NCBI RefSeq assembly: GCF_001187905.1
Contig: NZ_LGIS01000033.1
Location: 434,001 to 498,000, forward strand
From: Pantoea sp. RIT-PI-b
GTDB taxonomy: Bacteria > Pseudomonadota > Gammaproteobacteria > Enterobacterales > Enterobacteriaceae
Direction of reading: 5' to 3'
DNA length: 64,000 nucleotides
In this document: positions 1-64,000 of the stretch, in pieces
How the letters are laid out: each line of letters begins with the position of its first letter
Numbering within the stretch: position 1 is the stretch's first letter
Made by a program: the position numbers and the translations under genes
Notes under the pieces: generated by a model
Seen by the model: the letters and a program-made list of their open reading frames with translations, nothing else
The model's database searches: none
Told to the model about the DNA's origin: nothing

Positions 1-2
1 GT

Positions 3-1334
3 TCACAAACCAAGTTGCGCCGTGGTTATAACACCGCGCCGGATTGGGCTTACAACAACAAAGAGAACAAAAAAGTCTTTGTTAACCTGCAGCAGAACTT
101 CGATAACGGCTGGAACATCACGCTTAACGGCACGCACAACGAAATGTTCCTCGACAGTAAACAGCTGTATATCGATGGCTTCTTCGATAAAACCACCGGT
201 GCGGGATCCTCTTCTTACGCCGGCTATCCGGTGATCGGCGGTACGGGTTACAACACCGGCAAGCGTAAAGTGGATGCGGTGGATGCGTTCGCCAGCGGCC
301 CTTACGAATTGTTGGGCCGTCAACATGAGTTGATGATCGGCGTTAACTACAGCCGTCAGGACAATAAGTACTTTAGTTCGTGGGAGAACATCTCCTCAGA
401 GCAGTTGGGTAACTTCAACGACTACAACGGCGATTATCCAGAGTCCAACTGGAATCCACGTGAACCGGCATCAGATACCCAGCTGGTGCGCCAGAAATCT
501 GCCTATCTGGCTACGCGCATTTCACTGGCCGATCCGCTACATGTGATTCTCGGTGCACGCTATACCAACTGGAATCGTCAGACGCTGAATGCCGAGATGG
601 AGAAGAACAACATCACACCTTATGGTGGCGTGATCTGGGACTTCTATGACAACTGGTCAGCGTATGCCAGCTACACCTCGGTATTCCAGCCGCAGGATTA
701 TCAGGATGCTTCAGGTGCTTACCTGGCGCCGGTGATTGGCAAGAATTACGAAGCGGGCGTGAAATCAGACTGGTTTAACAGCCGCCTGACCACCTCTGTT
801 TCGGTGTTCCGTACCGAGCTGGATAACGTGGGTGAAGCAACCGGTCAAACTAACCCTGAAACCGGCAATGCGATTTATGTTGGTAAAAAAGGCGTTGTGA
901 GTCGTGGCGTAGAGTTCGAAGTGAACGGCGCAGTCACCGATAACTTACAAATGACCTTCGGTGGTACCAGCTATGTGGCGGAAGATGCGAATGGCGATCG
1001 TTACAACTCCAATCTGCCGCGCACCTCATTCAATCTGTTCACCAGCTATCGCTTGCCGATGCTGGATCAGCTGACCTTGGGCGGCGGTGCAACCTGGCAG
1101 TCGAAAACCTACGGCGATATCGGCGGACCAGACGGCAACGGTACCTGGCGTGCACGTCAGGGCAGCTACACGGTGGTGGATCTGTTCGCACGCTACGACG
1201 TAACCAAAAACGTCTCGCTGCAGGCAAATATCAACAACCTGTTCGACAAAGAGTACGACACCAACGTGAGTAACGGCGGCATCGTTTACGGCGATCCACG
1301 TAACTTCTCCGTCTCCGCGACCTATCGTTTCTGA
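3..1334 (+). CDS. TonB-dependent siderophore receptor, C-terminal part
   Basis: This is the 3' part of an outer-membrane receptor gene; the reading frame is open to the left window edge, so the signal peptide, plug domain and first barrel strands are missing. The visible ~443 residues are alternating amphipathic beta strands. They include the barrel phrases VILGARYTNW, WSAYASYTSVFQPQ and GKNYEAGVKSDWFNSRL, then NINNLFDKEY and a terminal ...SATYRF ending in the aromatic residue recognised by the Bam machinery. These are typical of ferric-siderophore receptors of the FhuE/FpvA/FoxA group, which import hydroxamate-type iron chelates with TonB-ExbBD energy. The ending YGDPRNFSVSATYRF favours an FhuE-like hydroxamate receptor, but the exact siderophore cannot be read from this part. 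The gene is followed by a REP palindrome and then by convergent genes. Confidence 0.9.
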   Translation, partial: SQTKLRRGYNTAPDWAYNNKENKKVFVNLQQNFDNGWNITLNGTHNEMFLDSKQLYIDGFFDKTTGAGSSSYAGYPVIGGTGYNTGKRKVDAVDAFASGPYELLGRQHELMIGVNYSRQDNKYFSSWENISSEQLGNFNDYNGDYPESNWNPREPASDTQLVRQKSAYLATRISLADPLHVILGARYTNWNRQTLNAEMEKNNITPYGGVIWDFYDNWSAYASYTSVFQPQDYQDASGAYLAPVIGKNYEAGVKSDWFNSRLTTSVSVFRTELDNVGEATGQTNPETGNAIYVGKKGVVSRGVEFEVNGAVTDNLQMTFGGTSYVAEDANGDRYNSNLPRTSFNLFTSYRLPMLDQLTLGGGATWQSKTYGDIGGPDGNGTWRARQGSYTVVDLFARYDVTKNVSLQANINNLFDKEYDTNVSNGGIVYGDPRNFSVSATYRF

Positions 1335-1342
1335 TGTTTTTT

Positions 1343-1366
1343 GTAGGGTCGCCATTCATGGCGACC
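1343..1366 (+). repeat. REP-like palindrome, class A (GTAG head)
   Basis: A GTAG tetranucleotide is followed by the palindrome GGTCGCCAT/ATGGCGACC, placed between the receptor stop codon and the convergent M20 gene. The same sequence recurs at about 7518, 7561, 19085, 34455 (split), 40812, 40855 and, without the head, 49445. Confidence 0.8.
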
Positions 1367-1370
1367 TTCC

Positions 1371-2489
1371 TTAAAACCTCATCCATTCTGCAATAATCTG
1401 TCCATACAGCTGCTCGGCTTCCCCCAATTTACTCACCAAACAATACTCATCGGTTTGATGTGCCATTGTTGGTTCGCCCGGACCTAAAATGATACACGGC
1501 GGATTACCCAGCGCGGGCAGCAGCAACGACGCATCGGTGAAGTAGGGCACCACGCGCGCTTCGAGAGGCTGGTCGAAAAACGCCTGACACAACCCATAGA
1601 TCGACTGAATCCAGCGATTCTCTTCGCAACTCAGCACCGCAGGCAGATCAACCAGGGTGGTGATATGCACCGCTTCGCCCAATAACTCGCTCAGCTGCTG
1701 GCGAATCGTCGCGTGCTGCAGATTCGGCGCGCTGCGGATATCGACATCAAAAGCCGTGCGGTCCGGTACCGAATTGATATTCAAGCCGCCCTGAATCCGC
1801 CCGACATTGAGCGTCGGCTGCTTCATCAACGGATGTGGCGCGCCGGGAGAAAAGTGGCGGATCTTACCGAGCGCATCGGCGGCGAGATAGATGGCGTTAA
1901 TCCCCAGCTCCGGCATCGCGCCATGGGCGGTTTTTCCGCGCGTCTCACAGCGCAGCCACAACGCGCCTTTATGGCCAATCACCGGGTAATTAGCGGTGGG
2001 TTCGCCCACGATTAGCGCGCCGATCTCCGGCAACGATCCCGCCTCAATCAGCGCCTGCGCGCCATTGCAGCCGGTCTCTTCGCCGCCGGTAATCATCAGC
2101 ACCACGCCGCGCCCGGCACAAATTGCCTCCTGGTGCTGAACACAGGCGAGGGCAAAGGCCGCTATTGCCGCTTTCATATCGCTCGAACCGCGCCCATAAA
2201 GCCGGTCTTCACAAATCTCAGAACCAAAAGGATTATGCTGCCACGGCTGATTGCCGAGCGGCACAGTGTCCAGATGTCCGGTAAACGCCAGCGGTTTGCC
2301 TGGCGTTTGGCCGCGCAGCTGCGCCACGATGTTGCTGCGGCCTTCACCAAACGATGACAGCTGCACCTCAAAACCCTGCTCACTTAGCCACGCGGCAAAA
2401 AATGTCATGCAGGCCGCTTCGTTACCCGGCGGATTAATGGTGTCAAAGCCGAGCAATTGCTGCGCAAGTTCCAGCGAAGCGGGGCGCAT
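1371..2489 (-). CDS. M20 family metallohydrolase (ArgE/DapE-type deacylase)
   Basis: This 372-residue protein is a zinc-dependent M20 peptidase/deacylase of the ArgE/DapE/CPG2 type, likely cytoplasmic because no signal peptide is present. The metal and catalytic landmarks are in order: FTGHLDTVP (His and Asp of the first zinc site), YGRGSSDMKAA (bridging Asp), TGGEETGCNGA (catalytic Glu pair), IVGEPT, and a C-terminal GPGEPTMAHQTDEY (His ligand). The dimerisation-domain phrase GKTAHGAMPELGINA is also present. It is the last gene of a leftward operon (ATPase, permease, phosphotriesterase-like, amidotransferase-like, M20) and abuts its upstream neighbour with a 1-bp overlap. It probably removes an acyl group from an imported amide, but the substrate is not evident. 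Confidence 0.9.
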   Translation of the reverse strand: MRPASLELAQQLLGFDTINPPGNEAACMTFFAAWLSEQGFEVQLSSFGEGRSNIVAQLRGQTPGKPLAFTGHLDTVPLGNQPWQHNPFGSEICEDRLYGRGSSDMKAAIAAFALACVQHQEAICAGRGVVLMITGGEETGCNGAQALIEAGSLPEIGALIVGEPTANYPVIGHKGALWLRCETRGKTAHGAMPELGINAIYLAADALGKIRHFSPGAPHPLMKQPTLNVGRIQGGLNINSVPDRTAFDVDIRSAPNLQHATIRQQLSELLGEAVHITTLVDLPAVLSCEENRWIQSIYGLCQAFFDQPLEARVVPYFTDASLLLPALGNPPCIILGPGEPTMAHQTDEYCLVSKLGEAEQLYGQIIAEWMRF

Positions 2490-3244
2490 CAGGCGCGCTC
2501 CGTGAGCCAGTCAAAGCAGTTAATCCACAGCTGGCGATAGCCCGGCCATTGGGTAAATTCCTCCGGCAGCCAGTGCGCCGACATATCGCTGGTCCACACC
2601 AGCGAGCGACCTTTTTGATATTCACGCACCGCTAATAGAGGATGCGTGGTACCCGCGACGGTCGCCAGCAGCGTGCCTTCGGGCTGCATTTCAACTTCGT
2701 TATAGCCCAGCATCCACGGCCACTCGCCGGATATGTGGTTAAAAATCGCGTGCGATTGCGTCAGCTCCAGCGTCGAGCCTTCCGGCGTTTCAATGCGGTC
2801 ATCCCAGGCGAGGCAGCGCACCGGCAGAACTTTTTCCACCAGCGTGTTACGAAAGCGCGCGCCGCCATTGATGCCCTGAAAACTGAAATAGCCCCCAATC
2901 ATCATCAGGCTGCCGCCTGCGGCCACGTAATCATGAATCAACGTCAAGCGGTTGGCGGTGCGCCGGCTTTTTAGCCAGGTATCGGGATGCAGCAACAGCG
3001 TATTGGCACCAATATCCGACAGAATAATCACATCCCACTGCTGCAGCCCTTCAAGCGTGAGCGGGAAATCGGTGGCGGCGGCATGCGCTGGCATATGCGT
3101 GACGGCGTAATCGCTATCCTTTAATGCCGCCATAAAGTCGCTGGCGCCAGTGTGCCAGGTAGCGGTGGCAAACTGGTCAAAGCCTTTAATATGGTTCGAG
3201 GTGCTGGTCCAGGATTCGCCCACCAGTAACACGTTCTTCTGCAT
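2489..3244 (-). CDS. Putative glutamine-amidotransferase-like (ThuA/GATase1-like) protein
   Basis: This 251-residue protein has an alpha/beta flavodoxin-like fold of the class I glutamine amidotransferase-like superfamily. It begins MQKNVLLVGESWTSTSNHIKGFD. It has a central QWDVIILSDIGANTLLLHP strand-helix unit and GGSLMMIGGYFSFQGINGG, where the nucleophile elbow would lie. No clear GCxG nucleophile cysteine is visible, so a true glutaminase activity is doubtful. Homologues annotated as putative glutamine amidotransferase often sit beside sugar transport and hydrolase genes, as here. The gene is between the M20 hydrolase (1-bp overlap) and the phosphotriesterase-like gene (12-bp gap), so it is almost certainly co-transcribed. 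Function in the pathway is unknown. Confidence 0.75.
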   Translation of the reverse strand: MQKNVLLVGESWTSTSNHIKGFDQFATATWHTGASDFMAALKDSDYAVTHMPAHAAATDFPLTLEGLQQWDVIILSDIGANTLLLHPDTWLKSRRTANRLTLIHDYVAAGGSLMMIGGYFSFQGINGGARFRNTLVEKVLPVRCLAWDDRIETPEGSTLELTQSHAIFNHISGEWPWMLGYNEVEMQPEGTLLATVAGTTHPLLAVREYQKGRSLVWTSDMSAHWLPEEFTQWPGYRQLWINCFDWLTERA

Positions 3245-3256
3245 GATATTTTCCTT

Positions 3257-4336
3257 TTACCCACCAAATACGCGCTGCGGGTTAGCAATCATTAAGGTTT
3301 CGAGTTGTTCGCCGCTGACGCCGTGACGTTTCAGGCGCGGGACAAAATGTTTGAGGATGTAGCCATAGCCGTGGCCACCAAAACGCGTCAGCATGGTTTT
3401 CAGGAACACATCCTGCGACAGCAAAATCTGCTGGATGTAGCCGTCGTCGATCAATTCGCAGATGGCGCGCGCGTTCTCTTCATCGGAAGGCGATTGCACG
3501 GATTCATCGGCGTAGTAATAACTCATGCCGATCATGTCATATTCGAGAAACACGCCGCGATCGGCCAGTTCACGCTGATAGGTTTTATCGGCAAAGCTGG
3601 GGTTCATATGGCACAGCACGGTATGACGCAGGTCGGCGCCTTCCTGCTGCAAAATATCCAGCACCTTATGTCCTAAGCGCTCCCAACCCGGAAGATGCAC
3701 CTGAATCGGCACGCCGGTTGCGGCACTGGCGCGTCCGGCCGCGCGCAACGACTTCTCTTCATCGGCGGTAAAGCGGCTGGAGATGCCGATCTCACCAATC
3801 AGTCCGGCAATCACCTCCGGTTTTTCCGCTGCGCCACCGAGGTCAAAGATCAAATTCTCGCTGAGCTGTTCAACGCTGATGCTTTTCACCCATTCGGGAT
3901 GTGACGGCTCAAGATAAAGCCCGGTGCCCATGACAATGTTGAGGCCGGTTAAGCGTGCGATGCGTTGCAAACCTTTCGGATCGCGGCCAATGCCGATATT
4001 GGTGGGATCGACGATGGTTTCTCCGCCCAGCGCGCGGTACTTCATCAACTCTTCAATCGCCAGATCGACGTCAAACAGTTGGCAGTTATCGCGGCTCATC
4101 AACGGGTTCATGTTGAGTTCGCCGAGGTTCTCCATCTTGACTGGCATCTCGGCGATATGCCGATCGCTGCAACAGCAGGGCGGCACCCATTTACCGGACG
4201 CATCGAGCAGAATATGTTCGTGCATCAAGGTCACGCCCATCTCGGCCAGCGGTAGCGGTCCTAACACCGTCATCACGTAGCCACTGGTAACGCCAAGCGG
4301 TAACGGATCCGCATGACGGAAAATCGATCCTTTCAT
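3257..4336 (-). CDS. Phosphotriesterase-family metallohydrolase (Php-like)
   Basis: This 359-residue TIM-barrel hydrolase belongs to the phosphotriesterase (PF02126) family of the amidohydrolase superfamily. Metal-site motifs appear in order: the HEH of strand 1 (LMHEHILLDASG), VDPTNIGIGRD, the bridging residue in IAGLIGEIGISS, IQVHLPGWE, VLCHMNPSF and the strand-8 aspartate in ILLSQDVF. The bridging ligand is Glu rather than a carboxylated Lys, as in E. coli Php, so this is a Php/lactonase-like member rather than a pesticide-degrading PTE. It probably opens a lactone or cleaves an ester derived from the imported sugar-like compound. A cysteine triplet in WVPPCCCSD (near residue 53) is unusual. 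The gene lies 3 bp downstream of the permease. Confidence 0.9.
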   Translation of the reverse strand: MKGSIFRHADPLPLGVTSGYVMTVLGPLPLAEMGVTLMHEHILLDASGKWVPPCCCSDRHIAEMPVKMENLGELNMNPLMSRDNCQLFDVDLAIEELMKYRALGGETIVDPTNIGIGRDPKGLQRIARLTGLNIVMGTGLYLEPSHPEWVKSISVEQLSENLIFDLGGAAEKPEVIAGLIGEIGISSRFTADEEKSLRAAGRASAATGVPIQVHLPGWERLGHKVLDILQQEGADLRHTVLCHMNPSFADKTYQRELADRGVFLEYDMIGMSYYYADESVQSPSDEENARAICELIDDGYIQQILLSQDVFLKTMLTRFGGHGYGYILKHFVPRLKRHGVSGEQLETLMIANPQRVFGG

Positions 4337-4339
4337 GGG

Positions 4340-5350
4340 CTATCCTTTTGCCGGCGCGCGGGTGGGGTTGAGAATGCGGGTGTTAAGCCAGATAGCGAGC
4401 AGAATGATGGTGCCAGTGGCAATTTGCGTATAGAACGGCGAGATGTGCGACAGAATCAGCCCGTTCTGGATGATGGCAATCGACAGCGCGCCCAGCAGCG
4501 TGCCGATAATGGTACCGAAGCCGCCAAACAGGCTGGTGCTGCCCAGTACCACGGCGGCAATCACCTGCAACTCAAAGCCTTCGCCCTGATTGGACGAGCC
4601 GCTGCCCAGACGCGCAGTGATAATCATGCCCGCCAGCGCCGCTGCCATGCCGCTGATAATGTAGACCTTCATGGTCACCGCTTTGGTATTAATACCGCTG
4701 CGGCGTGCGCCTTCGGCATTGGATCCAATCGCCGTAACGTAGCGACCAAAGCGCATATGGTTCAGGACAACGTGCCCGGCAAACAGCACCAGAATACCAA
4801 TCAGCGCGGGCATGGGAATGCCGAGCACCCACGCGCGGCCCATTAGGGTAAACAAACTGTCTGCTGGCACCGGAATGGAGTAGCCCTGAGTGACCAGCAG
4901 CGCGATCCCGCGTACTACCGCTAGCGTGGCTAAGGTGACGATAAACGCCGGAATCCCCTCAAAGGCGATAAAGAAGCCGTTGATGGCGCCGACGACACCG
5001 CCGAGCAGCAATCCGCCAATCAGCACCACCGGCCACGGCAATCCCCAATTATTCAATGCGATAGCCGAAAGCGCGCCGACTAAAGCCAGCGTTGAACCCA
5101 CCGACAAATCAATGCCGCCGGTGGTGATCACCAGCGTCATCGCGGTGGCGACAATCAGCAGCGGCGCGCTTTGCCGAATGATATTCAGCCAGTTAGTGCT
5201 GGTGAGAAAGTTACTGGTGATCAGCGAGAACACCACGCAGCAAAAGATGAAAAACAGCGCAATGCTCACCACGCCCGAGTGGTTGTGCAACAGGCGACGC
5301 GGCAGCGAATGCTGGATCATGCGCGAACTGCTTAAATTCATGATGCTCAT
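4340..5350 (-). CDS. ABC transporter permease, ribose/RbsC type
   Basis: This is an inner-membrane permease of 336 residues of the BPD_transp_2 (RbsC/FrcC) family, with about 8-10 hydrophobic segments. Diagnostic phrases are VITTGGIDLSVGSTLALVGAL near residue 78, GAINGFFIAFEGIPAFIVTLA, and the ATPase-contact region AIGSNAEGARRSGINTKAVTMKVY, followed by AAVVLGSTSLFGGFGTIIGT. It would form the membrane channel for the ATPase encoded immediately upstream (9-bp gap). The binding protein is not in this operon; the nearest unpaired one starts at 7959. Two in-frame ATG codons near the N-terminus (MSIMNLSS) leave the start uncertain by three residues. Confidence 0.93.
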   Translation of the reverse strand: MSIMNLSSSRMIQHSLPRRLLHNHSGVVSIALFFIFCCVVFSLITSNFLTSTNWLNIIRQSAPLLIVATAMTLVITTGGIDLSVGSTLALVGALSAIALNNWGLPWPVVLIGGLLLGGVVGAINGFFIAFEGIPAFIVTLATLAVVRGIALLVTQGYSIPVPADSLFTLMGRAWVLGIPMPALIGILVLFAGHVVLNHMRFGRYVTAIGSNAEGARRSGINTKAVTMKVYIISGMAAALAGMIITARLGSGSSNQGEGFELQVIAAVVLGSTSLFGGFGTIIGTLLGALSIAIIQNGLILSHISPFYTQIATGTIILLAIWLNTRILNPTRAPAKG

Positions 5351-5359
5351 CCCGTTACC

Positions 5360-6142
5360 TCAGTGTGCCGCCGCAGAGTGAGCCGTAAATTTCTCACCCA
5401 CGATCAAATTAACGATATCGCTCAGGCTGGTATCCGCCACGCGGCGCTCCGCCACATTGGTACCTTCGTACATCACCATGATGCGATCGCACACCAGGAA
5501 CAGATCCTGCAGGCGATGGGTAATGAGGATGACGCTGACACCGCGCGCGGAGACGCGCCGAATCAGCGCCAGCACCGCTTCCACTTCCGCCACGGCGAGT
5601 GCAGCGGTCGGTTCATCCATGATCAGCACTTTGGGATCAAAAGCCGCTGCGCGGGCAATGGCGATTGCCTGACGCTGACCGCCGGACAAATTACGCACCA
5701 GCAAGCGCGTGTCCGGAATCGATATGCCTAAACCTTGCAGCATTTCGCGCGCATCGGCGTGCATTTTGGCCTGATCGAGAAAGGGAATCCCCAGCACGCT
5801 TTTCATCGGTTCGCGGCCCATAAAAAGATTGCCTGCGACATCAACGGTGTCGCATAGCGATAAATCCTGGTAGACCATTTCGATGTGGCAGCGGCGCGAA
5901 TCGGCAGGATTAGTGAAGTGCTGCTGCTCGCCATCAATGCGAATGGTGCCGCTGGTGGGCACCACCGCGCCGGAAAGCACTTTGGTGAGCGTCGATTTTC
6001 CGGCGCCGTTATCGCCTACTAATCCCAACACTTCACCCGGTGCCAGTTGCAGATTGACACCGCGCAGGGATCGTATCGAACCGTAAGTTTTGGTGATGTT
6101 AATCATCTCTACCCGAGCGGGGGTAGCGTGTGGCTGCTGCAT
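5360..6142 (-). CDS. ABC transporter ATP-binding protein, FrcA type (single nucleotide-binding domain)
   Basis: This is the 260-residue ATPase of a sugar-type importer. Walker A is GDNGAGKSTL near residue 43, the signature is LSGGQRQAIAIARA, and Walker B is VLIMDEPTAAL, followed by the switch histidine in ILITHRLQDLF. It contains only one nucleotide-binding domain, unlike the ~500-residue duplicated RbsA, so it resembles FrcA and must work as a dimer. A GGGAG Shine-Dalgarno lies 7 bases before the ATG. It is the first gene of the leftward operon, preceded by two LacI-type operators, so expression is probably controlled by the adjacent LacI protein. Confidence 0.93.
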   Translation of the reverse strand: MQQPHATPARVEMINITKTYGSIRSLRGVNLQLAPGEVLGLVGDNGAGKSTLTKVLSGAVVPTSGTIRIDGEQQHFTNPADSRRCHIEMVYQDLSLCDTVDVAGNLFMGREPMKSVLGIPFLDQAKMHADAREMLQGLGISIPDTRLLVRNLSGGQRQAIAIARAAAFDPKVLIMDEPTAALAVAEVEAVLALIRRVSARGVSVILITHRLQDLFLVCDRIMVMYEGTNVAERRVADTSLSDIVNLIVGEKFTAHSAAAH

Positions 6143-6219
6143 CTGAACACTCCCAATTTGTTGCCGGGAAAATTGCCTGCCAGCGCGAAAATGCGTTATC
6201 TGACACGATTTACCCTCTA

Positions 6220-6233
6220 GTAAACCGGTTTAC
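6220..6233. promoter_or_regulatory. LacI-family operator, site 1
   Basis: Perfect 14-bp palindrome GTAAACCGGTTTAC, 77 bp upstream of the ATPase start. It has the central CG pair expected for LacI/GalR regulators. It lies in the 335-bp gap 6143-6477 between the operon and the LacI gene; apart from this site and site 2 the gap is AT-rich and shows nothing else clear. Confidence 0.85.
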
Positions 6234-6392
6234 CTGCCAGATAGAACACAGTCCAACGCTTACAGGGCAACACGTCTCAACGATATTTGTTTGCCGCTGA
6301 GATCGTTGCAGGTTCTGTGCCAGGTTAGAATTTAGCCATTTTGGCATTAAATAAAATAGTGATGAATCAATGAATTAAAAAATAAGCGTTAA

Positions 6393-6406
6393 GTAAACCG
6401 GTTTAC
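6393..6406. promoter_or_regulatory. LacI-family operator, site 2
   Basis: Second identical GTAAACCGGTTTAC palindrome, 173 bp centre to centre from site 1 and 72 bp beyond the stop codon of the LacI gene. Two identical sites flanking the promoter region suggest repression by DNA looping; this is inference. Confidence 0.85.
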
Positions 6407-6477
6407 CTCGCGACCGATTGAGGTACCGCGTTGATCATCTTTTGCGCCAAAGCTGTGCAATTTAGCGCCATTTTGGG

Positions 6478-7494
6478 TCAGGGTTGCTGAATTTGGATCG
6501 AATCTCGGCCAATCCATTCCACCGGCAGGCGCGTTTCGAGCGGGATATTGGTTTCGTTATTGAGCAGGCGCAGCATGATATCCACTGCGGTGTAACCCAG
6601 CTCCCGCGCGGGTTGGCGGATGGTTGAGATGCGTGGCTGGGTGAGGTCGGTGTAGTTGGCGTCATCAAAGCCAACCAGCGAAAGGGCGGACGGTGCCTGC
6701 AATCCACTGGCGCGTAAACCGTCCAGCAATCCCAATACCAGATAATCGCTGGCGGCAAATACGGCAGAAGGACGCTGCGGCTGGCTGAATAGCCGTTGCA
6801 AGGCTTGCTGGCCGAACTCGCGCTCATAGTTGCCATACATTACCCATTCGGCTGGCACCGGCAAACCGGCCTGCTTCATGGCGGTGCAGTAACCTAAATA
6901 GCGCTCACGTACGCTCATCAACTGCTCGGGCCCACCGATGAAAGCGATGTGGCGATGTCCGGCGGCGATCAGCTGTTCAGTGGCGATACGCCCGCCTTGC
7001 ACGTTGTCGGCAAATACTTTGGGGACGCTGCTGCCGGGAATGTCTTCATCGAGCAACACAATATGCTGGTGGCGCTGAATCTCTTTGCGCAACAGGCCGT
7101 TATCCGGTCGGTTGGTGGTAAACAGCAGACCATCAACCTGACGCGTATCCAGCCAGCGAATAAACTGCGCTTCTTTGTCAGGATTGTTGCGGGTAATACA
7201 CAGCACCAAACTGTAACCGCGCGCCGACGCTGCTTCTTCAGCGGCATCGGCCAGTTCTGCGAAGAAGGAGTTGGTGATATCGGGCAGCACCAAACCGAGC
7301 GTTTCGCTGCCGCCTTTACTCAGACGGCGCGCCAGGCTGTTGCCGCGATAATCGAGCTGGGTGATTGCCGCTTCAATGCGGTCAATCGTCTCCTGCGGCA
7401 AGACAATGCTGTGGTTCAAATAGCGCGACACCGTGGCTTTAGAAAGCCCAGCTCGCTTTGCCACGTCGGATAACAACACGCGTTTTGTACTCAT
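6478..7494 (-). CDS. LacI/GalR family transcriptional repressor
   Basis: This ~338-residue repressor has an N-terminal helix-turn-helix (LLSDVAKRAGLSKATVSRYL) followed by the hinge and a periplasmic-binding-protein-like effector domain (LGLVLPDITNSFFAELADAAE, then HIAFIGGPEQLMSVRERYLGY and VGFDDANYTDLTQPRISTIRQP). Such proteins bind a sugar-like inducer and release palindromic operators; two matching sites lie just downstream toward the transport operon. I chose the second ATG (MSTKRVLL). The first, four codons upstream, has no Shine-Dalgarno, whereas GAGG precedes the second, although closely. It is read leftward, separated from the binding-protein gene by a 450-bp divergent region. Confidence 0.9.
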   Translation of the reverse strand: MSTKRVLLSDVAKRAGLSKATVSRYLNHSIVLPQETIDRIEAAITQLDYRGNSLARRLSKGGSETLGLVLPDITNSFFAELADAAEEAASARGYSLVLCITRNNPDKEAQFIRWLDTRQVDGLLFTTNRPDNGLLRKEIQRHQHIVLLDEDIPGSSVPKVFADNVQGGRIATEQLIAAGHRHIAFIGGPEQLMSVRERYLGYCTAMKQAGLPVPAEWVMYGNYEREFGQQALQRLFSQPQRPSAVFAASDYLVLGLLDGLRASGLQAPSALSLVGFDDANYTDLTQPRISTIRQPARELGYTAVDIMLRLLNNETNIPLETRLPVEWIGRDSIQIQQP

Positions 7495-7517
7495 TTTCCT
7501 CGCCATACTGATTTTTC

Positions 7518-7584
7518 GGTCATCATGAATGACGACCCTACAAAAACGCGCCGAACAATTGTAGGGTCGCCGTTTATGGCGACC
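7518..7584. repeat. REP class A pair in inverted orientation (BIME-like)
   Basis: Two class-A palindromes face each other: one ends in CCCTAC at 7518-7541 and the other begins GTAGGGTCGCC at 7561-7584, with a 19-bp spacer. The pair lies in the 452-bp gap between the LacI gene and the binding-protein gene. The rest of that gap (7585-7958) is AT-rich, with a TTGACA at about 7704 as a possible -35 element; I see no gene there. Confidence 0.75.
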
Positions 7585-7958
7585 TCACAATAACGCGCGG
7601 AGTCGCAAGAGGATGCGTTTTTATCCACACAGATATCTGTAACACAGTTAAGCGCGGCTGATACAGCGCTTTCCCTGGTGCATTGGCGTATAAATAAACA
7701 CTTGACAAAAAAAGTCTCTCGACGAATTGTATGCACAGTTTACCGCAATACCGGGAATCCATTCCCAAACCGGCTTAAGTTATTTCATCAGGCATTCCTA
7801 ACGGATGGGTTGCCGAAAAACACTTAAGCAGGATGTTATAAAACACTGTAACTGTGCAGTGAATAAATCATTCCATCGATATTTGCCCGCCAAAAAATAA
7901 TCTCAGTGTCTTAACGCTGAGAAACGCTGATTATTGTTTATTCCCGACGAGGAACACC

Positions 7959-8909
7959 ATGATGTTATCTTTCACCGGAAAACTGCGTTCATTGGTTTTG
8001 GCAACAGGTCTATTTTCTGCGGGTGCTATTTTTACCCTGGCACAAGCCGCACCCACGTATGCCTTAGTACAAATTAATCAGCAGGCGCTGTTCTTTAATC
8101 TGATGAATCAGGGCGCGCAAGAGGCCGCCAAAGCCAGCGGTAAAGAATTGGTTATATTCAATGCCACTGATAATCCGGTTGCGCAGAATGATGCGATTGA
8201 AAACTATATTCAGCAAGGTGTGAAGGGTATTTTGGTGGATGCCATTGACGTCAACGGCATTATGCCAGCGATCAAAGAAGCCGCCGCTGCCAAAATTCCG
8301 GTGATTGCCATCGATGCCGTATTACCGGCGGGCCCCCAAGCGGCACAGGTTGGCGTAGATAATATGGAAGGCGGAAAAATCCTCGGCAAATATTTTGTCG
8401 ATTACGTGGCGAAAGAGATGGGCGGCAAAGCGCGTTTGGGTATTGTTGGCGCATTAAACTCGGCCATTCAGAACCAGCGTCAGAAAGGCTTTGAAGAGAC
8501 GATTAAAAGCAACAGCAAAATCACCGTCGCCGATGTAGTGGATGGCCAGAATATTCAGGACAACGCCATGACCGCAGCGGAAAACCTGATCACCGGCAAT
8601 CCAGATTTAACCGCGATTTATGCCACCGGTGAACCGGCGTTGCTCGGAGCGATTGCGGCGGTAGAAAACCAGGGTCGCCAGAAAGATATCAAAGTCTTTG
8701 GCTGGGATCTGACGGCTAAAGCCATCAGCGGCATTGATGGCGGCTACGTCACCGCCGTACTGCAGCAGGATCCGAAAAAGATGGGTGAAGAGGCATTGAA
8801 GGCACTCAATGCGCTCTCTGAAGGCAAAACGGTGAGCAAAACCATTCTGGTTCCGGCCACCGTGGTGACCAAAGCGAACGTCGACAGTTACCGTCCGCTC
8901 TTTAAGTAA
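7959..8909 (+). CDS. Sugar ABC transporter periplasmic binding protein, RbsB type
   Basis: This 316-residue exported binding protein of the Peripla_BP_4 (RbsB) family starts with a Sec signal peptide (SLVLATGLFSAGAIFTLAQA, cleavage expected after AQA). The mature part has the ribose-binding pattern: QQALFFNLMNQGAQEAAK, GVKGILVDAIDVNGIMPAI, AKIPVIAIDA, VGVDNMEGGKILG and KVFGWDLTAKAISGI. A GAGGA Shine-Dalgarno precedes the first ATG; a second ATG follows immediately. No ATPase or permease accompanies it directly, whereas the leftward operon (4340-6142) lacks a binding protein, so the two probably form one transporter under the intervening LacI regulator. The other importer nearby has its own binding protein. 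Confidence 0.93.
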   Translation: MMLSFTGKLRSLVLATGLFSAGAIFTLAQAAPTYALVQINQQALFFNLMNQGAQEAAKASGKELVIFNATDNPVAQNDAIENYIQQGVKGILVDAIDVNGIMPAIKEAAAAKIPVIAIDAVLPAGPQAAQVGVDNMEGGKILGKYFVDYVAKEMGGKARLGIVGALNSAIQNQRQKGFEETIKSNSKITVADVVDGQNIQDNAMTAAENLITGNPDLTAIYATGEPALLGAIAAVENQGRQKDIKVFGWDLTAKAISGIDGGYVTAVLQQDPKKMGEEALKALNALSEGKTVSKTILVPATVVTKANVDSYRPLFK

Positions 8910-8913
8910 CCGA

Positions 8914-9783
8914 TTACTCGCTGCGCACGGCGAGCAGCGCAGCGAGTTCCGCGGGTGTAGGAAACGCGTTTAGAGTGCCGGTGCGGCTCACCGTGATGGC
9001 AGCAGCCTGGCTGGCGTGCCGCAAGGCAAGGGCATCGGGTTGCACACCGCGTAATAGCGAGGATGCAAGCAGCACGGCGAGGAAGGTATCGCCAGCGCCG
9101 GTGCTGTCCACCGCTTGCACCGGTGTGGCCGGGCAGAAGAGGCGTTGAGCGTCGGTGATGAGCCAGACACCCGCAGCGCCTTGGGTAATGACCAGCGTGT
9201 TAACGCCAGCCGGTTGCAGTAACTCGGCTTCCAGCTGGTTCACCACGGCGATATCGACCAGCGGCCAGAGTTGTGCGAAATCAGGATTGACGGGCGAGGG
9301 ATTGAATACCGTTTTCAGGCCGTTGGCTTTAGCCCACATGAAAAGGAGGCGGGTTTTCTCAACGGAGAAATTACCCTGCTGTAGCAAAATATCGCCGGCC
9401 TGGGCATCGGCTAAATAAGGCAGCATCTGTTCAATGCTTAAGGCATCTGCTGCCGCCGTGGTGGTAATAATGGCATTATCGCCATCGCTACTGTTTAAAA
9501 TAATTGAGGCGTCGCTGTGAGAAGATGAATATTCAGTGGGAAAAAGAGTCAATGTTTCATGTGATATTTTCTCACGCATCCAGCGGCCATTAATATCGTG
9601 ACCGATGGCCGCAATTAATCGTGTGTCGATACCACAGCGAGAAATAACGATCGCCTGATTAGCGCCTTTGCCGCCAATATCCTGCGATGTTTTCACGCCG
9701 TGAATAGACGCGCCTTTTTGCGGCAGATCGCCAATCGACCAGGTTTCATCAACAACAATATTCCCTGCAACATAAATTCGCAT
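8914..9783 (-). CDS. PfkB-family carbohydrate kinase (ribokinase-like)
   Basis: This is a 289-residue cytoplasmic kinase of the PfkB/ribokinase family. It has the N-terminal glycine-rich substrate motif DIGGKGANQAIV (near residue 36) and the C-terminal signature DSTGAGDTFLAV, whose Asp is the catalytic base and whose GAGD forms the anion hole. NPSPVN and LVITQGAAGVW are further family landmarks. It should phosphorylate a pentose- or nucleoside-like compound brought in by the adjacent importers. It is transcribed against its neighbours: its stop is 4 bp from the convergent binding-protein gene. Its start codon overlaps the first possible ATG of the divergent btpA-like gene, so no normal intergenic promoter exists between them. 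Confidence 0.92.
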   Translation of the reverse strand: MRIYVAGNIVVDETWSIGDLPQKGASIHGVKTSQDIGGKGANQAIVISRCGIDTRLIAAIGHDINGRWMREKISHETLTLFPTEYSSSHSDASIILNSSDGDNAIITTTAAADALSIEQMLPYLADAQAGDILLQQGNFSVEKTRLLFMWAKANGLKTVFNPSPVNPDFAQLWPLVDIAVVNQLEAELLQPAGVNTLVITQGAAGVWLITDAQRLFCPATPVQAVDSTGAGDTFLAVLLASSLLRGVQPDALALRHASQAAAITVSRTGTLNAFPTPAELAALLAVRSE

Positions 9784-9811
9784 GATGGTTCTCGTTAATA
9801 AGGTGGAGAAG

Positions 9812-10657
9812 ATGGTTTCTATATCAGCAGGAAAAGTCAGCGCAATTCAAGATATTTTTTCCAGAAAGAAAGCGGTGATTGGCGTGGTGCATTGCGATGC
9901 TTTACCAGGCTCGCCAAAATATCGCGGCAAGCCACTTTCAACAATTATTGAGCGAGCGCTACGCGATGCCGATAATTATATTGCCGGTGGCGTGCACGGT
10001 TTAATTGTGGAGAATCACGGCGATATTCCTTTTGCCAAGCCGGAAGATATTGGCCCGGAAACCGCCGCTTTTATGGCGGTGATAACGGAAAAGATTCGTG
10101 AACGTTTTGGCGTGCCGCTCGGAATTAACGTGCTGGCCAACGCCGCCATTCCCGCCTTCGCCACCGCCTTAGCGGGCGGCGCGGATTTTGTGCGGGTCAA
10201 TCAGTGGGCCAACGCCTATATCGCCAACGAAGGCTTTATTGAAGGTGCCGCGGCGAAAGCGCTGCGTTATCGCAGCCAGCTGCGCGCCGAGCATATTAAG
10301 GTATTTGCCGACAGCCACGTCAAACATGGCAGCCACGCCATTGTCGCCGACCGATCGATTCAGGAACTGACGCGCGATGTGGATTTCTTTGAAGCGGATG
10401 CGGTAATCGCCACCGGGCAGCGCACCGGTGATAGCGCCACGCTAGACGAGATCGACGAAATCCGTGCCGCCACCGAGCTGCCGCTGCTGGTGGGTTCCGG
10501 CGTCACCCCGGCTAACGTGTGTCAGATTCTGGCACGTACTCAGGGCGTGATTGTTGCCAGCACGCTGAAAGTGGATGGCGTGTGGTGGAACGAGGTGGAG
10601 CTTGCACGCGTGAAACACTTTATGTCCGTGGCGCAAGCGGCGCTGGAGGAAGCTTGA
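9812..10657 (+). CDS. BtpA/SgcQ family TIM-barrel protein
   Basis: This ~281-residue protein belongs to the BtpA family (PF03437), which includes cyanobacterial photosystem I biogenesis BtpA and E. coli SgcQ. In heterotrophs it is a predicted TIM-barrel enzyme of sugar or nucleoside catabolism with no proven reaction. Family phrases are GVVHCDALPGSPKY, GVHGLIVENHGDIPF, LGINVLANAAIPAFATA, FVRVNQWANAYIANEG and LLVGSGVTPANV. I chose the ATG at 9812 because it follows AAGGTGGAGAAG, a good Shine-Dalgarno. The ORF also opens at 9782, inside the start of the divergent kinase gene. It leads an operon with tenA-like, ABC transporter and M20 genes; the stop overlaps the tenA start. Confidence 0.88.
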   Translation: MVSISAGKVSAIQDIFSRKKAVIGVVHCDALPGSPKYRGKPLSTIIERALRDADNYIAGGVHGLIVENHGDIPFAKPEDIGPETAAFMAVITEKIRERFGVPLGINVLANAAIPAFATALAGGADFVRVNQWANAYIANEGFIEGAAAKALRYRSQLRAEHIKVFADSHVKHGSHAIVADRSIQELTRDVDFFEADAVIATGQRTGDSATLDEIDEIRAATELPLLVGSGVTPANVCQILARTQGVIVASTLKVDGVWWNEVELARVKHFMSVAQAALEEA

Positions 10658-11316
10658 TGAACAGCTTCACTGACCAGCTTTTGCAGCAGCACCCTGCGTT
10701 ATGGCAGGCGATGCAGCAACATCAGTTTGTGCTGGATATCGAGCGCAACCAGCTACCCGAAACGGCGTTTAAGCGTTATCTGGTGTTTGAAGGCAATTTT
10801 GTCGCCACCGCCATCAATATCTTCGCATTGGCAGTGAGTAAAGCGCCCGACATTCGCCAGCAGCGCTGGTTAATCGGCGTACTCAATGCGCTGGTGGATA
10901 CGCAGATCGCCTGGTTTGAAGAGGTGCTGGCACGGCGCAACATCAATCCGGCGGATTATCCGCATGATGTGCCCGGCGTCACCGCGTTTCGCGATGGCAT
11001 GTTGCAGGTGGCGCAGCAGGGCAGTTTCGCCGAGATCATCACGCTGATGTTTGGCGCCGAGTGGATGTATTACCACTGGTGCGCACGCGTCAGCGCCCAA
11101 CCGCTGCTGGATGACGATATCCGTCGCTGGATCGATATGCATGCTGAAGAGGAGTTTCATCAGCAGGCGCTGTGGCTGAAAACTGAGCTCGACCGCTGTG
11201 CACAGGATCTCAGTGAGGCAGAAAAAAACCGCTTATCCCTGCTCTACGGCCAGGTGCTGCAGTGGGAAATCGATTTCCACAGCGCCGCCTATCTCAGCGC
11301 TGGGGAGGGAAGATGA
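10657..11316 (+). CDS. TenA-family protein (Cys-less, TenA_E-like)
   Basis: This 219-residue all-helical protein belongs to the TenA/thiaminase-II/PqqC superfamily. The start is the ATG overlapping the btpA-like stop (TGATG), preceded by GGAGGAAG; a longer upstream frame merely runs through the neighbouring gene. The catalytic Cys of classical TenA, normally in a PC-x-W-x-Y context, is absent: the aligned stretch reads TLMFGAEWMYYHW. The C-terminal glutamate is kept (LQWEIDFHSAAY). This pattern is that of the TenA_E subgroup, known in plants and bacteria for releasing the aminomethylpyrimidine part of damaged thiamin precursors. In this operon it may act on an N-glycoside or aminopyrimidine; that is inference. 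Confidence 0.85.
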   Translation: MNSFTDQLLQQHPALWQAMQQHQFVLDIERNQLPETAFKRYLVFEGNFVATAINIFALAVSKAPDIRQQRWLIGVLNALVDTQIAWFEEVLARRNINPADYPHDVPGVTAFRDGMLQVAQQGSFAEIITLMFGAEWMYYHWCARVSAQPLLDDDIRRWIDMHAEEEFHQQALWLKTELDRCAQDLSEAEKNRLSLLYGQVLQWEIDFHSAAYLSAGEGR

Positions 11317-12080
11317 CGACGTGTTTTATTGAGGCGCGCAACATCTGCAAACGCTTCGGTGCCTTAACGGCACTTAACCAGGTCAATCTCACCATCCATC
11401 GCGGCGAAGTGCTGGCGCTGCTCGGCGATAACGGTGCCGGTAAATCCACTTTCACCAAAGTGCTGTCAGGCGCTTACAGCGCCAGCGACGGCGAACTGTG
11501 GATTGACGGCCAGGCGGTGAAATTCACCTCGCCGCGCCAGGCATCCGAACACGGCATCGCCACCATTTACCAGGAGCTGGCGTTGGCGGAGAACCTCAGC
11601 ATTGCTGAAAACGTGTTTCTTGGTCGCGAGCTCAAGCGGCGCGTGCTGGGCATTCCTTTTTTACGCCGACGCGAGATGCGTGAGCAGGTCGATCAACTGT
11701 TAAAGGATCTCGACGCGCATATCTCCGATGCCGAAGCCTCGGTCGGCAGTCTCTCCGGCGGACAGCGCCAGGCGGTGGCGATCTGCCGCGCGCTCAACCT
11801 CAACGCGCAGCTGGTGATCATGGATGAGCCAACCGCCGCGCTGGCGGTTGCCGAAACGCAGAAAGTGCTGCAACTAACGCGGCGACTCGCCGAGCGTGGC
11901 TGTGCGGTGGTGTTGATCAGCCACAACATTAGCGATGTGTTCGCGGTAGCCGATCGCATGGTGGTGTTCCGCCGTGGACGAAAAATTGCCGAGCGCCGTC
12001 ACGCCGAAACATCACCCGATGAAATCGTTTCACTGATTACCGGTGCGCATCCCGATGCGCGCGTGTTTGAGAATCAGTAA
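11313..12080 (+). CDS. ABC transporter ATP-binding protein, FrcA type
   Basis: This is a 255-residue single-domain ATPase for a second sugar-type importer. Walker A is GDNGAGKSTFTKVLSG, the signature LSGGQRQAVAICRAL, and Walker B LVIMDEPTAALAV, with VVLISHNISDVF as switch region. It is close in sequence to the ATPase at 5360-6142 (shared GDNGAGKST, LGIPFL and DEPTAALAVAE phrases), so the two systems are paralogous. The start is the ATG within ATGA overlapping the tenA-like stop, preceded by GGGGAGGGAAG. This indicates translational coupling. It pairs with the two permeases at 13083-14977. Confidence 0.93.
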   Translation: MTTCFIEARNICKRFGALTALNQVNLTIHRGEVLALLGDNGAGKSTFTKVLSGAYSASDGELWIDGQAVKFTSPRQASEHGIATIYQELALAENLSIAENVFLGRELKRRVLGIPFLRRREMREQVDQLLKDLDAHISDAEASVGSLSGGQRQAVAICRALNLNAQLVIMDEPTAALAVAETQKVLQLTRRLAERGCAVVLISHNISDVFAVADRMVVFRRGRKIAERRHAETSPDEIVSLITGAHPDARVFENQ

Positions 12081-12111
12081 TTGTTATGCCATTAACCCAG
12101 GGGAAATAAAC

Positions 12112-13083
12112 ATGCGTCGACTCACTACTGCAGTCTGTTCTCTCTCATTACTGTTTTCAGGTTTTGCCCTCGCCGCTGAGAAAGTGGCCTTTGTGCCGCA
12201 AATTATCGGTATTCCCTATTTTCAGGCGATGGAAGCGGGCGGTAAACGCGCGGCCAGCGATCTGGGCGTCGAGTTTGTCTATAGCGGTCCGGTAGATACC
12301 AATCCGATGGATCAACTGCAGATCGTGCAGAACCTGATTGCGCAGAAGGTCAACGCGATCGGCATCAGCGTGCTCGATGCTTCCAGCATCGCGCCGGTGC
12401 TGGCGCAGGCGAAAGCGAATAATGTGCACTTGTTTACCAGCGACAGTGATGCGCCTGACAGCGGACGCCCGGTGTATGTCGCACAGGCTACCGATCAAGG
12501 TTTGGGCGAAACCATCATTGATGAAATGGTCAAACGCGTCGGCGATCGCGGCAAGATCGGCATCGTGTCCGGTGAAGCCACGGCCTCTAACCTCAACAGC
12601 TGGATTGGTTTTATGCAGCAGCGGGTGAAAAGCAAATATCCCAACATCACCTTGCTAAAACCGCAGTATGCCGGCGGTTCGGCCAGCCGCGCGGCACAGA
12701 TCGCCACCGATTTAATGTCAGCTAATCCGGATATTAAAGGCCTGATCGCCATGGCATCGACCACCTGTCCGGGCGTGGCGCAGGCGATTGAGACCGCCGG
12801 TAAAAATGGCAAGGTCATCGGCAGCGGTTTCTGCAGCCCGAACACCGCGCGCGCCTATCTGAAAAGCGGAGCCTTTGGTTACACCGTGCTGTGGGATCCG
12901 GAAAAACTCGGCTATCTCACGGTGTGGGCCGGTAAACAGCTGATTGATGGTAAAGCCTTCAGCGCCGAGAACCGCGTGCCGGGCTTCACCGAGCCGGTGA
13001 AGTTTGACAGCAAAACCGGCGTACTGCTGCTGGGAGCGCCGGCGGTATTTACCAAAGAGAATGTCGATCAGTTCAAATTCTAA
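12112..13083 (+). CDS. Sugar ABC transporter periplasmic binding protein
   Basis: This 323-residue exported binding protein of the RbsB/LsrB superfamily has a signal peptide MRRLTTAVCSLSLLFSGFALAA with cleavage predicted after the alanines. The mature domain has VAFVPQIIGIPYFQAMEAGGKRAA, PVDTNPMDQLQIVQNLIAQKV and ISVLDASSIAPVLAQA, then VSGEATASNLNSW and IKGLIAMASTTCPGVAQAIE. These resemble autoinducer-2/rhamnose-type binding proteins (LsrB, RhaS) more than RbsB. AGGGGA lies upstream of the ATG at 12112, which I prefer over an in-frame ATG at 12043 inside the ATPase gene. The stop overlaps the first permease's earliest ATG. Confidence 0.92.
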   Translation: MRRLTTAVCSLSLLFSGFALAAEKVAFVPQIIGIPYFQAMEAGGKRAASDLGVEFVYSGPVDTNPMDQLQIVQNLIAQKVNAIGISVLDASSIAPVLAQAKANNVHLFTSDSDAPDSGRPVYVAQATDQGLGETIIDEMVKRVGDRGKIGIVSGEATASNLNSWIGFMQQRVKSKYPNITLLKPQYAGGSASRAAQIATDLMSANPDIKGLIAMASTTCPGVAQAIETAGKNGKVIGSGFCSPNTARAYLKSGAFGYTVLWDPEKLGYLTVWAGKQLIDGKAFSAENRVPGFTEPVKFDSKTGVLLLGAPAVFTKENVDQFKF

Positions 13084-14036
13084 TGGGGATGCGCATGCAT
13101 ATGACTTCACGGGAGATCGCCTTGCTGGCGATTGCCCTGTTCGCCAGCGCCGGCTTCTCCTGGTTCTCACCCTGGTTCGCCACGCTCGATAACCTGCTTA
13201 CCATCCTGCGCAACAGCAGCGAGCTGCTGTTAATAGCGCTGGGTATGACGCTGGTGATCGCCATGGGCGGCGTGGATGTTTCTGTCGGCGTGGTGATGGG
13301 CGTAGCGGCGTGGGCGGTTGGCCAATTGCTGCTGGCCAACTCGCCTTGGCTGGCGGCGCTGGCGGGGCCGTTACTTGGATTGGGGTTGGGTTTGATCACC
13401 GCGCTGGTGGTGGTGATGGGCCGCATTCCGGCGATTGTCGGCACGCTCGGTTTGTTCGGCGTGTGGCGCACCGGGCTGTTTGCGCTGCTGGGTGGACAGT
13501 GGTTATCCGGGCTGCCCGGCAACCTGAGCAGCGGCTTAATGCACGCCTTTTTGGGCGTACCGGTAATGGCGTGGATCATCGTGTTGGTGTGGGCCAGCGT
13601 ATGGCTGATGCTGCGCCACACACCGTACGGTTTGTGGCTATTGGCGGCAGGCAACTCTGAGGAAAAAGCCCGACTGGCGGGCATTCCGGTCACTCAGGTG
13701 CGCATCGCTACCTTCATGATCAGCGGTTTGCTGTGTGGCATCGCGGCAACCTGCTATATCGCCACCTATCGCAATGTCGAAATGACGGTGGGCGGCAGTC
13801 TGGCGCTGGAAGCCATCGCCGCAGTGGTGCTGGGCGGCACGCGCATTACCGGCGGCTCCTGCAGTTTATTGGGCACACTGCTCGGTGTGTTGCTGCTGCG
13901 CATTCTGCAAAACGGTTTGCTGCTGGTGGGGATTCCATCGCTGTGGCAAACGGTGGTGACCGGCGCAGTGTTGCTTATCGTATTGAGCAGTGAAGCGGCG
14001 AGTGGGCGAGTGTTGGCATTCAGGAGGATCGCATGA
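13083..14036 (+). CDS. ABC transporter permease 1, RbsC/LsrC type
   Basis: This ~317-residue integral membrane protein of the BPD_transp_2 family has phrases ALGMTLVIAMGGVDVSVGVVMG, GRIPAIVGTLGLFGVWR and LAAGNSEEKARLAGIPVTQVR, the last being the ATPase-coupling loop, followed by AIAAVVLGGTRITGGSCSLLG. Several Met codons crowd the start (13083, 13089, 13095, 13101); the third has the best-placed GGGGA. It forms a heterodimeric channel with the next gene, an arrangement seen in LsrCD and RhaPQ transporters, which agrees with the LsrB/RhaS-like binding protein. The stop overlaps the second permease start by 4 bp. Confidence 0.93.
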   Translation: MGMRMHMTSREIALLAIALFASAGFSWFSPWFATLDNLLTILRNSSELLLIALGMTLVIAMGGVDVSVGVVMGVAAWAVGQLLLANSPWLAALAGPLLGLGLGLITALVVVMGRIPAIVGTLGLFGVWRTGLFALLGGQWLSGLPGNLSSGLMHAFLGVPVMAWIIVLVWASVWLMLRHTPYGLWLLAAGNSEEKARLAGIPVTQVRIATFMISGLLCGIAATCYIATYRNVEMTVGGSLALEAIAAVVLGGTRITGGSCSLLGTLLGVLLLRILQNGLLLVGIPSLWQTVVTGAVLLIVLSSEAASGRVLAFRRIA

Positions 14037-14977
14037 CCTGGTGGCGCAAATCTCCCGACTTATCCTTGCTGAGCGCGCTATGGCTGCTGTTGGCCATCGG
14101 TATCGTGCTGGTGTTGCCGCAAATGCTGGCTTCCTGGTCGATCACCTCGATCCTGCAGTTCGCCACGTTGCTGTCACTGGTGGCGCTCGGCCAATCGTTA
14201 GTGGTGATGACCGGTGGTGGTGGCATCGATCTCTCGGTGGGCGGCAACGTTTCGCTCTCGGCGGTGATCGGCATGCTGGCGCTCGATCAGGGCATTAATC
14301 CGCTTTGGCTGCCGCTGATTTGCCTGATAACCGGCACGCTAGCGGGTGCGCTCAACGGCTGGCTGATCGCGCGGCTGCGTCTTTGGCCGCTGATCGTCAC
14401 GCTGGGCAGCTTCTATCTGTTTTCCGGACTGGCGCTGGCGCTGACCGGCGGCGCCGCGCTTGCCGGTGTTCCAACGGCGTTAACCCAATGGGGGCGCGGC
14501 ACGCAGTTCTTCATCCCACTACCGTTTCTCACCTGCGTCATTCCGGCTTTCCTTATTGCCTGGCTGATTCTGAGCAAAAGCGCGTGGGGGAAATGGATTT
14601 ACGCCTGTGGCTTCAATGAACACGCCACGCGCTTAGTCGGCATTCCTGTCGATCGTCTGCGCTTGCTCGCCTACTGCCTGAGCGGCTTGCTGGCGGGCTG
14701 CGCAGGATTCGTCTCACTGACCTGGTTAGGCAGTGCGCGTCCGGAAATTGGCGTCAATCTGGAACTCGAATCCCTTACCGCGGCTCTGCTCGGCGGCGTG
14801 GCGATCTTTGGCGGGCGCGGCAGCGTGATCGGCGTATTAGCCGCCGCGCTGATGCTGGTGACGATCAAAACCTGCATGTTACAGCTGGGGTTAAACAGCG
14901 TCTGGCAACTGGGCGTGGTGGGCATTTTGTTGATTATGGTGTTGATGGCACAACGACTTTTTATCTATCGGAGATAA
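14033..14977 (+). CDS. ABC transporter permease 2, RbsC/LsrD type
   Basis: This 314-residue second permease of the same importer is an inner-membrane protein with about nine hydrophobic stretches. Landmarks are LGQSLVVMTGGGGIDLSVGGNVSL, GALNGWLIARLRLWPLIVTLGSFY, the coupling loop ACGFNEHATRLVGIPVDRLRL, and TAALLGGVAIFGGRGSVIG. The start overlaps the previous stop in an ATGA, with AGGAGG upstream. It is followed after 3 bp by the M20 gene, so the operon runs from btpA to the M20 gene without a gap. Confidence 0.93.
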   Translation: MTWWRKSPDLSLLSALWLLLAIGIVLVLPQMLASWSITSILQFATLLSLVALGQSLVVMTGGGGIDLSVGGNVSLSAVIGMLALDQGINPLWLPLICLITGTLAGALNGWLIARLRLWPLIVTLGSFYLFSGLALALTGGAALAGVPTALTQWGRGTQFFIPLPFLTCVIPAFLIAWLILSKSAWGKWIYACGFNEHATRLVGIPVDRLRLLAYCLSGLLAGCAGFVSLTWLGSARPEIGVNLELESLTAALLGGVAIFGGRGSVIGVLAAALMLVTIKTCMLQLGLNSVWQLGVVGILLIMVLMAQRLFIYRR

Positions 14978-14980
14978 CCA

Positions 14981-16303
14981 ATGAATCTGACCGAACACAT
15001 TAGCGCGCACGTTGATGCGAGCGCAGAACGCATCGCGCAAACCCTGTGCGATCTGCTGGCGTTTCCCTCTATCGTGAAAGTTGATCCGCGTGAAGCCGGA
15101 CCGGGCGAGCGCGATTGCCAGCTTTATCTGCAGCAACGTCTTGCATCGCTAGGCATGGAGACCGATTTATGGGATCCCGACGGCCCAGCCCTGTACGCCA
15201 AATATCAGGGCCGACCGGGCGCCAATAAGGGCCGCACCTTTGAAGGCCGACCTAATCTCGGCGGCACGTTAGCGGGCGCGGGCGGCGGCAAATCGCTGAT
15301 GCTCACCGGCCACATTGATGTGGTCCCGCCAGGCCCGCCGGAACATTGGCACACCGATCCCTTCGTACCGCAGATCAAAAACGCGGCGGTTTATGGTCGC
15401 GGCGCAGTAGATATGAAAGGGGGCGTCGCCTGCATGTTGATGGCGGTGGAGCTGTTGCAGGATCTCAATATTCGTCTGGCGGGCGACGTGGTATTTACCA
15501 CCGTGGTCGATGAAGAGATTGGCGGCATGGGCTCGCTGGCGATGGTCGATCGCGGATTTAAAGCCGATGCCGGCATCATGACCGAGCCGACCGCCAACCG
15601 TATTTCGCCGATTTGCCATGGCATTCTGTGGGGCCGCATTATCCTCGACGGCATTGGCGGCCACGCCGAACTCACGCCAAACAGCTGGGACAGCAGCGGT
15701 CCGGTTGATGCGGTGATGCTGTGTCGGCAGATGCTGGATGGCCTCGATGTGCTCAATCGCCGCTGGCAGACGCAGCCGAGCAAAAATCATCCGCTGATGG
15801 AACTGCCCAACCAGATTATCGTGACGCAGCTGAAAGTCGGTGAACACCCGGCCTCGATAGCCGGGCGCGCAGAGATTGTCATTGATGTGCAGTATCTGCC
15901 AGCTGAGAAGGATGAGATGGGGCTGGGCGGCAACGTTAAAAAAGAGATTGAAGCGCACGTTGCCAGGGTTTGCGCGCTCGATCCCTATCTGGCAAAGCAT
16001 CCGGCTAAAATCGAGTGGATTCTGGATGCCGATTGTGCAGAAATCGCGGCGGAGCATCCGTTTGTTACCGCCTTCCAGCAGGGCGTGACCGATGCGGCAC
16101 TGAATCCGCAGCTGGCGGGGTTCGGCGCGCACAGCGATATTGGTTTACCGAGTACGCTGGGCCAGACGCCAACAGTGAACTTTGGCCCGGGCGATCCAGC
16201 GATGTCGCACCAGCCCAACGAACACGTACCGATTGCCGATCTTGTGGCGTGCACCAAGGCGATTGCGTTGACGTTAGTGCGCTGGTGTGGCGTGGCATCG
16301 TAG
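14981..16303 (+). CDS. M20 family metallohydrolase (ArgE/DapE type), second copy
   Basis: This is a 440-residue zinc-dependent deacylase or peptidase. It carries LMLTGHIDVVPPG (His/Asp), YGRGAVDMKGG (bridging Asp), TTVVDEEIGGMG (catalytic Glu pair), IMTEPT, and C-terminal FGPGDPAMSHQPNEHVPI with the His ligand. The lid or dimerisation segment GIGGHAELTP is present. It is longer than the M20 protein at 1371-2489 and carries an extra segment (YAKYQGRPGANKGRTFEG, near residue 70) before the first zinc motif. It ends the rightward operon; both ends of this locus therefore carry an M20 enzyme, suggesting two successive or alternative acyl-removal steps on related substrates. Confidence 0.9.
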   Translation: MNLTEHISAHVDASAERIAQTLCDLLAFPSIVKVDPREAGPGERDCQLYLQQRLASLGMETDLWDPDGPALYAKYQGRPGANKGRTFEGRPNLGGTLAGAGGGKSLMLTGHIDVVPPGPPEHWHTDPFVPQIKNAAVYGRGAVDMKGGVACMLMAVELLQDLNIRLAGDVVFTTVVDEEIGGMGSLAMVDRGFKADAGIMTEPTANRISPICHGILWGRIILDGIGGHAELTPNSWDSSGPVDAVMLCRQMLDGLDVLNRRWQTQPSKNHPLMELPNQIIVTQLKVGEHPASIAGRAEIVIDVQYLPAEKDEMGLGGNVKKEIEAHVARVCALDPYLAKHPAKIEWILDADCAEIAAEHPFVTAFQQGVTDAALNPQLAGFGAHSDIGLPSTLGQTPTVNFGPGDPAMSHQPNEHVPIADLVACTKAIALTLVRWCGVAS

Positions 16304-16323
16304 GCTCGCCATCAGGAACGCCT

Positions 16324-17457
16324 CTAAGCAGAAAGGGCGGATTTGCCCACGGAAGTGAAGATGGCGTCATCCTGCGGCGTGTGGATGCGACCGCACAGCA
16401 CATTGCGTAGGTGACGTTGTAACGGATGGTGGCGCGTTAAGGCGTGATTGCCGATGCTCTCCACCATCAGCTGCACGCTGCGAATGGCGTTTTCGGTCAC
16501 CACCTGTTTGATTTGTGCGGCATGTCCACTGGCGATGTGGCCGTGTGCGGCGCTGCTCAGCAGGGTTTGATTGGTGAACAGCAGTGTATCGATGCGACCC
16601 ACCAGCTCATGAAAGCGCGGCAGCGAAGCCAGTGGCGCGCCCAGATTGGCAGGCGCCCGCTGCTGTAAAAAGGTGATAAACCAGTCACGCGCGCTCTGCG
16701 CAATCGCGTCGTACAGCGAGCCGAGCAGCACCGCCATCCACAGCGTTTCCTCTTCATTCAGGCCGGCTCGCGGCTCGCTCCACTGCGCCACGTTAACCGC
16801 GTGGTCAAGCGGGATCAGCACGTCATCCAGCACCACGCGATGGCTGCAGGTGCCCCGCATGCCGAGATGATCCCACTCATCGATAATCGTAATGCCAGGC
16901 GCGTGGGCGGGCACCAGATAGCCGCCGACCAGCGGATCGGCATCATCGCTGCTGGCCCAAACCAGCATCCAGCTCAGCCCATAGCTGCCGGTGGAGTAAA
17001 TCTTCTCGCCGCTGATGCGCCAGCCCTCAGATGTGCGGCGGGCGCGGGTGGCGGGCAATCCGCCGCGCGCCGGCGTGCCCAACTCGGGTTCGACGCGCAG
17101 TGCATTGATCAACGCACCTTCAGCAATCACGCTCGCCGCCACTTTGCGCCGTATTGCTTCCGGCCAGCTTGAGGTGTCGTCGAGGCGACGTATATGGAGG
17201 TACTGCATGATGAGGATTAGCGCGGCGGAAGGTTCACCGCGTGCCACCGCCTGCACAATCGTCTGGCAATCAATCAGGTTTCCGCCGCCACCACCTAATT
17301 CAAGCGGCAATGCAAAATGCAGCAAACCCTGTTGCTGCAATACGCTGAATGCCGCTTTAGGGAATTCGCCGCTGCGATCAACCTGTTCGGCATCTTTTTC
17401 TAACGCGCGGGTGACCACCGGCAATATTTCAGCCAGGAACGGCAGGTTATTTGCCAT
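16324..17457 (-). CDS. Acyl-CoA-dehydrogenase-like flavoprotein (SfnC/DszC-type oxidoreductase)
   Basis: This ~377-residue flavoprotein has the acyl-CoA dehydrogenase fold. It has an N-terminal helical domain with LHFALPLELGGGGGNLIDCQ, a middle beta domain with WRISGEKIYSTGSYGLSWMLVWA and WDHLGMRGTCSHRVVLDDVLIP, and a C-terminal helical bundle. Members of this type next to sulfonate transport genes usually act as FMNH2-dependent monooxygenases in organosulfur use (SfnB/SfnC/DszC) rather than in fatty-acid oxidation, and no CoA-pathway genes are nearby. I chose the ATG at 17457 (MANNLPFLAEI), which has AGAGGAA about 10 bases upstream. The frame opens 28 codons earlier without support. It diverges from the binding-protein gene at 17656. 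Confidence 0.85.
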   Translation of the reverse strand: MANNLPFLAEILPVVTRALEKDAEQVDRSGEFPKAAFSVLQQQGLLHFALPLELGGGGGNLIDCQTIVQAVARGEPSAALILIMQYLHIRRLDDTSSWPEAIRRKVAASVIAEGALINALRVEPELGTPARGGLPATRARRTSEGWRISGEKIYSTGSYGLSWMLVWASSDDADPLVGGYLVPAHAPGITIIDEWDHLGMRGTCSHRVVLDDVLIPLDHAVNVAQWSEPRAGLNEEETLWMAVLLGSLYDAIAQSARDWFITFLQQRAPANLGAPLASLPRFHELVGRIDTLLFTNQTLLSSAAHGHIASGHAAQIKQVVTENAIRSVQLMVESIGNHALTRHHPLQRHLRNVLCGRIHTPQDDAIFTSVGKSALSA

Positions 17458-17655
17458 GCGTAAATAATTCCTCTGTGCAATAAGCATTAATTGTTTACTT
17501 TTCCTTTGTAACTGTAAAAGCAATAAAGCGGGTATAGACATGCGTAATCGGCATAATTGCGCCGCCGTTTGAGGTGTTAATTTGCAATGGCTGTTTCTGC
17601 GTATCGCATTAATTAGGGTTAACCCTTCACCTGCATATTTTTTTGGAGTTATTTA

Positions 17656-18714
17656 ATGCCAAATAATTATTTACTTTCGCGTCGGCATTTTCTGGGATAT
17701 TCCGCTGCGGCGACGATGGCGGCAACCTTACCGGGAAGGGCGTTTGCCGAGGATCATATGGCGGGTATGCCGATGCCGGGCGATTTATTACAGGATGGCC
17801 CAGGTAAATGGGCGCTGGCAAAACCGACGCACGTGCGCCTTGCGGTCAATCTCAATGCCATTTGCCTCGCACCGGTTGTGGTGGCCGATCAGCATAACTT
17901 CTTCAAAGCACACAATCTGGAAGTGGAGTTCGTTAACTTCGGCAACTCAACCGAGCTGCTGCTGGAATCGATTGCCACCGGCAAAGCAGAAGCGGCGATT
18001 GGCATGGCGTTGCGCTGGCTCAAAGCGCTGGAGCAGGGCTTTGACGTTAAACTCACCGCCGGTACGCACGGCGGCTGTATGCGCCTGCTGGCGCGCGATG
18101 GCGGTCCAACCACGCTAGAGCAGTTGAAGGGCAAAACTATCGGTGTCACCGACATGGCTGGCGCAGATAAAAACTTCTTTTCGCTGATGCTGAAAAAGCA
18201 CGGCGTCGATCCCAATAGCGATGTCGACTGGCGCGTGTTCCCGCAGGATTTGCTGCCAATGGTACTGGAGAAGGGCGAGATTCAGGCCGCCAGCGGCTCC
18301 GATCCGGTGATGTGGCGTTTGACACAGAAACCGGGCTATCGCGAGATTGGCACTAACTTAATGGACGAATACGCCAAACTGAGCTGCTGCGTGGTAGGCA
18401 CGCGCGGCAGCCTGATTCGCGAGCAGCCAGAAGTGGCCGCCGCCATTACTCACGCCATTCTGCAGGCGCATGCCTATGCGGCGCAGCATCCGGAAGCGAT
18501 TGGCAGCGAGTTTAACGGCCATGCGCTGAACACCACGCCACAAGAGATCGCCAGCGTGTTGAAAACCCATACGCATGGGCATTACTCGGTGGGCAATGCG
18601 TTTGTGAATGAGATCGACGTCTATGCACGGGATTTGAAGGCGATCAACGTGTTACGACCGGAGACCGATCCGTTGTTGTTTGCCAAAGGGATCACCAGTA
18701 ACGTGCTGGCTTAA
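17656..18714 (+). CDS. Tat-exported ABC substrate-binding protein (nitrate/sulfonate/taurine type)
   Basis: This 352-residue binding protein of the NMT1/SsuA/NrtA-like class has a twin-arginine signal (LLSRRHFLGYSAAATMAATLP, cleavage near AFA). The mature protein contains AVNLNAICLAPVVVADQ, GNSTELLLESIATGKAEAAIGMA, GTHGGCMRLLARDGGP and LKGKTIGVTDMAGADKNFF. It is a paralogue of the binding protein at 21677-22750, sharing MALRWLK-LEQGFDV and GTHGGCMRLLA. A Met-rich stretch (HMAGMPMPGD) follows the signal. Its own ATPase and permease are absent beside it; it probably feeds the shared permease at 20659-21669. The palindromic repeat element begins 12 bp after its stop. Confidence 0.9.
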   Translation: MPNNYLLSRRHFLGYSAAATMAATLPGRAFAEDHMAGMPMPGDLLQDGPGKWALAKPTHVRLAVNLNAICLAPVVVADQHNFFKAHNLEVEFVNFGNSTELLLESIATGKAEAAIGMALRWLKALEQGFDVKLTAGTHGGCMRLLARDGGPTTLEQLKGKTIGVTDMAGADKNFFSLMLKKHGVDPNSDVDWRVFPQDLLPMVLEKGEIQAASGSDPVMWRLTQKPGYREIGTNLMDEYAKLSCCVVGTRGSLIREQPEVAAAITHAILQAHAYAAQHPEAIGSEFNGHALNTTPQEIASVLKTHTHGHYSVGNAFVNEIDVYARDLKAINVLRPETDPLLFAKGITSNVLA

Positions 18715-18726
18715 TGGGTAAACCAG

Positions 18727-19463
18727 GTCGGCATGAATGCCGTAATGCTCGTCAGTTAAGCAGTGCACTGGTTCTGCGGGGGTTCCGCCCGCTAAGCCTA
18801 TGGCAGTTTCAGAATGTGTGAAGCCGGCGGCCGGGCTAAGGTCCGAAGGCGCGGACCTTAGCAATCCGCGCCTGCGCCGTCCTCGCTGTTCCCTCGCTTA
18901 TCACTCCGGCCTGACGGACCGCGCGGATTCGCCATCCCTGGCTCATGCCGCGCTTTCGCCGACGTCGTGTCGGCTCATCCTGGCCGTCACTCTGCGCTCG
19001 GCGCTGCGGATAGCGCCCAACACCGTCGCCTGTCATTACCGTATCTGGTTTGAAATTCTGCAGGCTGAAGGTTATGGGGCACGTGGTCGCCATGAATGGC
19101 GACCCTACAGGCGCTACAGCGATGATGATTCAGCAATAGGCATTGATGCTACAGCGCAGGTGTTGAGGCGACATCCCAGCCCGCTGAGCGAGAGAGGGAT
19201 TCCAGGGCGAGCCGCAGGGATGCGGCGAGAGGCGGCGCTGAGCAGGAGCGAATCGCCGCCGGTCCGTCAGGAATCGCGATTGAGTGAAGGCACCGCGTAG
19301 CGGCGGGGTGGGGGGGGGGGGGGGCGGGGGGGGGAGAGGGCGGGGCCCGGACGCCCTCTTCTCGGGCGCCGCACGGCGTAGATGAAACTGCCTCAGCCGA
19401 TGGCGAACGAAAGTCGCTCAGCGCTTAACTGATCGGCATTACGGCATGAATGCCGACCCTACG
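18727..19463. repeat. ~740-bp imperfect palindromic element with terminal inverted repeats
   Basis: The outer arms (18727-18765 and 19418-19463) both read GGTCGGCAT, then ATGCCGTAATGC, then TCAGTTAAGC on opposite strands. Inner arms match more loosely: GGCAGTTTCA near 18803 against TGAAACTGCC near 19386, and CTGACGGACC at 18911 against GGTCCGTCAG at 19261. The midpoint falls on a class-A REP palindrome (19085-19108). A separate perfect hairpin, CTAAGGTCCG/CGGACCTTAG, lies at 18836-18861. The stretch occupies the whole 784-bp gap between the binding-protein and cysteine synthase genes. The long open frame in it shows no protein family, so I treat it as non-coding. Confidence 0.6.
19310..19334. 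other. Poly-G tract (15 G, one C, 9 G)
   Basis: An almost pure G run lies inside the palindromic element, in a wider G/C-only neighbourhood (19301-19358) that also holds a GAGGGCG/CGCCCTC hairpin. It could fold into a G-quadruplex, or it could be a sequencing or assembly artefact; the sequence alone cannot decide. Confidence 0.7.
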
Positions 19464-19468
19464 AGATT

Positions 19469-19492
19469 GTAGAGTGCGCAATCATGCGCACC
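19469..19492. repeat. REP-like palindrome, class C
   Basis: A GTAG head followed by GTGCGCAATCATGCGCAC, just before the convergent stop codon of the cysteine synthase gene. A second copy, with head GTAA, is at 49475-49498. Confidence 0.65.
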
Positions 19493-19498
19493 TCGACG

Positions 19499-20548
19499 TC
19501 AGGCAATTTTTCTCGATGTCTGCACGGCGCTTGCCAGCTTGAGCGATTCGGCCGGCACCTGATGCGCAAACAGCTGGGTGGTCAGATAACTGCTGCCGCC
19601 ATCTGCCAGCAACACCACAATGCGCTTGCCATGATTCTCCGGCCGCGCCGCCACCTGTTGCGCTGCCCACAGCACCGCACCGGATGAATCGCCCACCAGC
19701 ACACCTTCGCTTAGCGCCAGCTGCCGTGCGGCGGCGTAAGCCTGCCAGGTCTCCACCGCGATCACCTCATCGTAAACGCGATGGTCGAGATTGGCGGGAA
19801 TGCGCTCCGGCGTCTGATTACTGAAGGCATGAACGCCGGTGATCTCCAGCGGATCGGGACGCAGTTCGCTGGGCTGTGAGCCGACGCCCGGTTCCACCGC
19901 AATCACCTGCAAACCCGGATGCTGCTGTTTAAGGTAGCGCCCGGTACCGGATAGCGTGCCGCCGGTGCCAACCGCGGCGATAAAAATATCCAGCTCGCCT
20001 CCGCTGTCGCGCCAGATCTCCGGCCCGGTGGTGCGCTCGTGTACCGCCGGATTGGCGGGATTATCCAACTGCAGCAGGAAATGCACCTCCGGCTCTGCGG
20101 CGGTGACTTGCTCGGCCAGCCATTTAGTGGCGGCGACGAAATCGCCGTTGCTGGCATCGTAAAACGCTTTAAAACCTTCGATGGTGCTGAATGGCACTAC
20201 TTCCGCACCGTAGGCCTGAATGATCTGGCTGCGTTCGATGCTGACAAAATCATTGATATAGACGCGAAATTTGTAGCCTTTGGCCGCGGCAATTGCCGCT
20301 AAGCCAATACCGGTATTACCGCTGGTGGTTTCTACCAGCGTATCGCCAGGCTGGATGATGCCGTTGCGTTCGGCAGCTTCAATCATGCTGAGGGCGATGC
20401 GATCTTTTACGCTGTGATTGGGGTTAAACAGCTCCAGCTTGGCGACCAAATCGGCCTGGATCGCCTGCTGCTGCGCATAACGCGTCAGACGCAACAGTGG
20501 CGTGTTGCCAATCAGTTCAGTGATAGAAGCAGAAATTTTTGCAGCCAT
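19499..20548 (-). CDS. Cysteine synthase family protein (O-acetylserine sulfhydrylase-like)
   Basis: This is a 349-residue PLP enzyme of the CysK/CysM/CBS family. The N-terminal ITELIGNTPLLRL motif, the PLP lysine in NPNHSVKDRIALSMI, the substrate loop ETTSGNTGIGLA, the phosphate-binding AVGTGGTLSGTGRYLK and the late SEGVLVGDSSGAVLWAA are all present. It would build cysteine from O-acetylserine and sulfide released from organosulfur compounds, matching the flanking sulfonate-type uptake genes. At 349 residues it is longer than CysK (~323). I chose the ATG at 20548 (MAAKISASI) because GAGGTCGATT precedes it; the frame extends 24 codons further with no support. A REP pair follows upstream. Confidence 0.9.
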   Translation of the reverse strand: MAAKISASITELIGNTPLLRLTRYAQQQAIQADLVAKLELFNPNHSVKDRIALSMIEAAERNGIIQPGDTLVETTSGNTGIGLAAIAAAKGYKFRVYINDFVSIERSQIIQAYGAEVVPFSTIEGFKAFYDASNGDFVAATKWLAEQVTAAEPEVHFLLQLDNPANPAVHERTTGPEIWRDSGGELDIFIAAVGTGGTLSGTGRYLKQQHPGLQVIAVEPGVGSQPSELRPDPLEITGVHAFSNQTPERIPANLDHRVYDEVIAVETWQAYAAARQLALSEGVLVGDSSGAVLWAAQQVAARPENHGKRIVVLLADGGSSYLTTQLFAHQVPAESLKLASAVQTSRKIA

Positions 20549-20586
20549 AATCGACCTCGGCAATGGATGATTTGAACCGAATATCT

Positions 20587-20647
20587 GCGCGATAAATCGC
20601 GCCGCTACGAATGCATGCACATACCGTAGCGGCGCAATTTATTGCGC
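20587..20647. repeat. REP class B pair, inverted (BIME-like)
   Basis: One copy is the reverse form (GCGCGATAAATCGCGCCGC then TAC, 20587-20608); the other is the forward form beginning GTAGCGGCGCAATTTATTGC (20626-20647). They lie between the cysteine synthase and permease genes. Confidence 0.75.
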
Positions 20648-20658
20648 AATGTGTGTTG

Positions 20659-21669
20659 TTACCATTTCACCGCGCTGCGCTGCCACGACAGCAGCCGGTC
20701 GCGAACCAGGAACAGCAGGGAGATTAGCGAGGAGAACAGCAGCGCCATCACTATCAGCGCGGCATACATGTTGGCGTAGGCCGCCCAGCCTTGCGCCCAC
20801 TGCAGATACCAACCCAGTCCGGATTTCACCCCCATCATCTCCGCTGCCACCAGCACAGAGAACGAGGCGCCCAGCCCCATAAACAGGCCGACAAACAGGT
20901 GCGGCAGCGCCGCAGGAACGGCTACACGCAGCACGAGAAACAGCGAATTAGCACCCAGCGTGCGCGCCACGTCGTAATAACGGGTATCAACGCTGGAGAC
21001 GCCGGACCAGGTGAGCACCGTTACCGGGAACCAGGTGGCGAGCGCGATCAGGAATACCGCCGCAGAGAAGCTTGACGGGAAGAAGTAGAGCGACAGCGGC
21101 AGCAGCGCGGTAGAGGGAACCGGGCCAAGGAACCGCAGAATCGGATGTACCCAATATCCCAGCCCGCGCGACCAGCCAATCGCCACGCCCGTCACAAAGC
21201 CCACCACGCTGCCGTAGATAAAGCCGAAAGCCAGCAGGCGCAGCGAATTCAATACGCTATCGAGCAGGCGCGGCCAATCGGTGGCGTAGGCCTCCACCAG
21301 CGCACGCGGCGGGGCGAAAAACGGCGCTGGCAGCAGCGCCAGTTTGCCCGTCACGATTTCCCACAGACCGATCAACAGCGCCAGTACAATCAGCCACGGT
21401 CCGCTGCGCTTGAGCGGTGCCAGCAGCGTCAGGCGTGGAAACAGGCTGGAGGCGATGGCCAGCACGCTGAGCAACAGCGCAATGCCGGCAAACAGCTCAT
21501 GTGTCTCATTTACAAAGCGCGGGGCGGCAAAACCCTGCGGCTTATCCGGCACCGCCACCATCAGCGCTACCAGCGCCCACCACAGCAGTAGCGCGCCCCA
21601 CACCGCCGGTTGAATACGGCGCGGCTCGTCACGGTTGCGGGTAATCGTCAGGGTTTCACTGGCCATCAT
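20659..21669 (-). CDS. ABC transporter permease, SsuC/TauC type
   Basis: This 336-residue inner-membrane permease of the BPD_transp_1 family, nitrate/sulfonate/taurine branch, has two hydrophobic segments before the permease domain, then LLDSVLNSLRLLAFGFIYGSVVG, PVPSTALLPLSLYFFPSSF, and the EAA-type ATPase-contact loop YYDVARTLGANSLFLVLRVAVPAALPHLFVG. Near the C-terminus MMGVKSGLGWYLQWAQGWA is also typical. It is encoded 7 bp downstream of the second binding protein and divergent from the ATPase gene at 22945; the three make a full importer. Two adjacent ATGs leave the start uncertain by one codon. Confidence 0.92.
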   Translation of the reverse strand: MMASETLTITRNRDEPRRIQPAVWGALLLWWALVALMVAVPDKPQGFAAPRFVNETHELFAGIALLLSVLAIASSLFPRLTLLAPLKRSGPWLIVLALLIGLWEIVTGKLALLPAPFFAPPRALVEAYATDWPRLLDSVLNSLRLLAFGFIYGSVVGFVTGVAIGWSRGLGYWVHPILRFLGPVPSTALLPLSLYFFPSSFSAAVFLIALATWFPVTVLTWSGVSSVDTRYYDVARTLGANSLFLVLRVAVPAALPHLFVGLFMGLGASFSVLVAAEMMGVKSGLGWYLQWAQGWAAYANMYAALIVMALLFSSLISLLFLVRDRLLSWQRSAVKW

Positions 21670-21676
21670 CGTCTCC

Positions 21677-22750
21677 TTAGCTCGACATATTGCTCATGTG
21701 CGCCATGTTGCTGGCGTGCTGATGGCCGGATTCCGCTGGCAGCAGCTCCGGCACATAGTGCTCGGCAAAGCGCTGCGCATCGGTATCCGGGCGGATCACA
21801 TTGATCTTCTTCAACTCGTCGATGTACACCGCCACCTCTTTGCGCAGCTGCGCCCCGGTGGAATGGTGGCTATGGGTATGCTCTTTCAACATCGCGGCAA
21901 TATCCTCAACCGCCACGGAGCCCGGCACAAACGGCTGGAAGATTTTCGCCGTCTCTTCCGGGTGCTCGGCGGTCCACTGCTGTGCATCGACGATCGCCTG
22001 CGTGATGGCGCGCGCGGTAGCTGGATCGTCACGCACCAGCGAGCCGCGCAGGCCCAGCACGCAGCAGGTAAGGTTGGCGTATTCGCCTTTTAGGTTGTTA
22101 TCCACCTCCACCAGATCATGCTGCTTCTTCAGCAGCCAGCCCTGCGGGTCATCGGTGGCCAGCGCCTGTACTTCGCCTTTGCGCAGCGCTTCGCCAAACA
22201 GGTCGGGCGGATATTGCAGCCAGTTCACCTGCTTATCTGGATCGATGCCCTGTTTCGCCAGCTGGATGGCAAAGAAGTTGCGGATCGGGCTGGCCTGATC
22301 GCTGACCGCCACCGATTTACCCACCAAATCTTTCACATCACGAATACCGCTGTTTTGCGGCGCGAGCAAACGCATGCAGCCGCCGTGCGTGCCCACCGTA
22401 AGGTCAACATCAAAGCCTTGCTCCAGCGGCTTCAGCCAGCGCAGCGCCATACCGATACCGCCATCGGCTTGTCCGGTGGCAATCGCCTGCAGCAGCGCAT
22501 CGGTTGGGCCGCTAAAGTTCACCGGTTCAACATTCAGGCCGTACTTTTTAAAGAAACCTTGCTTCAGCGCTACCGAAATCGGTGACTGACACACCGCCGT
22601 TTGTCCCCATGCCAGCTTGATAGTTTTGAGGGGTTTATCGTCGGCAAATACCCTGCTGCTCAGCAAAGGATTGACCGCAACACCGGCACTGAAAAGACCC
22701 AACCCGCGTAATAACGCGCGTCGGCTCAGAGAGAATTGTTGAAATGCCAT
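21677..22750 (-). CDS. Tat-exported ABC substrate-binding protein (sulfonate/taurine type), second paralogue
   Basis: This 357-residue binding protein has a twin-arginine signal FSLSRRALLRGLGLFSAG and cleavage expected after VFA. The mature sequence has LAWGQTAVCQSPISVALKQG, GPTDALLQAIATGQADGGIGMA, GTHGGCMRLLAPQNSGI and DLVGKSVAVSDQASPIRNFF. The ATG at 22750 (MAFQQFSLSRR) is preceded by AAGGAAGACAGG; an open frame continues 49 codons upstream but lacks a signal. It is followed by the permease gene and is divergent from the ATPase gene across 194 bp that must hold both promoters. A histidine/methionine-rich tail (GHQHASNMAHMSNMSS) could bind a metal; this is speculation. Confidence 0.9.
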   Translation of the reverse strand: MAFQQFSLSRRALLRGLGLFSAGVAVNPLLSSRVFADDKPLKTIKLAWGQTAVCQSPISVALKQGFFKKYGLNVEPVNFSGPTDALLQAIATGQADGGIGMALRWLKPLEQGFDVDLTVGTHGGCMRLLAPQNSGIRDVKDLVGKSVAVSDQASPIRNFFAIQLAKQGIDPDKQVNWLQYPPDLFGEALRKGEVQALATDDPQGWLLKKQHDLVEVDNNLKGEYANLTCCVLGLRGSLVRDDPATARAITQAIVDAQQWTAEHPEETAKIFQPFVPGSVAVEDIAAMLKEHTHSHHSTGAQLRKEVAVYIDELKKINVIRPDTDAQRFAEHYVPELLPAESGHQHASNMAHMSNMSS

Positions 22751-22944
22751 CCTGTCTTCCTTGTAGATAAAGTTCACAGGCACTATGGCAAAGGTGCTAA
22801 GCGCGACCAAATAACAATCCCGCATGACAACATGCAATTTTTCATTATGAGTATTTGCGGATAAGTTTGCCGAAATGGCTATTTCGAGGTGTGGCATGTG
22901 CGGCTTATGCTTTATTTCTTAGCTTATTTTGCTGGAGCGGAAAT

Positions 22945-23721
22945 ATGTCCAATACCACGGCGGGCGTTAATATCGTGATTGAGAAAGTTAATCATCACTT
23001 TACGTTAGAAGGCGAAGATTTGCCGGTGCTGGAGAATATTAATCTGCAGGTGAAAGCCGGTGAATTTGTCGCGCTGTTGGGGCCTTCCGGCTGTGGCAAA
23101 TCGACGCTGCTGCGTCTGCTGGCGGGGCTAGAACCGCCAGCTAGCGGCTTACTGGCGGAAGAGGGCAAGGCGATCACCGCGCCCGATCCGTCGCGCGTGG
23201 TGGTGTTTCAGGATCCGACGCTCTATCCGTGGCGCACGGTGTATGACAACGTCGGTCTCGGCCTGCAGATTCGCGGTGAAAGCCGTCCGGTGCGTGAACA
23301 GCGTATCAACGCGATGCTCGATCGCGTGGGGCTGAAACAGTTTGCGCGCGCCTGGCCGCATCAACTCTCCGGCGGCATGGCGCAGCGTGCGGCACTGGCG
23401 CGCGCGCTGGTTAACGTGCCGCGATTGCTGATCCTCGATGAACCGCTGGGTAAGCTTGATTCACTCACGCGGTTGCGCATGCAGCAGGAGATTGTTGACC
23501 TGTGGCAGGAGCAGCAGTTCACCACGCTGATGGTGACGCACGATGTGGAAGAGGCGCTGGTGATGGCTAATCGCGTGGTAGTGTTCAGCCCACGTCCGGC
23601 AAAAGTGGTGGATGTGATTGAGGTTGATCTGCCGTGGCCGCGTCGGCGTGACGATCCGCAGCTGGTGGCGCTGCGAAGCCGGATTCTGGATTTATTAGGA
23701 GCGGATCGCGTGGCAGCCTGA
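22945..23721 (+). CDS. ABC transporter ATP-binding protein, SsuB/TauB type
   Basis: This is a 258-residue cytoplasmic ATPase. Walker A is GPSGCGKSTLLRLLAGL near residue 50, the Q-loop is VVFQDPTLYPWRTV, the signature LSGGMAQRAALARAL, and Walker B LLILDEPLGKLD, with the switch in LMVTHDVEEALVM. The LSGGM variant and DEPLG are typical of nitrate/sulfonate/taurine ATPases. The ATG at 22945 (MSNTTAGVN) follows GGAGCGGAAAT; the frame opens 30 codons earlier in a hydrophobic-looking but unsupported extension. It energises the permease at 20659-21669. Confidence 0.93.
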   Translation: MSNTTAGVNIVIEKVNHHFTLEGEDLPVLENINLQVKAGEFVALLGPSGCGKSTLLRLLAGLEPPASGLLAEEGKAITAPDPSRVVVFQDPTLYPWRTVYDNVGLGLQIRGESRPVREQRINAMLDRVGLKQFARAWPHQLSGGMAQRAALARALVNVPRLLILDEPLGKLDSLTRLRMQQEIVDLWQEQQFTTLMVTHDVEEALVMANRVVVFSPRPAKVVDVIEVDLPWPRRRDDPQLVALRSRILDLLGADRVAA

Positions 23722-23753
23722 TGGTGTTGCTTCAAGTCGCGACGACATATCGG

Positions 23754-25244
23754 TCAATATTTTCGTGGCAAACTAGAGCGTAGCAGCTGAATTAATACAT
23801 CAGCCGCATCATGTAACTGCTTTAATGAGAATCCGCCGAACCCCAACATCAAACCTGGCCGCCCCCGTTTATCTGCATACATCGGCGAAACAGGACGAAC
23901 GGCGATGCCTGCGGCCAATGACTTTGCAGCGATTTCCACATCATTGGCACTTTCATATAACCAGAGCAGAATATGCATTCCCTGATCGCTGGGCTGGATG
24001 ACGCAGCCTAGTGATAGAGACGGTTTCAGTGCCGCCAGTAACGCTTTACGCCGCTCGGCGTAGAGCATGCGAATGCGGCGGATATGCGCTTCAAAATATC
24101 CCTCCTCCATATAGGCCGCGAGTACATGTTGTTCTGATGTAGGTGAATGTCGGTCAAGAATCGAGTGGATTCCAGTGAACGCTTCTATAAGATTATCCGG
24201 GGCAACAATATAGCCAAGCCGCAAAGAGGGAAAAAGGACCTTACTCAATGTCCCCAGATAGATAACCCGCGAAGAGCCGAGACTCTGCATGGCAGGAAAT
24301 GGATGGCCAGCATAGCGAAGTTCGCTGTCGTAATCGTCCTCAACAATCCATGCGTTATTTTGCATAGCCCAGGCGACCAGAGCCTGGCGGCGCGCCATGC
24401 TCATTGGCATGCCTAAAGGATACTGGTGAGACGGCGTGACAAACGCTAACCGCGCGTCCGGGCAATTCACTGTTCCTCGTTCTATATTGAATCCTTCATC
24501 ATCAACGGGAACGGCACAAACACGCATCCCGAGTTGTTCGAGTACGGCTGTTAATCCATGGTATGCGGGGTTTTCCGTAAGAACAGCATCACCCTGCGAC
24601 AGCAAAACACTTCCAGCCATGAAGAGTCCCTGTTGAGCACCGGAAGTAATAATGATGTTTTCCATCGTGCATTTCACGGATCGTGCGCGACGTACATAGC
24701 CCGCAATTGCTGTACGTAATTCAGGTAATCCACGCGGGTCGGCGTAACCAGATGGCGCTGCACACGAGGAAGCTCGCACGCGATTACCCAACCTGCACCA
24801 GTTATCATCAGGAGCAACGCCGTTTGTTGGTAAAGCCACAGCGAATGGCAAAGGTTGTTGAGGTAGAAGGCTGCGTCCAATCTCAGCCAGACGGGAAACG
24901 GATGGCGGCAAAGGCGCCGCTAACTGATTTGATGTGGTTGAGTTAGCCGCAAACTTTGCGGGCAGCAGTTCCCTGATTTCAGAAGCTACCCGCGTTCCAG
25001 CGCCAACTTTTGTCTCCAGGAAGCCTTCTGCTTTCAGTTGATCAAATGCGTCCACCACTGTTCCTCTGGCAATGCCAAGCGATGAGGCCAGCGCTCGCGT
25101 GGAAGGCAACTCTTCAGCAGGTTTCAATTCACCCGTCGTTATCGCGTTTCGCAGACACTTAATGAGCTGTCGCCCAACGGCACCCGCGCTTACGTCAATC
25201 AACTTAAGGGAAGGTATTGCAATAGTAGTAGGACGTTTCGTCAT
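23754..25244 (-). CDS. MocR/PdxR-like transcriptional regulator (GntR HTH fused to aminotransferase fold)
   Basis: This 496-residue regulator has an N-terminal GntR winged helix (LKPAEELPSTRALASSLGIARGTVVDAFDQLKAEGF, about residues 40-75) and a PLP-dependent aminotransferase class I domain. The PLP domain shows SGAQQGLFMAGSVLL, ENPAYHGL, the EDDYDSELRYAG segment and the Schiff-base lysine in YLGTLSKVLFPSLRLGY. MocR proteins sense PLP or its adducts with amino compounds and usually control a divergent neighbour, here the peroxiredoxin-glutaredoxin gene across about 90 bp. An inverted GGAC-N10-GTCC lies in that gap (25274-25291) next to a TATACT possible -10 box. Base use is more AT-rich than in the flanking sulfonate locus, suggesting the pair was acquired separately. 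Confidence 0.9.
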   Translation of the reverse strand: MTKRPTTIAIPSLKLIDVSAGAVGRQLIKCLRNAITTGELKPAEELPSTRALASSLGIARGTVVDAFDQLKAEGFLETKVGAGTRVASEIRELLPAKFAANSTTSNQLAAPLPPSVSRLAEIGRSLLPQQPLPFAVALPTNGVAPDDNWCRLGNRVRASSCAAPSGYADPRGLPELRTAIAGYVRRARSVKCTMENIIITSGAQQGLFMAGSVLLSQGDAVLTENPAYHGLTAVLEQLGMRVCAVPVDDEGFNIERGTVNCPDARLAFVTPSHQYPLGMPMSMARRQALVAWAMQNNAWIVEDDYDSELRYAGHPFPAMQSLGSSRVIYLGTLSKVLFPSLRLGYIVAPDNLIEAFTGIHSILDRHSPTSEQHVLAAYMEEGYFEAHIRRIRMLYAERRKALLAALKPSLSLGCVIQPSDQGMHILLWLYESANDVEIAAKSLAAGIAVRPVSPMYADKRGRPGLMLGFGGFSLKQLHDAADVLIQLLRSSLPRKY

Positions 25245-25273
25245 AAAGTGGTCTAGTGGAAAGCATCAATAAT

Positions 25274-25291
25274 GGACCTTAATTGTAGTCC
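25274..25291. promoter_or_regulatory. Inverted repeat GGAC-N10-GTCC, candidate MocR site
   Basis: A short inverted repeat in the 90-bp divergent gap between the MocR gene and the peroxiredoxin-glutaredoxin gene, 9 bp before a TATACT hexamer that fits a -10 element for the rightward gene. It is a weak motif, proposed from position. Confidence 0.3.
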
Positions 25292-25334
25292 GGTAAGAAT
25301 TATACTCCAGCGATATTAACAACGGAGATGAGCT

Positions 25335-26180
25335 ATAAACGATAAAAATCAAATTTTCCAGTCCCACACGCTTCCTGACAACTTACCTGCTCCGATTGAT
25401 GATGGCGCAGCCAATCATCTAATCGGTCTGCGGATACCCTCAATTTCGCTGCGCTCGACCTCAGGTGAGCTGATCGATCTTTCCGCTTTGGAGGGTCGGA
25501 TTGTCGTTTATGCCTATCCGATGACTGCAGTACCTGGCATCGCATTGCCATCGGGCTGGGATGAGATCCCCGGTGCACGAGGATGTAGCCCTCAAAATCT
25601 TTCATTCCAGGCAGAAAAGGATGTATTTGCTGCGCTTGGCGTCACCATCTTGGGATTGAGTACACAAACAACGGAATACCAACAAGAGATGACGGGTCGA
25701 CTTGGCCTCTCTGTGCCAGTGCTGAGTGATTCAGATTTCAAATTCGCGGATGCGCTGCATTTACCCACGATGACAATTGAGGGCATGAGATTACTCAAAC
25801 GATTGACCCTGATAATTAATAAGGGGACGATTGAAAAAGTTTTTTATCCCGTATTTCCAGCCGATCAGGCAGCAGCGCAGGTTATTGAGTGGCTGAACAA
25901 AAATACATTTCAGGAGTCCACTTCTGGTGTAGTGATCTATACCACTCAGCAGTGCCCATATTGTAAATCAGCTAAACAATTGCTCCAGGGAAAAAATATC
26001 GCTTTTACTGAAATCGATATTGAGCACGATCCGCAGGCGGCAAGTGTGATGATGATTCGCAGCAATGGCCGTCGCACGGTACCTCAGGTTTTCGTCGGCA
26101 GCACTCACCTTGGCGGGGCAGATGAGTTGCTAACGCTTGAGCGAAGAGGGCAATTAGATGCGATGCTAAAAGGAGCATGA
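25335..26180 (+). CDS. Peroxiredoxin-glutaredoxin fusion with non-standard or damaged start
   Basis: This ~281-residue two-domain thiol peroxidase has a thioredoxin-fold peroxiredoxin at residues 1-190, with the peroxidatic cysteine probably in IPGARGCSPQN. A glutaredoxin domain follows with active site YTTQQCPYCKSAKQLL, the cis-Pro loop GRRTVPQVFVG and GGADELLTL. It should reduce hydroperoxides using its own glutaredoxin and glutathione. The open, clearly homologous frame extends upstream to just after a stop at 25329, but has no ATG, GTG or TTG before residue ~52. GGAG at 25324 sits 7 bases before an ATA codon at 25335, which I give as the start. The alternative ATG at 25328 is in another frame and stops after five codons. 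It diverges from the MocR gene. Confidence 0.75.
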   Translation: MNDKNQIFQSHTLPDNLPAPIDDGAANHLIGLRIPSISLRSTSGELIDLSALEGRIVVYAYPMTAVPGIALPSGWDEIPGARGCSPQNLSFQAEKDVFAALGVTILGLSTQTTEYQQEMTGRLGLSVPVLSDSDFKFADALHLPTMTIEGMRLLKRLTLIINKGTIEKVFYPVFPADQAAAQVIEWLNKNTFQESTSGVVIYTTQQCPYCKSAKQLLQGKNIAFTEIDIEHDPQAASVMMIRSNGRRTVPQVFVGSTHLGGADELLTLERRGQLDAMLKGA

Positions 26181-26218
26181 ATGAATAATACAGTTTTAAT
26201 CGAAGAATATTAGGTAAG

Positions 26219-26245
26219 CCGCTATTACCTTTATGATAATAGCGG
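26219..26245. terminator. Hairpin between convergent genes, weak terminator candidate
   Basis: Perfect 9-bp stem CCGCTATTA/TAATAGCGG with a 9-base loop, 38 bp after the peroxiredoxin-glutaredoxin stop and before the convergent eptA stop. No T-run follows on either strand, so termination is uncertain. Confidence 0.35.
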
Positions 26246-26309
26246 TGAAGACGCTGATTTGCCGCTCAGTTCTCCCCCGCTATTGGCAAAATGCGCCTCT
26301 TGAAGAGTG

Positions 26310-27944
26310 CTAATTCCTGCAAACGCTGAGAATATCGTCTTTCGCTTGATACTCGTTCGTCTGAACCCCGGTTAATCCCAGCATGGTTGAGAACAGATTA
26401 TCCTGTGAATAACCGTTATGTGCCGCTTGCCGATCAACACAGGCTTTGCTCACGCCATAGCGCTGTTGATAGTCTGGCGACAGCCACATCAGCATCGGCA
26501 CATGTTTCTGCACATCCGGCGCAATGGCATACGGCATACCGTGCAAATAGGCGCCATTTTCGCCTAACGACTCCCCGTGGTCGGAGAGGTAGATCAGGCT
26601 GGTGGTATATTCATCCTGATGCGCTTTAAGCACCTTAATTGCTTTGTCGACAATATAATCGCTATACAGAATGGTATTGTCGTAAGTGTTAACCAGCTGC
26701 TCTTGCGAACAATCCTGAATTTGATTGGTATCGCAGGTCGGAGTGAATTTTCTAAACTGTGGCGGATAACGATTGAAATATGTCGGTCCGTGGCTGCCAA
26801 TAGTGTGCAATACGATCACGCCATTGCCTTTGAGATGTTTAATATAGTCCTCAATACCGTGGAATAACACCTCGTCATAACACTCACCGTCATGGCACAT
26901 ATTCGGCAGATTCAGGCTGGTCATATCCTGATGCGGGACACGATCGCAGGCGCCTTTACAGCCACCGTCGTTATCATTCCACAGCACCTGCACACCGGCA
27001 CGCTGGATAATATCGAGCAAGCCTTCCTGATGATCGGCAAGCTGATCGTCATAATGGCTGCGCGGCATATTGGAGAACATGCACGGCAACGAAACCGCCG
27101 TGGCGGTGCCGCAGGACTGCGTGTTGGGAAAATAGGAAACCGCGTCCTTAGCCAGCAACGGCGTGGTTTCCCGTACATAACCATTTAGCTGAAAATTCAC
27201 CGCGCGCGTGGTTTCACCCACCACCAAAATGGTGAGATTTTTCTTTGGTCCAATCAACATCGCGGGTTGTTGCTTTGCGTCTAAACCAATCTTCACCAGC
27301 GGCAAATTGGCGGTGCGGCTGTGGTTATACCAGAAGATCGACGCCACAATGGCGTTCGACGGACTGAGTGATTTAATCAGCTCTTTTTGATTACGAAATA
27401 GCGAGGCGTAATCTTTATAGAAAAACATGGCCACTAAGCAGATACAAATAATCGATACCAGCATCGACGCGGCGCGTTTAGCATAACTTTTCCACAATGG
27501 TGTTCCATTATTAATACGCAGCCAAAAAGCCAGCACGGCGACCAATAAGCCGCTGCAGCCCAACGTAATAATCAGTTTGGGTGACAATAACGCAAAGGAT
27601 TCAGAAGCGGTGGTATCGAGAATATTCACGATCATCGAGCGGTCGATGACAATGCCGAAGCTCCAGATAAAATATTGAGCGGAAGCCGCCACCAATACGA
27701 ATAACGCCAGAACAATGCGGTCGAGCCAGACCAATGAGGCAAGCGTTGCAATAATATTGATAACGCTAAATGCCACTAGCGGCATTGAGACGAACACCCA
27801 CATCGTGCGCAGATTATCGAGTGGCATGGCGTCAATAACCTGACGGTAAAAGGCGATGTTCAGAAACAGTGCAATATAGATTGAAAACAGCGTAATAAAA
27901 GTCAGCCGACTTACCGTCGGTCTTTTAGGCAGCGAAAATGTCAT
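26310..27944 (-). CDS. eptA: Lipid A phosphoethanolamine transferase EptA
   Basis: This 544-residue inner-membrane enzyme transfers phosphoethanolamine from phosphatidylethanolamine to lipid A, lowering surface charge and polymyxin binding. Five N-terminal transmembrane segments fill about residues 15-190. The periplasmic alkaline-phosphatase-fold domain follows: ILVVGETTRAVNFQLNGY (zinc Glu), the nucleophile threonine in SCGTATAVSLPCMFS, and the zinc Asp-His in YLSDHGESLGENGAYLHG. Paired cysteines typical of EptA (GGCKGACDR, MCHDGECYD, CDTNQIQDC) are present. Length matches E. coli EptA (547). Unlike in E. coli, no pmrAB genes follow; it stands alone with a PmrR-like micropeptide gene and PmrA-box-like repeats upstream, implying control by a PmrAB system elsewhere. 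Confidence 0.95.
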   Translation of the reverse strand: MTFSLPKRPTVSRLTFITLFSIYIALFLNIAFYRQVIDAMPLDNLRTMWVFVSMPLVAFSVINIIATLASLVWLDRIVLALFVLVAASAQYFIWSFGIVIDRSMIVNILDTTASESFALLSPKLIITLGCSGLLVAVLAFWLRINNGTPLWKSYAKRAASMLVSIICICLVAMFFYKDYASLFRNQKELIKSLSPSNAIVASIFWYNHSRTANLPLVKIGLDAKQQPAMLIGPKKNLTILVVGETTRAVNFQLNGYVRETTPLLAKDAVSYFPNTQSCGTATAVSLPCMFSNMPRSHYDDQLADHQEGLLDIIQRAGVQVLWNDNDGGCKGACDRVPHQDMTSLNLPNMCHDGECYDEVLFHGIEDYIKHLKGNGVIVLHTIGSHGPTYFNRYPPQFRKFTPTCDTNQIQDCSQEQLVNTYDNTILYSDYIVDKAIKVLKAHQDEYTTSLIYLSDHGESLGENGAYLHGMPYAIAPDVQKHVPMLMWLSPDYQQRYGVSKACVDRQAAHNGYSQDNLFSTMLGLTGVQTNEYQAKDDILSVCRN

Positions 27945-27990
27945 GGGTTTATCCGAATAGGTGGAGAAGGCGAGAGCTTAATAAACCAAG

Positions 27991-28007
27991 GTTAAGTGAA
28001 CCTTAAT
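27991..28007. promoter_or_regulatory. PmrA (BasR) box candidate upstream of eptA
   Basis: Two TTAA-core hexamers 5 bp apart (GTTAAG-TGAAC-CTTAAT on the plus strand), 47-63 bp upstream of the eptA start. Spacing and core match the known PmrA direct-repeat consensus YTTAAK-N5-YTTAAK, with one mismatch. Confidence 0.5.
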
Positions 28008-28047
28008 TAAGGCAAAGCATTGACGCTCGACTTAACAGACGGGCGTG

Positions 28048-28146
28048 CTACCAGGAGAACCAGACGGTAACAAAACTCACTACGGCAAATGCGCTGACAG
28101 CTACAGCCAGATATTCGCTAAACGGGCGGGACATCATCGATTTCAT
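28048..28146 (-). CDS. pmrR: PmrR-like small membrane protein upstream of eptA
   Basis: This 32-codon gene has AGAGGAAAT upstream of its ATG and ends in TAG about 100 bp before eptA. The peptide is one transmembrane helix with a positively charged N-terminus (MKSMMSR) and an aromatic end (VVSFVTVWFSW). It resembles enterobacterial PmrR, as I recall that peptide, in length, position relative to eptA, and the pattern L-x4-S-x3-V-x-S-F-x3-W-F. Known PmrR is PmrA-induced and binds and inhibits LpxT, so that lipid A phosphates stay available for EptA. The same role is inferred here. The gene is too small for usual gene callers. Confidence 0.7.
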   Translation of the reverse strand: MKSMMSRPFSEYLAVAVSAFAVVSFVTVWFSW

Positions 28147-28188
28147 GGAAAATTTCCTCTTCAGTTGAGGCTATTTTCAGTGCTGAAG

Positions 28189-28205
28189 ATTAAGCGATCC
28201 TTAGC
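28189..28205 (-). promoter_or_regulatory. PmrA-box-like repeat upstream of the pmrR-like gene
   Basis: On the minus strand GCTAAG-GATCG-CTTAAT: one perfect PmrA half-site and one half-site with two mismatches at 5-bp spacing, 43 bp upstream of the micropeptide start. Confidence 0.4.
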
Positions 28206-28326
28206 GTGAGGCGAATAAATCCCTTTAAGAGCGATAGTGATCGGCAGCGACAGTTTATCGACCCTCATCGCCGCCTACTTAGCTTACCGCCGTTTATTCA
28301 ACCTCGGGCAGCGCTAAAGTTCGGAC

Positions 28327-29226
28327 TCAAATTGCCGTGGCGAACAGCAGTTCGCGCAACCAACGATGCCCAGCATCGCGGTGTGTGCGTTCGTGCCACG
28401 CTACGGTTTTAGTGAAGCCCTGAATCGCCAGCGGCGGTGCGCACACTTTTAAACCCGCGTGATGCTGCGCCAGACGACGTGGCACCACGCTAATCAGATC
28501 GCTGACGCGCAAAATTTCGGGCAACACCAGGAAACTGCATACCGAGAGCGTGACGCGTCGCGAACGTCCGATTGCCGCCAGGGCTTGATCGGTGACGCCG
28601 TGAAAATTGCCGCCGAGATACGAGACCAGCGCGTGATCCTGTGCACAGAAGTCGTCCAGCGTAAGGGTTTCCTGTTGCGCCAGCGGATGGTCATTGCGCA
28701 TCAGGCACACATACTCTTCATCATATAACGCGCGGGCATGCAGGTCGGGCGGCGCGCTATCGGGCGTGATTAAGGCGATATCCACCGTTCCGCGTTCAAA
28801 CTGCAGCGCTAACTGCTCATTATTCACCGGCAAAACCGCCACCCGTATGCCCGGTGCCTGCTGACGCAACGCCGCTATAAACGGCACAACCACCGCCCGC
28901 AGGGCGTAATCGGTGGCCGCGATATTGATGGTCATCTGTGCCGTTGCCGGATCAAACTGCTTTGGCTGCAGCAGCTCACTGACATCGGTCAAAATAGTTT
29001 TCACCGGCAGCGCCAGCTCCAGCGCGCGCAGCGTCGGCACAATACCGCGCTGGGTGCGGGTAAACAGCGGATCGTCAAAACATTCCCGTAAACGCGTCAA
29101 CATGCCGCTGACGGCAGGCTGCGTGAGTGATAGACGCTCTGCCGCACGCGTGACGTTGCGCTCGTCCAGCAGGGCATCAAGCGCTTTCAATAAGTTGAGA
29201 TCCAACGTACGCAAATCGGTTTTCAT
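28327..29226 (-). CDS. LysR family transcriptional regulator
   Basis: This is a 299-residue LysR regulator. The N-terminal winged helix reads LNLLKALDALLDERNVTRAAERLSLTQPAVSGMLTRLRE, with FDDPLFTRTQRGIVPT following, typical of the NodD/NahR-like branch. The C-terminal periplasmic-binding-like domain (residues ~90-290) contains INIAATDYALRAVVVPFIAAL, RGTVDIALITPDSAPP and LYDEEYVCLMRNDHPLAQ. It is divergent from the SRPBCC gene at 29396, its likeliest target; a TTATC/GATAA palindrome lies between them. The inducer is unknown. Confidence 0.93.
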   Translation of the reverse strand: MKTDLRTLDLNLLKALDALLDERNVTRAAERLSLTQPAVSGMLTRLRECFDDPLFTRTQRGIVPTLRALELALPVKTILTDVSELLQPKQFDPATAQMTINIAATDYALRAVVVPFIAALRQQAPGIRVAVLPVNNEQLALQFERGTVDIALITPDSAPPDLHARALYDEEYVCLMRNDHPLAQQETLTLDDFCAQDHALVSYLGGNFHGVTDQALAAIGRSRRVTLSVCSFLVLPEILRVSDLISVVPRRLAQHHAGLKVCAPPLAIQGFTKTVAWHERTHRDAGHRWLRELLFATAI

Positions 29227-29273
29227 GTTAATTCACCAACAGCCGGGAAGGTGTGCAGCATAACCTTGTTCAG

Positions 29274-29285
29274 TTATCACGATAA
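29274..29285. promoter_or_regulatory. Candidate LysR operator palindrome
   Basis: TTATCACGATAA, a perfect palindrome apart from its 2-bp centre, in the 169-bp gap between the divergent LysR and SRPBCC genes. It fits the T-N11-A style of LysR binding sites; proposed from sequence and position only. Confidence 0.4.
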
Positions 29286-29395
29286 GTAATATCAAAAATA
29301 AAAAATGGCGATTGGCCTTATTTCTTTCGCAGCGGAATACTGCATCCGTCCGCTACCGACGGCGGTGGCTCATCGAACAACATGAGAACGTATCA

Positions 29396-29914
29396 ATGAA
29401 AATGAACGCGATTAACTGGCCGGAAGGCTTCGTACCCGGTTTTACTGACAATTACTGCTCGAATGAAGTGATCGTTGCTGGCCTGACCACCCGTGAAATC
29501 TGGCCGCTGCTCAGCACGCCGGCACTGTGGCCGACCTACTACAAGAACTCAGCGAACGCGCGTTTTTATGACAATAAAGGCCCGGAGCTGGCGCAGGGCG
29601 TGCGTTTTTACTTTGAAACCTTTGGCTTCCCGGTTGATGCATTGGTTACCGAGTTGATTGCGCCTGCTGCGGGCGAACCGGCGCGTGTTTCCTGGCACGG
29701 CTGGGCAGGCGAGCCGGGTAGCGATGATCGTCTGGACGTGCTGCATGCGTGGCTGATTGAAGATCTTTCCGATAACCGGGTGCGCATTCTTACCCAGGAA
29801 ACGCAAAATGGAAAACCGGCTGTTGAGCTGGCAAAAGCGCAGCCTAATCCGATGATAAATGGTCATCAGGATTGGCTGGATGGTTTGGTCGCTGCGGCCA
29901 AAGCCCGTCAGTAA
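29396..29914 (+). CDS. SRPBCC-family protein (START/polyketide-cyclase-like)
   Basis: This ~172-residue cytoplasmic protein has the helix-grip ligand-binding fold. It has an N-terminal DNYCSNEVIVAGLTTREIWPLLSTPALWPTYY (the I-x-A-x2-E-VWPLL pattern of SRPBCC proteins), a central beta sheet (GVRFYFETFGFPVDALVTELI, RVSWHGWAGEPGSDDRLDVLHAW) and a long C-terminal helix (NGHQDWLDGLVAAAKARQ). Such proteins bind small hydrophobic ligands or act as cyclases or stress proteins; no specific role can be read. ATG at 29396 has GAG and a second ATG two codons later. It is divergent from the LysR gene. Signals for a signal peptide are absent. Confidence 0.82.
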   Translation: MKMNAINWPEGFVPGFTDNYCSNEVIVAGLTTREIWPLLSTPALWPTYYKNSANARFYDNKGPELAQGVRFYFETFGFPVDALVTELIAPAAGEPARVSWHGWAGEPGSDDRLDVLHAWLIEDLSDNRVRILTQETQNGKPAVELAKAQPNPMINGHQDWLDGLVAAAKARQ

Positions 29915-29963
29915 TGTATTAAAGCCGATTAGACAGATTTGGAATCAGCATAATACTCAATTT

Positions 29964-30020
29964 GTAACGGCGCGATTTAACGCGTGTAGTTTAAGGGCGC
30001 GCAATAAATTACGCCGCTAC
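29964..30020. repeat. Degenerate REP class B pair
   Basis: A decayed forward copy (GTAACGGCGCGATTTAACGCG, about 29964) and a reverse copy ending ATTACGCCGCTAC (to 30020), in the 206-bp gap after the SRPBCC gene. Mismatches in the stems show an old insertion. Confidence 0.5.
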
Positions 30021-30120
30021 GGTGAGTACAAACGTGGCGCAGCCTTTAAACAGTTGCGTCGAGCTTGCGATTAAACAACGTTGCGAATAAATAATAAGCG
30101 GCAGACATTAGGTGTGCTGC

Positions 30121-30396
30121 TTATTTGTACGTCACTTCGATGATTTTAAAATTATTTACGGTTTTGACAATTAGGGTGCCCAGTTGATAAGGCAACGTTT
30201 GTGTTTGTCTGTTGAATGCAATCGTGCGCACTTTGTTAATACCTTCGCGATTACAAGTAACTGACGTACGTTGTTGCAGCGTGGACGTGGTACAGGCGGG
30301 TTCAACAATGGCACCGCTGAAGTTAATCGTTCCACCCTCGGCCATCGCCGTTTGCAGCATCACAAGGCCTGACAATACAACCAGGATTTTTAACAT
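30121..30396 (-). CDS. Short exported fimbrin-like protein
   Basis: This 91-residue protein has a Sec signal peptide (MLKILVVLSGLVMLQTAMA) followed by GGTINFSGAIVEPACTTSTLQQ, the hallmark start of type 1 pilin subunits (G-x-I-x-F-x-G-x-I-V-x-x-A-C), and a second cysteine in TSVTCNREG that could form the usual disulfide. Real pilins are 150-180 residues and end with a donor-strand-accepting C-terminus. This one stops at VKTVNNFKIIEVTYK, about half the length, and no chaperone or usher gene is adjacent. It may be a remnant pilin or a small secreted protein reusing the pilin N-terminus. A GGATG-type ribosome site precedes it (GAGGATGTCAT). Confidence 0.65.
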   Translation of the reverse strand: MLKILVVLSGLVMLQTAMAEGGTINFSGAIVEPACTTSTLQQRTSVTCNREGINKVRTIAFNRQTQTLPYQLGTLIVKTVNNFKIIEVTYK

Positions 30397-30568
30397 ATGA
30401 CATCCTCCAAATACCTTTAAGGATTTTCGTCCTCGTATGGTTAAACTTTAGAGGATAAGAAATGGAGTTAAGAAAAATCTTGGTTTTATTTTGTAATTAC
30501 ATGAAGTACACAACCTTCAGGCTTGGAAGTCACTGCTGAAAGGTTAATGCCTCGCCTCATACATGCAT

Positions 30569-31120
30569 TTAAAGGGAGAGGGATGTTGAGTATTCCCCGC
30601 GCAGCAGTCCAAACAGCCAGTCGTTATGCCACTCATTTCTCAGCCAGTAGCTTTCCCGCAGTTCTCCCTCCAATACGAAGCCAACTTTTTCCAGCAATCG
30701 ACGTGAGGGCATATTGCCTGCGGTAACGGTTGCAGTAAGCCGCCGGATGCCGCCGTCCTTAAACGCATAGTCACACAGCGCGATTAGCGACTCATACGCA
30801 TAGCCTTTGCCTTGCGCTTCGGGCGCGAACAGAAAGCCGACCTCGGCACAGTCGCTGTCGCGATGAATATAGCCGCTAACGCCGATGCGATTGCCCGACT
30901 GTTTTTCACGAACTATCAGGCAGAGCCAATGTTCGCTCTGGGGCGACCAAAGCGGCAATCTTGCTGAAAAATCTGTGAGAATTTTTTCTTCGGATTTTTG
31001 GTCCGCGACGTAGTGCATGACCTGTGGCGCTAGCTGTAGCTGGCGGTAGAAAGCCCAGTCGGCTTCCTCGAGCTGCGCGCAGGTGAGTCTGGTGGTTTCG
31101 AGATGCAATCGGCTGGTCAA
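30569..31120 (-). CDS. GNAT family N-acetyltransferase (RimJ/RimL type)
   Basis: This is a 183-residue acetyltransferase. The N-terminal LHLETTRLTCAQLEEADWAFY and the acetyl-CoA loop FLFAPEAQGKGYAYESLIALCDYAF (motif A, Q-x-x-G-x-A) are followed by LTATVTAGNMPSRRLLEKVGFVLEGELRESYWLRNEWHNDWLFGLL. This is the typical RimJ/RimL-type ending in which the N-x-x-S-x-x-L-E-K-x-G-F helix contributes to CoA binding. Likely substrates are a protein N-terminus, an aminoglycoside-like compound or a small amine. It is monocistronic, between a fimbrin-like gene and a triple repeat array. Confidence 0.88.
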   Translation of the reverse strand: MTSRLHLETTRLTCAQLEEADWAFYRQLQLAPQVMHYVADQKSEEKILTDFSARLPLWSPQSEHWLCLIVREKQSGNRIGVSGYIHRDSDCAEVGFLFAPEAQGKGYAYESLIALCDYAFKDGGIRRLTATVTAGNMPSRRLLEKVGFVLEGELRESYWLRNEWHNDWLFGLLRGEYSTSLSL

Positions 31121-31176
31121 TGTTCACCTGCATAAATCCGACAAGGAGGATGAAGGTATTTTAGAACGCACGTAAC

Positions 31177-31295
31177 GTAGCGGCGCAATTTATTGCGCAA
31201 TATCTGGATGGGCACGGAGTCGCGACTAATACACGCGATAAATCGCGCCGCTACAAATATGTGCAATCATTCTGTAGCGGTGCAATAAATTGCGC
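31177..31295. repeat. REP class B triple array
   Basis: Three class-B palindromes: forward at 31177-31198, reverse at 31234-31254 and forward at 31274-31295. The spacer between the first two (ATGGGCACGG then GTCGC) is shared with the pair at 53022-53099, so the composite of two palindromes and spacer is itself a repeated unit. Confidence 0.75.
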
Positions 31296-31301
31296 TGATC
31301 T

Positions 31302-32150
31302 TTACTGCTGAAACCTTAACGCCACGCCAAACGCCTGTTCGGCACCGACAATAATCGCGGACTCCTCTTCGCGGAACGCTACATCGCCAAGCAGGAGGCT
31401 CGCTTTTACCTTGCGCAAATCGGTAGTGCGCAAGGTTAATCCGGCCATGCGCGCGCTGCCGTCGTAATCGAGCGGTAAACTGGCAAAGCGCTGGGTGACG
31501 TATTCCGCGGCGGCAAAGCGCACCGTCGCCACGCCCGCTTTCAACACAAACGCGCCCTCCTGACAGGCAGTGAGCTTATCGGCGCCAAACAAACGGCTGT
31601 AAGGCTGTGCGGCGGCGGCGGGATCTTGCGCCACCACCACAAACTCAACGATATCGCTTACGCCATTAGGATGGATGCGCCACGCGTCCTGCCACACCGA
31701 ATCTGGCGTGTCGTGCTGGCAAAAGAAGCTGCGGCCATTGGCAACCAGCGACGGACGCAGCCGCACCGTGCGGAAACGCGCTTCCTGCTCGCTGCCATCC
31801 GGCAAGGTCACCGGACGGAAAAAGCTCGCCGGTTGATCGCCGTCGATATCCTGGCTCTCCAGATAGCGCCACACCGCATCGGCATCTTCGGTTTTCCACA
31901 CCAAACCGCTCAGGCCAATCGGCGACTGCCACAAATCCTGGCGCAGATTGCCGCGCCCGGCTTCAAAACCTAATAACTCCAGATAGTTATCACCGAAGAT
32001 TGCCAGGTGATTGCTGGAACCGAGCGAATGGTGGCCGCGCTCGGTAAGCTGAAAACCCAGGCGACGAAACAGCGCGCTGGCGTCGTCTAGCTGGTCAGCA
32101 ACATTGATCACCACATGGTCGAGACGTGGAACCGGTACAGGAATCGCCAT
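31302..32150 (-). CDS. VOC-fold glyoxalase-like protein
   Basis: This is a ~282-residue protein of the vicinal oxygen chelate superfamily, Glyoxalase_3 type. The N-terminal LDHVVINVADQLDDASALFRRLGFQLTERG shows the first metal-ligand histidine and beta-alpha-beta unit; NHLAIFGDNYLELLGFE continues it. A second half (VSDIVEFVVVAQDPAAAAQPYSRLFG) repeats the fold. I chose the ATG at 32150 (MAIPVPVPRLDHV) because AAGGAG precedes it. It is the last gene of a leftward operon with M20, CMD, luciferase-like and peptide-ABC genes and may open or isomerise an intermediate. The reaction is unknown. Confidence 0.85.
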   Translation of the reverse strand: MAIPVPVPRLDHVVINVADQLDDASALFRRLGFQLTERGHHSLGSSNHLAIFGDNYLELLGFEAGRGNLRQDLWQSPIGLSGLVWKTEDADAVWRYLESQDIDGDQPASFFRPVTLPDGSEQEARFRTVRLRPSLVANGRSFFCQHDTPDSVWQDAWRIHPNGVSDIVEFVVVAQDPAAAAQPYSRLFGADKLTACQEGAFVLKAGVATVRFAAAEYVTQRFASLPLDYDGSARMAGLTLRTTDLRKVKASLLLGDVAFREEESAIIVGAEQAFGVALRFQQ

Positions 32151-32173
32151 CGCTTTTCTCCTTGCTCTTAGGG

Positions 32174-33331
32174 TCACGATGCCAGCGCCTGTTGTTGGCG
32201 CAGCGTCAGCAGCGCGCGCTGCGCCAGCTCGGTGAAGTAATGCACCGCTGGTTCCAGCATCGCTTCATCCGGATCGAAACCGGCGTGATGCAGGCCAAAC
32301 TCACTGGCGCTGCCAATGCTGACGAAAGCGCCTGGCAGCTGCTGCAGGTAAAAGGCAAAGTCTTCGCCGCCCATTTGCGGCGTGCCGACTTGCGTTTCAT
32401 AGCCCTGATCGGCAGCCAAATCCAGCGCGAAATCGGCCCATTCTGGCGTGTTGACCAGCGATGGCGGACCTTCCTGCCACACTAGCTCAACCTGCGCGCC
32501 AAATCCGGCGGCAATACCGTTAATCAGCGCCGTCATTTTCTGCGGGATTTGTGCCCGTATCTCAGCGTTGTGGGTGCGCACCGTACCTTCCAGCTCCACC
32601 GTTTGCGGCAACACATTCCAGCTATTTCCCGCCGTGAAGCGCGTTACGCTAACCACCACCGATTCCAGCGAGCTGAACACGCGGCTCGGCAGCGTTTGCA
32701 GCGCGGTGACGATGTGGCTGCCAATCACAATGCTATCGATACCTTCATGCGGTCGCGCGGCGTGCGCACCTTTACCGGTGATATTGAGTTGGAAACGATC
32801 GACGTTGGCGTAATAAGCGCCACCGCGCGTGCGCAGCGTGCCGGTGGGCAGATCCGGCGCGTTATGCAGGCCAAAAATCGCCTGCACATCGTTAAGTGCG
32901 CCTGCCGCCAGCAGCTGTTTCGCGCCGGTGAAAATCTCTTCCGCGGGCTGGAACAGAATGCGCACGCGGCCAGGCAATTGGGCTTCGATGCGTTTTAGCT
33001 GCTGTGCCACGCCGAGCATTACGCTGCTGTGCAGATCGTGGCCGCAGGCGTGCATCACGCCCGGCTGCTGCGAGCGCCATGGTTGGTCGGTTTGCTCATC
33101 GATCGGCAGGGCATCGATATCGGCCCGCAGCGCGATCAGCGGTTCGCCTTGACCAATTTCAGCGACCAGCCCGGTTTTCAGCGCCAGCGGCAGCAGCTTA
33201 ACGTTGAGTTGTTGCAGCCAGCGCGTTAGCCGCTCGGTGGTGGCAAATTCCTGATCCGACAGTTCGGGATGCTGATGCAGCTCGCGTCGCCAGCGTACCA
33301 GCTGTTGAGGGGAAAGATCGGTCATGGTCAT
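32174..33331 (-). CDS. M20 amidohydrolase (hippurate hydrolase / N-acyl-amino-acid deacylase type)
   Basis: This is a 385-residue M20D metallo-deacylase. It begins LVRWRRELHQHPELSDQEF and carries HACGHDLHSSVMLG (metal Cys/His), [16 protein letters not shown] (catalytic Glu pair), [54 protein letters not shown] and FGLHHAGFDPDE. It is a clear paralogue of the protein at 42051-43208, which serves the neighbouring rightward operon. Enzymes of this class remove N-acyl groups from amino acids or cysteine conjugates. The start overlaps the CMD gene stop (ATGA); a second ATG two codons later is also possible. Confidence 0.92.
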   Translation of the reverse strand: MTMTDLSPQQLVRWRRELHQHPELSDQEFATTERLTRWLQQLNVKLLPLALKTGLVAEIGQGEPLIALRADIDALPIDEQTDQPWRSQQPGVMHACGHDLHSSVMLGVAQQLKRIEAQLPGRVRILFQPAEEIFTGAKQLLAAGALNDVQAIFGLHNAPDLPTGTLRTRGGAYYANVDRFQLNITGKGAHAARPHEGIDSIVIGSHIVTALQTLPSRVFSSLESVVVSVTRFTAGNSWNVLPQTVELEGTVRTHNAEIRAQIPQKMTALINGIAAGFGAQVELVWQEGPPSLVNTPEWADFALDLAADQGYETQVGTPQMGGEDFAFYLQQLPGAFVSIGSASEFGLHHAGFDPDEAMLEPAVHYFTELAQRALLTLRQQQALAS

Positions 33332-34431
33332 CCTTGGGTTTGTGCAGGTAAGAAAGGTTCGCCGAGCGTCAGCATCAGGCGGTTCGCCCAGGCAAAGAAG
33401 GCGGCGGATTGAATCAGATCCAGCAATTCCAGCGTGCTGAATCCCTGATCGCGCAGCGCTTGCAGCTGCTTCAAGCTGGTGGCAGCGGGGGTGATCGATA
33501 AGGTCGCCACCAGATCGATCTGTGCCGCCCAGCGCGCCGATTGTCCGTGCGACAATTCGGCACCCGGCGCAACATTCAGCAACTTCTGTACCGCCGGTTC
33601 ATCTTTCGACAGCTGGCTGGCTTTGCGCGCGTGGACCGAGGCGCAGTAAATGCAGCCGTTAACCTTGCTTACCACCGTGGCGGCGAGTTCGCGTTCCGCG
33701 CGCGAAAGTCCACCCGCGGTATAGAAGATGCCTTTATCGGTGAGCGTGCGCTGCTCCAGCAGCGGCTGGTTGCGTCCCAACAGGCGGAAGTAATCGGAAT
33801 CGCTGTGGCCGAATTTCGCCAGCGTGGCCTGCTCGTCAGCGCTAAATTCATTGAGCGGTTTAGCCGCCAGCCACGGCTCCCAGCCGAGTTCCTGCTGGGT
33901 AAAGGCGGTGAGGGCGGTTTTGCCGCTCAGGGTTAACGGCGCATCGTGCCACTTTCCGGCCACCGCATGCGGCTGCGCAGCCGTCTCTTCGCCGCTGAGT
34001 AAACGCAAACCGAGCAGCAAACGACTCTGGAAGCTGACAAACGCAATCAGCTGCGCCAGCGTGACGATACCGCGCGGCGACCAGCCGGCATGTTGCAGCG
34101 TCTCGATGTGCTGCGGCGCGGCCTCCACCGGATGCAGACTGAGCAGTTCAGCAAACGCTAAACCCGCGTCAAAGCGTGCGTTTTGCGCTGGCGGTTGCGC
34201 CTGCTGCTGATAATGCGCCTGCAGCGCGGTTACCCCGTGCCAGGCCGCGACCTGTGCGGCGAGCGCAAAGCGTTCGGCTAACGGGAAATCCTCATCATCT
34301 TGCGTAAACAGCACCTCGTAGCTGCCTTGCGTATGCTGCGTGGCGGCGGCGCGTTCAGCACGGGCTTGCGCCAGTTCGGATGCGGGATCGATATCGGCCA
34401 GCGCATTAAGTAAATCAAACGGTTGAGACAT
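33328..34431 (-). CDS. CMD/alkylhydroperoxidase-domain protein (two-domain, Avi_7170/Avi_7169 type)
   Basis: This 367-residue protein has two carboxymuconolactone-decarboxylase/AhpD-like units. The first (residues ~30-170) lacks a CxxC (SPRGIVTLAQLIAFVSFQSRLLLG). The second (~220-360) has the AhpD-type pair in VVSKVNGCIYCASVHARKASQL, with Cys at 260 and 263 and the following histidine, a thiol peroxidase site. I recognise the sequence as joining the Avi_7170 and Avi_7169 families, which accompany KPN_01854/KPN_01858-type transporter and monooxygenase genes, as here. It probably protects the flavin monooxygenase reaction or reduces a peroxidic intermediate; this is inference. It follows an interrupted REP element upstream. 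Confidence 0.85.
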   Translation of the reverse strand: MSQPFDLLNALADIDPASELAQARAERAAATQHTQGSYEVLFTQDDEDFPLAERFALAAQVAAWHGVTALQAHYQQQAQPPAQNARFDAGLAFAELLSLHPVEAAPQHIETLQHAGWSPRGIVTLAQLIAFVSFQSRLLLGLRLLSGEETAAQPHAVAGKWHDAPLTLSGKTALTAFTQQELGWEPWLAAKPLNEFSADEQATLAKFGHSDSDYFRLLGRNQPLLEQRTLTDKGIFYTAGGLSRAERELAATVVSKVNGCIYCASVHARKASQLSKDEPAVQKLLNVAPGAELSHGQSARWAAQIDLVATLSITPAATSLKQLQALRDQGFSTLELLDLIQSAAFFAWANRLMLTLGEPFLPAQTQG

Positions 34432-34454
34432 ACAATTCTCCAGTTAAAGCATCA

Positions 34455-34657
34455 GTAGGGTCGCCATTTAGTAACGTGCTGGCTGTCCCCCACCTCGGTC
34501 CACCCCCATAAATGGGGGTGGAAGATGCTGCTATATGTGAGTTGGGAGCTGCATGTGGCAGCGTCTCCTTCCCCCGCTTGCGGGGGAAGGCCGGGATGGG
34601 GGACAGCAAGCACCTCCTAATGTTACCCATCATCCCGGTTTGTACCTTTATGGTGAC
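34455..34657. repeat. REP class A palindrome split by an insertion
   Basis: The left half GTAGGGTCGCCATTTA ends at 34470 and the right half TTTATGGTGACC begins at 34647. Joined at a shared TTTA they restore a normal class-A palindrome; the 176 bp between them is listed separately. Confidence 0.7.
34471..34646. mobile_element. 176-bp miniature inverted-repeat element inserted in a REP
   Basis: The inserted stretch has related inverted ends GTGCTGGCTGTCCCCCA (34476) and TGGGGGACAGCAAGCAC (ending 34613), one mismatch apart, with GTAAC and GTTAC further out. It holds two internal hairpins, CACCCCCAT/ATGGGGGTG (34501-34520) and CTTCCCCCGC/GCGGGGGAAG (34569-34590). The duplicated TTTA on both sides looks like a 4-bp target duplication. 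It has no coding capacity, so any movement would need a transposase in trans. Confidence 0.6.
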
Positions 34658-34666
34658 CGCACCGAC

Positions 34667-35656
34667 TTAGCCACGCAGCGCGGGCGCGATGTGGTCGGCA
34701 ATTAACTCTATGGAACGCAAAATGTCGGCGTGCGGCGGATCGATGGAGTGCACCTGGAAGCTGATATCGGTGACGCGTTGCAACACGCTATCGGCCAGCA
34801 GCGATTGCCGCACCCGATCGGCATCACCAAAGTGTGCGTCCAGCTGACGCGCCTGCTCGTCAAGCGTATGGCCAACTACATGTCCTGACTCGCGGAAATG
34901 AGCGGCCTGGCGCTGTAAACCGGGCTCGGCAAGACGGCGCGCGTAGTCATTGGAGTCAGCGACAAAAGCGGTGCGCGACGCCAGAATGCGCGGTGCGATG
35001 CCAGGCGGTAACGCCGCCAGATAGGCGTCGATCATCGGGTTCTGCATCTGATCGAGCGTTAAATCAGGTTGACCCGCCGGGCGCGGCTGGGTGCGCGACA
35101 GCATCAAACCGTGGCCCGCCTGGCCCGCGCGTGCCGCACCCTCTACCGAGAAGGTGGCGATCCACACGCGCTGCGCCAACGTCGGCGCGGCAGGATAGAG
35201 ATGATTATCCGGATGTCCCAGCGTATCGCCGCGCCATGCGCTAAGCAGCTGATGCAGATGATCGGCAAACACGCTGGCGCGTTGATCGATGGTGATACCG
35301 AACGGCAGAAACGAAGTGGCGGTGCCGCCCGATCCTAAACCGACCTCCAGCCGTCCGTTACTCAGCAAATCCAGTACTGCAGCATCTTCAGCCACCCGCA
35401 GCGCGTTCTCCATCGCCAGCGTGATGATGCCGGTGCCGAGGCGAATGGTGCGGGTATGCGCGGCAACGTGTGCCAGGAACAGCAGCGGCGACGGCAAGCC
35501 GCCCTCTTTTTCATGAAAGTGGTGCTGAGCGATCCACGCACTGTCAAAACCGGTACGCTCGGCGTGCTGAATCTGTTCGGTGGCCAGGCGATAGCGCTGT
35601 TGCGCGCTGGTGTCATCCAGCAGGCGGGTGAAAAAGCCAATGCGTTTACGCGTCAT
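34667..35656 (-). CDS. Luciferase-like FMN-dependent monooxygenase (KPN_01858-type)
   Basis: This is a 329-residue TIM-barrel flavin monooxygenase of the bacterial luciferase-like (LLM) superfamily. Landmarks are RIGFFTRLLDDTSAQQRYRLATEQIQHAERTGFDSAWIAQHHF, IRLGTGIITLAMENALRVAEDAAVLDLLSNGRLEVGLGSGG and RVWIATFSVEGAARAGQAGHGL. I recognise it as close to the KPN_01858 family, whose members sit beside peptide/nickel-type transporters and CMD proteins. It needs reduced FMN from a separate reductase, which is not in the window. It probably oxidises an imported sulfur or nitrogen compound. The start overlaps the ATPase gene by 4 bp. Confidence 0.9.
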   Translation of the reverse strand: MTRKRIGFFTRLLDDTSAQQRYRLATEQIQHAERTGFDSAWIAQHHFHEKEGGLPSPLLFLAHVAAHTRTIRLGTGIITLAMENALRVAEDAAVLDLLSNGRLEVGLGSGGTATSFLPFGITIDQRASVFADHLHQLLSAWRGDTLGHPDNHLYPAAPTLAQRVWIATFSVEGAARAGQAGHGLMLSRTQPRPAGQPDLTLDQMQNPMIDAYLAALPPGIAPRILASRTAFVADSNDYARRLAEPGLQRQAAHFRESGHVVGHTLDEQARQLDAHFGDADRVRQSLLADSVLQRVTDISFQVHSIDPPHADILRSIELIADHIAPALRG

Positions 35657-37263
35657 GCAGACTCCTTAATCAGCGGACGGAAAGCGGGAATCGCGTCAAT
35701 CAGCGCGCGGGTATAGGCATGCTGAGGCGCAGAAAATAGCGTGACGGTGTCACCTTGCTCCACCACTTCACCGGCGCGCAGCACGGTGACGCTGTGCGCA
35801 ATGCGGCGCACGGTGGCGAGATCGTGGGTGATAAACAGGTAGGTGAGGCCGAGTTCGCGTTGCAGTTGCTGCAGTAGTTGCAGAATCTGCGCCTGTACCG
35901 TGACATCCAGCGCTGAGGTGGCTTCGTCCAGCACCAGAATCGCCGGCTGCAGAATCAGGGCGCGGGCAATCGCCACACGCTGCCGCTGGCCGCCGGACAA
36001 CTCGCGCGGTTTGCGCGTCAATAACTCGAGCGGCAAGGCGACGCGTTGCGCCACCGCTTCGACGCGCTGACGACGCGCTTCGCGGCTGAGTTTTTCAAAG
36101 TTAAGCAGCGGCTCTTCAATAATGGCGAACAGCGTCTGACGCGGATCGAGCGAAGCAAATGGGTTCTGATAAACGAACTGAATCTTGCGGCGCAGCTGGC
36201 GCTGGGCTTCACCGCGCAACGCGGTGGCATCGATGCCGTCGATCACTACGCGTCCGCTATCGGCCTGCTCAAATCCCAGCAGAATGCGCGCCAGCGTGGT
36301 TTTACCGGAACCGGATTCGCCGACCAGCGCGTGCGTGGTGCCGCGCGCCACGGTGACGCATACTTCTTTGGCCACCTGCAGCTGCTGCTGGCGACCGAGA
36401 GAGAACTGTTTGTTGATGCCGGAGAGCTGAATCGCCGGTGATGAGAAGTTGGCACGGGCAGGAACGGCCAGCGCGGCTTCACCGGCATCGGCATCCTGCA
36501 GCAGCTGTCGCGTGTAGGGATGCTGCGGCGCGTTGATCACCTGCGCCGCCGGACCTTGCTCTTGCACTTCGCCGTGACGGAACACCAGCAAACGATCGGC
36601 GCGTTCTGCCGCCAGCGCTAAATCGTGCGTGACAAACAGCACCGCGGTGCCGGATTCGCGGCGCAGCACGTCCAGCAGATCAAGGATGCGCTTTTGCACC
36701 GTCACATCCAGCGCGCTGGTCGGTTCATCGGCGATGATGATTTGTGGGCGCAGGGCGAGGGCGATAGCAATCAGCACCCGCTGTTTCATACCGCCAGAGA
36801 GTTGATGCGGATACTGCTTCAGGCGTTGCTCCGGATGGCTCAAACCCACTTTTTGCAACAGCTCCAGCACGCGCTGCTGGCGCTCGGCTTTGCTGATTTT
36901 CAGGTGCAGCTGCAGCATTTCACCCACCTGATCGCCGATGGTTTTCACCGGATTGAGCGAGTTGCCCGGATCCTGTGGCACTAAGCTGATGCTGACGCCG
37001 CGCAGGCTATCGAGCCGTTTTGACGACCAACCGGCGATATCGGTGCCGTTCAGCACAATCTTGCCGCTATCACGGCGGCCGTTTTCCGCCATCAAACCGA
37101 TGATCGCCTGCGCGGTGGTGGTTTTACCGGAACCGGATTCCCCCACCAGTGCCACCATTTCACCGGGCTGTAATTCGAAACTGACGTTGTGTACCACCGC
37201 GCGCCACTCGCCGCGCTGGCGATAGCTCAGGGTTAAATTCTCAATGGCTAATAGCGCGCTCAT
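35653..37263 (-). CDS. Peptide-type ABC transporter fused double ATP-binding protein
   Basis: This 536-residue protein has two tandem nucleotide-binding domains, equivalent to DppD and DppF joined, as in GsiA/YejF. The first half has GESGSGKTTTAQAIIGL, LSGGMKQRVLIAIALAL and [14 protein letters not shown]. The second has GESGSGKTTLARILLGF, LSGGQRQRVAIARALIL and ILVLDEATSALDVT. The oligopeptide-specific C-terminal segment of each half (NAPQHPYTRQLL, SAPQHAYTRALIDAIP) is present. Both Walker sets look intact. It is the energiser for the permeases at 37260-39061, each gene overlapping the next by 4 bp. Confidence 0.95.
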   Translation of the reverse strand: MSALLAIENLTLSYRQRGEWRAVVHNVSFELQPGEMVALVGESGSGKTTTAQAIIGLMAENGRRDSGKIVLNGTDIAGWSSKRLDSLRGVSISLVPQDPGNSLNPVKTIGDQVGEMLQLHLKISKAERQQRVLELLQKVGLSHPEQRLKQYPHQLSGGMKQRVLIAIALALRPQIIIADEPTSALDVTVQKRILDLLDVLRRESGTAVLFVTHDLALAAERADRLLVFRHGEVQEQGPAAQVINAPQHPYTRQLLQDADAGEAALAVPARANFSSPAIQLSGINKQFSLGRQQQLQVAKEVCVTVARGTTHALVGESGSGKTTLARILLGFEQADSGRVVIDGIDATALRGEAQRQLRRKIQFVYQNPFASLDPRQTLFAIIEEPLLNFEKLSREARRQRVEAVAQRVALPLELLTRKPRELSGGQRQRVAIARALILQPAILVLDEATSALDVTVQAQILQLLQQLQRELGLTYLFITHDLATVRRIAHSVTVLRAGEVVEQGDTVTLFSAPQHAYTRALIDAIPAFRPLIKESA

Positions 37264-38117
37264 GCGTCACCTCCGGCCAGTTGACGGCTGATGCGATTGG
37301 CGGCCAGCACGACGGCGACCACCACGATGCCGGGGAAGGTCGTGAGCCACCAGGCGGTGGCCAGATAGTTGCGGCCTTCGGCGATCAGCAAACCCCATTC
37401 TGGCGTTGGCGGCGGCGTGCCGTAGCCGAGAAAACTGAGCGTTGATAACGCCAGAATCGCCTGACCAAACTGCAGGGCGGCGAAGGCGATCACCGCCGTG
37501 AGCGAGTTGGGCAAAATATGGCGCCACAGCACGCGCCAGAAACTGCCGCCGCTGCCGTAAGCGGCTTCGACGAATTCACTGCGGCGCACGCGCACCACTT
37601 CACCGCGCGCCAGGCGGGCAAAGCTGGCAATCGACGCGATGCCCACCGCCAGTGCGGCGTGCACGGTGCCGAAGCCGAGCAGGATCAGAATGCTCAGTGA
37701 CAGCAGCAGCGACGGAATCGACAGCAGCACATCGACTACGCGCATCAGCCAGTTCTCGCTGCCCCCGCCAATCGCGCCCGCCAGCACGCCGAGCGTGGTG
37801 CCGCCAATCAGGCCCATCGCGACGGCGGCGACGGCGGCCGACAGCGACTGTGACGAACCATAAATAATGCGCGCATAGAGATCGCGGCCCAGCTGATCGG
37901 TACCGAGCCAGTAAGCAGCCTGCGGCGGCAGACGCTGCGCGCCGGGCACGCCTTCGGTTGGGCTGAAATGGGTAAACAAACTGGGTGCAAAGGCCGCCAG
38001 CAGCGCCAGTAGCATCACGCCCCACGCCAGCCATAAACCCGGCTGGATATGTAGCGCGCGCGACGCCCGGGCCTTGCCGTTGCTCTGACGCGCAGTTGAG
38101 TAATCGACCAGGCTCAT
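37260..38117 (-). CDS. Peptide-type ABC transporter permease (DppC/OppC type)
   Basis: This 285-residue inner-membrane permease has an N-terminal transmembrane helix (LWLAWGVMLLALLAAFAPSLF), the family phrase YWLGTDQLGRDLYARIIYGSSQSL, and the ATPase-contact loop FVEAAYGSGGSFWRVLWRHILPNSLTAVIAFAALQFGQAI, then LGYGTPPPTPEWGLLIAEGRNYL. These place it in the DppC/OppC/NikC branch. It pairs with the DppB-type permease encoded just upstream; 4-bp overlaps on both sides show tight co-translation. Confidence 0.94.
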   Translation of the reverse strand: MSLVDYSTARQSNGKARASRALHIQPGLWLAWGVMLLALLAAFAPSLFTHFSPTEGVPGAQRLPPQAAYWLGTDQLGRDLYARIIYGSSQSLSAAVAAVAMGLIGGTTLGVLAGAIGGGSENWLMRVVDVLLSIPSLLLSLSILILLGFGTVHAALAVGIASIASFARLARGEVVRVRRSEFVEAAYGSGGSFWRVLWRHILPNSLTAVIAFAALQFGQAILALSTLSFLGYGTPPPTPEWGLLIAEGRNYLATAWWLTTFPGIVVVAVVLAANRISRQLAGGDA

Positions 38118-39061
38118 CGGTGGCCTCCGGCAATGGATTGCAGACGCGGATCGAACAGCGGCATCAGCGCATCGACCAACAGGTTAATCAGCACAAAGGC
38201 CAGCGCAGAGATCATCACCACCGCTTGTAACACCGCGACATCCTGATTATTCACCGCCTGCTGCGTCAGCTGTCCGATGCCGCTCAAACCAAATACGGTT
38301 TCGGTAATCAGCGCACCGGCAATCAGTTCGCCGAGCAGTAAACCGGCGACGTTGAGTACCGGCAGCAGCGCATTGCGCATCACGTGATGCCACAATACGT
38401 GGCTTTCACTGGCGCCTTTAGCGCGTGCCACCGCCACAAACGGCTGGGTGGAAACCTGATCGATACTGCGTAACAGAATCTGCGCCAGCGGCGCGGAGAT
38501 CGGAATCGCCACGGTAATCACCGGCAGGATCAAGCCTTGTAGCGCTGAAGGGTTGATTACCGGAATCCAGCGCAGCTGGAAGGAGAACAGCTGAATCAGC
38601 GCGATGCCGAGCCAAAAGGTGGGCAGCGAAATAAACAGCGCGGGCACCGATTGCAGCACGGAACGCAGGAAGCGCAGCCCCGGCAAACGCGACAGCGCCG
38701 CCAATGCAAAGGCAATCAGCGTGGCGAGCGCAAAACCGAGCAGCGCCAGTTGCAGCGTGGCGGGCAGGTTGCTAACCAGCTGTTCGCTGACCGGCACGCC
38801 CGCCTGCACCGAGTAACCAAAATCGCCGCGCAGCATCGCCAGCAGCGTGTGCACGTACTGCTGCCAGAGCGGATTATCCGCGCCGTAAGCCAGTCGCATT
38901 TCGGCGATTTGATCCGGGCTGAGGCCCAGATCCGGGTTCTGAAACTTGATCAGCACCGCATCGCCGGGCAGCACCTGCAGCAGAAAGAACGACAGGGTAA
39001 ACGCGGCCCACAGCACCAAAACGCTTTGACCCACTCTTCGCAGCAGTGAACGTTGCATCAT
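38114..39061 (-). CDS. Peptide-type ABC transporter permease (DppB/OppB type)
   Basis: This is a 315-residue inner-membrane permease. It begins LLRRVGQSVLVLWAAFTLSFFLLQVLPGDAV, continues with DQIAEMRLAYGADNPLWQQYVHTLLAMLRGDFGYSVQAGVPV (typical DppB N-terminal region), and carries the coupling loop FVAVARAKGASESHVLWHHVMRNALLPVLNVAGL. The end has VFGLSGIGQLTQQAVNNQDVAVLQAVVMI. It forms the channel with the DppC-type protein. It lies 9 bp after the binding-protein gene. Confidence 0.94.
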   Translation of the reverse strand: MMQRSLLRRVGQSVLVLWAAFTLSFFLLQVLPGDAVLIKFQNPDLGLSPDQIAEMRLAYGADNPLWQQYVHTLLAMLRGDFGYSVQAGVPVSEQLVSNLPATLQLALLGFALATLIAFALAALSRLPGLRFLRSVLQSVPALFISLPTFWLGIALIQLFSFQLRWIPVINPSALQGLILPVITVAIPISAPLAQILLRSIDQVSTQPFVAVARAKGASESHVLWHHVMRNALLPVLNVAGLLLGELIAGALITETVFGLSGIGQLTQQAVNNQDVAVLQAVVMISALAFVLINLLVDALMPLFDPRLQSIAGGHR

Positions 39062-39070
39062 TGACCTGCC

Positions 39071-40693
39071 TTAGTGTTTTTCCAGCCACGCGCCGTAGAA
39101 CGACGGGCGACCCACGGCTTCAAAATTCACGCCTTTCAACCACGGCGCGCCAGCAAAGACCTGCGGTTCTTCGAAGATGGGAATCACATATGCCTGATCG
39201 AGCAGATAACGCTGCGCATCGGCGGTCACCGCCAGGCGCTTAGCCGGATCGACCTCCGACGAGATGCTCAGCAATAGCGTGTTGAGCTTGTCGTCGCGGA
39301 AGTTCTGCACCTTGTCGCTGGAGCCGCCTTTCTGCAGCAGCGCATCGCGGTTAGTCGGATAAAACTGGCTTTTCACCACGTCGGGATCGGCGCGGCCCAC
39401 TTCGGAAACCACCAGCGGGGTTTTCAGCGGATCGAGGTTATCCAGCACGCGGCTGCCGGCATCACCGGCTTTTACCGCCAGCGCCACGCCAACCTGACGC
39501 CACTGCTGCGCCACCAGCTGCAGCACTTCTTTGTTCTGCGGCTGCGGCAATGACTCATAAATGGTTAACGCCAGTTTCTTACCATCCTTCTCACGAATGC
39601 CGTCGCTGCCCGGTTTCCAGCCCGCTTCATCCAGCAGTTTTTTCGAAAGCGTTGGATCGTATTTCAGCTTGTCGGCGAGGTTGACGTAACCGGCCGCCGA
39701 AGTGGCGATCACCGAGGTGGCCTGCGGATAGTTTGGTGAGAACAGGGTTTGCACCACCTGCTGCGCGTTAGTGGCGTGCAGCAGCGCCTGACGCACTTTC
39801 ACCTCGCTGACCAGCGGGTTATCCGGGCGGAAGCTGATGCTGTCGTTGACGCCGCGCGTGGGTGCGGCATAAATCGGGAAGTTTTGCTGCTGCGCCTGCT
39901 TCTCGTCGTAGGCTTGCACCTGACGAATAAAGTCGGCCTGACCGGCCAGCAATGCGCCAATGCGCACACTGTCTTCCGGCGTGACGATAAACTTGATGCC
40001 GTCGAGATTGGCAGGACCTTGCTGGGCGCTGTTTTTCGGGCCCCACTGGTAATCTTTGCGCGCGGTTAAATCGACTTCGCGCCCGAGTTTTTCATCGCTG
40101 ACCACAAACGGGCCGGAGCCAATGATATGGCGTGCATCGCCTAACTGATCGAAGCTACGCTGCAGAGTGCTGAGGGAAACCAGACCTGACCCAATGGTTG
40201 CGGTGCCCTGCAAAAAACCGGGGGACGGTTTTTTGAAATAGAATTTCACCGTCTGCGGATCAATAACCTCACTGCGATCGTAATTATTAATCACTTCGGA
40301 AACCGGCAGGCGCTGGGCTTTATTTCCCAGCCCGTAAGTATCAAAGTTTTTTGCCACCGCATTAGCATCTAATGGCGTGCCATCAGAGAAAGTCACGCCG
40401 GGACGAATTTTAAAGGTGTATTCGGTTTTATCGGCGTTGCTGCTCCAGCTTTCGGCAATCCACGGCTCAACCTGTAAGGTTTTTGGGTTTTGCCACGTCA
40501 GCTTATCGGTTATTTGATTCAGAATACCGCCATTCGGATAAAAGCCGCCAGCGGGTGGATAAAGGTTGGTGTGCGCCTGTTGTTCAAGATAAACCAGCGT
40601 ACCGCCTTTGACCGGCGTGTCCGCCGCGTGGGCGCTAAAAATCCCTGAGAGCAGGGCTAAACTGAGCGCCTGCAAGTGAAAATGCTTAGTCAT
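39071..40693 (-). CDS. Peptide-type ABC transporter substrate-binding protein (KPN_01854-type)
   Basis: This is a ~540-residue exported SBP_bac_5 binding protein (DppA/OppA/NikA superfamily). The signal peptide HLQALSLALLSGIFSAHAA is followed by a mature domain with GGTLVYLEQQAHTNLYPPAGGFYPNG, the family motif YTFKIRPGVTFSDGTPLDANAVAKNFD, and late GWKPGSDGIREKDGKKLALTIYES. I chose the ATG at 40693 (MTKHFHLQAL), preceded by AAGGGAAA; the ORF opens seven codons earlier. It resembles KPN_01854-family proteins, whose ligand is unknown but whose neighbours (luciferase-like, CMD) suggest sulfur-containing compounds. It is the first gene of the leftward operon. Confidence 0.92.
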   Translation of the reverse strand: MTKHFHLQALSLALLSGIFSAHAADTPVKGGTLVYLEQQAHTNLYPPAGGFYPNGGILNQITDKLTWQNPKTLQVEPWIAESWSSNADKTEYTFKIRPGVTFSDGTPLDANAVAKNFDTYGLGNKAQRLPVSEVINNYDRSEVIDPQTVKFYFKKPSPGFLQGTATIGSGLVSLSTLQRSFDQLGDARHIIGSGPFVVSDEKLGREVDLTARKDYQWGPKNSAQQGPANLDGIKFIVTPEDSVRIGALLAGQADFIRQVQAYDEKQAQQQNFPIYAAPTRGVNDSISFRPDNPLVSEVKVRQALLHATNAQQVVQTLFSPNYPQATSVIATSAAGYVNLADKLKYDPTLSKKLLDEAGWKPGSDGIREKDGKKLALTIYESLPQPQNKEVLQLVAQQWRQVGVALAVKAGDAGSRVLDNLDPLKTPLVVSEVGRADPDVVKSQFYPTNRDALLQKGGSSDKVQNFRDDKLNTLLLSISSEVDPAKRLAVTADAQRYLLDQAYVIPIFEEPQVFAGAPWLKGVNFEAVGRPSFYGAWLEKH

Positions 40694-40811
40694 GGTGTTT
40701 CCCTTTTTTATCAAAGCTTGAGCGGTCTGATTGCATCATCAAATGCCGCATCCGGGAGTTGAACCAATGAATTGCACTAAGCTTTGCCGAAAAAAATAAA
40801 TAGACATTCCA

Positions 40812-40878
40812 GGTCGTCATAAATGGCGACCCTACGAAAGGCCTGAACGTTTTTGTAGGGTCGTCATTTATGGCGACC
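40812..40878. repeat. REP class A pair, inverted (BIME-like)
   Basis: Reverse copy at 40812-40835 and forward copy at 40855-40878 with a 19-bp spacer, the same spacing as the pair at 7518-7584. The pair sits in the 339-bp gap between the divergent organosulfur operons. The rest of that gap (40694-40811 and 40879-41032) is AT-rich and must carry the two promoters, which I cannot pin down. Confidence 0.75.
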
Positions 40879-41032
40879 GTTATTTAATGCGCGGACGGAA
40901 TATCAATTTGGCGATATTTAATTATCGGCTATTCCCATTTTTCATATTCTCTATCTCGGATTTGTTGTTTTACGAATAAGCGGTTGTCACACCACACTAC
41001 TCACCATATTCACTATTAAAAGGATAAGGCGC

Positions 41033-42028
41033 ATGTCATACCGACTGAGTTTGCTGGATAAATCGCCGATTGCCGATGGAGAGACCGCCAGTCACGCGCT
41101 ACATCGCACTTTACAGCTGGCGCAACAGGCGGAAGCCTGGGGCTATCACCGCTTCTGGTTGGCGGAGCATCACAATACCGATCGTCTGGCGAGCCCTTCG
41201 CCGGAACTGCTAATCGCCTGGATCATTGGACAGACGCAACATATTCGCGTTGGCTCCGGTGGCGTGATGCTGCAGCACTACAGCCCTTACAAAGTGGCGG
41301 AAAACTTCAACTTACTGGCATCGCTGGCGCCGGGCCGCATCGACATCGGTGTTGGTAAAGCGCCGGGCGGCTTGCCGCTCTCCACGCGGGCGCTGCAGCT
41401 TGGTGTCCATCTGCAGGAGAAAGGCAGCTTTGCGGAGCAGCTGACGCTGCTGGATAGCTGGTTGCAAGTGCCGCCGGTAGGCGATGAAGAGATTTTGCGC
41501 GCCACGCCGCAGCCGCCGCGTCCGGCGAATCGTTTCCTGCTGGGTGCCAGTGAAGAGAGCGCCAAACTGGCGGCTGAACTCGGCTGGCAGCTGGTATTCG
41601 CTGCGCATCACAACGGCGATCCACAGCTGATGGAGAAAGTCCTCAATAGCTATCGTCAGCACAGCAACGGCCAGCGCGCGCTGGTGGCGGTGCAGGTGGT
41701 CGTGGCAGATTCTCCGGCGGAAGCCGATCTGCTGGTGGATACGCTGCGCGTCTATCACGTCAGCGTAAAAGATGGCCCAAGCGTCAATGTCGGCAGCGTT
41801 GAGCAGGCGGAACGCTATGTGCGTCAGGGCGGCTACAGCGATTACGTGATTGAACCGCGCACGCCATCGTTGCTGAAAGGCACTGCCGCGCAGGTGCATG
41901 CCAAGCTGGATGCGCTGCATCAGAATTTCGGCATTGAAGAGTTCGTGATTGATACGCCGGTGGCTGAAGAGCAGGCGCGCGTGAAATCACTCGAACTGTT
42001 GGCCACGCACCGTTTAGTGACGGCATGA
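41033..42028 (+). CDS. Luciferase-like monooxygenase, MsnO8/YtmO type
   Basis: This 331-residue flavin monooxygenase has the TIM-barrel LLM fold. It begins YRLSLLDKSPIADGETASHALHRTLQLAQQAEAWGYHRFWLAEHHNTD and carries IRVGSGGVMLQHYSPYKVAENFNLLASLAPGRIDIGVGKAPGG, both hallmarks of the MsnO8 family. YtmO (CmoO) of Bacillus subtilis, in the S-alkyl-cysteine operon, is of this type. An AAGGATAAGG ribosome site precedes the ATG. It opens a rightward operon that also carries M20, NtaA-type, GNAT and amino-acid ABC genes. It would use FMNH2 and oxygen to oxidise a sulfur compound after N-acetylation; this is inference from the gene set. Confidence 0.9.
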   Translation: MSYRLSLLDKSPIADGETASHALHRTLQLAQQAEAWGYHRFWLAEHHNTDRLASPSPELLIAWIIGQTQHIRVGSGGVMLQHYSPYKVAENFNLLASLAPGRIDIGVGKAPGGLPLSTRALQLGVHLQEKGSFAEQLTLLDSWLQVPPVGDEEILRATPQPPRPANRFLLGASEESAKLAAELGWQLVFAAHHNGDPQLMEKVLNSYRQHSNGQRALVAVQVVVADSPAEADLLVDTLRVYHVSVKDGPSVNVGSVEQAERYVRQGGYSDYVIEPRTPSLLKGTAAQVHAKLDALHQNFGIEEFVIDTPVAEEQARVKSLELLATHRLVTA

Positions 42029-42050
42029 TTCGCCGATTCCGGAGGCAGGT

Positions 42051-43208
42051 ATGACGCAATTTAGCGAACATCAGCTGATCGACTGGCGGCGCGAGCTGCA
42101 CAGCTGGCCGGAGTTATCCGGTCGCGAAGTCGAAACCACTGCGCGCCTGCGCCGCTGGTTACAGGACGCCGGTTTGCGTCTGCTGGACTACCCGCTGGAA
42201 ACCGGCGTAGTGGTAGAAGTGGGACGCGGCGACACGCTGATTGCGCTGCGTGCCGATATCGATGCGTTACCTATTCACGAAGCCACCGGACTCGCTTACC
42301 GCTCGCGCAATAGCGGAGTGATGCACGCCTGCGGTCACGACGTGCACAGCGCCGTAATGCTGGGTGCGGCATTACAACTGAAAGCGATTGAAGATCAGTT
42401 GCCAGGCCGCATCCGTATTCTGTTCCAACCGGCGGAAGAGAACGCTACCGGTGCACGCCAGCTGATTAATGCCGGGGTGCTCGACGGCGTGCAGGCGATT
42501 TTCGGTATGCACAATGAACCCGGTTTACCGACCGGCACCTTCGCCACGCGCGGCGGCGCGTTTTATGCCAATGCGGATAAATTTATCGTACGCGTGGGCG
42601 GTAAAGGCGCGCATGCGGCGCACCCGGAAGAGGGCGTCGATAGCATTGTGGTCGCCAGCCAGATCATTCAGGCGCTGCAATCGCTCACCAGCCGAAGCTT
42701 CAATACGCTGGATAGCTTAGTGCTGAGCGTCACGCGCATCGACGCCGGCAAAACCTGGAACGTGCTGCCCGGTGAGGCTGAATTTGGCGGCACGGTGCGC
42801 ACCCATGACAAGCAGGTGCGCGCCGAGCTGGAGCAGCGCGCACGCACGCTGGTAGAGAACATCGCGGCAGCCAACGGTGCCAGCGCCACCTTTAGCTGGC
42901 ATCCTGGTCCACCGGTGCTGGAGAACGATGCGCGCTGGGCGCAGTTTGCCAGCCACGTGGCGCAGCAAGCCGGTTACCGCGTGCAAACCGCCGAGCTTCA
43001 TCTTGGCGGTGAAGATTTCGCATTCTACTTACAGCACATCCCCGGCGCGTTTGTCAGCATTGGCAGCGCCAGCGAGTTTGGTCTGCATCATGGCGGCTTC
43101 AACCCTGATGAAGCGCTGATTGCACCCGCTGCACACTACTTTACGCAACTGGCTCAGCAAGCGTTGCAGCACCTTAATGCGCGATGTCGTGACGCCATCC
43201 TGAACTAA
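42051..43208 (+). CDS. M20 amidohydrolase (YtnL/ScmP-type deacylase)
   Basis: This is a 385-residue M20D metallo-deacylase, closely related to the one at 32174-33331 (same length, shared [17 protein letters not shown] and [12 protein letters not shown] phrases). Metal-site residues are in [28 protein letters not shown] and [16 protein letters not shown]. In the Bacillus S-alkyl- and S-succino-cysteine pathways an M20 enzyme removes the N-acetyl group after C-S bond oxidation, and I infer the same here. GGAGG lies upstream of the ATG. It ends 82 bp before the next gene, with a hairpin in between. Confidence 0.92.
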
Positions 43209-43238
43209 CTCGATTCACTCATTTAATACCTGTTCTGC

Positions 43239-43259
43239 ACGGCGACGCTCTGTCGCCGT
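43239..43259. other. Intra-operon hairpin
   Basis: Perfect 8-bp stem ACGGCGAC/GTCGCCGT with a 5-base loop in the 82-bp gap before the NtaA-type gene. No T-run follows, so it is more likely an mRNA-processing or stability element than a terminator. Confidence 0.5.
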
Positions 43260-43290
43260 CAGGCTGCGCCTTGGCAAAAGAGAGAACATT

Positions 43291-44604
43291 ATGACTGCAA
43301 GACAACTGCGATTGGGCTCCATCCTGCATGGCGCATCTGGCAATATGTCCGCGTGGCGTCATCCGGCGGCGCTGGCCGATGCCAGCATCAATTTTGACTA
43401 TGCCAAACACATCGCGCGCAAGGCGGAAGCGGGCAAGCTGGATTTTCTGTTTGTCGCCGATGGTCTGTTTATTAACGAAAAATCGATCCCGCATTTTCTT
43501 AATCGCTTTGAACCGCTGACGCTGCTGTCGGCGCTGGCGGGCGTCACCGAGCATCTCGGTTTGGTCGGCACCGTTTCCACTTCGTACAGCGAACCTTTCA
43601 CCGTGGCGCGTCAGTTTGCCAGCCTCGATCATCTGAGCGGTGGTCGCGCCGGCTGGAACGTGGTGACTTCGCCACTGGAGGGATCGGCGAAGAACTTCTC
43701 GCGTCAGCAGCATCCGGAACATGCGCTGCGCTATCGCATTGCCGATGAGTATCTGCAAGTGGTGAAAGGGCTGTGGGATTCGTGGGAACACGATGCTTTC
43801 GTGCGCAATAAAGAGAGCGGTCAGTTCTTTGATGCCAGCAAACTGCACACCTTGAATCACCACGGCGATTTCTTCCAGGTGCAGGGGCCGCTGAACATCG
43901 AACGCACGCCGCAAGGCCGTCCAGTGGTGTTTCAGGCGGGCGCGTCTGAAGATGGCAGAAAGCTGGCGGCGCGCCATGCCGATGCCATTTTTACCCATCA
44001 GCCGACGCGTGAAGAAGCGCAGGAGTTCTACCGCGATGTGAAAAAGCAGCTGGTGGCGAACGGCCGTGAGCCAGGCGATTTGCACATTTTCCAGGGCGTC
44101 GGCGTGATTGTGGGCGATAGCGCGGAAGATGTGGAGCAGCAGTATCAAACCACCGCGGCGCTGGTTTCCATCAAGGATGCGCTCAACTATCTCGGTCGCT
44201 TCTTCGATCATCACGACTTCTCGCAATATCCGCTGGATGAACCGTTCCCGGAACTCGGCGCTATCGGTCAGAACAGCTTCCGCAGCACCACCGACGAAAT
44301 CAAACGCAAGGCGCGCGACCACGGTCATACGCTGCGTCAGGCGGCATTGGAGGCTGCGACGCCGCGTCCATTGTTCCACGGCACGCCAGAGCAGGTGGCT
44401 GACGGTTTGCAGCTGTGGTTTGAGAGCGAAGCGACCGATGGCTTCATCATTCAGGGCGGCACGCCCGATACCTTCGAACGCTTTATCGATCGCGTGGTAC
44501 CGATTCTGCAAGCGCGCGGCTTAACCCGTACCGAATATCCCGGCACCACGCTGCGTGCCAGCTTTGGCCTAAAAGATCCGCTTAACCAATTCACACAACA
44601 ATAA
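43291..44604 (+). CDS. NtaA/SnaA/DszA-family monooxygenase (CmoJ/YxeK-like)
   Basis: This is a 437-residue flavin monooxygenase of the nitrilotriacetate/dibenzothiophene sulfone type, larger than ordinary luciferase-like proteins. It shows [102 protein letters not shown] and [25 protein letters not shown], all diagnostic. In B. subtilis CmoJ/YtnJ and YxeK of this family break the C-S bond of N-acetyl-S-alkyl- or S-succino-cysteine using FMNH2 and oxygen. The reductase is not in the window. The AAAGAGAGAACATT leader gives a GAG ribosome site. Confidence 0.92.
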
Positions 44605-44620
44605 GAGTCGAGAAAACGCT

Positions 44621-45553
44621 ATGCAGAAAAAATCCCTTATCGCGCTGCTGTTGCTGGGCATGAGCAGCGCCGTATTTGCCGAGGATGTGGCGGTTAACGG
44701 TCAGAATGTCAGTGTGGAAGCCAACAAAACGCCGATCAATACCGCGAAGAATGACGCCGCTGTGGCGCAGATTCCGGCCGGACATCGCTTCGCGGTGCCA
44801 GGTTCATTCACCGTGGCCGTCGCCGCGCTCAATTCACCGCCGCTGACGGTGTTCAGTGATGACAACAAAACCCTGCTCGGCAGCGAAGTGGATATCGCCC
44901 GCTTAGTCGCCGATAGCCTGGGTTTGAAACTTAACGTGGTGCCAACCTCGTGGGAAGACTGGCCGCTTGGCGTGGCATCGGGTAAATACGATGCGGCGAT
45001 CAGTAACGTGACCGTCACCAAAGAGCGTAAAGAGCGCTTCGATTTCGCCACCTACCGCAAAGATTCACTCGGTTTTTACGTCAAATCCACCAGCCCGATT
45101 AAGGCGATCACCAAAGCAGAAGATATCGCCGGACTGCGCATTATCGTTGGTTCCGGTACCAATCAGGAGTCGATCCTGTTGGCCTGGGATAAAGAGAATC
45201 AGGCCAAAGGGTTGAAGCCGTTTACGCCGGTGTATACCAAAGACGATGCGGCACAAACCCTGGCGCTGCAGTCGGGTCGCGCGGATGCCTTTTTTGGCCC
45301 CAACGTGATTGGCGCGTGGAAAGCGGCGTTGACTAAACAGACGCGTTTGGTGGGCAGCGTCGATGGTGGCTGGCCGAAAGCGGCACACATCGCGGTGACG
45401 GTGAAGAAAGATGGCGGCCTGGTGCAGCCGATCAACACCGCGCTGAATGGCGTGATCAAGAACGGTGATTACGACAAGGTGCTGAAGCGCTGGGGGGAAG
45501 GCGTCGAGCGCATCGACAGTTCCGAAATCAATCCAGCCGGCTTGGGCGACTAA
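44621..45553 (+). CDS. Polar amino-acid ABC transporter binding protein 1
   Basis: This 310-residue exported SBP_bac_3 binding protein (cystine/glutamine type) has signal peptide LIALLLLGMSSAVFA. The mature part has SEVDIARLVADSLGLKLNVVPTSWEDWPLGVASGKYDAAISNVTVTKERKERFDFATY, the classical FliY/HisJ-like specificity region, and GLRIIVGSGTNQESILLAWDKENQAKG. A distinctive pre-domain (NKTPINTAKNDAAVAQIPAGHRFAVPGSF) precedes it and is shared with the second binding protein at 47789-48694. Such proteins in Bacillus (TcyJ/TcyK) take up cystine and S-alkyl-cysteines. It lies 16 bp after the NtaA-type gene. Confidence 0.92.
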   Translation: MQKKSLIALLLLGMSSAVFAEDVAVNGQNVSVEANKTPINTAKNDAAVAQIPAGHRFAVPGSFTVAVAALNSPPLTVFSDDNKTLLGSEVDIARLVADSLGLKLNVVPTSWEDWPLGVASGKYDAAISNVTVTKERKERFDFATYRKDSLGFYVKSTSPIKAITKAEDIAGLRIIVGSGTNQESILLAWDKENQAKGLKPFTPVYTKDDAAQTLALQSGRADAFFGPNVIGAWKAALTKQTRLVGSVDGGWPKAAHIAVTVKKDGGLVQPINTALNGVIKNGDYDKVLKRWGEGVERIDSSEINPAGLGD

Positions 45554-45562
45554 GGAGGCCGC

Positions 45563-46075
45563 ATGAGCGAGCAATTTTTCCGCGAAGTGTCACCGGAAGC
45601 GCCGGAGCTGCAGCCGATTTTGACTGGACTGTTTGGCGAGTATACGGCGCGCTACGGCGAATTCTTTACCAGCCAAAAAGAGGTTGAGCTGACCGAATGG
45701 TATTTGCCGCCGCGCGGGCTATTTATTGTGCTGGAGCGCGACGGCGAGATTATCGCCATGGGGGCTTACAAACCGTATGACGCGGTGACCGCCGAGTTCA
45801 AGCGCATCTGGACGCGCAGCGATCTGCGTCGTCAGGGTTTGGCGCTGCTCATCCTGCAGGAACTGGAGCGGCGCGCGCTGCGCGCGGGTTACCAGCGCGT
45901 GTTTCTCACCACCGGTTTCCGCCAGCCGGAAGCGGTGAAGCTGTATATCGGCCACGGTTATCAGCCACAGTTTGAGCTGCTGGAGGATATGGAGATCTAC
46001 AGCCGCCCGCCACACGATGGACGCTTGCGCTTCCTGAAAGTGATTGATGTGCATAGCGTGGCGCAGGCCAGCTAA
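45563..46075 (+). CDS. GNAT family N-acetyltransferase (SnaA-like role)
   Basis: This 170-residue GNAT acetyltransferase has the acetyl-CoA motif A, LRRQGLALLILQELERRALRAGYQRVFL, with R-R-x-G-x-A in the expected loop, then TTGFRQPEAVKLYIGHGYQPQF, the helix-strand end of the fold. Placement inside an S-alkyl-cysteine-type operon suggests that it N-acetylates the imported cysteine conjugate, as SnaA/SnaB and YxeL do in Bacillus, before the monooxygenase step; this is inference. It lies between the first binding protein (9 bp) and the permease (9 bp), with AAGGAGG before the ATG. Confidence 0.87.
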   Translation: MSEQFFREVSPEAPELQPILTGLFGEYTARYGEFFTSQKEVELTEWYLPPRGLFIVLERDGEIIAMGAYKPYDAVTAEFKRIWTRSDLRRQGLALLILQELERRALRAGYQRVFLTTGFRQPEAVKLYIGHGYQPQFELLEDMEIYSRPPHDGRLRFLKVIDVHSVAQAS

Positions 46076-46084
46076 GGAGTAACA

Positions 46085-47008
46085 ATGAGCGATCAACAAC
46101 GATTAACCGTGGTGCCGGCGCGATATCCGGCACGTACCGTCGGCGCGATTGTCGCGCTGTTTATTCTGGCCAGCGTGATCGATTCCGTTGCCTTTAACCC
46201 GCGCTGGGAATGGGGCGTGTTCGCCAAATGGTTTTTTGATCCGGTGATCCTTAGCGGTTTAGGGCAAACGCTGCTGCTAACGCTGTTTGGCACTATTCTC
46301 AGCCTGATCTTCGGCGGCCTGCTGGCGCTGGCGCGGCTTTCGTCATCGTGGCTGCTGAGCACGCTGGCGTTCGGCTATATCTGGCTGTTCCGCTCGCTGC
46401 CGCTGATTGTGGTGCTGATCATCCTGTACAATTTCTCCTATCTATACGACACGCTGTCGCTCGGTATTCCGTTTACCGCGCTGTCGTGGGGCCATTTCCA
46501 GACCATCAACGTGCTCGGCCAGTTCCCGGCAGCGGTGATTGGGTTGACGTTGGTGCAGAGCGCCTACAGCGCCGAGATCATTCGCGGCGGCTTTTTGGGT
46601 GTCGACCACGGTCAGTTTGAAGCGGCATCGGCGCTCGGTTTGTCCTCAACGCGGCGTACTTTCCGCATCATTCTGCCGCAGGCGCTACGCGCGATCATTC
46701 CTACTACGTTTAACGAAATTATCAGCCTCGCCAAAGGCACCTCAATGGTGTACGTGCTGGCGATGCCGGAGCTGTTTTACACCATCCAGATGATCTACAA
46801 CCGTACCCAGCAGGTGATTCCGCTGCTGATGGTCGGTGCCGCCTGGTATCTGATTATCACCACCGTGTTGTCACTGCTGCAGCACAGCGTTGAGCGCTGG
46901 CTGGCACGTAGCGTCACGCGTGAACCACAGCCGTCGCGCTGGCGTCAATGGCGTAACCGCAGCGCCAAACCTGCAACCGAGGAGCTCTCCCATGTCCGAA
47001 GCCATTGA
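46085..47008 (+). CDS. Polar amino-acid ABC transporter permease (HisMQ/TcyL type)
   Basis: This 307-residue permease of the His/Glu/Gln/Arg/opine family has four to five transmembrane segments. [30 protein letters not shown] is the family's N-terminal signature, [19 protein letters not shown] follows, and the EAA loop reads [55 protein letters not shown]. It has a longer than usual N-terminus and a basic C-terminal tail. A single permease gene means a homodimeric channel. The ATPase gene starts within its last 17 bp. Role: uptake of the cysteine conjugate. Confidence 0.93.
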
Positions 47009-47789
47009 TTACCGCAAGAATCTGCATACCGCTGGCGCGATTAGCATTACCGGCGTGAGCAAATCGTTCGGCAAGCTAAAAGCGCTGGATGACGTGTCCC
47101 TGGAACTGGAACCGGGATCGGTCACAGTAATCCTCGGTCCATCCGGTTCGGGTAAATCGACGCTGCTGCGCACCATTAACCATTTGGAGCGCGTCGATGA
47201 AGGGTATATCCAGATTGATGGCGACTATATTGGCTACCAGCGGCGCGGCGACAAGCTGTATGAGCTGAAGGAAAAGGCGATTCTGCGTCAGCGCATCAAC
47301 GTCGGCTACGTGTTCCAGAACTTCAACTTGTTCCCGCATCTGACGGTGCTGGAGAACCTGATTGAAGCGCCGATTGCGCATCGTCAGCTGTCGCGGCGTG
47401 CAGCTATCGATCGCGCGGGCGATCTGCTGGATGTGGTGGGGTTGCGCCACAAAGCCGATGCCTGGCCGCGTCATCTCTCCGGCGGTCAGCAGCAGCGTAT
47501 CGCCATTGCGCGGGCGCTGATGCTCAATCCACGCGTGATGCTGTTTGACGAACCGACATCGGCACTCGATCCCGAGCTGGTGGGCGAAGTACTGGACGTG
47601 ATTAAAAAGCTGGCGCGTTCCGGTACCACGCTGGTGATTGTGACGCATGAAGTGGGTTTTGCACGTGAAGTGGCCGATAACGTGGTGTTTATGGTCGACG
47701 GACGCATTGTTGAGCAGGGCAGCAGCCATCAGGTGCTGAATCAGCCGCGCCATGAGCGCACTAAACGTTTTCTGGCGCGGGTACTTTAA
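46992..47789 (+). CDS. Polar amino-acid ABC transporter ATP-binding protein
   Basis: This is a 265-residue ATPase of the GlnQ/HisP/TcyN class. Walker A is [18 protein letters not shown], the Q-loop [21 protein letters not shown], the signature [17 protein letters not shown], and Walker [20 protein letters not shown], with the switch in [14 protein letters not shown]. The inserted segment [21 protein letters not shown] after Walker A is unusual for GlnQ but common in this subfamily. The ATG at 46992 lies within the permease gene and has GGAG just upstream; an open frame 34 codons earlier only tracks the permease. Its stop overlaps the next gene by 1 bp. Confidence 0.94.
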
Positions 47790-48694
47790 TGCAACGTGTA
47801 ATTATTACAGCGCTACTGAGCGCGATGTTGGCCTCGCCGGCTATCGCGGCAGAAACGCTGGATGCCAAAAATAACGAAACGCCGATCAATATTGCCGCCA
47901 ATCCGCAGGCGATTGCCAAAATTCCGGCCGATTTTCATTTCGTCAATCCAGGCTATTTAACGGTAGCGACTACCGCGATGAATTCACCGCCGATTGGGTT
48001 GTGGGCGTCGGATAATAAGACGCTAATTGGCAGCGATCCGGATATGGCGCGTCTGCTGGCGGATAGTCTGGGCCTTAAATTGAAACTGGTGCCGGCGGCG
48101 TGGGAAGATTGGCCGCTGGGCATAACCGCCGGACGCTATGACGTGGCCATGTTCAATATTGCGGTGACCGAGGAGCGCAAGAAGAAGTTCGATTTCGCCA
48201 CCTATCGCGCGGATAACCACGCGTTTGCGGTGAAAACCAACAGCGCGATTACCGCAATCAAAGGGCGCGAGGATGTGGCGGGTAAACGCATCATCGTCGG
48301 TTCCGGTACCAATCAGGAGCGTATTCTGCTCGGCTGGGATGAGAAGAACCGTGCGCAGGGCTTAGCGCCGGTGCAACCGATTTATCTCAATGATGATGCG
48401 GCGGCAACGCTGGCGCTGCTTTCCGGACGCGCGGATGCGTCGTTTGGCCCGCAGGCGCTGGCGGCATGGAAGGTTGCCTCACGCGGACAAACCAAAATCG
48501 TCGGCCACGGCCCGTTCCGCGCATGGGTGGCGGTAACGACGAAGAAAGGGAATGGCCTGGACGTGGCGCTGCAGCAGGCGATTAACGGCGCTATCGCCAG
48601 CGGCGAGTACAAACAGGTGCTGGCGCGCTGGGGTGAACAGGAGGAGGCGGTTGAAACATCTCAGGTTAATCCAACGGGCATTGTTTATCAGTAA
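47789..48694 (+). CDS. Polar amino-acid ABC transporter binding protein 2
   Basis: This 301-residue exported SBP_bac_3 binding protein has signal peptide VIITALLSAMLASPAIA. It is a diverged paralogue of the protein at 44621-45553: both have the NETPIN-x-A-x-N start, SWEDWPLG/AWEDWPLG, KFDFATYRA and IIVGSGTNQE. The ligand-contact region differs (MFNIAVTEERKKKF versus SNVTVTKERKERF), so the two may present related ligands to one membrane complex. The ATG overlaps the ATPase stop. A strong terminator follows 29 bp after the stop, closing the operon. Confidence 0.92.
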   Translation: MQRVIITALLSAMLASPAIAAETLDAKNNETPINIAANPQAIAKIPADFHFVNPGYLTVATTAMNSPPIGLWASDNKTLIGSDPDMARLLADSLGLKLKLVPAAWEDWPLGITAGRYDVAMFNIAVTEERKKKFDFATYRADNHAFAVKTNSAITAIKGREDVAGKRIIVGSGTNQERILLGWDEKNRAQGLAPVQPIYLNDDAAATLALLSGRADASFGPQALAAWKVASRGQTKIVGHGPFRAWVAVTTKKGNGLDVALQQAINGAIASGEYKQVLARWGEQEEAVETSQVNPTGIVYQ

Positions 48695-48722
48695 TTGTTT
48701 TTAATTGGCCTGATTTTGCGAG

Positions 48723-48760
48723 AAAGCTCACGATGTAAAAGTCGTGGGCTTTTTTGTTTT
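48723..48760 (+). terminator. Rho-independent terminator of the amino-acid transport operon
   Basis: An 11-bp stem, AAAGCTCACGA against TCGTGGGCTTT (one G-T pair), with an 8-base loop, followed by a run of T's (CTTTTTTGTTTT). It is 29 bp after the last stop codon of the operon. Confidence 0.85.
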
Positions 48761-49001
48761 TATTTAGGTGGCTGCGCATTTTATTGCGCCATTTAATAAG
48801 TGATTGCGCTTAGTGGTATTTTTTTAATTTCCACTTCTTATGGCAAACGCTAATGTTTTTAAATAATTGCTGTGCCACGATACTGATGGTTTTGGGCGAG
48901 TGCGGTGTTTAACGTTCACCATATTAAAAGGGAGTTTGATGATATGGCTTACCGTCGACCTGCATCACCCAATCAATAGCAAACAAGATTGGGGTGAAGT
49001 A

Positions 49002-49427
49002 ATGTTAGCTGAACCGTTAAGTAAAAGCGTTATCAATTATTCGTGCCGTCGACCTAAATGCGATCAAGGCGGACAACCACCGCGCGGAGGAAAAGGAATG
49101 CAAGAACGTGTTAAAAGGCTGGAAGATAACGTGACCGTATTGGTCGCGGATGTGGCAGTTATTAAGTCGAACTATGCCACGAAACAGGATGTGGAAGCCG
49201 TTAAGGCGGATGTGGCGGTAATCAAGTCAAATTATGCGACTAAGGAGGATGTGGCTGCGGTGAAAGCGGATGTGGCGGTGATCAAGTCCAATTACGCCAC
49301 TAAAGAGGATGTTGCGGCGATAAAGGTAGATTTGTATAAAGCGATGATGACGCAAACTAAATGGATGGTGACTACCCAATTTGTAACCTTAGGAGCGGGT
49401 CTTTCACTTGCGAAATTGCTGTTTTAA
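49002..49427 (+). CDS. Small coiled-coil protein with three 20-residue repeats
   Basis: This is an unrecognised protein of 141 residues (start uncertain). After a Gly/Pro-rich stretch (CDQGGQPPRGGKG) come ERVKRLEDNVTVLVADVAVIKSNYATK and three tandem 20-residue units of the form ADVAVIKSNYATKEDVAAVK, a heptad-like coiled coil, ending in a C-terminal transmembrane-like helix (VTTQFVTLGAGLSLAKLLF). This layout resembles small hemolysin-XhlA-like or coiled-coil tail-anchored proteins common in enterobacteria. Starts at 48939 (GGGAG), 49002 (GGGGTGAAG) and 49098 (GGAGGAAAAGGA) are all possible. The region 48761-48938 before it shows no gene. Confidence 0.6.
   Translation: MLAEPLSKSVINYSCRRPKCDQGGQPPRGGKGMQERVKRLEDNVTVLVADVAVIKSNYATKQDVEAVKADVAVIKSNYATKEDVAAVKADVAVIKSNYATKEDVAAIKVDLYKAMMTQTKWMVTTQFVTLGAGLSLAKLLF
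49146..49325 (+). repeat. Three 60-bp tandem coding repeats
   Basis: Units at 49146-49205, 49206-49265 and 49266-49325, each starting GCGGATGTGGC and encoding 20 residues; a decayed fourth start follows. Units differ mainly at synonymous positions, so the protein repeat is under selection. Confidence 0.8.
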
Positions 49428-49444
49428 TGAGTATGCCTTGTACC

Positions 49445-49498
49445 GGTCGCCATTAATGGCGACCCCATGAGATCGTAAGGTGCGCATTAATGCGCACC
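49445..49498. repeat. Adjacent class A and class C REP-like palindromes
   Basis: GGTCGCCATTAATGGCGACC (class A without a GTAG head) at 49445-49464, then GTAAGGTGCGCATTAATGCG and so on (class C) at 49475-49498, between convergent genes. Confidence 0.7.
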
Positions 49499-49512
49499 GG
49501 GTAAATAGTAAT

Positions 49513-50874
49513 TTATATTTTCGCTTTTTTAATCCATAGCGCTGCATCGGCCACGGGAAGCGGTCGGGCAAAATGATAGCCCTGGAACAAGTGACAACCT
49601 TTATCGCGCAGGTAAGTGAAATATTCCTCGCTTTCGATGCCTTCGGCGAGGACCTTCATCCCCATTTCACGTGATAGCTCAATGGTTTTCTGCACTACAA
49701 TTGCCGATGATTCATTCTTGAATATTTGCATAATCAGCGATTTATCAATCTTTATATCATCAATGGCGAAGTCGCTAATTGATTTCAGCGACGAATAGCC
49801 TACGCCAAAGTCATCAATCGCCCACTTGATACCTAGCTGGCTAAAGTGGCTGATAACATCGCCAATGCGCTTTTGATCGTAAATAAACGTCGTCTCAGTG
49901 ATTTCGAACTTCAAGCGTTCAGGTCGAATTTTGTAATGTGACAGTGCCAGTAACGTGTCCTGAGTAAAATCTCTGTGCATTAACTGCAGTGGACTGATGT
50001 TAATAGAGAAGACTAAATCGCCCAGATATTGCGCACGATCCCATTCGGCGATTTGCTGCAGAGTGCGCTCCATGACCCATTTACCGATTTCGATAATTAA
50101 GCCGCTTTTCTCCGCGACGGGAATAAATACTTCAGGGGAGATAAATCCTTTGGCAGGGTGCTTCCAGCGCAGTAGCGCTTCGAAACCAATCAGCTTTTTA
50201 TCGCTGTCGACCTGAGGCTGGTAATAGAGCTCCAATTGGTTTTTACCCATCGCCAGCGCAAGCTCACGTTTGATTAGGTCAGTTTCAGAGTAGTTACCGC
50301 GCAGGGTAAAGGCGGTTAATAACAGTGAAATCATCGGTACTGCGCAGTTTACGATATAGAATCCCGACTCTTGCGGGAAATTAAAGTGGAACTGTTTGAA
50401 CTGCCAGGTCAAGCCAGTCGAAATGAAAAAAAGATAAACCGCCAGACAGATTAGCGGAAATATCTTGCTTAAATAGGGTGATTGCTGACGTAACACCAAC
50501 GCCGATCCCACGGTTAATGCAATCAGATAGTTGTATTCGGAGTGTTTTTCAATCGCATGACCATTATCCAGCAGAAACAGTAGTATTATGATCAGTAACA
50601 AAGCATGGACGATGACATACAGATGTTTATTCAGCTGGTCACGAAAAGCGGCTGCTGAAATATAAAATCCAAAGGCGGTGCTCAAGCAATATAGACCTGC
50701 AATCTCATTGTGCCCGCTGTAGAAATTGCTTACCACCATATAGGTGCCGGCTAAAATGCTGGAAAACCCTGCAATTAATAAGGTTAAGCGTAATTTTTTC
50801 TCAGGACTGTCACCTTGTAAAATAAAGGGCAGGTTCTTTACCATAGAATATCTGGAATTAAAATAAGAGATCAT
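49513..50874 (-). CDS. Membrane-anchored EAL-domain cyclic-di-GMP phosphodiesterase
   Basis: This is a 453-residue inner-membrane protein: six or so hydrophobic segments in residues 25-200, then a complete EAL domain. The catalytic set is visible: LIGFEALLRWKHP (EAL metal Glu), FSINISPLQL (Asn), FEITETTFI (Glu), WAIDDFGVGYSSLKSI (paired Asp; the usual DDFGTG is DDFGVG), DDIKIDKSLI (Lys), KVLAEGIESEEYF (Glu) and FQGYHFARPLP (Gln). No GGDEF domain is present. It should hydrolyse cyclic di-GMP to pGpG, with activity tuned by the membrane sensor part, promoting motility over biofilm; the input signal is unknown. The start is uncertain by 10 codons (second ATG at 50844). Confidence 0.92.
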   Translation of the reverse strand: MISYFNSRYSMVKNLPFILQGDSPEKKLRLTLLIAGFSSILAGTYMVVSNFYSGHNEIAGLYCLSTAFGFYISAAAFRDQLNKHLYVIVHALLLIIILLFLLDNGHAIEKHSEYNYLIALTVGSALVLRQQSPYLSKIFPLICLAVYLFFISTGLTWQFKQFHFNFPQESGFYIVNCAVPMISLLLTAFTLRGNYSETDLIKRELALAMGKNQLELYYQPQVDSDKKLIGFEALLRWKHPAKGFISPEVFIPVAEKSGLIIEIGKWVMERTLQQIAEWDRAQYLGDLVFSINISPLQLMHRDFTQDTLLALSHYKIRPERLKFEITETTFIYDQKRIGDVISHFSQLGIKWAIDDFGVGYSSLKSISDFAIDDIKIDKSLIMQIFKNESSAIVVQKTIELSREMGMKVLAEGIESEEYFTYLRDKGCHLFQGYHFARPLPVADAALWIKKAKI

Positions 50875-51219
50875 CTGGAGTTCTCATTTCTTTACTGTCA
50901 TATTAATTTAATATTTTGCTATAACTATTCTAGGGTTAAGCGAGGCGAGTGCCATAACTTTTTGCTGAAATTTTACATTTGGCTGAGCTGATTTAAAATT
51001 TGGCCCAGGCAATGACAATTGTCTAATTTCTTCTGCTCAGGTGGTTCAAGCGTTCAGCAATTTTGCTCAGTGCGCGATGAGCTAAACGCATCCCGATCAA
51101 CTGTGCTTTTGCCGCTGAAAGAGATTGTTCCTACCCAGTTAACCCTTCACGCGTTAGAATGAAAGCATAATCAACAGGCTGTCTCAGAACGTAAATTCAC
51201 TCTTAACTTACTGATTGCA
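50875..51219. other. 345-bp AT-rich region upstream of the HAM1-SIR2 pair
   Basis: No gene seen. It contains a perfect palindrome GACAATTGTC at 51014-51023, which could be a regulator site, and must hold promoters for the leftward EAL gene and the rightward HAM1 gene. No clear Shine-Dalgarno precedes the HAM1 ATG. Confidence 0.5.
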
Positions 51220-51780
51220 ATGAAAATACGATTCCTGTCCGCAAATGAGCTAAAGCTGGCCGAGGTGCGTACCATCCTTGAGCCGGTGGGCGTCGAGGTT
51301 CTTCCTATCGCACGTCGTATCGAAGAGATCCAGACGGAAAATGAAGTTGAACTGGTGCGCGATAAGCTCACTAAGGCGTTCTCGATTATTGGTCGCCCAC
51401 TGTTCGTTGAACATACCGGATTGTATCTGGACGGCTTAAATGGCTTACCGGCCGGTCTGACGCGCATCTTCTGGAGCCGCCTCAATGCCGAACGGTTTAC
51501 CAAACTGGTGAATGGTTTGGACAGTCCCTGCGTCACGGCGAAAACCGTGCTGGGCTACTGCGACGGACAAAAAATGTATCAGTTTGAAGGTGAGCTGCGC
51601 GGCACTATTGCCACTAAGCCTGCCGGTCCGCAAGAGTTTCAGTGGGACTGTGTGTTTATCCCTGAAGGCCACACGCAAACCTTTGCCGAAATGGGCGAAT
51701 TAAAAAATGAGATCTCCATGCGTCGCCTGGCGCTGGATCGCTTCGCTACCTTCTTGAAAACATCGCGGGGACTGGCATGA
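51220..51780 (+). CDS. HAM1/RdgB-like non-canonical purine NTP binding protein, catalytic Asp replaced
   Basis: This 186-residue protein has the inosine triphosphate pyrophosphatase (HAM1/RdgB/ITPA) fold. Substrate-binding landmarks are FLSANELKLAE (S-x-N-x-x-K, residues 7-12), RRIEEIQ (metal Glu), FVEHTGLYLDGLNGLP (normally V-E-D-S/T-G-L, residues 63-76), QWDCVF (residues 142-146, normally YDPVF), TFAEMGELKNEISMRRLAL (normally KN-x-x-SHR). The catalytic aspartate is His65 and the base-contact His of SHR is Met167, so pyrophosphatase activity may be lost while nucleotide binding remains. The stop overlaps the SIR2 start (ATGA). The pair resembles KomB-KomC of the Kongming antiphage system. 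A housekeeping RdgB role is unlikely. Confidence 0.85.
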   Translation: MKIRFLSANELKLAEVRTILEPVGVEVLPIARRIEEIQTENEVELVRDKLTKAFSIIGRPLFVEHTGLYLDGLNGLPAGLTRIFWSRLNAERFTKLVNGLDSPCVTAKTVLGYCDGQKMYQFEGELRGTIATKPAGPQEFQWDCVFIPEGHTQTFAEMGELKNEISMRRLALDRFATFLKTSRGLA

Positions 51781-52571
51781 AACCGGAGCTCAAACGCGCC
51801 TACGACGCCGGTAAACTGATCCTGTTTGCGGGTGCAGGTATCTCGCGCAATCTTGGCCTGCCGGAGTGGCATGAGTTGATTGCCCATTTGGCTAAAGAGT
51901 TGGGTTACGACCCGAAGATTTTCAATACTTACGGCACGCATCTGTCGTTAGCCGAATATTATAAGCAGCGGAAAGGTTCACTCGGGCCGCTGCGTAGCTG
52001 GATGGATCGCGAATGGCATCGTCCGGATATCGACGTACGCAGTTCTGAAATTCACACCATGATCACCCAGGGCAATTTCTCACGCATCTATACCACCAAT
52101 TATGACCGCTGGCTGGAGATGGCGCATGAAGCGCATAACGTGCCTTACAGCAAGGTAGCCAATGCCGCAGACCTGGTGTCATTGACCGAGGATAAACGCC
52201 ACATCATTAAGCTGCACGGCGATTTCGACGACGATACCTCGATTGTATTGGATGAGAGCAGCTACTTTGAGCGCCTCTATTTCGATTCGCCGCTCGACAT
52301 TAAATTGACGCATGACGTGATGGGTAACTCGGTATTGTTTGTCGGCTACAGCATCAGTGATTTCAATATTCGTCTGCTATTCTACCGCCTGACAAAAATG
52401 TGGGGTCGAACCGGACTGGCCACCGCGCGCCCCAAATCCTATCTATTCACCAACCGTAACAATCCGGTGGCGAAAGAGGTGCTGGGACAGTGGGGCATTG
52501 AGATGATCGTTTCTGAAGAGGACGATCCGCGCAAAGCGCTGGCGCTCTTCCTGGAAGAATTACTGGCTTAA
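51777..52571 (+). CDS. SIR2-family protein, probable NADase effector
   Basis: This is a 264-residue SIR2-like protein. LILFAGAGISRNLGLPEWHELI holds the G-A-G-x-S NAD-binding motif (residues 19-23). YTTNYDRWLE supplies the conserved Asn (108) and IIKLHGDFDD the catalytic His (147); VLFVGYSISDFNIRLLF is the second nucleotide-contact strand. No zinc-binding CxxC module for protein deacetylation is present, as in bacterial defence SIR2 domains that hydrolyse NAD. There is no extra sensor domain, so it likely depends on its overlapping partner, the HAM1-like protein, for activation. It is followed by yebG, whose own LexA box lies in the 73-bp gap. Confidence 0.88.
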   Translation: MKPELKRAYDAGKLILFAGAGISRNLGLPEWHELIAHLAKELGYDPKIFNTYGTHLSLAEYYKQRKGSLGPLRSWMDREWHRPDIDVRSSEIHTMITQGNFSRIYTTNYDRWLEMAHEAHNVPYSKVANAADLVSLTEDKRHIIKLHGDFDDDTSIVLDESSYFERLYFDSPLDIKLTHDVMGNSVLFVGYSISDFNIRLLFYRLTKMWGRTGLATARPKSYLFTNRNNPVAKEVLGQWGIEMIVSEEDDPRKALALFLEELLA

Positions 52572-52610
52572 GGGCAGAAAGTGATTGCCTGAAAAAGTTT
52601 GATCAGAATA

Positions 52611-52630
52611 TACTGTATATAAATACAGTC
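52611..52630. promoter_or_regulatory. LexA (SOS) box
   Basis: TACTGTATATAAATACAGTC, a perfect CTGT-N8-ACAG site 15 bp before the yebG start. It marks yebG as SOS-induced; it lies after the SIR2 stop, so it does not drive the HAM1-SIR2 pair. Confidence 0.92.
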
Positions 52631-52644
52631 AATCGAGGTGCATC

Positions 52645-53001
52645 ATGGCAGTCGAAACCAAATATGTTGTAGTCAGAAAGGGTGAAGAGAAGATGACGTT
52701 TGCCAACAAAAAAGACGCGGATGCCTGGGACAAAATGCTCGATATGGCAGACGCCTTTACCGATTGGCTGCAACAGCATCAGCCAGCTCTGGATGAAGCG
52801 CAGGCCGAAGCATTGGGTCTGCTGTTGGCTGAACAGAAAGACGCGGTGCAGCATATCCTGCGTACCAGCAAACTCCCGGACGTGGTGAAGAGTGACGCGG
52901 CGGAAGTTGCCGAACCTGCTGAGCTTATTGAGGCGTCTGCGGAACCGGATGCTGAAGCGGCAGCGCCGGAAAAGAAAGTCCGCGCGGTTAAAGCAGCCTG
53001 A
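52645..53001 (+). CDS. yebG: YebG, SOS-inducible DNA-damage protein
   Basis: This 118-residue homologue of E. coli YebG begins MAVETKYVVVRKGEEKMTFANKKDADAWDKMLDMADAF, the strongly conserved N-terminus, followed by a helical segment LGLLLAEQKDAVQHIL and an acidic, Ala/Glu-rich C-terminal tail with a basic end (KKVRAVKAA). E. coli YebG (96 residues) is induced by LexA release and cAMP-CRP and its exact role in the damage response is not settled. The LexA box is directly upstream and GAGGTG precedes the ATG. The tail is longer than in E. coli. Confidence 0.93.
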   Translation: MAVETKYVVVRKGEEKMTFANKKDADAWDKMLDMADAFTDWLQQHQPALDEAQAEALGLLLAEQKDAVQHILRTSKLPDVVKSDAAEVAEPAELIEASAEPDAEAAAPEKKVRAVKAA

Positions 53002-53021
53002 TATCACTCCACGCACACACT

Positions 53022-53099
53022 GTAGCGGCGCAATTTATTGCGCTATCTTTCAATGGGCACGGCGTCGCCATTGATACGCGCGATAAATCGCGCCGCTAC
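53022..53099. repeat. REP class B pair with conserved spacer
   Basis: Forward copy at 53022-53043 and reverse copy at 53078-53099. The spacer shares ATGGGCACGG and GTCGC with the array at 31177-31254, so the whole ~78-bp unit is repeated. Confidence 0.8.
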
Positions 53100-53157
53100 G
53101 AAACGTGCGGTGATTTAGCTAAGTGCTTATTAACAGATTCATGCGCACCGGCGCGTT

Positions 53158-54267
53158 TTAACGTTTGATCTGGTAGCGGGTGCTGCGCCCGCCGCCGGGT
53201 AATTTCTCCAGACAGCCTTTCATCACTAATTCCGCTAAATGGCGCGTCGCCGTGGCTTTACTCACTTTCGCCACCTTCTGATATTGGCCGGCGCTGATGC
53301 CATCGCTAAAGCCCTGTTCACCGCCATCCAGTAAACGATTCAACACGCGGGTTTGTTCCGCACTTAGCTCGGCCGCATTGTGCATCAACCAGAAGCGTGC
53401 TTTATTTTGCGTGCGCGTAACGGCCTCCAGCGCGTGCTCCAGGCTGTCATTCAGCACATCGAAAAACCACAGCAGCCAAGCCGTAACGTCCAGTTCACCA
53501 CGCTGCGTCTCCTGCAGGATGCGGTAATAATCTACACGTCGCGTCAGAATCGACGCCGACATGGCATACAAACGGATGCTTTGGCTATCGGCCTGCGCCA
53601 GTGCCAGATCGGTCAGGGCGCGGGTGATACGTCCGTTGCCATCATCAAACGGGTGCAGCGTGACAAACCACAGGTGGCAAAGCGCGGCGCGTAGCAGCGG
53701 ATCAAGTAGAGGATCTTCGCGGCTATGATTAAACCAGCGGACAAATTCGTTGAGCTGCGCTTCCAGCCCGGCGCGCGGTGGCGCTTCGAAATGCACTGTT
53801 GGCCGATCGATACGGCCCGAAACCACCTGCATCGGCTCTTCACCGCGCAGCGTTCCGACATTCAATCGCTTGAACGTCCATTCACTTGCGGGGAACAACC
53901 AGCGATGCCACTGGCACAAACGTGGCAGCGTGAGCGCTTCATCGCGCTGAGTGATGGCGTCCATCATCATGGTTGCCAAACCTTCTGAACGTTCGGAAAC
54001 CGGATAAGGTTGGTTGAGCGAAACGCCCAAACGGCGCGCAAGAGACGATCTTACCGACTGCGCATTGACGCGTTCATCCTCAATCGCTGAGGATGCCAGG
54101 ATGTTACTCAGCAGCGTATCCAGCGTCTGTTGATCGCTATTATCTTGCACGCTGGCGCGCCCCAGCAATACGCCACGTTGCTGCTGCAACTGGCGTAAGC
54201 GTGGCAATAATTTTTCATCCTGCCAGCGGAACTGCGGCCAGTCAGGCAGCTGCCAAATCCACATCAT
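53158..54267 (-). CDS. Fic-domain protein (DUF4172-Fic-winged-helix)
   Basis: This is a ~369-residue AMPylator-type protein. The N-terminal DUF4172-like domain (MMWIWQLPDWPQFRW) is followed by NILASSAIEDERVNAQSVRSSL, a class II inhibitory-helix-like motif (S-x-x-x-E, with E-D where E-G is typical). The Fic core reads FVTLHPFDDGNGRITRALTDL, the complete HPFxDGNGR catalytic loop. A C-terminal winged helix (YQKVAKVSKATATRHLAELVMKGCLEKLPGGGRSTRYQI) suggests DNA binding. It should transfer AMP to a target hydroxyl, kept in check by its own inhibitory helix. I chose the ATG at 54267, with CCGGAG upstream. A 27-bp palindrome lies just before the gene, consistent with autoregulation by the winged helix. 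Confidence 0.92.
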   Translation of the reverse strand: MMWIWQLPDWPQFRWQDEKLLPRLRQLQQQRGVLLGRASVQDNSDQQTLDTLLSNILASSAIEDERVNAQSVRSSLARRLGVSLNQPYPVSERSEGLATMMMDAITQRDEALTLPRLCQWHRWLFPASEWTFKRLNVGTLRGEEPMQVVSGRIDRPTVHFEAPPRAGLEAQLNEFVRWFNHSREDPLLDPLLRAALCHLWFVTLHPFDDGNGRITRALTDLALAQADSQSIRLYAMSASILTRRVDYYRILQETQRGELDVTAWLLWFFDVLNDSLEHALEAVTRTQNKARFWLMHNAAELSAEQTRVLNRLLDGGEQGFSDGISAGQYQKVAKVSKATATRHLAELVMKGCLEKLPGGGRSTRYQIKR

Positions 54268-54288
54268 GAAGTTGCTCCGGAGTCGCAT

Positions 54289-54315
54289 GAGTCGAATAGC
54301 GATGCTATTCGACTC
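54289..54315. promoter_or_regulatory. 27-bp palindrome upstream of fic, candidate operator
   Basis: Perfect 12-bp inverted arms GAGTCGAATAGC/GCTATTCGACTC around GAT, 22 bp upstream of the Fic start. It could bind the Fic protein's own winged helix or fold in the mRNA leader. The rest of the 306-bp gap to gcd (54316-54573) is AT-rich; nothing else clear was seen. Confidence 0.6.
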
Positions 54316-54573
54316 AGTTAGTGAGCTGAATAATAGCCTGTAATCGGCTCATTAACCAGAAGGAAAGGAGCGGGTTGGTGATGAGAGAGAATCAGTGATT
54401 AGAAAATTTCGGCAAAAGTAATATCGGTAACGCGCTATACAAATTTATCCCAGAAACTATAGGGAAAATAAGCGGATAAAAAGTGCCGAATATTGCGCAT
54501 ATTTACCAATTAATCCGGCGAAGTGGTTAATGAATTCTAAAATTTACAGCGAAGTTAAAAAATATTTGTACCT

Positions 54574-57072
54574 GTGATTATTAATGGCAAAGGGAAACAT
54601 ATTTTGGATATCGCAAATCGAATAACCAGACTTTCGCTCTGGAATATCTTGTTCGCTACGGTTTTGCTGCTGCTCGGCATTGCATTAGCGGCAGGCGGCG
54701 GCTGGCTGGTCGCGCTAGGGGGTAATTGGTATTACGTACTGGCGGGGATAGGTTTAGTTATCTCTGCCGTGCTGATCTTCATGAAACGCACCAGCGGTGC
54801 AGCCTTGTTTACGCTGGTGTTTGTCGGCACGTTAATCTGGACCATTTATGAATCGGGTCTCGACTATTGGCGTTGGGTGCCGCGCTTCGCACTGATGCTG
54901 ATATTGGGCATCTGGTTCGCTTTCCAGCTGCCTAATCTGGCGCCACGCGTCAGTCGTGGCACCTCACGCGTGCTGGCGAGCGTGTTAATTGTCGCTTTCA
55001 TCGTCGCCGCTGCGCTGCCGTTTGCCCCGCTGAATGAAACGCCGGCCAGCAACGTTCCAGCGGCCGGCTCGGCCAACTTTATGGCGGATACCGGTAGCGG
55101 CAAAGCCTCCACGCCGGACAGCGGCGACTGGTATACCTACGGCGGATCGCTGGCGTCTCAGCGCTTCGTCAATGCCAGTCAAATCACGCCGGACAACGTC
55201 AAAGATCTCAAGCTGGCGTGGCAATTCCGTACTGGCGATTTGCCTAAGGCGCGCTGGGGCGGGGAGAACACGCCAATTAAAGTGGGCGATACGCTCTACA
55301 CCTGTAGCGCGCGCAATAGTGTGTTTGCCCTGGATGCCAGCACCGGTAAGGAGAAATGGCACTTTGATCCTAAAGTTAGCGATAAATCCATTCCTTATAC
55401 CGCGGCCTGTCGCGGGCTGACATGGTATGACAGCCAAACCAACAGCCACGTCACCGCCGGACAAAACAGCGCAGTGACGAGTGCGCCAGCCGGCGATAAC
55501 AGCGATTGCCAGCAGCGCATCATTCTCGGCACGCTGGACGCACGCATTATCGAACTGAATGCGCAAACCGGTGAAGTCTGCCGCAGCTTTGGCAATCAAG
55601 GCACGGTAAATCTGGCTGAAGATATGGGCGAAACCTATGACGGCTATGTGGCGATTAACTCCGCGCCGGTGGTGATCCGCGATACCTTAGTAGTGGCGCA
55701 CCAAACCATTGATGGTCAACGCGCATTTGGCCCACCGGGCGTGATCAAAGCGTACGACGTGCGCACCGGTCAGTTGAAGTGGGCGTGGGATGCGGCAGCA
55801 CCGGATACCGCGACGCCGAAAACCGGGCCGCATGCCTATAAACGCGGTTCGCCCGATGTCTGGACCTCGTTCACCGGTGACGACAAGCTCGGACTGGTCT
55901 ATTTGCCGGTGGGCAACGCTTCGGGGGATTACTGGAGCGGCACGCGGACAGCGGCGGAGAACAGGTATTCGGTATCGCTGACGGCACTGAATATCGACAC
56001 CGGTTTACCTGCCTGGTCATTCCAGACAGCGCACAAAGACGTGTGGGATTACGATCCTGGCTCGCAGCCTACGCTGGTGGATTATCCGGATAAAAACGGT
56101 GGCAAAATCCCGGCTATCATCATGCCGACCAAGCAGGGTGAGATTTACGTGTTGGATCGCCGCACTGGTAAATCACTGTTTGGCGTCGAGGAGCGTAAAG
56201 TCACCGGCGGCGGGATTGAGCCGGATCAGCGCTCGCCCACGCAGCCCTATTCGCTGTTCCATCATCTGAGTAAGCCGGATCTGACGCCGCAGGATATGTG
56301 GGGCTTAACCCCGGTTGATCAGCTGGTATGCCGCATTCAGTTCCAGAAGGCCAGCTACCGTGGCCAGTACACGCCGCCGGAAGCCGATCGTCATTCGATT
56401 GAGTATCCGGGCTACAACGGCGGTTCTGACTGGGGCAGCGTTGCCGTGGATCCTACTCGCGGCATCATCATTGCGAACTACAACGATATGCCGAACTACA
56501 ACATTCTGGTGCCACGCGCCAAAGCGGATGCGTTGGGCTGGAAACCGCGCGATGAGATTCCTTACAATCCACACGATGAAGGGCATGCGGAAGGCGCCGG
56601 CGATCCACAGATTGGCGTGCCTTATGCGGTCAACGTCAATGCGGGCTGGCGCTTGCCGTTCACCGGCATGCTGTGCAAAGAGCCCCCGTACGGCGGCATT
56701 CGCGCCATTGATATGCGTGATGGTCGCACCATTTGGGATCGTCCGCTCGGCACGGCGCGTCGTAATGGTCCGTTCGGTCTGCCGACCGGTTTGCCGATTA
56801 ATATCGGTACGCCGAATAACGGCGGTTCAGTGGTGACATCGAGCGGATTAATCTTTGTTGCCGCAGCAACCGACGATTTGATTCGCGCTATCGATATGCA
56901 AACCGGCAAGCAGGTGTGGAGCACTGAATTGCCTGCGGGTGGCCAGGCCAATCCGATGATCTACACGCAGAATGGGCGTGAATATCTGGTGATTGTCGCT
57001 GCCGGTCACCACTTTATGGAGACGCCGGTTGGCGATTACGTGCTGGCCTATGCGTTGCCGGAGAAAAAGTAA
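54574..57072 (+). CDS. gcd: Membrane-bound PQQ-dependent glucose dehydrogenase
   Basis: This 832-residue quinoprotein oxidises glucose (or a related aldose, quinate or shikimate) in the periplasm and passes electrons to ubiquinone. About five transmembrane helices occupy residues 18-155. An eight-bladed PQQ propeller follows: GDWYTYGGSLASQRFVNASQITPDN, TPIKVGDTLYTCSARNSVFALDASTGKEKWHFD, the WDYDPGSQPTLVDYPD substrate-side motif and LPTGLPINIGTPNNGGSVVTSSGLIFVAAATDDLIRAID. PQQ must come from outside or from pqq genes elsewhere. The start is uncertain: GTG at 54574 or TTG at 54604, the latter with AAGGGAAA upstream. Length slightly exceeds E. coli Gcd (796). In plant-associated enterobacteria it drives gluconate-mediated phosphate solubilisation. 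Confidence 0.93.
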   Translation: MIINGKGKHILDIANRITRLSLWNILFATVLLLLGIALAAGGGWLVALGGNWYYVLAGIGLVISAVLIFMKRTSGAALFTLVFVGTLIWTIYESGLDYWRWVPRFALMLILGIWFAFQLPNLAPRVSRGTSRVLASVLIVAFIVAAALPFAPLNETPASNVPAAGSANFMADTGSGKASTPDSGDWYTYGGSLASQRFVNASQITPDNVKDLKLAWQFRTGDLPKARWGGENTPIKVGDTLYTCSARNSVFALDASTGKEKWHFDPKVSDKSIPYTAACRGLTWYDSQTNSHVTAGQNSAVTSAPAGDNSDCQQRIILGTLDARIIELNAQTGEVCRSFGNQGTVNLAEDMGETYDGYVAINSAPVVIRDTLVVAHQTIDGQRAFGPPGVIKAYDVRTGQLKWAWDAAAPDTATPKTGPHAYKRGSPDVWTSFTGDDKLGLVYLPVGNASGDYWSGTRTAAENRYSVSLTALNIDTGLPAWSFQTAHKDVWDYDPGSQPTLVDYPDKNGGKIPAIIMPTKQGEIYVLDRRTGKSLFGVEERKVTGGGIEPDQRSPTQPYSLFHHLSKPDLTPQDMWGLTPVDQLVCRIQFQKASYRGQYTPPEADRHSIEYPGYNGGSDWGSVAVDPTRGIIIANYNDMPNYNILVPRAKADALGWKPRDEIPYNPHDEGHAEGAGDPQIGVPYAVNVNAGWRLPFTGMLCKEPPYGGIRAIDMRDGRTIWDRPLGTARRNGPFGLPTGLPINIGTPNNGGSVVTSSGLIFVAAATDDLIRAIDMQTGKQVWSTELPAGGQANPMIYTQNGREYLVIVAAGHHFMETPVGDYVLAYALPEKK

Positions 57073-57085
57073 CGCTTAAAGAAAA

Positions 57086-57117
57086 GACCGGCATTGGGCG
57101 CTGGCCTGATGCCGGTC
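57086..57117 (+). terminator. Hairpin after gcd, terminator candidate
   Basis: A 9-bp stem GACCGGCAT/ATGCCGGTC, 13 bp after the gcd stop, followed by GCCCTTTC, only a weak T-rich stretch. Confidence 0.5.
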
Positions 57118-57130
57118 GCCCTTTCAAAAG

Positions 57131-57190
57131 CGCACATTCCGTAGCGGCGCAATTTATTGCGCGATAAATCGCGCCGCTACGGAATGTGCG
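57131..57190. repeat. Near-perfect 60-bp palindrome built from two REP class B units
   Basis: Two class-B units abut with no spacer (57141-57180), and their flanks CGCACATTCC and GGAATGTGCG continue the symmetry. It lies between gcd and the chemoreceptor gene and would form a strong hairpin or cruciform. Confidence 0.8.
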
Positions 57191-57229
57191 ATGATTCGAT
57201 TCCGCGCTCTGATCCGACCTCCTTCGCCA

Positions 57230-57256
57230 TCAAGTTCCCCCGCCGCGCGCCGATAG
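57230..57256 (+). promoter_or_regulatory. Sigma-28 (FliA) promoter
   Basis: TCAAGTTC, then 11 bp, then GCCGATAG, matching the FliA consensus TAAAGTTT-N11-GCCGATAA at 13 of 16 positions with exact spacing. It is about 75 bp before the chemoreceptor start, so the receptor is probably part of the flagellar class 3 regulon. Confidence 0.8.
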
Positions 57257-57329
57257 TCTCTTCAGAGGGATGTACGCGCACAGGGAGTGGTTCTGATTAC
57301 CGAAAAGTGTCAACTCCAGGAGCGCCATA

Positions 57330-59270
57330 ATGGCCAAACACGCATCACCTAAGAAAACCATGAGCACCCGCACGCAGATGCTGCTGACGGGCGCCTTAAC
57401 TATCACGCTCGGCTTTGCCGTAACCATCGGCGTGCTGAGCTGGCAATCGAGTAACGAACAAAAGTCGCTGGCCGAAAACTACCTGCAACAGATCGCGCAG
57501 AGCCAGGCGCTGCAAATTCAGCATCAACTCAGCTACGCGCGCGATGTTGCCCACAACCTCGGCCATAGCCTGATCGCGCTGCCCGCAGCGGGCATTCAGG
57601 ATCGTAAGGTCGCCGACAAACTGATGGAGTCGGCACTGCGCGACAATCCAGACTATCTCTCGATCTCGGTGATCTTCGAAGAAAACGCCTTTGACGGCCG
57701 CGACGCGGAGTTTGCCGCCCAGCCGAATGCGGCGCCAAAAGGTCGCTACGCGTTTTTTGTCGATCGCGACCAAACCGGCAATTTCAACCTGCATCCGCTG
57801 ACCTCAATCTTCACGCCAGGTCAGGGCGATTACTATTTGCTGCCGCAGAAAAGCCAGAAAGACACGCTGATTGAGCCTTACAGCTACGCCTACAACGGCG
57901 TGCCAACGCTGCTGACGTCCGTCGCGGCACCGATTGTCAGCCAGGGCAAGCTGTGGGGCGTAGTGACGTCGGATATTTCGCTGGCTTCGCTGCAGGAGAA
58001 GGTGAATAAGATCAAACCCTGGGAAGGCAGCGGCTATGCAATGCTGCTTTCCAGCGCCGGTAGGGTGGTTTCCTACCCGGACAAAAGCCAGACCAGCAAA
58101 GCGTGGAAGGGCGATACCCACAACTACAGCAACAGCGTAACGGAACAACACGATGCGTTGCTCGGTGAAGATGCGCTGGTGACCTGGCAGCCGGTGACAA
58201 TCGGTAACAGCGATCAGCAATGGTATCTCGGCGTGGTGGCGCCGGTGAGCAAAGTGATGGCCGCCGCGCATCGCCAGCTGATCCACGCGGTAATCCTGAT
58301 GATCATCAGTATTCTGGTGGTGTGTACGCTGCTTGGCATGCTGTTTAACCGTAAGGTGCTGAAACCCATTGGTGGCGAACCGCTGGAGGCGGCAACCATC
58401 GCGCTGGCGGTGGCCGATGGCAAACTGGATAACGTCATCACCCTGAAAGGGCGCGATAACAGCAGCTTGTTCTATGCGCTGCATACCATGCAAAACCAGC
58501 TGCGTGAGATCGTTGGGCAGATTCAGGACGCCAGTTCATCGGTACGTCAGGGCGCGGGTGAGATCGCCAGCGGCAACCTGAATCTGGCATCACGCACTGA
58601 ACAGCAGGCTGCCGCGTTGGAGCAAACTGCTGCCAGCATGGAGCAGATCACCGCGACGGTGAAACACAACGCCACCAATGCGCATCAGGCGACAACGCTG
58701 ACCGATAACGCTACGCACATCGCCAGCCGTGGAGAAACGCTGGTGGGTGAGGTGGTGCAAACCATGGCGCAGATCGACGACAGCGCGAAGAAGATTGGCG
58801 ATATCACGGCGATTATTAATAGCATCGCCTTTCAGACCAATATTCTGGCGCTGAACGCCGCAGTTGAAGCCGCACGCGCCGGTGAGCAGGGGCGCGGTTT
58901 TGCCGTGGTGGCATCGGAAGTGCGGAATCTGGCGCAGCGCAGCGCCAATGCGGTGAAGGATATCGGTGCGCTGATTGAGGAGTCGACGCAGCGCGTTGGT
59001 AGCGGGGTGCAGCTGGTGCAGGATGCCGGCAGAACCATGCAGGAGATGACGCAGGCGGTAAATTCGGTGCGCACCATCATCGGTGAAATTGTTATTGCCT
59101 CCGATGAACAAGCGCGCGGTATCAGCCAGGTCACTATCGCAGTCAATGAAATGGACAGCACCACGCAGCAGAATGCCGCGCTGGTGCAGGAGATGTCCGC
59201 CGCCGCCAGTTCGCTGGAAGATCAGGCATCGCAGCTGGCGAACACCGTTGGGCGTTTCCAGCTGAGTTGA
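57330..59270 (+). CDS. Methyl-accepting chemotaxis protein with periplasmic Cache sensor
   Basis: This is a 646-residue chemoreceptor. An N-terminal transmembrane helix ([22 protein letters not shown]) leads to a ~260-residue periplasmic dCache domain ([63 protein letters not shown]). A second helix ([20 protein letters not shown]), HAMP and the cytoplasmic signalling hairpin follow, with tip [40 protein letters not shown]. Methylation regions ([25 protein letters not shown]) are present. The C-terminus ends VGRFQLS, without the NWETF-type pentapeptide that tethers CheR. Cache domains usually sense amino acids or small carboxylates; the ligand is not evident. CAGGAG precedes the ATG, and a FliA promoter lies upstream. 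Confidence 0.95.
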
Positions 59271-59274
59271 TGTC

Positions 59275-60282
59275 TTAAGCGTTTGGCACCCGTTCCTGGG
59301 TGCCAAACCGCTGTCGGTACTGGCCAGGCGTGATGCCGGTGAGTTTACGGAATATTTTACGGAAGGCGGAAGGATCGCTATAGCCAATTTCCCAGGCGAT
59401 CTGATCGACAGCACGATTGCTCAGCTCCAGCGCATCGCGCGCTTTCATAATACGCACCTGCTGCAAATAATCCGTTGGGCGCATGCCGGTCGCTTTCTGA
59501 AAATGACGCAGGAAAGTGCGTGGCGTCATGCTTGCCAGCTCGGACATGGTCTCAATGCTGTGCTGTTCCGCATAGCGTGCATGCAGGTGATGCTGCGCGC
59601 GCAGAATCTGACTATCCCCGTGCTCAAAGTTAGGAATGAAAGCGGAATAGGTACTTTGTTCACGTCGCGGCGGATCGACAAGCAAGAAGCGCGAAGTGGC
59701 TAACATGGTGCCGGTGCCTAACACTTTTTCGATCAGCGTCAAACCTAAATCCGTCCATGCCAGTATCCCGCCAGCGGTAATAATATCGCCATCGTCGATA
59801 ACCATATTTTCTACCGCCACCTCAACCGCCGGAAAACGCTCTGCCAGCGTCTGCGCAAACGCCCAGTGCGTGGTGGCGCGGCGATGATCGATCAGCCCGG
59901 TTTCAGCCAGCACAAATGCGCCGGCGCATACCGAACACAGGGTAACACCCGCGTTATACAGTTCGCTCATCCAGGCGGCAGGCACCTTCATCGGCACCAT
60001 CCTGGCGGGCACCACCAGGCTTGGCGGCGCAATCACGTAGCTTAAACGATGCGGCGTATCAGGATGACTATCCCAGACGCACTGCATGTGATCGCTGTTT
60101 GGGTCTATCTGCCAATGCGATACGCGGATGGTTCGTTTGCGTTCCTCTCCGGAGATATTCTCCGCCCACTCTGCGGCGATCCTGAACATATCGGTCAGCC
60201 CATATATCGCCGCGAGCTGGCAATCGGGATACATCACCAGGCCGACCTCGGCAACAACGTGGTTTTCAGCTGATTTCATCAT
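59275..60282 (-). CDS. GlxA-family AraC transcriptional regulator (DJ-1/PfpI domain) 1
   Basis: This is a 335-residue regulator. Its N-terminal DJ-1/PfpI-like domain (EVGLVMYPDCQLAAIYGLTDMFRIA, NAGVTLCSVCAGAFVLAETGLIDHRRATTHWAFAQTL) carries CSVCAGAF at the nucleophile-elbow position, typical of GlxA/FtrA-like regulators where it serves ligand sensing. The C-terminal AraC pair of helix-turn-helix motifs reads SIETMSELASMTPRTFLRHFQKATGMRPTDYLQQVRI and AVDQIAWEIGYSDPSAFRKIFRKLTGITPGQYRQRF. It is divergent from the alpha/beta hydrolase gene at 60389, its likely target; TGTCATTAATGACA lies between them. Its stop is only 4 bp from the convergent chemoreceptor stop. Confidence 0.93.
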   Translation of the reverse strand: MMKSAENHVVAEVGLVMYPDCQLAAIYGLTDMFRIAAEWAENISGEERKRTIRVSHWQIDPNSDHMQCVWDSHPDTPHRLSYVIAPPSLVVPARMVPMKVPAAWMSELYNAGVTLCSVCAGAFVLAETGLIDHRRATTHWAFAQTLAERFPAVEVAVENMVIDDGDIITAGGILAWTDLGLTLIEKVLGTGTMLATSRFLLVDPPRREQSTYSAFIPNFEHGDSQILRAQHHLHARYAEQHSIETMSELASMTPRTFLRHFQKATGMRPTDYLQQVRIMKARDALELSNRAVDQIAWEIGYSDPSAFRKIFRKLTGITPGQYRQRFGTQERVPNA

Positions 60283-60304
60283 TTGTCACTTACGGCCCTT
60301 AATG

Positions 60305-60318
60305 TGTCATTAATGACA
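60305..60318. promoter_or_regulatory. Palindromic operator candidate
   Basis: Perfect 14-bp palindrome TGTCATTAATGACA in the 106-bp gap between the divergent GlxA-type regulator and alpha/beta hydrolase genes, 22 bp before the regulator start. AraC proteins often prefer direct repeats, so another regulator is possible. Confidence 0.45.
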
Positions 60319-60388
60319 ATATTACACCTTGCCGTTTTCCCTGACAATGCATCCATCGAACAGCAATCAGCGTTAACAGGGATTGAAT

Positions 60389-61372
60389 ATGTCAGGTGCA
60401 GTGATTGAACAGTTAGCGATTTCACGACGAAGTTTATTGATTCTTGGCGGTACGCTGTCAGCCAGCATCGGGCTGGCGCACTCGGCCTTCGCCACCGGTT
60501 TAACATCATTATCATCACAGTCTGGAGATTCTAAAATGAGCAACGGCATCATCACTACTAAAGACGGTACCCGCATCTTCTACAAAGACTGGGGCCCAAA
60601 AAACGCACAACCGGTGGTGTTTCACCACGGCTGGCCTTTAAGCGCCGATGACTGGGACAACCAAATGTTGTTCTTCTTAGCCGAGGGTTACCGCGTTATC
60701 GCCCACGACCGTCGCGGACATGGGCGTTCCGATCAAACCGACAGCGGCAATGATATGACCACTTACGCTGCCGACGTCGCGGAACTGGCCAGGGCGTTGG
60801 ATCTGCGCAACGCCATCCATATTGGTCACTCCACCGGCGGCGGCGAAGTGGCGCGTTATGTGGCGCACGCTGAGAAAGGTCGGGTGGCGAAGGCGGTATT
60901 GATGGGCGCGGTGCCGCCAATCATGCTGAAAACCGCAGCCAATCCGCAAGGTTTACCAAAGTCGGTGTTTGATGGTTTCCGCTCGGCGCTGGCAGCCAAC
61001 CGCGCGCAATTCTTTATCGATGTGCCGGCAGGACCGTTCTACGGTTTTAATCGTCCAGGCGCGAAAATCAGCCAGGGATTGATTGATAACTGGTGGCGTC
61101 AGGGCATGGCGGGCGGCGCCAAAGCGCAATACGACTGTATCGCTGCCTTCTCTGAAACCGATTTTACCGAGGATCTGAAAGCGATTGGCGTGCCGGTGTT
61201 GGTGCTGCATGGTGAAGACGATCAGGTGGTACCGATTGATGACTCAGCACACAAAGCCATCAAATTGCTGAAGCATGGCACGCTGAAAACTTATCCGGGT
61301 TTGTCACACGGTATGTTCGCGACCCATCCTGAGCAGATTAACCCCGATCTGCTGGCGTTTGCTAAAGCGTAA
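60389..61372 (+). CDS. Alpha/beta hydrolase (non-heme haloperoxidase-like) with Tat signal and internal second start
   Basis: This is a ~327-residue enzyme: a ~45-residue N-terminal extension with a Tat-type signal ([25 protein letters not shown]), then the canonical hydrolase. Core motifs are [34 protein letters not shown] (oxyanion HGWP), [11 protein letters not shown], the nucleophile in [13 protein letters not shown], the acid in [10 protein letters not shown] and the base in [15 protein letters not shown]. Relatives are called non-heme chloroperoxidases but are mostly esterases. Inside the gene, the ATG at 60536 ([11 protein letters not shown]) has its own well-placed GGAG and matches the usual cytoplasmic start of the family. 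Both an exported and a cytoplasmic form may therefore be made. It is divergent from a GlxA-type regulator. Confidence 0.9.
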
Positions 61373-61385
61373 TTATCCTCTCATG

Positions 61386-61409
61386 AGCCGGACATCCGTC
61401 CGGCTTTTA
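61386..61409. terminator. Bidirectional Rho-independent terminator
   Basis: An 8-bp stem AGCCGGAC/GTCCGGCT with a 4-base loop followed by TTTT, between the convergent hydrolase and second GlxA-type genes. Its right edge touches the regulator's stop codon. Confidence 0.8.
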
Positions 61410-62369
61410 GCTTTTTGCGTTCATTTTGCTGTAAGCCGAGGGCGTCATACCGGTTACCCGGCTGAACACACGCCGCATGACATCTGCACCCGAGAATCCG
61501 CACTGCAACGCCAGCGCTTTTGCCGGCAGTGATTTTTGCTCCAGCAGTTGTTTGGCTTTGGCGACGCGTTCGCGCTCCAGCCATTGTCCTGGCGTCATGC
61601 CTATCGCCTGGCGAAACAGCCGCGTCATATGGCGCTCACTGATCGCCATATGTTCTGCCATCATTGCTACCGTTTTGACCTCTGCCAAATGGGAGATCGC
61701 CCAGCGCTGTAGCTCCTGCAACGCCGAGCGGCCATTAAGCGATGCGCCGTTGCTGCGCATAAAGTGCGTCTGATTCACCGGACGGCGGAAAAACATCACC
61801 AGATGCGCGGCAATCTCCATCGCCACGTCGCGTCCCAAATCCTCCTCAACCAGGCGCAGCGCCAGATCCAGCCCGGAAGTCACGCCAGCCGCGGTGCGCA
61901 CACGTCCATCGGCAACGCATAACGCATCGGCATCTACCGTTATCTCGGGATAAAGCGCCGCCAGCAAACCCGCGCACTCCCAATGGGTGGTGACGCGTTT
62001 GCCCTGCAGCAAGCCAGTGCGAGCCAACAACAATGCGCCGCTGCAAACCGATCCGAAACGCTGGCTGCGCTCGCATAAACCGGTTAGCGCGTGCAGCGTG
62101 CTTTCATCGGCGGCGAAATCGGCAATGCCCGGCGCGCCCGCAATCAGTAAGGTGTGTGGCGTAAAGTTGTCGCTATTTTCCAGCAGGAGATCGGCATTCA
62201 ACCTTACGCCGGAGGAAGCCTGAACTTCAGCATCGGTGACGGAAATAATCCTTGATGAGTAAACCTGGCGCTTAAGCAGGCGATTGGCTTCGGCGAAAAC
62301 ATCCAGCGGGCCGCACACGTCCAGCAGCTGAACGCCCGGTATTGCCACAATCGCGATCTCATGACTCAT
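61407..62369 (-). CDS. GlxA-family AraC transcriptional regulator (DJ-1/PfpI domain) 2
   Basis: This is a 320-residue regulator. The DJ-1/PfpI-like part has IAIVAIPGVQLLDVCGPLDVFAEANRLL and RFGSVCSGALLLARTGLLQGKRVTTHWECAGLLAALYP. The AraC part has VKTVAMMAEHMAISERHMTRLFRQAIGMTPGQWLERERV and PAKALALQCGFSGADVMRRVFSRVTGMTPSAYSK. I chose the ATG at 62369 (MSHEIAIVAI) because AGGAGAAAGAG precedes it; an open frame runs 32 codons further upstream. It is divergent from the HD-domain gene at 62483. An AATGTCCTT/AAGACATT inverted repeat (62397-62435) lies in the gap. It is clearly related to, but not a recent copy of, the regulator at 59275-60282. Confidence 0.93.
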   Translation of the reverse strand: MSHEIAIVAIPGVQLLDVCGPLDVFAEANRLLKRQVYSSRIISVTDAEVQASSGVRLNADLLLENSDNFTPHTLLIAGAPGIADFAADESTLHALTGLCERSQRFGSVCSGALLLARTGLLQGKRVTTHWECAGLLAALYPEITVDADALCVADGRVRTAAGVTSGLDLALRLVEEDLGRDVAMEIAAHLVMFFRRPVNQTHFMRSNGASLNGRSALQELQRWAISHLAEVKTVAMMAEHMAISERHMTRLFRQAIGMTPGQWLERERVAKAKQLLEQKSLPAKALALQCGFSGADVMRRVFSRVTGMTPSAYSKMNAKS

Positions 62370-62482
62370 TCTCTTTCTCCTGTCCCAAAACAACGCAATG
62401 TCCTTAATCATCTTTATTGAACACTTCAAGACATTTAGCTTGCGCTTTATTCTGGCTGTAGACAACCCACAGGAGAGAGAAC

Positions 62483-63124
62483 ATGAGTTTGAACATTACC
62501 GGCATCCGCATCCCGGATAGCAAAATGGCGCGCGAAGCGACAGAATTTGTGCGCGATACCGAATCAGAGTTGCTGTTTAACCACTCCAGCCGCGTGTATT
62601 ACTGGGGCGCGCTGGCTGGACAGCAGCGCGGACTCAGCGTGGATAACGAGCTGCTGTATATCGGCTGCATGTTTCATGACATTGGGCTGACGCATGAACA
62701 TTGCAGCTGTGATAAACGTTTTGAAGTTGATGGGGCAAATGCCGCACGAGATTTTCTGCAAGGATACGGCATCGCCACCAGCGATATCGACAAGGTGTGG
62801 ACCGCCATTGCGTTGCACACCACGCCGGGAATTCCCGAGTTTATGGCGCCAGAAATCGCGCTGGTTACCGCTGGGGTGGAGATGGATGTGCTGGGCATTG
62901 GCTATGAGCAATTTGCTGAGGAGCAGATTGGCGCGGTGACGAGCCGCTATCCGCGTTCGACGGCGTTTAAAGAGGAGATCATCCAGGCGTTCTACGATGG
63001 CATCCGGCATAAACCGGACACCACCTTTGGTAATGTCAAAGCCGATGTGATCAAGGACAAACAGCCTGAATTCTCGCCGCTCAATTTCTGCAGTGTAATA
63101 CGTCAGTCTCGCTGGCAGGGCTAA
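62483..63124 (+). CDS. HD-domain hydrolase (cyanamide-hydratase-like)
   Basis: This is a 213-residue HD-superfamily protein. Metal-binding residues are in LLFNHSSRVYYWGALAG (first His), IGCMFHDIGLTHEH (His-Asp) and AIALHTTPGIPEFM (later His). The NHSxRVY, MFHDIGLT and HTxxGI arrangement is that of the HD-type cyanamide hydratase/DDI2-3 family, whose bacterial members mostly lack a known substrate. The ATG has GGAGAGAGAAC upstream. It is divergent from the second GlxA-type regulator, likely its controller. Its last 44 bp overlap, tail to tail, the 3' end of the MFS gene. Confidence 0.88.
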   Translation: MSLNITGIRIPDSKMAREATEFVRDTESELLFNHSSRVYYWGALAGQQRGLSVDNELLYIGCMFHDIGLTHEHCSCDKRFEVDGANAARDFLQGYGIATSDIDKVWTAIALHTTPGIPEFMAPEIALVTAGVEMDVLGIGYEQFAEEQIGAVTSRYPRSTAFKEEIIQAFYDGIRHKPDTTFGNVKADVIKDKQPEFSPLNFCSVIRQSRWQG

Positions 63125-64000
63125 GTGACGCTTTGGCTCTGCTGCTCATCGCTGGGAAACCCTGATGTGCACGTCGGGCAATCGCTAATGCGACCAACAG
63201 CAATATGAGGATCGCCCACGGGAACGATTCGGAACCGGCATGCTTGAGCAGCAATCCGCCGGTTAAACCGCCGAGGGCGATGGCGCTGTTCCATGTTACG
63301 ACATTCATCGAGAGCGCGACGTCGGCATATTCACCGGCAGCATCGGCCAATGCCGTCTGGAGCAGCGTCGCGGCACCGCCGAATGTCAGCCCCCACACGG
63401 CGACGCCTACATAGATCACGCCGGGTGTTAACGTGATCAAGCCAAACACCAGCGCTACCACCGCAAAGATCGACAGGGATAACAGCACCGCTTTGCGCAG
63501 ATGGGTATCGATGATTTTGCCGGTGATGAAAATCCCGCCCAGCGCGGCAATGCCAAAGATCAGTAGCACCAGATCCACTCGCGTCGCCAGTCCCGCCGAG
63601 GCAATAAAGGGTGCGATATAGGTATAGAGAATGTTATGTGCCAGCATCCACGCCAGCACCACGCCAAGCACGGCGCGTACGCCGGGCAGACGTAATACCG
63701 CCGCGAGCGGCATTGTTTGCTTCGCGGAATGGCCGGGATAATTCGGCACGGCCAGCAGTATCCAGCCAATCAGGATGATCGACAGCCCCGACATCACGGC
63801 AAAAGTCAGACGCCATCCAAGTAACGATCCCATCCAGGTTCCCGCTGGAACGCCCAATGAGAGCGCAATTGGCGTGCCTACCATGGCGAGTGCCAATGCA
63901 CGTCCCTGCAGCGAGGGAATCACCATTCTGCGGGCATAGCCCGCAATCAAACTCCACGCTAAGCCCGCCGACGCCCCGGCTAAAAATCTCGCGATTAAAA
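63081..64000 (-). CDS. MFS transporter, C-terminal part (drug or sugar efflux type)
   Basis: This is the 3' part of a 12-transmembrane major facilitator gene running off the right window edge; about 306 residues are visible, starting inside LIARFLAGASAGLAWSLIAGYARRM. Segments such as RALALAMVGTPIALSLGVPAGTWMGSLLGWRLTFAVM, the central loop and LLIFGIAALGGIFITGKIIDTHLR are typical of the AraJ/YdhP/SotB drug:H+ antiporter branch. The N-terminal helices and motif A are missing here. The gene is convergent with the HD gene and overlaps it by 44 bp, so the two transcripts are complementary at their ends. The substrate is unknown. Confidence 0.88.
   Translation of the reverse strand, partial: LIARFLAGASAGLAWSLIAGYARRMVIPSLQGRALALAMVGTPIALSLGVPAGTWMGSLLGWRLTFAVMSGLSIILIGWILLAVPNYPGHSAKQTMPLAAVLRLPGVRAVLGVVLAWMLAHNILYTYIAPFIASAGLATRVDLVLLIFGIAALGGIFITGKIIDTHLRKAVLLSLSIFAVVALVFGLITLTPGVIYVGVAVWGLTFGGAATLLQTALADAAGEYADVALSMNVVTWNSAIALGGLTGGLLLKHAGSESFPWAILILLLVALAIARRAHQGFPAMSSRAKASLSPASETDVLHCRN

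Follow-up and report, generated by a model that had tools for sequence, protein, structure and literature searches.

A PmrR-like micropeptide gene directly upstream of eptA in Pantoea sp. RIT-PI-b and its relatives in the genus

PmrR is one of the few micropeptides with an assigned enzyme target and is known from Escherichia coli and Salmonella. In E. coli, PmrB activates PmrA in response to Fe3+ and mild acid. The pmrR gene of E. coli K-12 (b4703, YP_004831120.1) lies 3' of basS/pmrB, with which it is convergent and overlapping, and thus stands at the far end of eptA-basRS on the strand opposite to eptA, a location supported by passages of PMC8129183. Its product inhibits LpxT in E. coli (PMC8129183), and inhibition of LpxT by PmrR in E. 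coli and Salmonella is described in PMC8129183 and PMC4244539.

Here we analyze a stretch of 64,000 nucleotides from the draft genome of Pantoea sp. RIT-PI-b (G000:C23:434001-498000; hereafter the window), in which a 32-codon open reading frame (ORF) precedes eptA. The peptide resembles E. coli PmrR in its length (32 versus 29 residues), in a single predicted C-terminal helix spanning the membrane, whose SF...WF ending is similarly spaced, and in a box about 60 bp before the start codon (-59 in the window, -61 in E. coli); homologues of LpxT and PmrAB are encoded in this genome as well. Whereas the E. coli gene is convergent with the 3' end of pmrB, the window gene stands in tandem upstream of eptA on the same strand, probably on a megaplasmid; its box is degenerate, about 8 of 25 aligned residues are identical, and the genome has a second PmrR-like gene. 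A preliminary description had placed the ORF on the same side of eptA as enterobacterial PmrR; this is wrong, since E. coli pmrR is at the other end of eptA-basRS, and the positional argument was mistaken. We take the pmrB-convergent position to be the place of the E. coli gene, not a definition of what the peptide does. What is new here, and well supported, is a further member of the known PmrR family in a gene order different from that of E. coli. In the open-access literature we found no paper that joins PmrR with Pantoea or PmrR with Erwinia; such a search would overlook a peptide that goes by a different name or was published behind a subscription.

The reading frame and its megaplasmid setting

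The main features are collected in Table 1. The preliminary description of an ORF with a ribosome site, a hydrophobic helix and an aromatic C-terminus was borne out: the ATG-initiated frame follows a Shine-Dalgarno-like sequence, of which AGAGGA is common to the upstream regions of L019, L020, L023 and L026 as well, the last residues of the 32-residue peptide are aromatic, and a single membrane helix is predicted at about residues 12-31, with a best 19-residue Kyte-Doolittle mean of 2.1 (residues 13-31) against 1.9 in E. coli PmrR. Leu, Ser, Val, Phe and Trp-Phe are likewise spaced as in E. coli PmrR, in line with the earlier proposal (8 identities in 25 positions, ungapped and by eye). Downstream, after 103 bp, comes eptA in the same orientation. 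No Pfam or NCBIfam model matched the peptide even at E<=10, and the ORF is absent from the annotation of two plasmids that carry it, their gene table being incomplete. Judged by its sequence, the 32-residue peptide gene next to eptA is real, though easily overlooked.

Table 1. Coordinates of the features discussed (window positions unless a contig is given).
Feature	Position	Strand	Details
pmrR-like gene	28048..28146	-	32 aa; ATG start, TAG stop; peptide MKSMMSRPFSEYLAVAVSAFAVVSFVTVWFSW
Shine-Dalgarno-like AAGAGGA	28155..28161	-	read from sequence
PmrA-box-like site GCTAAGGATCGCTTAA	28190..28205	-	59 bp before the pmrR-like start codon; degenerate, 8/10 consensus
PmrA-box-like site ATTAAGGTTCACTTAA	27992..28007	-	63 bp before the eptA start codon; also found in relatives that lack the peptide
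eptA, lipid A phosphoethanolamine transferase	26310..27944	-	544 aa; 68% identity to E. coli EptA; similar plasmid genes annotated EptA
Third-best box-like site of the window, CTTAATGTGTCATTAA	60298-60313	+	16.1 bits; flanked by genes for an AraC-type regulator (59275-60282, -) and an alpha/beta hydrolase (60383-61372, +), gene names read from ORFs
Second PmrR-like peptide, VKDLIPRSFDELMAMSLTTFAVIAWILVWWHA	G000:C12:295105-295197 (L047:5106-5219)	-	about 32 aa; GTG start

The window belongs to a contig of 623,809 bases in a draft genome of 5.27 Mb and 35 contigs. The five top-ranked plasmid records with similar DNA all come from Pantoea and span 0.73-0.93 Mb; the three examined further (NZ_CP155067, NZ_CP102605 and NZ_CP040096) are typed rep_cluster_1232, and because of these matches we place the window, with probability rather than certainty, on the large Pantoea plasmid LPP-1. 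LPP-1 carries arn genes and RND pumps according to the paper that describes it (PMC3505739), a paper whose main text does not contain the terms 'eptA' and 'pmr'. The separation of eptA from pmrAB, also claimed in the preliminary description, holds in this draft, with eptA on contig C23 and pmrAB on contig C29. On the megaplasmid of Pantoea sp. SOD02 a lone winged-helix gene comes right after eptA (L068:1002-1469), and its domain shares about 51% identity with PmrA, as measured on L197, a stretch that overlaps L068. This gene is likely a remnant of a lost pmrAB, and its position after eptA suggests that the megaplasmid eptA descended from an eptA-pmrAB operon that lost pmrAB. A Pantoea-type eptA locus also occurs in a genome titled Enterobacter ludwigii EnVs2 (L100), which is probably misnamed.

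Relatives of the peptide within and beyond the genus

We searched 295 family genomes with a profile of 17 peptides from the genus (A1; E<=0.05) and obtained 31 rows outside the genus, of which we examined 23. Eight of these are convergent at the 3' end of pmrB, the site of E. coli pmrR (L165, L166, L169, L177, L183, L185, L186 and L188), three lie beside a GNAT gene (L170, L171 and L184) and twelve have none of the tested neighbours, although the sequences of two of the twelve, L164 and L168, resemble those of the family. When A1 was scanned across 295 genomes of the order, clear matches were confined to this genus; the peptides of two rows outside the genus, L073 and L074, were inspected and neither is at a pmr locus. 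E. coli PmrR, which is in none of our three profiles, ranks first among 811 short ORFs from three E. coli stretches including the pmrR locus, with E-values of 1.8e-4 and 3.7e-4 for the widened profiles and 0.041 for A1, or about 0.03, 0.06 and 7 when scaled to the whole E. coli genome. Because the scaled values are weak, no single alignment carries the assignment to PmrR, which draws instead on linking intermediates and on synteny; direct similarity of the window peptide to E. coli PmrR is low, and homology is reached via the intermediates. A chain of homologues ending at the E. coli pmrR position, together with a PmrA-box-like site at the distance typical of the family, makes the reading of the window ORF as a genuine pmrR homologue well supported. 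A tblastn search of the peptide against plasmids, which returned no match even for L067 and L068 where the peptide is present, proved unsuited to so short a query.

For ARRANGEMENTS in the genus, profile A2 gives 78 matches in 54 of 60 genomes (E<=0.05), 77 of which could be placed (G048:C23 was left out, having no stretch). A2 itself contains members of the site classes into which these 77 fall. The pmrB 3' end and the GNAT/pagP site account for 26 each, and at the latter, where the peptide adjoins a GNAT gene, pagP was detected close by in 23 cases. Ten, the window's included, immediately precede eptA, 6 precede an RND efflux operon, 3 follow an OYE-like gene and 6 lie elsewhere, one of these last being evidently spurious (G020:C35) but counted as 'other'. 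PmrR-like genes also adjoin arn genes. At least two site classes are found in 17 of the 54 genomes with a placed match, including the window's genome. Among 38 eptA stretches and the window, all 19 eptA loci with an adjacent pmrB have a convergent peptide, and 10 of the 20 loci without an adjacent pmrB have the peptide directly upstream, in the order box-pmrR-box-eptA; it is absent from that position in the other ten (L192, L193, L194, L197, L198, L199, L201, L226, L228 and L229). The L225 peptide, which falls outside the 110-residue ORF limit of this survey, is shown by the box and profile analyses.

The genus peptides at the 3' end of pmrB that the window peptide matches are 37-61% identical to it over the matched part, and most peptides of this site have the same motif, S-E-Y and W-F, with a box at about -58. 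Unlike the window gene they are convergent with pmrB, many have 39 residues with a longer N-terminus, and all 26 have boxes of at least 9/10. Residues R7, E11, Y12 and F30 are near-invariant in A1 and W29 is invariant in A2. In L061, L063, L163, L285 and L286 a PmrR-like peptide that has box-like sites upstream ends 84-104 bp before a co-oriented match to an RND efflux adaptor gene; PmrA may be linked to efflux here.

The second PmrR-like gene of the window's genome converges on cspE, with pagP beyond cspE and a GNAT gene on the other side (names read from ORFs), and its box CTTAAGGCGGGCTTAA matches the consensus at 10/10 positions at -62. Together with 25 other genus matches, this GNAT/pagP-site group resembles the window peptide in its length of about 32 residues, in a tryptophan at the same position and in a box at about -62, of at least 9/10 in 25 of 26, but differs in its own motif, MK-x-x-[IV]PR...E...WW, and in its locus. 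The GNAT-gene site recurs in three loci of other genera, and a profile of the second-site peptide, searched against 198 family genomes, matched 5 (E<=0.001), of which 3 belong to other genera. In the pagP-cspE-crcB stretch of E. coli K-12 no peptide is annotated between cspE and crcB and there is no profile match. This second, pagP-linked peptide is more surprising than the eptA-linked one.

Candidate PmrA boxes

We scored the consensus YTTAA-N6-YTTAA over its 10 positions within 160 bp upstream of each gene. After filtering on score (>=16.9 bits), C-terminal pattern and start codon, 62 distinct upstream regions were kept, many from closely related species; 53 contain a box of at least 9/10, against 3.6 expected from shuffles, and in 47 such a box lies at -63..-57 from the start codon. 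When the best of several possible start codons is taken for each peptide, a box of at least 9/10 at -66..-55 (background 0.0028) is found in 26/26 members of the pmrB site, 25/26 of the GNAT/pagP site, 3/6 of the RND site, 1/3 of the OYE site and 0/6 of the others. Only one of the ten eptA-upstream members has such a box, and two stand at 7/10.

In the window, PmrA-box-like repeats do flank the ORF, as the preliminary description had it, and these two sites are its best matrix matches: with a matrix built from 47 pmrR-family boxes that score 9/10 or better and come from species other than the window's, the eptA box ranks first and the pmrR-like ORF box second among 127,960 window positions, and the score of the latter is reached by 2 of 18,280 seven-position blocks of the window. 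Because shuffled upstream regions reach 8/10 somewhere in 160 bp about half the time, the weight of the window's own box comes from its position and matrix rank. A strict PmrA-box pattern gave 4 sites in the window's genome against 5 in a reversed control and so defines no regulon; one of the four is the box of the second PmrR-like peptide. From these sequence matches we infer that PmrA would bind and activate at the window's candidate boxes.

The proposed circuit and its alternatives

The components of the E. coli circuit have counterparts in this genome. An LpxT homologue is encoded at G000:C31:6395-7075 (61% identity to E. coli LpxT); the segments KDAS-x-DSFPGDHG and PRVM-x-GAHWFTD are kept, but a third, VKRASPTL in E. 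coli, is altered to VQHSSPTL here. LpxT co-occurrence is uninformative, however, because LpxT is found in 59 of 60 genus genomes. The PmrA and PmrB homologues (56% and 51% identity to those of E. coli) are both on contig C29, and the PmrA segment NTLEVHIHNLR, which we take to be part of the DNA-binding domain, is identical to that of E. coli. The neighbours of pmrAB, read from ORFs, are dacB-like and greA-like, with a TonB-receptor-like ORF after pmrB, and no profile match lies beside this pmrB. The genome also encodes another EptA-like enzyme (G000:C34:147913-149502; L002, L049), with 48% identity to the EptA of the window, and 30 of the 60 genus genomes have a listed match of this kind, at 47-50% to E. 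coli EptA.

By analogy with E. coli, a lipid A feedback circuit working in this lineage too is plausible, and LpxT is the presumed target of the window peptide. The pmrR homologue would form its own promoter-plus-ORF unit directly upstream of an eptA that has a separate PmrA box, and PmrB, by activating PmrA, would induce both units from their separate boxes. The peptide, presumably translated, would insert in the inner membrane as one helix and inhibit LpxT, which would otherwise phosphorylate the 1-phosphate of lipid A, thereby freeing this position for modification by EptA. We hold this whole explanation, a PmrA-induced pmrR homologue that stands as its own unit before eptA and inhibits LpxT, to be likely.

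A rather improbable alternative is that the main target of this PmrR-family peptide is not LpxT but a different protein such as EptA, PmrB or some further lipid A enzyme, with the pagP-linked peptide doing the LpxT job or both sharing it. The genomes with peptides in two or more site classes leave room for such divided functions, and PmrR-like genes occur beside RND efflux, arn and eptA genes; yet E. coli PmrR acts on LpxT, LpxT is encoded here, the helix pattern is the same and our results indicate no other specific target.

We rejected as very improbable the reading of the frame as a cis-acting leader ORF, whose translation would tune eptA expression while the peptide itself is inert. The ORF does lie on the same strand 103 bp before eptA, an order seen in 10 of the 77 placed genus matches, but the other 67 homologues are found at other sites, a separate box for eptA stands between the ORF and eptA, and the amino-acid sequence is under purifying selection. 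Over 30 aligned codons in 12 relatives mean pS is 0.59 and mean pN 0.17, and pN<pS holds for all 66 pairs, which are not independent of one another. When the five alternative frames are examined likewise, this pattern recurs solely in the antisense one whose third codon positions coincide with those of the ORF (pS 0.50, pN 0.18). Also against a leader, P. endophytica (L101) and Pantoea sp. SO10 (L069) keep eptA and its PmrA box while lacking the peptide cassette. Among close relatives the frame is kept in G028, a genome of the same species whose peptide is 94% identical over 32 residues, and in G023, G047, G032 and NZ_CP155067, whereas eptA is not preceded by it in P. endophytica (L101/L194) or Pantoea sp. 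SO10, where the cassette may have been either lost or never gained. A chance ORF in a promoter region, which its shortness, the missing family-model match and its omission from the incomplete gene table of two carrier plasmids might suggest, has a negligible probability given codons under selection, profile matches at one defined site in other genera and a box distance fixed across the family.

Returning to the presumed LpxT-inhibiting pmrR homologue, a conserved family with fixed promoter geometry would extend the EptA/LpxT competition circuit to Pantoea, and the family alignment shows which residues are kept. More tentatively, Pantoea and some relatives may possess a multi-member family of PmrA-controlled membrane micropeptides, comprising canonical pmrR, a megaplasmid cassette before eptA or an RND operon and a chromosomal cspE/pagP member, among which the work on different lipid A enzymes may be divided. 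If this doubtful but possible view is true, PmrR would be the founder of a broader class of peptides that tune lipid A, not a single LpxT inhibitor.
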